From: Anaerolineales bacterium
GTDB lineage: Bacteria > Chloroflexota > Anaerolineae > Anaerolineales > Villigracilaceae
Assembly: GCA_028689195.1 (NCBI GenBank)
Contig: JAQTWR010000023.1
Coordinates: forward strand, 1-14,579
DNA: 14,579 nt
Reading direction: 5' to 3'
Below are positions 1 through 14,579 of the stretch, in pieces. Each line of letters opens with the position of its first letter. Positions within the stretch are counted from its first letter, which is position 1. The position numbers and the translations under genes were made by a program. The notes beneath the pieces are model-generated. The model was given only the letters and a program-made list of their open reading frames with translations. It had not been told where the DNA came from and made no database searches.

Positions 1-2
1 AG

Positions 3-770
3 GCGCGTCAGGCGGGGCAGGCTTTAGAAGCGGCGCCTGCAATACCGAAAGTCGCGGCGTGTAAAAACTACGGCGCCGAAAATCCCGGCAGCGAGCGGAT
101 TTGCGCGAAGTGCGGGTCGCCTTTGCCGCGCGCCGCCGCGCAGTCCGCTGCTCCCGCGCAAGCGCCCAAATCCGCAACCGCGCAGCCGAAGAAAATAAAC
201 TGGGCGTTGTTCGGCGGAATCGGCGCGGCTTTGATCCTGTGCTGCGCGGCGCTTCTATTCCTGTTTGTGTTCCCCTCGAAATCAGTACAGGGAACCGTGA
301 CCAGCGTGCAGTGGCAAACTTCCGTGCCTGTGCAGGAAATGCAGCCCGTCAATTACAGCCACGAAAGGGGAAGCGCGCCTTCCGACGCGTACAATGTCTC
401 CTGCCAAACCGAAAGTCAGGAAGTCTGCGTAGATAAGACCGTAGACCAGGGCAACGGCTTTGCGGAAGTGGTCAAAGAATGTCACACCGAAGACGCGCAA
501 TATTGCGATTACACAGTGGACGAATGGCAAACGGTTCATGTTTATACGTTGAGAGGCAACGACGCTTGCCCCGTGTACGCCGACCCGGGAATTTCCAGCG
601 CGCAGCGGCTTGGCGATAAGTCTGAAGAATTGACCGTCCATTTCGACGTTTCTGGCGGGGATGAAGTTTATACGCCGTCTTCTGAGAGCGAGTTCCAGCG
701 GTTTACAATCGGCAGCGTTTGGACGCTGACAATGAACGCGATGGGCGGCATATTAAGCGTAGAGAAATAA
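3..770 (+). CDS. Zinc-ribbon, single-pass membrane protein (5' end outside window)
   Basis: The frame is open from base 3 with no convincing start, so the gene begins upstream; 255 residues are visible. Visible residues 20-37 resemble a bacterial zinc ribbon (C20, C34, C37), but the second expected cysteine is Y23 (CKNYGAENPG instead of the usual CxxCG). An Ala/Pro-rich linker follows, then one hydrophobic segment at about residues 66-90 and a C-terminal domain of about 160 residues that is probably outside the cytoplasmic membrane. That domain has two C-x7-C spacings (CQTESQEVC and CHTEDAQYC), possibly disulfides. The combination of cytoplasmic zinc ribbon, one TM and outer domain is common in Chloroflexota proteins of unknown role. 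It lies 7 bp before pyrC on the same strand and may be co-transcribed with it. No enzyme motif is visible and no function is assigned. Confidence 0.8.
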   Translation, partial: ARQAGQALEAAPAIPKVAACKNYGAENPGSERICAKCGSPLPRAAAQSAAPAQAPKSATAQPKKINWALFGGIGAALILCCAALLFLFVFPSKSVQGTVTSVQWQTSVPVQEMQPVNYSHERGSAPSDAYNVSCQTESQEVCVDKTVDQGNGFAEVVKECHTEDAQYCDYTVDEWQTVHVYTLRGNDACPVYADPGISSAQRLGDKSEELTVHFDVSGGDEVYTPSSESEFQRFTIGSVWTLTMNAMGGILSVEK

Positions 771-777
771 AAACGCC

Positions 778-1848
778 ATGATAAAACTTCCCGGACTCAT
801 TGACCCCCACGTCCATGTGCGCGAACCCGGACAAACCCACAAAGAAGATTGGGACACCGCGACTCAATCTGCGCTTGCGGGCGGCATAACTACAATCTTG
901 GCGATGCCGAACACTAAGCCGCCGATTTTTGATTCTGCTACTTTGGATATTGCGCTGCGCGCCGCGAAACAAAACGCGCGCTGCGACTACGGTCAATTTA
1001 TCGGCGCGGGACCCCATAACGCGGACCTTCTTCCCGCGCTTGCGAATCGCGCCGTCGGGTTGAAGATGTACCTCGATTCGACTTTTGGCGAACTGCGCCT
1101 CGACGACATGACGTTATGGACGCCGCATTTCGAAAAATTCCCAAAAAATTTTCCCCTCGTCTTACATGCCGAATCAAGAACAATGGCGGCTGGGATTCTA
1201 TTCGCGGCTATTTACGACCGCCCCGTTCACATCGCGCATATTTCATTGCGCGAAGAAGTGTTGCTCATCAAAGCCGCAAAGGAAAAGGGAATCAAAGTCA
1301 CTTGCGAAGTTTGTCCGCATCATTTATTTATGACCAAAGATTCTCCTCTCCCTCAGGAAGAGGGGGCGAGGGCAAATGGACGCAAGGAAGTCCGCCCGCG
1401 TTTAGCGACCAAAGAGGATGTAGACGCGCTGTGGCAAAACCTCGCCGTGATTGATTGCTTCGCCACCGATCACGCGCCGCACACGTTGACCGAAAAAGAT
1501 TCCGATAATCCGCCGCCGGGATTCCCCGGGTTGGAAACCGCGCTCCCTTTGTTGCTTACCGCCGTTTCTGAATCTCGATTAACGATTCCCGATATTATCG
1601 AAAAGATGTTTACAAACCCCAAAAAGATTTTCAATCTTCCCGAACAGCCTGAAACGTATGTGGAGGTAGACGAAAACGCGGCGTATGAGATTAAAGCGTC
1701 CGAGCAATTTACGCGCTGCGGCTGGACTCCCTTTGAAGGGTGGAAAGTAAAAGGCAAAATCCGCAAGGTTGTGCTGCGCGGAAAGACGGCTTTCGAGGAC
1801 GGGAAGATTTTTGCCGAAGCGGGGTACGGGCGGAATATTCGGGGCTAA
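778..1848 (+). CDS. pyrC: Dihydroorotase, CAD-like
   Basis: Zinc amidohydrolase that interconverts carbamoyl-aspartate and dihydroorotate in de novo pyrimidine synthesis; cytoplasmic. The metal ligands are all present: H11 and H13 (IDPHVHVREPG), K96 as the probable carboxylated lysine (GLKMYL), H130 (LHAES), H154 (HIAHIS), and D231 with H235 (ATDHAPH). At 356 aa it is shorter than ordinary bacterial PyrC/PyrX enzymes (about 420-430). From memory, the whole length matches the DHOase domain of animal CAD unusually well, including KEEILLIKAAK-like, PPPGFPGLETALPLLLTAVS and TPFEGWKVKG stretches. The ATG at 778 is the first Met before the conserved LPGLIDPHVHVREPG; the ribosome site is weak (GAGAAAT). 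It follows the zinc-ribbon gene after 7 bp. Residues about 190-202 (SPLPQEEGARANG) look like an in-frame copy of the palindromic repeat described separately. Confidence 0.95.
   Translation: MIKLPGLIDPHVHVREPGQTHKEDWDTATQSALAGGITTILAMPNTKPPIFDSATLDIALRAAKQNARCDYGQFIGAGPHNADLLPALANRAVGLKMYLDSTFGELRLDDMTLWTPHFEKFPKNFPLVLHAESRTMAAGILFAAIYDRPVHIAHISLREEVLLIKAAKEKGIKVTCEVCPHHLFMTKDSPLPQEEGARANGRKEVRPRLATKEDVDALWQNLAVIDCFATDHAPHTLTEKDSDNPPPGFPGLETALPLLLTAVSESRLTIPDIIEKMFTNPKKIFNLPEQPETYVEVDENAAYEIKASEQFTRCGWTPFEGWKVKGKIRKVVLRGKTAFEDGKIFAEAGYGRNIRG
1345..1372 (+). repeat. Degenerate palindromic repeat inside pyrC
   Basis: An 8-bp stem with one mismatch (1345-1352 against 1356-1363, loop TCA) is followed by GGGGCGAGGG. 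Sequence and translation (SPLPQEEGARANG) resemble the repeat copies in metH. It falls in a loop of the dihydroorotase that is about 5 residues longer than my recollection of CAD. It is probably an old, decayed, in-frame copy. Confidence 0.45.
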
Positions 1849-1852
1849 TCTC

Positions 1853-1866
1853 GTGACAATTGTCAC
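1853..1866. promoter_or_regulatory. Perfect 14-bp palindrome, CRP/FNR-like operator candidate
   Basis: GTGACAATTGTCAC is a perfect palindrome with the GTGA-N6-TCAC layout recognised by CRP-type regulators. It sits between pyrC and icd, and its centre is about 42 bp upstream of the start predicted from the extended -10 box at 1890-1895, the position used by class II activators. The identity of the regulator is inference. Confidence 0.5.
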
Positions 1867-1895
1867 TGAAAATATAAAAAGTCCGCTGTTATAAT
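1866..1895 (+). promoter_or_regulatory. Promoter of icd (extended -10)
   Basis: TGTTATAAT at 1887-1895 is a perfect extended -10 element. The -35 region is poor (CTGAAA or TGAAAA near 1866-1872, 17-18 bp spacing), which suits an activator-dependent promoter. The transcript would start near 1901-1902, leaving a leader of roughly 57 nt. Confidence 0.6.
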
Positions 1896-1958
1896 CCGCA
1901 CTATTGAGTCCACTTTGCGAGATTTTTCTTGCATATAAATAACATAAAAGAGGTAATC

Positions 1959-3362
1959 ATGGCATACGTAAACGTCACAGTCCCCGCAGGCGGGGCGAAA
2001 ATCACAATTGAAAACGGCAAGTTGAACGTTCCCGATAACCCGATCATTCCCTTCGTTGAAGGCGACGGAACGGGACGCGACATCTGGCGCGCTTCTGTGC
2101 GCGTGTTGGACGCGGCGGTGGAAAAGGCTTATGGCGGCAAACGCAAAATTCACTGGATGGAAGTGTTTGTCGGCGAAAAGTCGTTCAAGATGTTCAATAG
2201 CTGGCTGCCCGATGAGACTGTTGAAGCCTTTCAGGAATTTTTGGTTGGCATCAAAGGACCGCTGACTACGCCCATCGGCGGCGGCATCCGCTCGTTGAAC
2301 GTCGCGCTCCGCAAACTGCTCGACCTCTACGTCTGCCAGCGCCCCGTGCGCTATTACAACGGCGTGCCTTCCCCCGTGAAGCATCCCGAATATGTAGACA
2401 TGGTCATCTTCCGCGAGAACACCGAAGACATCTATACGGGCATCGAATTCCAATACGGCACCGACGACAACAAGAAATTTATGGAGTTGTTCAAAGAGAA
2501 CTTCCCCAAGGAATACGCCAAGATGCGCTTCCCCGAAACTGCGGGAATTGGCATCAAGCCCGTTTCCATCGAAGGGACGGAAAGACTCGTCCGCGCCGCG
2601 ATTCAATGGTCGCTGGATAACAAACGCAAGAGCGTGAACTTCGTCCATAAGGGCAACATCATGAAGTTCACCGAAGGCGCGTTCAAAGATTGGGGCTACA
2701 CCCTCGCCAAACGCGAATTCCGCGACAAGATCGTCACCGAGCGCGAGACTTGGATTCTCGGCAATAAAGAAGGCAACGCGAATTTGACCGTCGAAGAAAA
2801 CGCGAAGATGATTGATCCCGGTTTCGACATGATGAGCCCCGCGCAGCAGAACGACATCAAACAGGAAATCGAAGAAGCGCTGAAACTGTGGGACACGCAC
2901 GGCGAAGGCAAATGGAAGAAGATGCTCCTCATCAAAGATTCCATCGCCGATGTTTCCCTCCAGTTCACGATTATCCGCGCGCGCGATTACGACGTGATCG
3001 CTACGTTGAACCTCAACGGCGATTATCTTTCCGACGCGCTTGCTGCGCAGGTCGGCGGTATCGGCATCGCTCCCGGAGCGAACATCAACTACGAAACGGG
3101 ACACGCGATTTTTGAAGCGACGCACGGCACCGCGCCCAAGTACGCCGACCTCGATAAAGTGAATCCCGGCTCGGTCATTCTCTCTGGCGAAATGATGTTC
3201 CGCTATATGGGCTGGACCGAAGCCGCCGATTTGATCGTCAAAGGCGTGGAAGGCGCCGTCGCCGCCAAGACCGTTACTTATGATTTCGCCCGCCTGATGG
3301 ACGGCGCAAAAGAAATCAAATGTTCCGAGTTCGGCGACGCGGTCATCAAACACATGGCGTAA
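1959..3362 (+). CDS. icd: Isocitrate dehydrogenase [NADP+]
   Basis: TCA-cycle enzyme: oxidative decarboxylation of isocitrate to 2-oxoglutarate with NADP+. Long stretches follow the E. coli enzyme, including [12 protein letters not shown] (substrate serine loop), [49 protein letters not shown] and the coenzyme site. In [16 protein letters not shown] the Lys-Tyr and Val, and in [11 protein letters not shown] the Tyr and Arg, match the NADP-selecting residues of E. coli (K344, Y345, V351, Y391, R395). An extra segment of about 50 residues (roughly 260-315 of 467) relative to E. coli is typical of the longer form I remember from cyanobacteria. The ATG at 1959 is chosen because AAAGAGGT lies 5 bp upstream; an in-frame TTG at 1929 would sit before that ribosome site. 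Monocistronic, with its own promoter and terminator. Confidence 0.96.
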
Positions 3363-3382
3363 ACGCTAAAATTCAAACGTTA

Positions 3383-3430
3383 AAAACAAATTCGCCCGCG
3401 AAATTAATCTTTCGCGGGCGAATTTGTTTT
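3383..3430. terminator. Bidirectional intrinsic terminator between icd and pfkA
   Basis: A perfect 21-bp stem (3383-3403 with 3410-3430) and a 6-nt loop. The arms carry a GC-rich core flanked by A-rich and T-rich ends, so a U tract follows the hairpin on either strand. It lies between the convergent icd and pfkA genes, 20 bp after the icd stop and 29 bp after the pfkA stop. Confidence 0.92.
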
Positions 3431-3459
3431 ATTCTTCTTTCTGTTTGCCGTTCCCCTTT

Positions 3460-4434
3460 TTATCTTGCCAGCACCTTCGCCATGTGATAGTACTCCAAAT
3501 TCACCTTGCGCTTGTTGCTGATTACATCCACGAGCTGGATAAAATCCACGCCCTTGCCTTTCAGTCCGGTCATTACGCCGTGATTGCCTTCGACCAACGC
3601 CTCCACCGCTTTCACGCCCATACGCGAGGCGAGCAGGCGGTCATAGGCGGTGGGCGATCCGCCGCGCTGAATATGACCGAGAATAGTCATGCGCGTTTTG
3701 AAGCCCACGTCGAGGTCGTCAATTTTTTGCGCGAGGTCGGTCGTGCGGATGTTCGAGCCTTCCGCGTTGATAATGATGGCGTGGGTCTTGCCGCGTTTGT
3801 AGGCTTCTCCCACCGCCAGCGCAACTTCTTCGGCGGTGATTGGCACTTCGGGGATGAGAGCCACTTCCGCGCCGCAGACGATTGCCGCCATTACCGCGAG
3901 GTAGCCGCTGTTGCGTCCCATCGTCTCGACCAAAAACGCGCGCTGATGCGACGACGCCGTATCGCGCAATTTATCCACCGCGTCCATGATGGTGTTCATG
4001 GCGGTATCTGTGCCGATGGCGATATTCGTTCCCCAAATGTCGTTGTCAATGCTGCCGGGGGCGCCGATGACCTTTACGCCTTGTTTTGAAAGCGCGTACG
4101 CGCCGTTCATCGAGCCTTCGCCGCCGATGATGACCAGCGCGTCAATGCCCGCTTCGTTCATCTTGCGGATCGCGTCGCGCTGCCCGTCAGGTTCCATGAA
4201 GCGTTTGCTGCGACTGGTGCGTAGAATCGTGCCGCCGCGCTGTAAAATGCCGCCCACGTCGCGCGCGCCCATCAAACGGTATTCGCCGTTGAGCAGTCCT
4301 TCGTATCCGTTTTGAATACCGATGACTTCCAAATTATTCGTCAACGCGGTGCGTACCACAGCGCGGATCGCCGCGTTCATGCCGGGGGCGTCGCCGCCCG
4401 AAGTTAAAACGCCTATCTTGAATTTCTCTGCCAT
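3460..4434 (-). CDS. pfkA: ATP-dependent 6-phosphofructokinase
   Basis: Phosphorylates fructose 6-phosphate at the committed step of glycolysis; cytoplasmic. Seen in order: GGDAPGMN (residues 13-20), GGEGS (104-108), PGSIDND with catalytic Asp130, MGRNSG (172-177), NAEGSN and LGHIQRGGSP (sugar-phosphate binding). At 324 aa it has the classical bacterial length. Glycine at the two positions that distinguish ATP from pyrophosphate users (G107 in GGEGS and G127 in PGSIDND, where PPi enzymes have Asp and Lys) points to ATP. It begins 2 bp after the rnz stop on the same strand, so the two are almost surely co-transcribed. The ribosome site is weak (AAGAAAGAAAT) and overlaps the rnz end, which suggests translational coupling. 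Confidence 0.95.
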   Translation of the reverse strand: MAEKFKIGVLTSGGDAPGMNAAIRAVVRTALTNNLEVIGIQNGYEGLLNGEYRLMGARDVGGILQRGGTILRTSRSKRFMEPDGQRDAIRKMNEAGIDALVIIGGEGSMNGAYALSKQGVKVIGAPGSIDNDIWGTNIAIGTDTAMNTIMDAVDKLRDTASSHQRAFLVETMGRNSGYLAVMAAIVCGAEVALIPEVPITAEEVALAVGEAYKRGKTHAIIINAEGSNIRTTDLAQKIDDLDVGFKTRMTILGHIQRGGSPTAYDRLLASRMGVKAVEALVEGNHGVMTGLKGKGVDFIQLVDVISNKRKVNLEYYHMAKVLAR

Positions 4435-4436
4435 AT

Positions 4437-5357
4437 TTAGATTTCTTTCTTGATTTGATAATGATCAAAATCGCGCGCTATGACCACGTTTGGGAAGATC
4501 GCCTGCGCTTCGGCAAGCACGTCTTTTCCGCGATAGCGCCGCGAAATATGAGTGAGGATGAGTTTCTTAACCCCCGCTTTGATAGCCAGTTCCGCGCCCA
4601 TGCGCGCGGTGAGGTGCGAGAAGCGCTTCGCCATATCCGCTTCTTCTTCCAAGTAAGTGGATTCGATGACGAGTCCGTCCGCGTCTTTGCAAAATTCGAC
4701 GAGGTTATCTACGCGACTCGCGTCTCCGACGACCACAAATTTGCCGCCTTTTTCCCAATCGCCTAAGACGTCGTCGGGAGTTACTACGCGCCCATCGGGG
4801 AGCGTGACGGTTTTGCCCGCCACCAGAGAGCCGCGTTCGGGTCCAAACGGAACGCCGAGTTTGTCCGCTTTTTGCGAGAGAAACGGACGGCGCGATTTTT
4901 CTTCAAAGGCGTATCCCAGACAATCGGGACCGCGATGCGAAACGGAAAAAGCCGTGACCGTGAAATCGTCGGCTTCAAAAATAACGCCGGGTTTGATTTC
5001 AATCAACTTCAACGGCATCGGCGGGTTTTGTCCGCGCAGCACCACATCGTAAAGCAACACGCGCACGCGCTCCAGCGTACTGCGCCCGCCGAAGATTTCC
5101 AACTCTTCAATTGATTCCCATTTTAAGAAAGTGGAAAGCAAACCGCCCAACCCCAAAATATGATCGAGATGCCCGTGCGTTAATAGGATGCGCGTCAGGC
5201 GCTTGAAGCCAATGCCCGATTGCAGAATCTGCCGCTGCGTGCCTTCGCCGCAATCAATGAGAAAACGGTATTCGTTATGAGAAACGACCTGCCCTGCAAG
5301 TCCGCGCTGAATGGACGGCGCCGACGCCGATGTGCCAAGAAAAAGTATTTCAAACAA
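4437..5357 (-). CDS. rnz: Ribonuclease Z (tRNA 3'-processing endonuclease)
   Basis: Metallo-beta-lactamase-fold nuclease that trims the 3' trailer of tRNA precursors. The zinc motif is THGHLDHILGL (H61, H63, D65, H66), followed by VSHRGPDCLGY, the typical PFGPERG...VTLPDGRVVTPDDVLG segment, GDAS (metal Asp), ESTY, FSHLTA and THISRRY. At 306 aa it is the usual length. The start is TTG at 5357; no in-frame ATG precedes the conserved MFEILFLGTSASAP, and AAGGA lies 7 bp upstream of the TTG. It is first gene of the rnz-pfkA operon and divergent from the peptidase gene. Confidence 0.95.
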   Translation of the reverse strand: MFEILFLGTSASAPSIQRGLAGQVVSHNEYRFLIDCGEGTQRQILQSGIGFKRLTRILLTHGHLDHILGLGGLLSTFLKWESIEELEIFGGRSTLERVRVLLYDVVLRGQNPPMPLKLIEIKPGVIFEADDFTVTAFSVSHRGPDCLGYAFEEKSRRPFLSQKADKLGVPFGPERGSLVAGKTVTLPDGRVVTPDDVLGDWEKGGKFVVVGDASRVDNLVEFCKDADGLVIESTYLEEEADMAKRFSHLTARMGAELAIKAGVKKLILTHISRRYRGKDVLAEAQAIFPNVVIARDFDHYQIKKEI

Positions 5358-5479
5358 TATTAAGTCCTTACGCCGAACGAATCAGATATTGGACGCAATT
5401 GTACCTTAATGAAGCGATGGGATATAAAAGAATGTCTGTCTGGGAGCGTCCAACTTTGTGTCTTTGCGACTTGGCGCTG

Positions 5480-5521
5480 AGAAAAGCCCATTCGCAGGGT
5501 TTTTCTGAATGATGGTATAAA
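5480..5521. promoter_or_regulatory. Hairpin and possible -10 box in the rnz/peptidase divergent region
   Basis: The 208-bp gap 5358-5565 has no gene. Within it a 10-bp stem with one G-T pair (5480-5489 with 5497-5506, loop ATTCGCA) ends in a T-rich arm and is terminator-like. It is followed by TGGTATAAA (5513-5521), a fair extended -10 for the plus-strand peptidase gene but without a good -35. Upstream, CTTTGTGTCTTTGCGACT (5453-5470) resembles a short dispersed motif also seen reversed near 9400-9421. Confidence 0.3.
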
Positions 5522-5565
5522 CGGGGCGTTGTGATACCCTCGACATAATCGGCGGATAGTCAGCG

Positions 5566-7122
5566 ATGAAAAAAAACATTTCCATTCTTTTTATCCTTTG
5601 CGTTTTGATCTCCTCATGCGCCGCGCCCACGCCCGCCCCGCAAGTTTTTGCGCCTTTCATTTTAATCACGCAAGCCCCAAACGGATCGCCCACCCCAACG
5701 CCCTTTCAACCCATCGAGATGAGCGCCCCGTCCTGGACTTTGACTCCTGCGCCCACATTAACCTCCATCCCGTTACCGACTTTCACCGATACCGCGACTT
5801 TACCTGCGCCTACGCTGATTCCTCCAACTCAAAACGCGCCAACTCCCGGCGCGCCCTCGCCTACAAATTACGTTTTTTATTCGACATTGGATTTCAAATC
5901 GCATACGCTCGGCGTGGATGAGACAATCCGTTATTACAACAACACGGGCGTCGCGTTGTCTGATATTGTCTTATCCGTTCAGCCCAATCGGTGGATCGGC
6001 GCGTTTGTCTTGAGTTCGCTCATGCAGGATAACGCCGCAGTAAACGACTTTACGCTTAACGACCAGCGCCTGACGTTAACCCTTCCGCGACAAATTCCCG
6101 CAGGTTCGGCGACGACATTGACGTTAAGTTTTACGCTCAATATTCCCGCAAAAGGATCGGGCTTATTCGGCTACGACTTCAACCAAATCAACCTCGTGGA
6201 TTGGTATCCCTTCGTCGTTCCATATAAGAACGGCTGGGTCTTGCACGACCCCATGCCTTTTGGCGAACATCTTGTTTATGATTCTTCGGATATTGAAGTC
6301 AACATCAAAACCGACGCGGATGTGATTCTCGCCGCGTCCGCGCCCGCCGAAGCCAACGGCGACTGGACTCGTTATCGCATTTACGGCGCGCGCACGTTCG
6401 CAATTTCGGCGAGTAACGAATTCCTGGTTGCAGAATCAGCGGTGGGGACGACGATCATCCGCGCGTATTATTTCAGCGGATATAAAGCCGCGGCGGATAG
6501 CATCCTGTATTCGGCGGTGCAGGCGGTCAATCTATTTGGCGCGAAGTTTGCGCCGTATCCATATCAAACGCTTGCAATTGTCCAAACGGATATTCACGAC
6601 GGGCAGGAATATGACGGGCTGGTTTTCATCTCGTCCGATTTTTACGGACAGTACGGCGGCGGCGCGAAGAATAATCTCACGACAATCGGCGTGCATGAGA
6701 TCGCGCATCAATGGTGGTTTGGATTGGTGGGAGACGATCAAGCGCTCGAGCCGTGGCTCGACGAAGCCATGTCTGCGTACAGCGAGAAGATTTTCTACGA
6801 ATATCACTATCCCAAATACGGCGATTGGTGGTGGCAGTTCCGCGTGGATTATTTCGGTCCCGCGGGCTATGTGGATTCGACGATTTACGATCACGGCACG
6901 TTCCGCGCCTACACCAACGCCGTCTATCTCAACGGCGCGCACTTCGTACACGACCTGCGCGTGTTGATGGGCGACGACGACTTCTTCCGCTTCTTGAAAG
7001 ATTACGCCTCGCGCTACTCGCGCGGACGCGCAACATCGATTGATTTCTTCGCCGTCGCGCGCGAACACACCGGCGCCGATCTTACTTATTTAATTGCGGA
7101 ATATTTTTCAGGGTCGTATTGA
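5566..7122 (+). CDS. M1-type zinc metallopeptidase lipoprotein
   Basis: Probable surface-anchored gluzincin peptidase. Residues 1-18 are a lipoprotein signal ending in the lipobox ISSC, so Cys18 would carry the lipid. Residues about 20-105 form a Pro/Thr/Ala-rich linker. A beta-rich N-terminal domain typical of the M1 family follows, then the catalytic site HEIAHQWW (H377, E378, H381) with the third zinc ligand E400 in EPWLDE, the HExxH-x18-E arrangement. The downstream stretch NAVYLNGAHFVHDLR corresponds to the M1 catalytic-tyrosine helix. The exopeptidase GAMEN motif is replaced by DGQEYDG (Glu348 kept), so classical aminopeptidase activity is uncertain. At 518 aa it lacks the large C-terminal helical domain of PepN/ERAP-type enzymes. 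The substrate is unknown. The ATG at 5566 starts the signal peptide directly. Confidence 0.85.
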   Translation: MKKNISILFILCVLISSCAAPTPAPQVFAPFILITQAPNGSPTPTPFQPIEMSAPSWTLTPAPTLTSIPLPTFTDTATLPAPTLIPPTQNAPTPGAPSPTNYVFYSTLDFKSHTLGVDETIRYYNNTGVALSDIVLSVQPNRWIGAFVLSSLMQDNAAVNDFTLNDQRLTLTLPRQIPAGSATTLTLSFTLNIPAKGSGLFGYDFNQINLVDWYPFVVPYKNGWVLHDPMPFGEHLVYDSSDIEVNIKTDADVILAASAPAEANGDWTRYRIYGARTFAISASNEFLVAESAVGTTIIRAYYFSGYKAAADSILYSAVQAVNLFGAKFAPYPYQTLAIVQTDIHDGQEYDGLVFISSDFYGQYGGGAKNNLTTIGVHEIAHQWWFGLVGDDQALEPWLDEAMSAYSEKIFYEYHYPKYGDWWWQFRVDYFGPAGYVDSTIYDHGTFRAYTNAVYLNGAHFVHDLRVLMGDDDFFRFLKDYASRYSRGRATSIDFFAVAREHTGADLTYLIAEYFSGSY

Positions 7123-7124
7123 TT

Positions 7125-7147
7125 CCCCTCTCCTTTTGGGCGAAGGC
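7125..7147. repeat. Possible degenerate repeat copy in a convergent gap
   Basis: CCCCTCTCC, a T4 spacer and GGGCGAAGG lie in the 27-bp gap between the peptidase and folK stops. The left half matches the CCCCTCTCCC arm of the metH palindromes, while the right half is eroded. It could act as a weak transcript end for both genes. Low certainty. Confidence 0.3.
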
Positions 7148-7149
7148 TA

Positions 7150-7629
7150 TTACTCGAATATCGCAATTCCGCTTTGATCTACATCCGCCAATAACTCGAA
7201 AACCGTTTTATTCAATATGGGGTGAACGAAGTTGGGCGCAATATCGGCGAGCGGAACTAATACGAAAGCGCGCTCATGCAAACGCGGATGCGGAATCGTA
7301 AGCGCGGGCGTATCCACTATCTCGTCGTCGAAAAATAGAATATCAATATCAATCAAACGCGGGCCGTTCTCGAAACCCGGTTCGCGCCCCAGCGCTTTTT
7401 CGAGTCGCTTCAAATGTTTCAACAAAGCGGGCGCGTCCAAATAGGTTTCGGCTTTTATAACTTGATTCAAAAACGCAGGCTGATTTTTATATCCCCAGGG
7501 CGGCGTTTCATATACTTGCGACTTTGCCTTCAACGACATTTGCGGCGCGAGATTTCCAACCGCCATTTTAAGATTCGCAAGCCGGTCGCCCATGTTGCTG
7601 CCAAACGCAAGGTAAACAATGTGATCCAT
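7150..7629 (-). CDS. folK: 2-amino-4-hydroxy-6-hydroxymethyldihydropteridine pyrophosphokinase (HPPK)
   Basis: Transfers pyrophosphate from ATP to 6-hydroxymethyl-7,8-dihydropterin in folate synthesis. The family hallmarks are YLAFGSNMGDR near the N-terminus, YETPPWGYKNQPAFLN (pterin-binding loop), and GPRLIDIDILFF with magnesium ligands D94 and D96, followed by IPHPRLHERAFVLVPL. The length of 159 aa is normal. It is the last gene of the minus-strand operon. Its AGGAG ribosome site overlaps the TAG stop of the preceding deacylase gene, so translation is probably coupled. No folP or folB is adjacent, unlike many folate clusters. Confidence 0.95.
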   Translation of the reverse strand: MDHIVYLAFGSNMGDRLANLKMAVGNLAPQMSLKAKSQVYETPPWGYKNQPAFLNQVIKAETYLDAPALLKHLKRLEKALGREPGFENGPRLIDIDILFFDDEIVDTPALTIPHPRLHERAFVLVPLADIAPNFVHPILNKTVFELLADVDQSGIAIFE

Positions 7630-7637
7630 AAATTCTC

Positions 7638-8105
7638 CTATTCAAGCAATGATACAACATCCGCGTTCTTTAATGCGATTTGAAGATCCGCGCTTTTCAA
7701 GATGATTGCCCTGTCGCGCATTCCCGAACCTATGGAAATTTCCTCTTCGTCGAATACGCGCGATTCGATCAACACTCGAATTTGTTTCCGTAGCCCCAAA
7801 GGTCCCACCGTCCCGATTTTATATCCCGTCGCGGCAAAGACTTCGTCTTCCGTCGCCATCGTGACGCGCGAACGCCCAAGATATTTCCGCAGCGCCTTCC
7901 ACGAAATTTGCCCCGAACCCGCGACAAGCGCCATCACAAATTCGTCTTCCGAAACGCGGAACAGAATGCTCCTCACAATTTGCGAAACCCGCTGACCGCG
8001 TTCGCCCGCCGCCTGCTCAAACGAAACGACGGGATTTTTGTGATGAAATACTTTATGCGGAATATCGAGCTTTGTTAAAGCAAGGCTGACTGGCGGCGCG
8101 TCCAT
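7638..8105 (-). CDS. YbaK/EbsC-family aminoacyl-tRNA deacylase
   Basis: A 155-residue single-domain protein of the YbaK/ProX/INS family, which hydrolyses mischarged tRNA (for example Cys- or Ala-tRNA-Pro). Features visible are the N-terminal IPHKVFHH strand, the VSQIVRSILFRV segment containing the position of the family's conserved lysine (here Arg), VMALVAGSGQISWKALRKYLG, and the C-terminal turn ATGYKIGTVGPLGL with a family GxxPG-like loop (here VGPLG). The exact tRNA substrate cannot be read from sequence. The ATG at 8105 is preferred because GGAGAGG lies 10 bp upstream; an in-frame TTG 9 bp earlier is too close to it. The gap to the upstream gene is 1 bp. Confidence 0.82.
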   Translation of the reverse strand: MDAPPVSLALTKLDIPHKVFHHKNPVVSFEQAAGERGQRVSQIVRSILFRVSEDEFVMALVAGSGQISWKALRKYLGRSRVTMATEDEVFAATGYKIGTVGPLGLRKQIRVLIESRVFDEEEISIGSGMRDRAIILKSADLQIALKNADVVSLLE

Positions 8106-8106
8106 T

Positions 8107-9360
8107 TTATCCAAACCTCTCCGCCCGCAGCGGACTTAAATCGAACGCCGTTTCTTTCCCGTTGACCAGTTCTGCTACAACCTGCCCCGTGCCGGGTCCC
8201 AGCGATAAGCCCAGCATGGCATGACCTGTGGCGAGGATTAAATTCTCATATCGCGGGGCGCGCCCAATGATGGGCGCTCCATCGGGCGTGACGGGACGCA
8301 GCCCCGCCCAGGTCTCTTTAATATCAAGTTTTTCATCGAGGGCTATATATTCGCGGACGGAATTTTCGAGCCGTTGTATCCAAAGCGGATTTGGGGTCAT
8401 GCTGTAATTGCCCACTTCAAGCCGTCCCGTGAAGCGCAAGAGATCGCCCATCGGCGAGACCGCGATCCTGCGCTCGCCGAGAATCAACGCATGGCGCGGC
8501 ATTTGTTTGTTCGCGGTCATAGTCAGGCTGTATCCGCGCGCGGGTTGGACGGGAATATTCAACTTCAAACCCCGCGCCGCTAACGGAGAAAACGCGCCCG
8601 CGGCGAGGATGATCTGCCCGGCTTCGAAATCATCCGCGTCCGTTTTGACTTTGGTTATTTTTCCATTCGCCGATTCGAAACCTGTGACGGATGTGTTTTC
8701 GCGCGTCTCAGCGCCCATTGCGCGCACGCGTTCGCTTAAGGATTCGAGAAACAACGCGGGATGTAAATGCGCGTCGCCCGTAAAATGCACGCCGCCGATC
8801 ACATCGTCCAGCGCGGCAGGTTCGACCTCGCGCACTTTCGATTTGTCGTATACGCTTACGGGAACGCCGTGCTTCAGCATGAACTCGGCTTCGATCTGCC
8901 CTTCATGGAAACCTTTTTCGTTTTTATATAAATTGAGAAAACCCTTTTCCTGATAATGGCACTCAAATTTTTCTTCGGCGATCATTTGCGAGAAATTTTT
9001 TGCGCTTAATTGTCCAAGACTGGATAGCGGGGAAATTGAGCGCTGCACGTTTGCTTCGCTGCATGAAGCAGCAAATTGGATGAGCCACAAAATATATTTT
9101 GGGTCAAGGCTGATTTTCATCCCAAAGGGACTGCGCGCGGGATCGAGCGCCCACTTAAGCGCGGAAGTTACCACCCCGGGCGCCGCAAGCGGAATGATAT
9201 GACTCGGCACAATATGTCCCGCGTTGCCCGAGCCGCTGCCTTTCCCGATTTCTTTCGCGTCGAGGATGGTTACTTTGCGTCCCGATTTCAAAAGGTAATA
9301 GGCGCAACTTAACCCGACAGGTCCGCCGCCGATGATGAGGATGTCCGTTTTGATAGTCAT
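8107..9360 (-). CDS. FAD-dependent D-amino acid dehydrogenase (DadA-like)
   Basis: Flavin oxidoreductase of the DAO/DadA superfamily, expected to oxidise a D-amino acid or cyclic imino acid (for instance D-hydroxyproline) and pass electrons to the membrane chain. The ADP-binding motif IIGGGPVGLSCAYYL starts at residue 9. GSGSGNAGHIVPS follows, the substrate-side core contains HLHPALFL, and the C-terminal FAD contact is ATGHAMLGLSLGPGTGQ. At 417 aa it matches the family length. The ATG at 9360 is chosen because AAAGGA lies about 8 bp upstream and the Rossmann motif follows at once; the in-frame extension up to 9435 reads through an intergenic-type motif. First gene of the dadA-like/deacylase/folK operon. 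The substrate is not determinable here. Confidence 0.85.
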   Translation of the reverse strand: MTIKTDILIIGGGPVGLSCAYYLLKSGRKVTILDAKEIGKGSGSGNAGHIVPSHIIPLAAPGVVTSALKWALDPARSPFGMKISLDPKYILWLIQFAASCSEANVQRSISPLSSLGQLSAKNFSQMIAEEKFECHYQEKGFLNLYKNEKGFHEGQIEAEFMLKHGVPVSVYDKSKVREVEPAALDDVIGGVHFTGDAHLHPALFLESLSERVRAMGAETRENTSVTGFESANGKITKVKTDADDFEAGQIILAAGAFSPLAARGLKLNIPVQPARGYSLTMTANKQMPRHALILGERRIAVSPMGDLLRFTGRLEVGNYSMTPNPLWIQRLENSVREYIALDEKLDIKETWAGLRPVTPDGAPIIGRAPRYENLILATGHAMLGLSLGPGTGQVVAELVNGKETAFDLSPLRAERFG

Positions 9361-9423
9361 TGTGAATTCCTTTGTAACAAAGATGACTGCGCGTAAACTT
9401 TTTATCGCGAAGACCGCAAAGTA

Positions 9424-9573
9424 TGCAGTCTCCATTTTGCCACAGAATATTCATTTGCGGCATTGTCAATGTATCTACTTTTCCCGTCGTCTATTACAAT
9501 CAGCGCATTACAAATAACCCTGAACGCGCCGTTGATGCGGCGGACTTCAGGGTTGCGTAAGATGGAGACTGCA
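9424..9573. repeat. 12-bp inverted repeat spanning a divergent intergenic region
   Basis: TGCAGTCTCCAT (9424-9435) and its exact reverse complement (9562-9573) bracket the gap between the dehydrogenase and thioesterase genes; the right copy contains the thioesterase ribosome site. Between them a stem-loop (9518-9524 with 9546-9552, inner 9527-9531 with 9538-9542) lies just before the thioesterase start. No convincing promoter was found in the 214-bp gap 9361-9574. Confidence 0.5.
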
Positions 9574-9574
9574 A

Positions 9575-9997
9575 ATGCCCGATATGGATTTGGAAGCCCG
9601 CATACGCTCGGTGTTCGACCGGCAGCAGATGTTGAAAACGCTCGACGCGCGCTTGATTAAGGTCAGCGCGGGAGAAGTTCAAATTGAGATGCCCTTCCAG
9701 CGCGAACTGACCCAGCAGCATGGATTTATTCACGCGGGCGCGATCACGACGCTGATTGATAACGCCTGCGGGTACGCCGCGTACACGGTGATCCCGCCGC
9801 AAGGAAGCATCCTGACGATTGAGTTCAAAGTCAATTTTATTGCCCCCGCCAAAGGAGAGAAGTTTATCGCGGTAGGCAGGGCGATTAAATCCGGGCGCAC
9901 CTTAACGATTTGCTCGGGCGAGGCTTTCGCAATCGAACGCGGAGAATCCAAACTCGTTGCGCTCATGCAGGCGACCATGATGAATCTGGATAAGTAG
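9575..9997 (+). CDS. PaaI-family hotdog thioesterase
   Basis: A 140-residue hotdog-fold acyl-CoA thioesterase. The signature HGFIHAGAITTLIDNACG (residues 49-66) has the H-G-x2-H-x-G pattern and Asp62 at the position of the catalytic acidic residue. ILTIEFKVNFIAPAKGE and the strand around GRTLTICSGEAF complete the fold. The physiological acyl-CoA is unknown; family members act on phenylacetyl-CoA or other aryl and medium-chain CoA esters. The ATG at 9575 has GGAG 7 bp upstream; Met4 is an alternative. It stands alone, divergent from the dehydrogenase operon and just ahead of the SAM riboswitch promoter. Confidence 0.88.
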   Translation: MPDMDLEARIRSVFDRQQMLKTLDARLIKVSAGEVQIEMPFQRELTQQHGFIHAGAITTLIDNACGYAAYTVIPPQGSILTIEFKVNFIAPAKGEKFIAVGRAIKSGRTLTICSGEAFAIERGESKLVALMQATMMNLDK

Positions 9998-10013
9998 CCC
10001 GCGCAATTTTTAT

Positions 10014-10042
10014 TTGACATTCCCAAACCTGCGTGATATAAG
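10014..10042 (+). promoter_or_regulatory. Strong sigma-70-type promoter for the riboswitch-ydeI-metH transcript
   Basis: TTGACA (10014-10019), a 17-bp spacer and TATAAG (10037-10042) preceded by TGA, an extended -10. Transcription would start near 10049, about 15 nt before the riboswitch. Confidence 0.85.
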
Positions 10043-10063
10043 GCTTTAACAATTGACGTTCTG

Positions 10064-10178
10064 TACTCATCCGGAGAGGCGGAGGGAACGGTCCCGCGAA
10101 GCCTCGGCAACCATGCAGCGATCGGTGATCAGTGAAGAAGGCGCTAATTTCGTCAGACGAAAGTCTGGAAGATGAGAG
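10064..10178 (+). promoter_or_regulatory. SAM-I (S-box) riboswitch
   Basis: Binds S-adenosylmethionine in the nascent transcript. The P1 helix is CTCATC (10066-10071) paired with GATGAG (10171-10176). The conserved core GAGAGGCGGAGGGAACGG then GAAGCCTCGGCAACC matches the S-box consensus, and GGCGCTAATTTC ... GGAAGATGAGAG matches the J3/4 and P4-P1 closing segment. It lies between a strong promoter and an intrinsic terminator, so high SAM should stabilise P1 and end transcription. The downstream metH, methionine synthase, is the logical target. Confidence 0.95.
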
Positions 10179-10194
10179 TCGCGCGCGTTCATTT

Positions 10195-10221
10195 CGCCTC
10201 TCTAATGAGAGGCGCTTTTTT
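10195..10221 (+). terminator. Riboswitch expression-platform terminator
   Basis: An 8-bp stem (10195-10202 with 10207-10214), loop TAAT, then C and T6 (10216-10221). The GAGAG at the 3' edge of the aptamer can pair with CTCTC of the left arm, giving a simple antiterminator alternative when SAM is absent. Confidence 0.88.
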
Positions 10222-10225
10222 GTAT

Positions 10226-10303
10226 GTCATTGCGAGGGCGATAGTCCGAAGCAATCCCTGCGATATGCGGAGATTGCATCGCCGAAGAACGGCTTGCAAT
10301 GAC
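10226..10303. repeat. MITE-like inverted repeat (GTCATTGC ... GCAATGAC)
   Basis: The outer arms GTCATTGC (10226-10233) and GCAATGAC (10296-10303) are exact complements. An inner pair GCAATC (10251-10256) and GATTGC (10272-10277) forms a second hairpin. The pattern resembles a GTCATTGCGAGG...GAAGCAATC repeat that I remember as dispersed in several bacterial genomes. It occupies nearly all the leader between the riboswitch terminator and the YdeI-family gene. Confidence 0.7.
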
Positions 10304-10321
10304 GAGAGGAATATTAATACT

Positions 10322-10663
10322 ATGGAAATCGGCGAAACAATTTACGTCGCCACGCGCGAAGAATTCCGCGAATGGTTGGAAAAAAATCACAAGACCTGCA
10401 AAGAGATTTGGTTGATCCAATATAAGAAGTTCGCGCAAAAACCTTCCATCCCGTATGCAGACGCGGTGGAAGAAGCGATCTGCTTCGGTTGGATAGACGG
10501 GTTTGAAAAAGGCATGGACGATCAACGCTTTGCCAAACGCTTTACGCCGCGCAGAACCAAATCCTTGTGGACGGAGATAAATATCGAGCGCGCGCGCAAA
10601 ATGATCGAAGAAGACAAGATGACCGAGGCGGGGCGCGCAACCTTGCCTAAGGGCGTGCATTAA
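10322..10663 (+). CDS. YdeI/OmpD-associated-family protein, C-terminally short
   Basis: At 113 aa it matches the N-terminal part of the YdeI/OmpD-associated family: FREWLEKNHKTCKEIWLIQYKK, SIPYADAVEEAICFGWIDG and RFAKRFTPRRTKSLWTEINIERARKMIEEDKMT. Family members usually continue to about 190 residues with a helical PF13376-type region; here the frame stops at AGRATLPKGVH, so roughly 75 residues are missing. The stop may be natural or a truncation. The molecular function of the family is poorly defined (linked to bacteriocin or antimicrobial-peptide protection). The ATG at 10322 has AGAGGA 11 bp upstream; an earlier in-frame start at 10172 would read through the terminator and the MITE-like repeat. 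It shares the SAM-controlled transcript with metH, 49 bp upstream. Confidence 0.8.
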   Translation: MEIGETIYVATREEFREWLEKNHKTCKEIWLIQYKKFAQKPSIPYADAVEEAICFGWIDGFEKGMDDQRFAKRFTPRRTKSLWTEINIERARKMIEEDKMTEAGRATLPKGVH

Positions 10664-10712
10664 TCGCGTTTATCTCTGCTCATCCAGATAAATTAATTTT
10701 AGGAGTAACTTA

Positions 10713-13700
10713 ATGACCCAACGCAAATATACCAACCGCCGTTACCTAGACGCGCTCGAAAAGAAAGTCCTCGTCTTCGATGGCGCCATGGGAACGAGCC
10801 TGCAATTGCAAAACCTGACCGCCGAACATTTTGGCGGCGAACAATACAACGGATGTAACGACTACCTCGTCATCTCATATCCGCAAGCCGTGGAAAAAGT
10901 CCATCGCGCGTTTTTCGAAGTCGGCGTGGATGTAATCGAAACAGACACCTTCCGCTCGAACCGTTTGACGATGAAAGAATACGGCTTGCAAGACCGCATC
11001 CTTGAAATCAACATGGCGGCGGCGTCATTGGCGCGTCGTTTGGCAGATGAATATTCGCGCGCTCCCTCACCCCTAGCCCCTCTCCCAAAGGGAGAGGGGC
11101 TAGGGGTGAGGGAAAGATTCGTCGCCGGTTCGATGGGACCCACGGGCAAACTTCCTTCCACCAACGACCCCGAACTTTCAAACATCGCCTACGACGAATT
11201 GATTGATATTTTCCGCGAGCAAGCCGTCGGATTAATTCGCGGCGGCGTGGATTTGCTGCTCATCGAAACCTCGCAGGATATTCTCGAAGTCAAAGCCGTC
11301 ATCAGCGGCATTCACAAAGCCTTCGACGAAACGCAAATTTACCTGCCCATTCAAGCGCAGGTCACGCTTGATACAACGGGACGCATGTTGCTCGGTACCG
11401 ACATCAACGCGTCGCTGACCATCCTTGAAGGCATGGGCATTGACGTGATCGGACTCAACTGCTCGACGGGACCCGAACACATGCGCGAGCCGATCCGCTT
11501 CCTCGGCGAAAATTCCACGCTGCCGGTTTCGTGCATTCCCAACGCGGGGCTTCCGCTCAACGTGGATGGGCAGGCTGTCTATCCGCTTGAACCTGAACCG
11601 TTTGCAAATGATCTCTATGAATTTGTGACCAAGCATAATATCTCCGTCGTTGGCGGATGCTGCGGTACAACGCCCGCGCACCTTAAAGCGTTGGTTGAAA
11701 AATTAAATAATCATCCAAGTCACAACCGTCCGTTGTCTTCGGTCGGTCGTCTGTCTTCCGCCATGTCCGCGATTGCCATGCGACAAGACCCCGCGCCAAC
11801 CCTGCTCGGCGAACGATGCAACGCCCAGGGTTCGCGCAAATTCAAACGACTGCTGCTCGAAGAAGATTACGACGGAATTTTAGACGTGGCGCGCGAACAG
11901 GTGGCGGGCGGCGCGCACGCGTTGGATATTTCTGTGGCGGTCACCGAGCGCGCCGACGAAGGCGAACTGATGCGTAAGGTCGTCAAGAAATTGCAAATGG
12001 GCGTGGATGTTCCGCTGGTGATTGACACCACCGAAGTGGACGTAATGGAAATTGCGCTGCAAACCGCGCCGGGTCGCTGCTTGATTAATTCGACTCATCT
12101 TGAATCGGGACGCGCAAAAGCGGATAAGATTTTCAGCCTCGCAAAAAAATATAACGCCGCCGTCATCGTTTTGACGATTGACGAAGCGGGCATGGCGAAA
12201 ACCGCGCAGCGCAAACTCGAAGTGGCGCAGCGCATTTACGACATTGCCGTCAACGAGCATGGACTCAAACCCGAAGATTTGGTCTTCGACGATTTAACTT
12301 TCACGCTCGCAACCGGCGACGTGGAATTTATCGACTCGGCAAAAGAAACCATTGAAGGCATTCGACTCATCAAACAAAACCTGCGCGGCGTGATGACTTC
12401 GCTTGGCGTAAGCAACCTCTCCTTTGGACTCGCGCCGCAGGCTCGTCCCGCGTTGAATTCCGTCATGTTGTATTACTGCGTGCAAGCGGGCTTGGATATG
12501 GCAATCGTCAATCCTGTGCATGTCAAACCCTACGCCGAAATTGACGCGGAAGAACGCAGCCTGTGCGAAGACTTGATTTTCAATCGCCGCGCAGACGCGC
12601 TGCAAAGATTCATCCAGCATTTTGAAACGGTCACGGTTTCAAACGAATCCACGCTCGCCGATCCCACCGAAGGCATGACCCCCGAACAACGCCTGCACTG
12701 GAAAATTTTGCACCGCTACAAAGACGGCGTCGAAGCGGATATTGACGAGATTATTAATCGTTCCCTCGCCCCTAGCCCCTCTCCCACAGGGAGAGGAGGA
12801 CAACTCGGGGCTGAGGACAAACCTCGCAAGTACAATCCTCGCATTCCCGACGCGCTCAAAGAACGCGTTCGCGAACTTCGCAAAAACTCCACTGAAGCGG
12901 AACAATTCATGTGGAGCGTTCTTCGCAACAGATCTTTCCACGACGCAAAATTCCGCCGCCAACACCCGATGGAAGGTTATATTCTGGATTTCTATTGCGA
13001 TGAAGCCAAACTTTGCGTTGAACTTGACGGCGGTCAACATAACGAAGATGAACAAGTTAAACACGATGAAGAGCGCGCAAAAATATTGTTGGAAAAGCAA
13101 GGCGTTCAAGTTGTTCGTTTTTGGAACAGCGATGTTTTGCATAAAACAGAAGAAGTGTTACATGTTCTTTGGGATATTCTTGACGAGCGACTCGCTCCCT
13201 CACCCCTAGCCCCTCTCCCTTTGGGAGAGGGGGATAACTCCCTTCCCACCTTGGGGGAAGGGTTGGGGATGAGGGCGCGTCAACACGAAATCGCCGTTCA
13301 CACATTGAACAATGTGTTGCTCCCTGCGATGAAAGAAGTGGGCGATAAATTCGGCGCGGGTGAATTGATTTTGCCCTTCGTGTTGCAATCTGCCGAGGTA
13401 ATGAAGAAGACCGTCAACCATCTTGAAAATTATCTTGAGAAGGTCGCGGGCGTTACCAAAGGCACGGTGGTCATCGCCACCGTTTACGGCGACGTGCATG
13501 ACATTGGCAAGAATCTTGTCAAAACGATTCTCGCCAATAACGGCTACACCGTGATTGACCTCGGCAAGCAGGTCCCCGCCGAAACGATCATCACCAAATC
13601 AGTGGAGGCGAACGCCACCGCCATTGGGCTTTCCGCGCTGCTGGTTTCCACTTCCAAGCAGATGCCGCTCATCGTCAACGAGATGCATCGTCGCGGACAT

Positions 13701-14579
13701 AAGATTCCCATTCTCATCGGCGGCGCGGCGATCAATCGGCGTTTTGGTCGGCGCATCCTTCAAACCGAAGACGGCTCGACTTATGAAGCGGGAGTCTTCT
13801 ATTGTAAGGATGCGTTTGAAGGTCTTGAGACGATGGATCAATTGATTGACGCGAATCGCAAGCCCGCTTTATTTGAGCAAATGCATAAAGGCGCGGAGAT
13901 GGAACTTGGACGCGCAAGCGTTCAACGTTCAAACGCGCAAACATTTGAACGTTCAAATATTATCCCCGCGCCCATTGCTTTACCATCGAAACTGGGTCAA
14001 AGAGTCGTCAAAGATATGCCGCTCGAAATGGTACTCAAACATCTCAACATGAACGAGTTGTATCGTCTTTCATGGGGCGCAAAAAATACGCACGGCGCGG
14101 AGTGGGATAAGTTGAAAAAAGAATTCGACGCGCGCCTCGCAAAGATGACCAAAGACGCGCTCAAAGACGGCTGGCTCAAACCGCAAGCCGTGTATGGATA
14201 TTTCGCCTGCCAAGCCGACGGCGACGATTTGATCCTTTACGAAAACGCCGAGAATAAAAAAGAGATTGCGCGCTTCAATTTTCCGCGCCAGCCGTATGAC
14301 GATCATCTAGCGCTGTCCGATTACTATGCCTCGGTCGAGTCTGGTCAAATGGATGTGGTCGCGCTGCAAGTCGTCACCGTTGGACTCGAAGCCACCGAGA
14401 AATTCGAGAAACTTCAAGCCGCCAACGATTACACCGAAGCCTATTTCATTCATGGGCTTGCCGTGCAAACCGCCGAAGCGACGGCGAATTATTTGCACGA
14501 ACACATCCGCCGCGAGCTGGGACTCGCCGCCGAACAGGGCAAGCGCTACTCGTGGGGCTATCCCGCCATCCCCGAGCTG
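10713..14579 (+). CDS. metH: Cobalamin-dependent methionine synthase with in-frame insertions (3' end outside window)
   Basis: Makes methionine from homocysteine and 5-methyltetrahydrofolate through methylcobalamin. The ATG at 10713 has AGGAG 8 bp upstream, and 1289 codons are open to the window edge with no stop or frameshift. Domains: homocysteine/zinc-binding, about residues 1-325 (FDGAMGTSLQLQ, GSMGPTGK, zinc ligands C250, C316, C317); pterin-binding, about 345-640 (LLGERCNAQGSRKF, VIDTTEVDVME, VSNLSFGL); cobalamin cap from about 855 (LNNVLLPAMKEVGDKFGAGE); cobalamin domain with lower-ligand motif D927-x-H929-x2-G932, then GLSALLVSTSKQMP and LIGGAAINRRFGRR; and the SAM-dependent activation domain with GYFACQADGDDLILY and RYSWGYPAIPEL at the edge. 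Insertions: 17 residues at about 118-134, 171 residues at about 684-854 carrying a DUF559 nuclease domain, and a short repeat at about 1070-1083. Catalytic motifs remain intact, so the protein may still work. Controlled by the upstream SAM-I riboswitch. Confidence 0.95.
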   Translation, partial: MTQRKYTNRRYLDALEKKVLVFDGAMGTSLQLQNLTAEHFGGEQYNGCNDYLVISYPQAVEKVHRAFFEVGVDVIETDTFRSNRLTMKEYGLQDRILEINMAAASLARRLADEYSRAPSPLAPLPKGEGLGVRERFVAGSMGPTGKLPSTNDPELSNIAYDELIDIFREQAVGLIRGGVDLLLIETSQDILEVKAVISGIHKAFDETQIYLPIQAQVTLDTTGRMLLGTDINASLTILEGMGIDVIGLNCSTGPEHMREPIRFLGENSTLPVSCIPNAGLPLNVDGQAVYPLEPEPFANDLYEFVTKHNISVVGGCCGTTPAHLKALVEKLNNHPSHNRPLSSVGRLSSAMSAIAMRQDPAPTLLGERCNAQGSRKFKRLLLEEDYDGILDVAREQVAGGAHALDISVAVTERADEGELMRKVVKKLQMGVDVPLVIDTTEVDVMEIALQTAPGRCLINSTHLESGRAKADKIFSLAKKYNAAVIVLTIDEAGMAKTAQRKLEVAQRIYDIAVNEHGLKPEDLVFDDLTFTLATGDVEFIDSAKETIEGIRLIKQNLRGVMTSLGVSNLSFGLAPQARPALNSVMLYYCVQAGLDMAIVNPVHVKPYAEIDAEERSLCEDLIFNRRADALQRFIQHFETVTVSNESTLADPTEGMTPEQRLHWKILHRYKDGVEADIDEIINRSLAPSPSPTGRGGQLGAEDKPRKYNPRIPDALKERVRELRKNSTEAEQFMWSVLRNRSFHDAKFRRQHPMEGYILDFYCDEAKLCVELDGGQHNEDEQVKHDEERAKILLEKQGVQVVRFWNSDVLHKTEEVLHVLWDILDERLAPSPLAPLPLGEGDNSLPTLGEGLGMRARQHEIAVHTLNNVLLPAMKEVGDKFGAGELILPFVLQSAEVMKKTVNHLENYLEKVAGVTKGTVVIATVYGDVHDIGKNLVKTILANNGYTVIDLGKQVPAETIITKSVEANATAIGLSALLVSTSKQMPLIVNEMHRRGHKIPILIGGAAINRRFGRRILQTEDGSTYEAGVFYCKDAFEGLETMDQLIDANRKPALFEQMHKGAEMELGRASVQRSNAQTFERSNIIPAPIALPSKLGQRVVKDMPLEMVLKHLNMNELYRLSWGAKNTHGAEWDKLKKEFDARLAKMTKDALKDGWLKPQAVYGYFACQADGDDLILYENAENKKEIARFNFPRQPYDDHLALSDYYASVESGQMDVVALQVVTVGLEATEKFEKLQAANDYTEAYFIHGLAVQTAEATANYLHEHIRRELGLAAEQGKRYSWGYPAIPEL
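11063..11113. repeat. Near-perfect 51-bp palindrome inside the homocysteine domain of metH
   Basis: Arms 11064-11086 and 11090-11112 are exact 23-bp reverse complements, the flanking T-A pair extends the stem to 24 bp, and the loop is AAA. The length of 51 bp equals 17 codons, adding PSPLAPLPKGEGLGVRE between a helix end (RRLADEYSR) and the conserved FVAGSMGPTGK. It contains no stop in the metH frame. Confidence 0.97.
12763..12816. repeat. Left bounding palindrome of the metH insertion
   Basis: Left arm 12763-12785 differs from the copy at 11064-11086 by one base (CCCTCG for CCCTCA). The loop is ACA. The right side pairs exactly for 8 bp (GGGAGAGG, 12789-12796), then carries extra bases before an imperfect CTCGGGGCTGAGG. 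It is read in a different codon phase from the 11063 copy (SLAPSPSPTGRGGQLGAE) and is still open. Confidence 0.9.
12843..13187 (+). other. DUF559 (Vsr-like, PD-(D/E)XK fold) nuclease domain fused inside MetH
   Basis: MetH residues about 711-825. The domain runs from IPDALKERVRELRKNSTEAE through MWSVLRNRSFHDAKFRRQHP, GYILDFYC and KLCVELDGGQH to VVRFWNSDVL and a closing helix VLHVLWDIL. These are the hallmarks of DUF559 proteins, a family related to the Vsr very-short-patch-repair endonuclease. Candidate metal and catalytic residues are intact: D759 in LDFYC, E770 and D772 in VELDGGQH, and H775; the N-terminal Glu in STEAEQ is also present. At about 115 residues it is the full size of a free-standing DUF559 protein. 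No separate ribosome site and start precede it, so it can only be made as part of MetH unless cleaved. Activity and target are unknown. Confidence 0.9.
13197..13275. repeat. Right bounding palindrome of the metH insertion, with nested hairpin
   Basis: Left arm 13197-13219 is identical to 11064-11086. The loop is TTT and the return arm GGGAGAGG (13223-13230). A second hairpin, CCCTTCCC (13240-13247) with GGGGAAGGG (13254-13262), then interrupts before the outer stem resumes imperfectly with TTGGGGATGAGGG (13263-13275). All of it is open in the metH frame (SPLAPLPLGEGDNS, then LPTLGEGLGMRAR). Confidence 0.9.
13919..13956. repeat. CGTTCAA repeat with 10-bp inverted repeat in the metH linker
   Basis: CGTTCAA occurs three times (13919, 13926, 13950), and AACGTTCAAA (13924-13933) is the exact complement of TTTGAACGTT (13944-13953). 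It encodes VQRSNAQTFERSN in the flexible linker between the cobalamin and activation domains, in frame. It is a different repeat family from the CCCTCACCCC palindromes. Confidence 0.75.

What the first reader, a model, noticed from the sequence alone, without database searches (positions are those of the whole stretch)
12763..13275. Complete DUF559 nuclease domain inserted in frame inside methionine synthase
Seen: the metH frame runs unbroken through 171 extra codons that encode an intact DUF559 domain (D759, E770, D772, H775), placed exactly at the linker between pterin domain and cobalamin cap. Known: DUF559 proteins are Vsr-like PD-(D/E)XK nuclease relatives and MetH normally has nothing here. 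Inference: a nuclease-carrying selfish element has colonised an essential gene like a homing element, but with no intein or intron machinery, surviving because a domain junction tolerates an inserted fold. If the fusion is translated whole, MetH would carry a DNA-cleaving domain as a passenger.
Basis: partly seen in the sequence, partly recalled or inferred. Interest (0 to 1): 0.92.

Follow-up and report, generated by a model that had tools for sequence, protein, structure and literature searches.

The report
In-frame mobile nuclease inside methionine synthase
A small DNA-cutting-enzyme domain, bordered on both sides by short hairpin-forming repeats, sits in frame inside a bacterium's methionine synthase gene, and the same unit turns up in frame inside many unrelated genes of distant bacteria, so it looks like an undescribed kind of mobile element that lives inside working genes without being spliced out.

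Summary
In detail: metH (10713-14579) reads unbroken through an intact DUF559 domain (12855-13172). The insert is more than DUF559: a G/C-rich palindrome lies on each side and is translated with it; another copy sits alone, in frame, in the same gene. The palindrome matches a repeat known in over 260 bacterial genomes (the 'triplex motif' of Holder 2015); I found no described mobiliser for it. Of 39 genomes with metH, 33 lack the insert. It moves: 61 fused and 33 empty MetH need at least 13 gains or losses, and insert and host trees conflict (AU p=2.8e-48). The same unit lies in frame inside HrpA, MetRS, LeuRS, ValRS, RecG, HsdM, MmeI and others in several phyla; hairpins flank it in 66/79 and 58/75 loci versus 4/140 control stretches. 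Genomes with this DUF559 clade are rich in the palindrome (10/10 versus 5/149). Active-site residues are near-invariant; the nearest solved folds are a DUF559 protein and homing endonuclease I-Bth0305I. Best reading: a palindrome-bounded, unspliced, in-frame homing-like element. Mobility is well supported by comparison; nuclease-driven homing is inferred. No intein or catalogued intron was found. Nothing was tested at the bench.

The parts
10713..14579 (+). metH (cobalamin-dependent methionine synthase) with the insert; 3' end off the contig
   Evidence: open frame; Pfam domains; NCBIfam TIGR02082 above cut-off, in 2 stretches
12763..12802 (.). left palindrome of the element: CCCTCGCCCCTAG arm plus CCTCTCCCACAGGGAGAGG hairpin (12778-12796); translated as LAPSPSPTGRGG
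   Evidence: repeat family D1/D2; hairpin z -2.0, 9 of 200 shuffles fold as well; pattern hit
12855..13181 (+). DUF559 nuclease domain, in the metH frame; D759, E770, D772, H776
   Evidence: PF04480 E 3.7e-34 at 12855-13172; A2 profile 172 bits at 12855-13181 (the window's own domain is a row of A2); AF2 model pLDDT 89.9
13196..13240 (.). right palindrome of the element: CCCTCACCCCTAG arm plus CCTCTCCCTTTGGGAGAGG hairpin (13212-13230); translated as LAPSPLAPLPLGEG
   Evidence: repeat family D1; hairpin z -2.4, 6 of 200 shuffles fold as well
13241..13276 (.). possible degenerate further repeat at the right edge (translated SLPTLGEGLGMR)
   Evidence: read by eye from the sequence; similar peptide in other fused MetH
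11063..11113 (.). solo palindrome without a nuclease, in frame in the homocysteine-methyltransferase domain: 24-bp perfect arms, 3-nt loop
   Evidence: inverted repeat I4; fold z -10.9; by eye, palindrome-type peptide at this loop in 4 of 5 readable fused genomes and in none of 22 readable insert-free genomes
13287..13427 (+). cobalamin cap domain (PF02607), the part downstream of the insert
   Evidence: profile 29-74 here against 4-74 unbroken in G026 and G029
1343..1382 (.). degenerate copy of the palindrome inside the dihydroorotase-like ORF 778-1848
   Evidence: repeat I3/D2; one-mismatch pattern hit; gene name recalled from the sequence, not searched

Best explanation
The insert is one copy of a palindrome-bounded mobile element: [G/C-rich palindrome]-[DUF559 nuclease of the EDxHD/Vsr-like fold]-[palindrome], open from end to end in the nuclease's own frame. 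Shown by comparison: it is absent from most related metH genes, is exchanged between metH genes at one site, occurs in frame in many unrelated genes of distant bacteria, keeps its active site, and its genomes are rich in the solo palindrome. Inferred: the nuclease cuts an insert-free allele at a conserved coding site and repair copies the element in (homing); it survives without splicing because it lands in loops or domain junctions, its palindromes translate into flexible Pro/Gly/Ser-rich linkers, and the host enzyme keeps working around it. Rarer jumps to new genes, and the spread of solo palindromes, are probably driven by the same nuclease acting on the hairpins, much as RAYT proteins are thought to move REP sequences (recalled).
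For: No insert in 33 of 39 genomes with metH; fused and empty MetH interleave, 15 changes, at least 13 forced by starred branches. Insert and host histories conflict: P0027/P0045 host 95% but insert 74% identical, P0018/P0069 90/68, P0009/P0013 80/95, with the change at the insert; AU rejects the host topology for the insert (p 2.8e-48) and the reverse (4e-5). Same unit in other genes: of 121 domains in 120 listed long proteins, 112 have repeat-type peptides on both sides, control 33 of 360 windows (pattern written after seeing the peptides); of 80 named loci, 60 have a host domain in the same ORF (labels in 78). DNA hairpins of arm >=9: 66/79 upstream, 58/75 downstream, control 4/140. Against K-12: HrpA insert between residues 241 and 242, another HrpA copy after 614, RecG after 414, LeuRS after 363. 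Fused valS, leuS and metG are the only copies found in six genomes. D46, E57, D59 77/77 and H63 76/77 in MetH inserts; median pN/pS 0.23 insert, 0.24 host. Palindrome copy number >=8 in 10/10 genomes with this DUF559 clade, 5/149 others. Nearest solved sequences and folds: 3hrl (DUF559) and I-Bth0305I. Inserts group by host gene and site more than chance (27 changes, shuffled mean 45.5).
Against: No cleavage, target site or transposition was shown. Within metH the inserts form essentially one clade and insert and host identities correlate (rho 0.66), so inheritance with loss explains part of the pattern. Inserts also group by organism (17 changes, shuffled 35.4). Five genomes without the clade have 8 or more palindromes, and E. 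coli K-12 is reported to have 23 related motifs. G047 has a solo palindrome at the metH site with no insert there, so palindromes can be present without the nuclease. G042's metH insert has no match to the strict palindrome pattern in its flanks, only weaker hairpins and repeat-like peptides; the uvrA-like cases likewise. The palindrome count test is not corrected for relatedness, its 150-bit cut was chosen after seeing the scores, and G062 was chosen because it carries a fused metG. The AF2 model of the MetH fragment is weak overall (pTM 0.36).
Confidence: 0.68

Rival explanations
1. Repeat-driven cassette: the palindromes are the mobile or recombinogenic agents (triplex or hairpin instability), and a DUF559 gene caught between two copies is carried along by recombination or replication slippage; nuclease activity plays no part in movement.
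For: Solo palindromes are far commoner than DUF559 copies (47 sites with up to 2 mismatches in G000 against 1 DUF559); Holder 2015 reports that the motif's loci are rearranged more often (abstract); G047 has a solo palindrome at the metH site; five genomes are palindrome-rich without the clade.
Against: Active site and domain under purifying selection about as strong as MetH; only one DUF559 clade is tied to the palindrome, a commoner clade of the same genus has no full palindrome in its flanks; genomes with the clade have many more palindromes.
Confidence: 0.2
2. Ancestral fusion with many losses: the domain entered metH once in an ancestor and has been lost repeatedly.
For: MetH inserts form nearly one clade and correlate with host identity.
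Against: Would need many precise in-frame losses; strongly different inserts in 90-95% identical MetH hosts and AU rejection; near-identical hosts P0024 (fused) and G029 (empty); the inserts of P0078, P0080 and P0083 (two of them UvrD-like by Pfam) nest next to the metH insert of G042.
Confidence: 0.07
3. Domesticated domain: the host keeps DUF559 for a benefit, for example DNA repair, defence or regulation of MetH.
For: Purifying selection and long persistence at one site.
Against: Hosts are unrelated in function (MetH, HrpA, MetRS, RecG, HsdM, Mur ligase), and presence is patchy among close relatives.
Confidence: 0.04
4. Intein or self-splicing intron that was missed.
For: In-frame insertion into conserved genes with patchy distribution.
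Against: No Hint/intein family among the Pfam hits of the fused MetH, LeuRS and RecG or in the NCBIfam rows shown (for RecG only the best 25 of 48); the one Rfam hit over 53,571 bases of 7 sources is a SAM riboswitch, no intron.
Confidence: 0.01

Closest known systems
EDxHD homing endonuclease I-Bth0305I (PDB 3r3p)
   Same: Related catalytic domain by profile (E 0.0033) and by fold (Foldseek E 8e-4, TMt 0.73); patchy, site-specific presence in coding genes
   Different: I-Bth0305I is named a mobile-intron protein and described as a long multi-domain protein (passages); here a bare catalytic domain is translated in the host's own frame, with no splicing found and with palindromic borders
DUF559 proteins (PDB 3hrl; E. 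coli YcjD)
   Same: Same Pfam family; ycjD of K-12 ends in a half palindrome, with a full one about 165 bp beyond
   Different: Annotated as domain of unknown function; not described as mobile or gene-embedded in the listings of the searches made
Rickettsia palindromic elements (RPE)
   Same: Palindromic DNA inserted in frame in unrelated genes and translated with the host (passages of PMC10969869)
   Different: About 150 bp in that account, and the passages read name no nuclease; ours carries a nuclease between two palindromes and spans several phyla
REP/BIME sequences with RAYT transposases
   Same: Short palindromes of many copies tied to one gene (start of the abstract of PMC2817692 in the listing)
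   Different: RAYTs are tyrosine transposases (title) and REPs are extragenic; here a PD-(D/E)XK-like domain in coding frames
ShiLan insertion in phage methylases (PMC11855218)
   Same: Homing insertion in a host gene with no detected splicing, patchy spread (abstract and section 1.3)
   Different: HNH nuclease hidden in another frame, phage hosts, no palindromic borders mentioned in what I read
G/C-rich intrastrand triplex motif (Holder 2015, PMC4666352)
   Same: The window's palindromes match its layout (CCCTCTCCC-loop-GGGAGAGGG-CTA-GGGGTGAGGG, one with a one-base variant); over 260 genomes
   Different: Reported in E. coli as always intergenic and not found with mobile elements; here also in coding frames and tied to a nuclease

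Membership tests
DUF559 (PF04480) | Profile match above curated cut-off | tested here: met
   118 and 113 bits against 20.6
DUF559 (PF04480) | Conserved D..E-x-D...H residues (taken from the alignments here) | tested here: met
   D759, E770, D772, H776; near-invariant in 202 domains of three partly overlapping sets
EDxHD homing endonuclease | Catalytic-domain similarity to I-Bth0305I | tested here: met
EDxHD homing endonuclease | Site-specific cleavage of the empty allele | not testable with these tools
   no biochemistry
EDxHD homing endonuclease | Patchy presence at one site with horizontal exchange | tested here: met
EDxHD homing endonuclease | Additional DNA-binding region beside the catalytic domain | tested here: not met
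   flanks are repeat-encoded linkers of low pLDDT; no other domain in the insert. Hence 'works like', not filed as a member
Intein | Hint splicing domain | tested here: not met
Group I/II intron | Intron RNA structure | tested here: not met
   no Rfam intron match in 7 sources
Rickettsia palindromic element | Palindrome in frame in unrelated genes | tested here: met
   7 of 15 exact palindromes of G000 lie well inside long ORFs, 3 of them in metH (longest of six frames, other genes not identified)
Rickettsia palindromic element | RPE sequence family | not tested
   no RPE sequence compared
REP/RAYT | RAYT tyrosine transposase in the unit | tested here: not met
   the only domain found in the insert is DUF559, with the related MTES_1575 model

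The most novel reading that the evidence does not exclude
A widespread, undescribed class of autonomous mobile elements, palindrome-DUF559-palindrome, inserts in frame and unspliced into essential genes across several phyla, homes between alleles, and is the source and mobiliser of the known G/C-rich 'triplex motif' repeats, E. coli's included.
Probability: 0.5. Interest if true: 0.93.

Novelty: new variant of a known kind. Interest (0 to 1): 0.86.

Why it matters
It would add another way for a selfish nuclease to live inside essential genes, besides inteins and introns: not being removed at all, but being tolerated as an extra domain. It offers a mobiliser for a hairpin repeat known in over 260 bacterial genomes, a route by which proteins acquire new domains and linkers, and a warning that some 'DUF559 domain-containing' annotations hide an enzyme such as methionine synthase or methionyl-tRNA synthetase plus a passenger. 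The homing step can be tested in ordinary laboratory E. coli.

Tried and rejected
Assembly chimera: rejected, same junction region in many independent records. Ancestral shared domain: rejected, no DUF559 match in 33 of 39 metH ORFs (eight of the 33 are cut short or had no simple anchor, and their state rests on the profile scan). All DUF559 being tied to the palindrome: rejected, a commoner free-standing clade (19 tree rows, one gene twice; 18 of same-genus genomes and one, L016, of another family) has no full palindrome in its 300-bp flanks, though a few have a half motif. Palindromes as a pre-existing target: mostly rejected, the half motif is missing at 31 of 32 empty metH sites examined (five of these by a fixed 135-base window; one site had no anchor); G047 has a solo palindrome there, four other sites have unrelated hairpins of arm >=8, and G008 has a remnant-like stretch. 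Spread by phage or plasmid: not supported at the limits used, no hit at E 1e-15 in 50,697 phage records, and 3 of 72,556 plasmid records at 1e-20, two of them 4.8-4.9 Mb long. A clean empty site of ycjD within E. coli: inconclusive, one place covers >=80% of the region in 3362 of 5426 genomes, but the two strains without it that I opened at this spot carry an efflux operon (one search turned out to be another palindrome place). dN/dS by Nei-Gojobori: dS saturated for most pairs (23 of 105 finite), so I rely on pN/pS. AF2 of the MetH fragment: DUF559 fold clear, domain packing not reliable. Sole-copy test of metG by PF00133 was not adequate (it did not list the fused metG of G062); repeated with PF09334, which gives one full-length match per genome in 4 of 4. 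Direct residue-by-residue placing of the window's insert on E. coli MetH: not clean at 36% identity. Literature: DUF559 alone (14 papers), DUF559+palindromic (2), mixed homing/Vsr/palindrome terms (20 of 9,676 listed), palindromic element in-frame (3), CCCTCTCCC+palindrom (9), EDxHD (11), RPE terms (10 of 4,567 listed), domain-insertion terms (0), Vsr/REP terms (10 of 72 listed): no description of this element seen in the listings; the library lacks most subscription journals.

Rows dropped or mislabelled: 61 of 120 proteins passed the strict full-length MetH rule; P0028 failed it by one residue and was labelled 'otherlong'. Seven near-identical rows were dropped before the AU test (54 of 61). 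One of 80 loci with an internal stop was dropped from the tree (79). L087 is the contig of G033, and L096 and L099 seem to be those of G038 and G041. A2, the profile used for the clade count, contains the window's own domain and those of L096 and L099. Host labels were assigned by me; several loci have no taxon label. In one search the script reported the same palindrome for L180 and L181; that 13212-13230 is in the metH frame is read.
Full report
WHAT IS THERE. metH at 10713-14579 is one open frame of 1289 residues that runs off the contig. Its domain order is homocysteine transferase, pterin-binding, DUF559, cap, B12-binding, activation. DUF559 (residues 715-820) is the only one found in the 2.85-Mb, 82% complete genome. 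On either side lie two copies of one repeat, at 12758-12806 and 13192-13240, and a third copy at 11059-11113 lies alone in the same gene. The third has perfect 24-bp arms with a 3-nt loop and folds far better than its shuffles (z -10.9); the two element copies fold only modestly better (z -2.0 and -2.4). All are translated in frame, as LAPSPSPTGRGG, LAPSPLAPLPLGEG and APSPLAPLPKGEGLGVRER. The insert-free relatives G026 and G029 match the cap model unbroken (profile 4-74), but here only 29-74 match, after the insert, so the insert splits the cap domain. AlphaFold2 gives the DUF559 domain alone a confident fold (pLDDT 89.9); in the larger MetH fragment the two repeat-encoded stretches are among the lowest-confidence parts (about 30), while the overall packing is unreliable (pTM 0.36).

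EMPTY SITES AND MOBILITY IN METH. Of 61 genomes searched (the window's own, 36 of the same genus, 24 of the same order), 39 have a metH match over this region; 6 carry the insert (G000, G011, G012, G033, G034, G042) and 33 do not (a profile scan of the 39 ORFs finds DUF559 in just those 6). In 32 empty sites examined the CTCTCCC/GGGAGAG half motif is present only in G047, which has a solo palindrome at the site; G008 has a remnant-like stretch. In a tree of the host part of 61 fused and 33 empty MetH the trait needs 15 changes, at least 13 forced by well-supported branches (shuffled mean 27.4). P0024 (fused) and G029 (empty) are near-identical sisters. The insert's own history differs from the host's: P0027/P0045 are 95% identical in the host part and 74% in the insert, P0018/P0069 90% and 68%, P0009/P0013 80% and 95%, with the change at the insert region. 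With 54 sequences the insert data reject the host topology (AU p 2.8e-48) and the host data reject the insert topology (4e-5). Against this, insert and host identity still correlate (rho 0.66) and metH inserts form nearly one clade, with only P0078, P0080 and P0083 (UvrD-like hosts for the first two) nested in it, beside P0028, which is a MetH that my rule mislabelled. So once at this site the insert is partly inherited and partly exchanged.

THE SAME UNIT ELSEWHERE. A protein search with the insert region of MetH returned 175 long proteins, 120 listed. All 120 listed contain the domain. Of their 121 domains, 112 have repeat-type peptides within 70 residues on both sides; the same pattern, written after seeing the peptides, occurs in 33 of 360 control windows of these proteins. 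Besides MetH the hosts include class I tRNA synthetases, UvrD-like proteins, HrpA, type I restriction R subunits, radical-SAM proteins, Mur ligases and DNA methylases (some Pfam names recalled from accessions). This search admits only long proteins, so it cannot give the share of embedded copies. A scan of named genomes without such a length filter kept the best 80 of at least 565 confirmed stretches, ranked by likeness to the window's domain: by record title Chloroflexi, Beta-, Gamma- and Alphaproteobacteria, Mariprofundus, Geobacter and relatives, Nitrospirae, Planctomycetes, Kapabacteria and Bacillota (class names of genera recalled). Sixteen are free-standing; 64 have 60 or more codons beyond the domain on at least one side; 60 share an ORF with a recognised host domain (labels): MetH 11, HrpA 5, MetRS 8, LeuRS 1, ValRS 2, HsdM 8, HsdR 2, HsdS 1, MmeI-type 7, other methylases 6, Mur ligase 3, and RecG, UvrD, PIG-L, APH, FtsJ and RimM 1 each (in the RimM case the domain is at the ORF's start, perhaps only an open reading frame upstream). 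In Stagnimonas aquatica MetH the insert sits at another junction, between the B12-binding and activation domains. Hairpins with perfect arms of 9 or more lie within 250 bp upstream in 66 of 79 and downstream in 58 of 75 loci with enough sequence, but in 4 of 140 control stretches 1250-1500 bp away. Against E. coli K-12 proteins several insertions are clean: 187 residues between HrpA 241 and 242, 205 after HrpA 614 in another genome, and inserts after RecG 414 and LeuRS 363.

HOSTS MUST WORK WITH THE INSERT. In G043 the fused valS and in a Nevskia genome (G061) the fused leuS are the only ones of their kind among the class I synthetase matches, by my reading of frame lengths and matched parts. 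In four further genomes (G062-G065) the MetRS model gives one full-length match each, and it is the fused gene. G000 has one metH match. No intein domain is listed by Pfam or NCBIfam and no intron by Rfam. Several of these genomes are incomplete metagenome assemblies.

SELECTION. In 77 MetH inserts D46, E57 and D59 are invariant and H63 is 76 of 77; in 45 other long proteins all four are invariant, and in 80 genome loci D59 is 78 of 80 and the rest invariant. Median pN/pS is 0.23 for the insert and 0.24 for the host part over 105 pairs; dS is saturated in most pairs. A mere passenger would be expected to keep the frame but lose the active site.

THE PALINDROME AND THE NUCLEASE. The exact pattern CCTCTCCCNNNGGGAGAGG is found in 39 of 61 genomes, its reversed control in none. 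A profile of this DUF559 clade separates 9 of the 61 genomes (158 bits or more, the next 133) and one of 98 in an unrelated family (153 bits, the next 138; that genome was chosen because it carries a fused metG). All 10 have 8 or more palindromes, against 5 of the other 149 (Fisher p 1.4e-12; within the genus alone Mann-Whitney p 0.001; not corrected for relatedness, cut chosen after seeing the scores). A different, commoner DUF559 clade in the same genus has no full palindrome in its flanks. In G000, 47 palindromes with up to 2 mismatches occur (control 0), and 7 of 15 exact ones are well inside long ORFs. The window's palindromes fit the G/C-rich triplex motif of Holder 2015 (abstract, two results sections and passages read), reported in more than 260 genomes, in E. 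coli always intergenic and without link to mobile elements; the main text held does not contain 'endonuclease' or 'DUF'. Enterobacter sp. 638 has 100 copies of such a palindrome, read there as presumable terminators (passages). In E. coli K-12 the DUF559 gene ycjD ends in a half palindrome, with a full motif about 165 bp beyond, whose position and sequence fit motif number 9 of the Holder table.

HOW IT PROBABLY WORKS. Shown: mobility among metH alleles, many host genes, palindromic borders, intact active site, structural kinship to the catalytic domain of homing endonuclease I-Bth0305I (Foldseek E 8e-4, and 3hrl 1e-7; Vsr only 0.27; sequence profile). Inserts group by host gene and site more than expected (27 changes, shuffled 45.5), as homing lineages do, though also by organism (17, shuffled 35.4). 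Inferred: cutting of the empty allele and repair from the filled one; rare jumps to new genes and spread of solo palindromes through the hairpins. The bare domain lacks the extra DNA-binding regions of known EDxHD enzymes (passages), so specificity may come from dimerisation, the host protein or the hairpin; this is open. The lack of close phage or plasmid copies suggests spread by uptake of chromosomal DNA.

NOVELTY. Known relatives in concept are Rickettsia palindromic elements (in frame, no nuclease named in the passages read), REP/RAYT (palindromes with a different enzyme, listing), and the ShiLan insertion (unspliced but out-of-frame HNH). I saw no description of a palindrome-bounded, in-frame DUF559 element in the listings of nine literature searches. 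I class it as a new variant of a known kind (homing-like element), with an even chance that it deserves a class of its own.

Noticed in passing
window 10064-10178 (+): SAM riboswitch (RF00162, 67 bits) upstream of a short ORF and metH, so metH is probably under S-box control.
   Followed up: no
metH loop near residue 117 in G001, G019, G029, G033, G035: Other repeat-like peptides (such as SRISNTDSRISH) lie in frame in the same loop where G000, G012, G034 and G042 carry a palindrome-type peptide; a possible hotspot for several in-frame repeat families.
   Followed up: partly
metH insertion site in G031 and G032: Unrelated perfect hairpins (arms 12 and 11) lie where others carry the DUF559 element.
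   Followed up: no
G017:C1:964379-979556, G029:C5:633-8207, G001:C8:43295-65691: Clusters of many partial and broken DUF559 copies in a row; these genomes also have many palindromes (64, 22, 36) without the embedded-type clade.
   Followed up: no
P0015 (class I tRNA synthetase, 1243 aa): Two separate DUF559 domains in one synthetase.
   Followed up: no
L039 (G047) and L041 (G060): uvrA-like genes of two genera of one family share an in-frame DUF559 of a more distant clade flanked by a different low-complexity repeat (gene name recalled from reading the sequence).
   Followed up: partly
L161 (Gallionella HrpA): Besides the 205-residue insert after E. coli residue 614, a 46-residue gap falls at the 241/242 site used by other HrpA inserts, perhaps a remnant.
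   Followed up: no
E. coli fabI-sapF interval: The ycjD region is present over 80% in 3362 of 5426 E. coli genomes; two opened strains without it carry a TetR/RND efflux operon at that place.
   Followed up: partly
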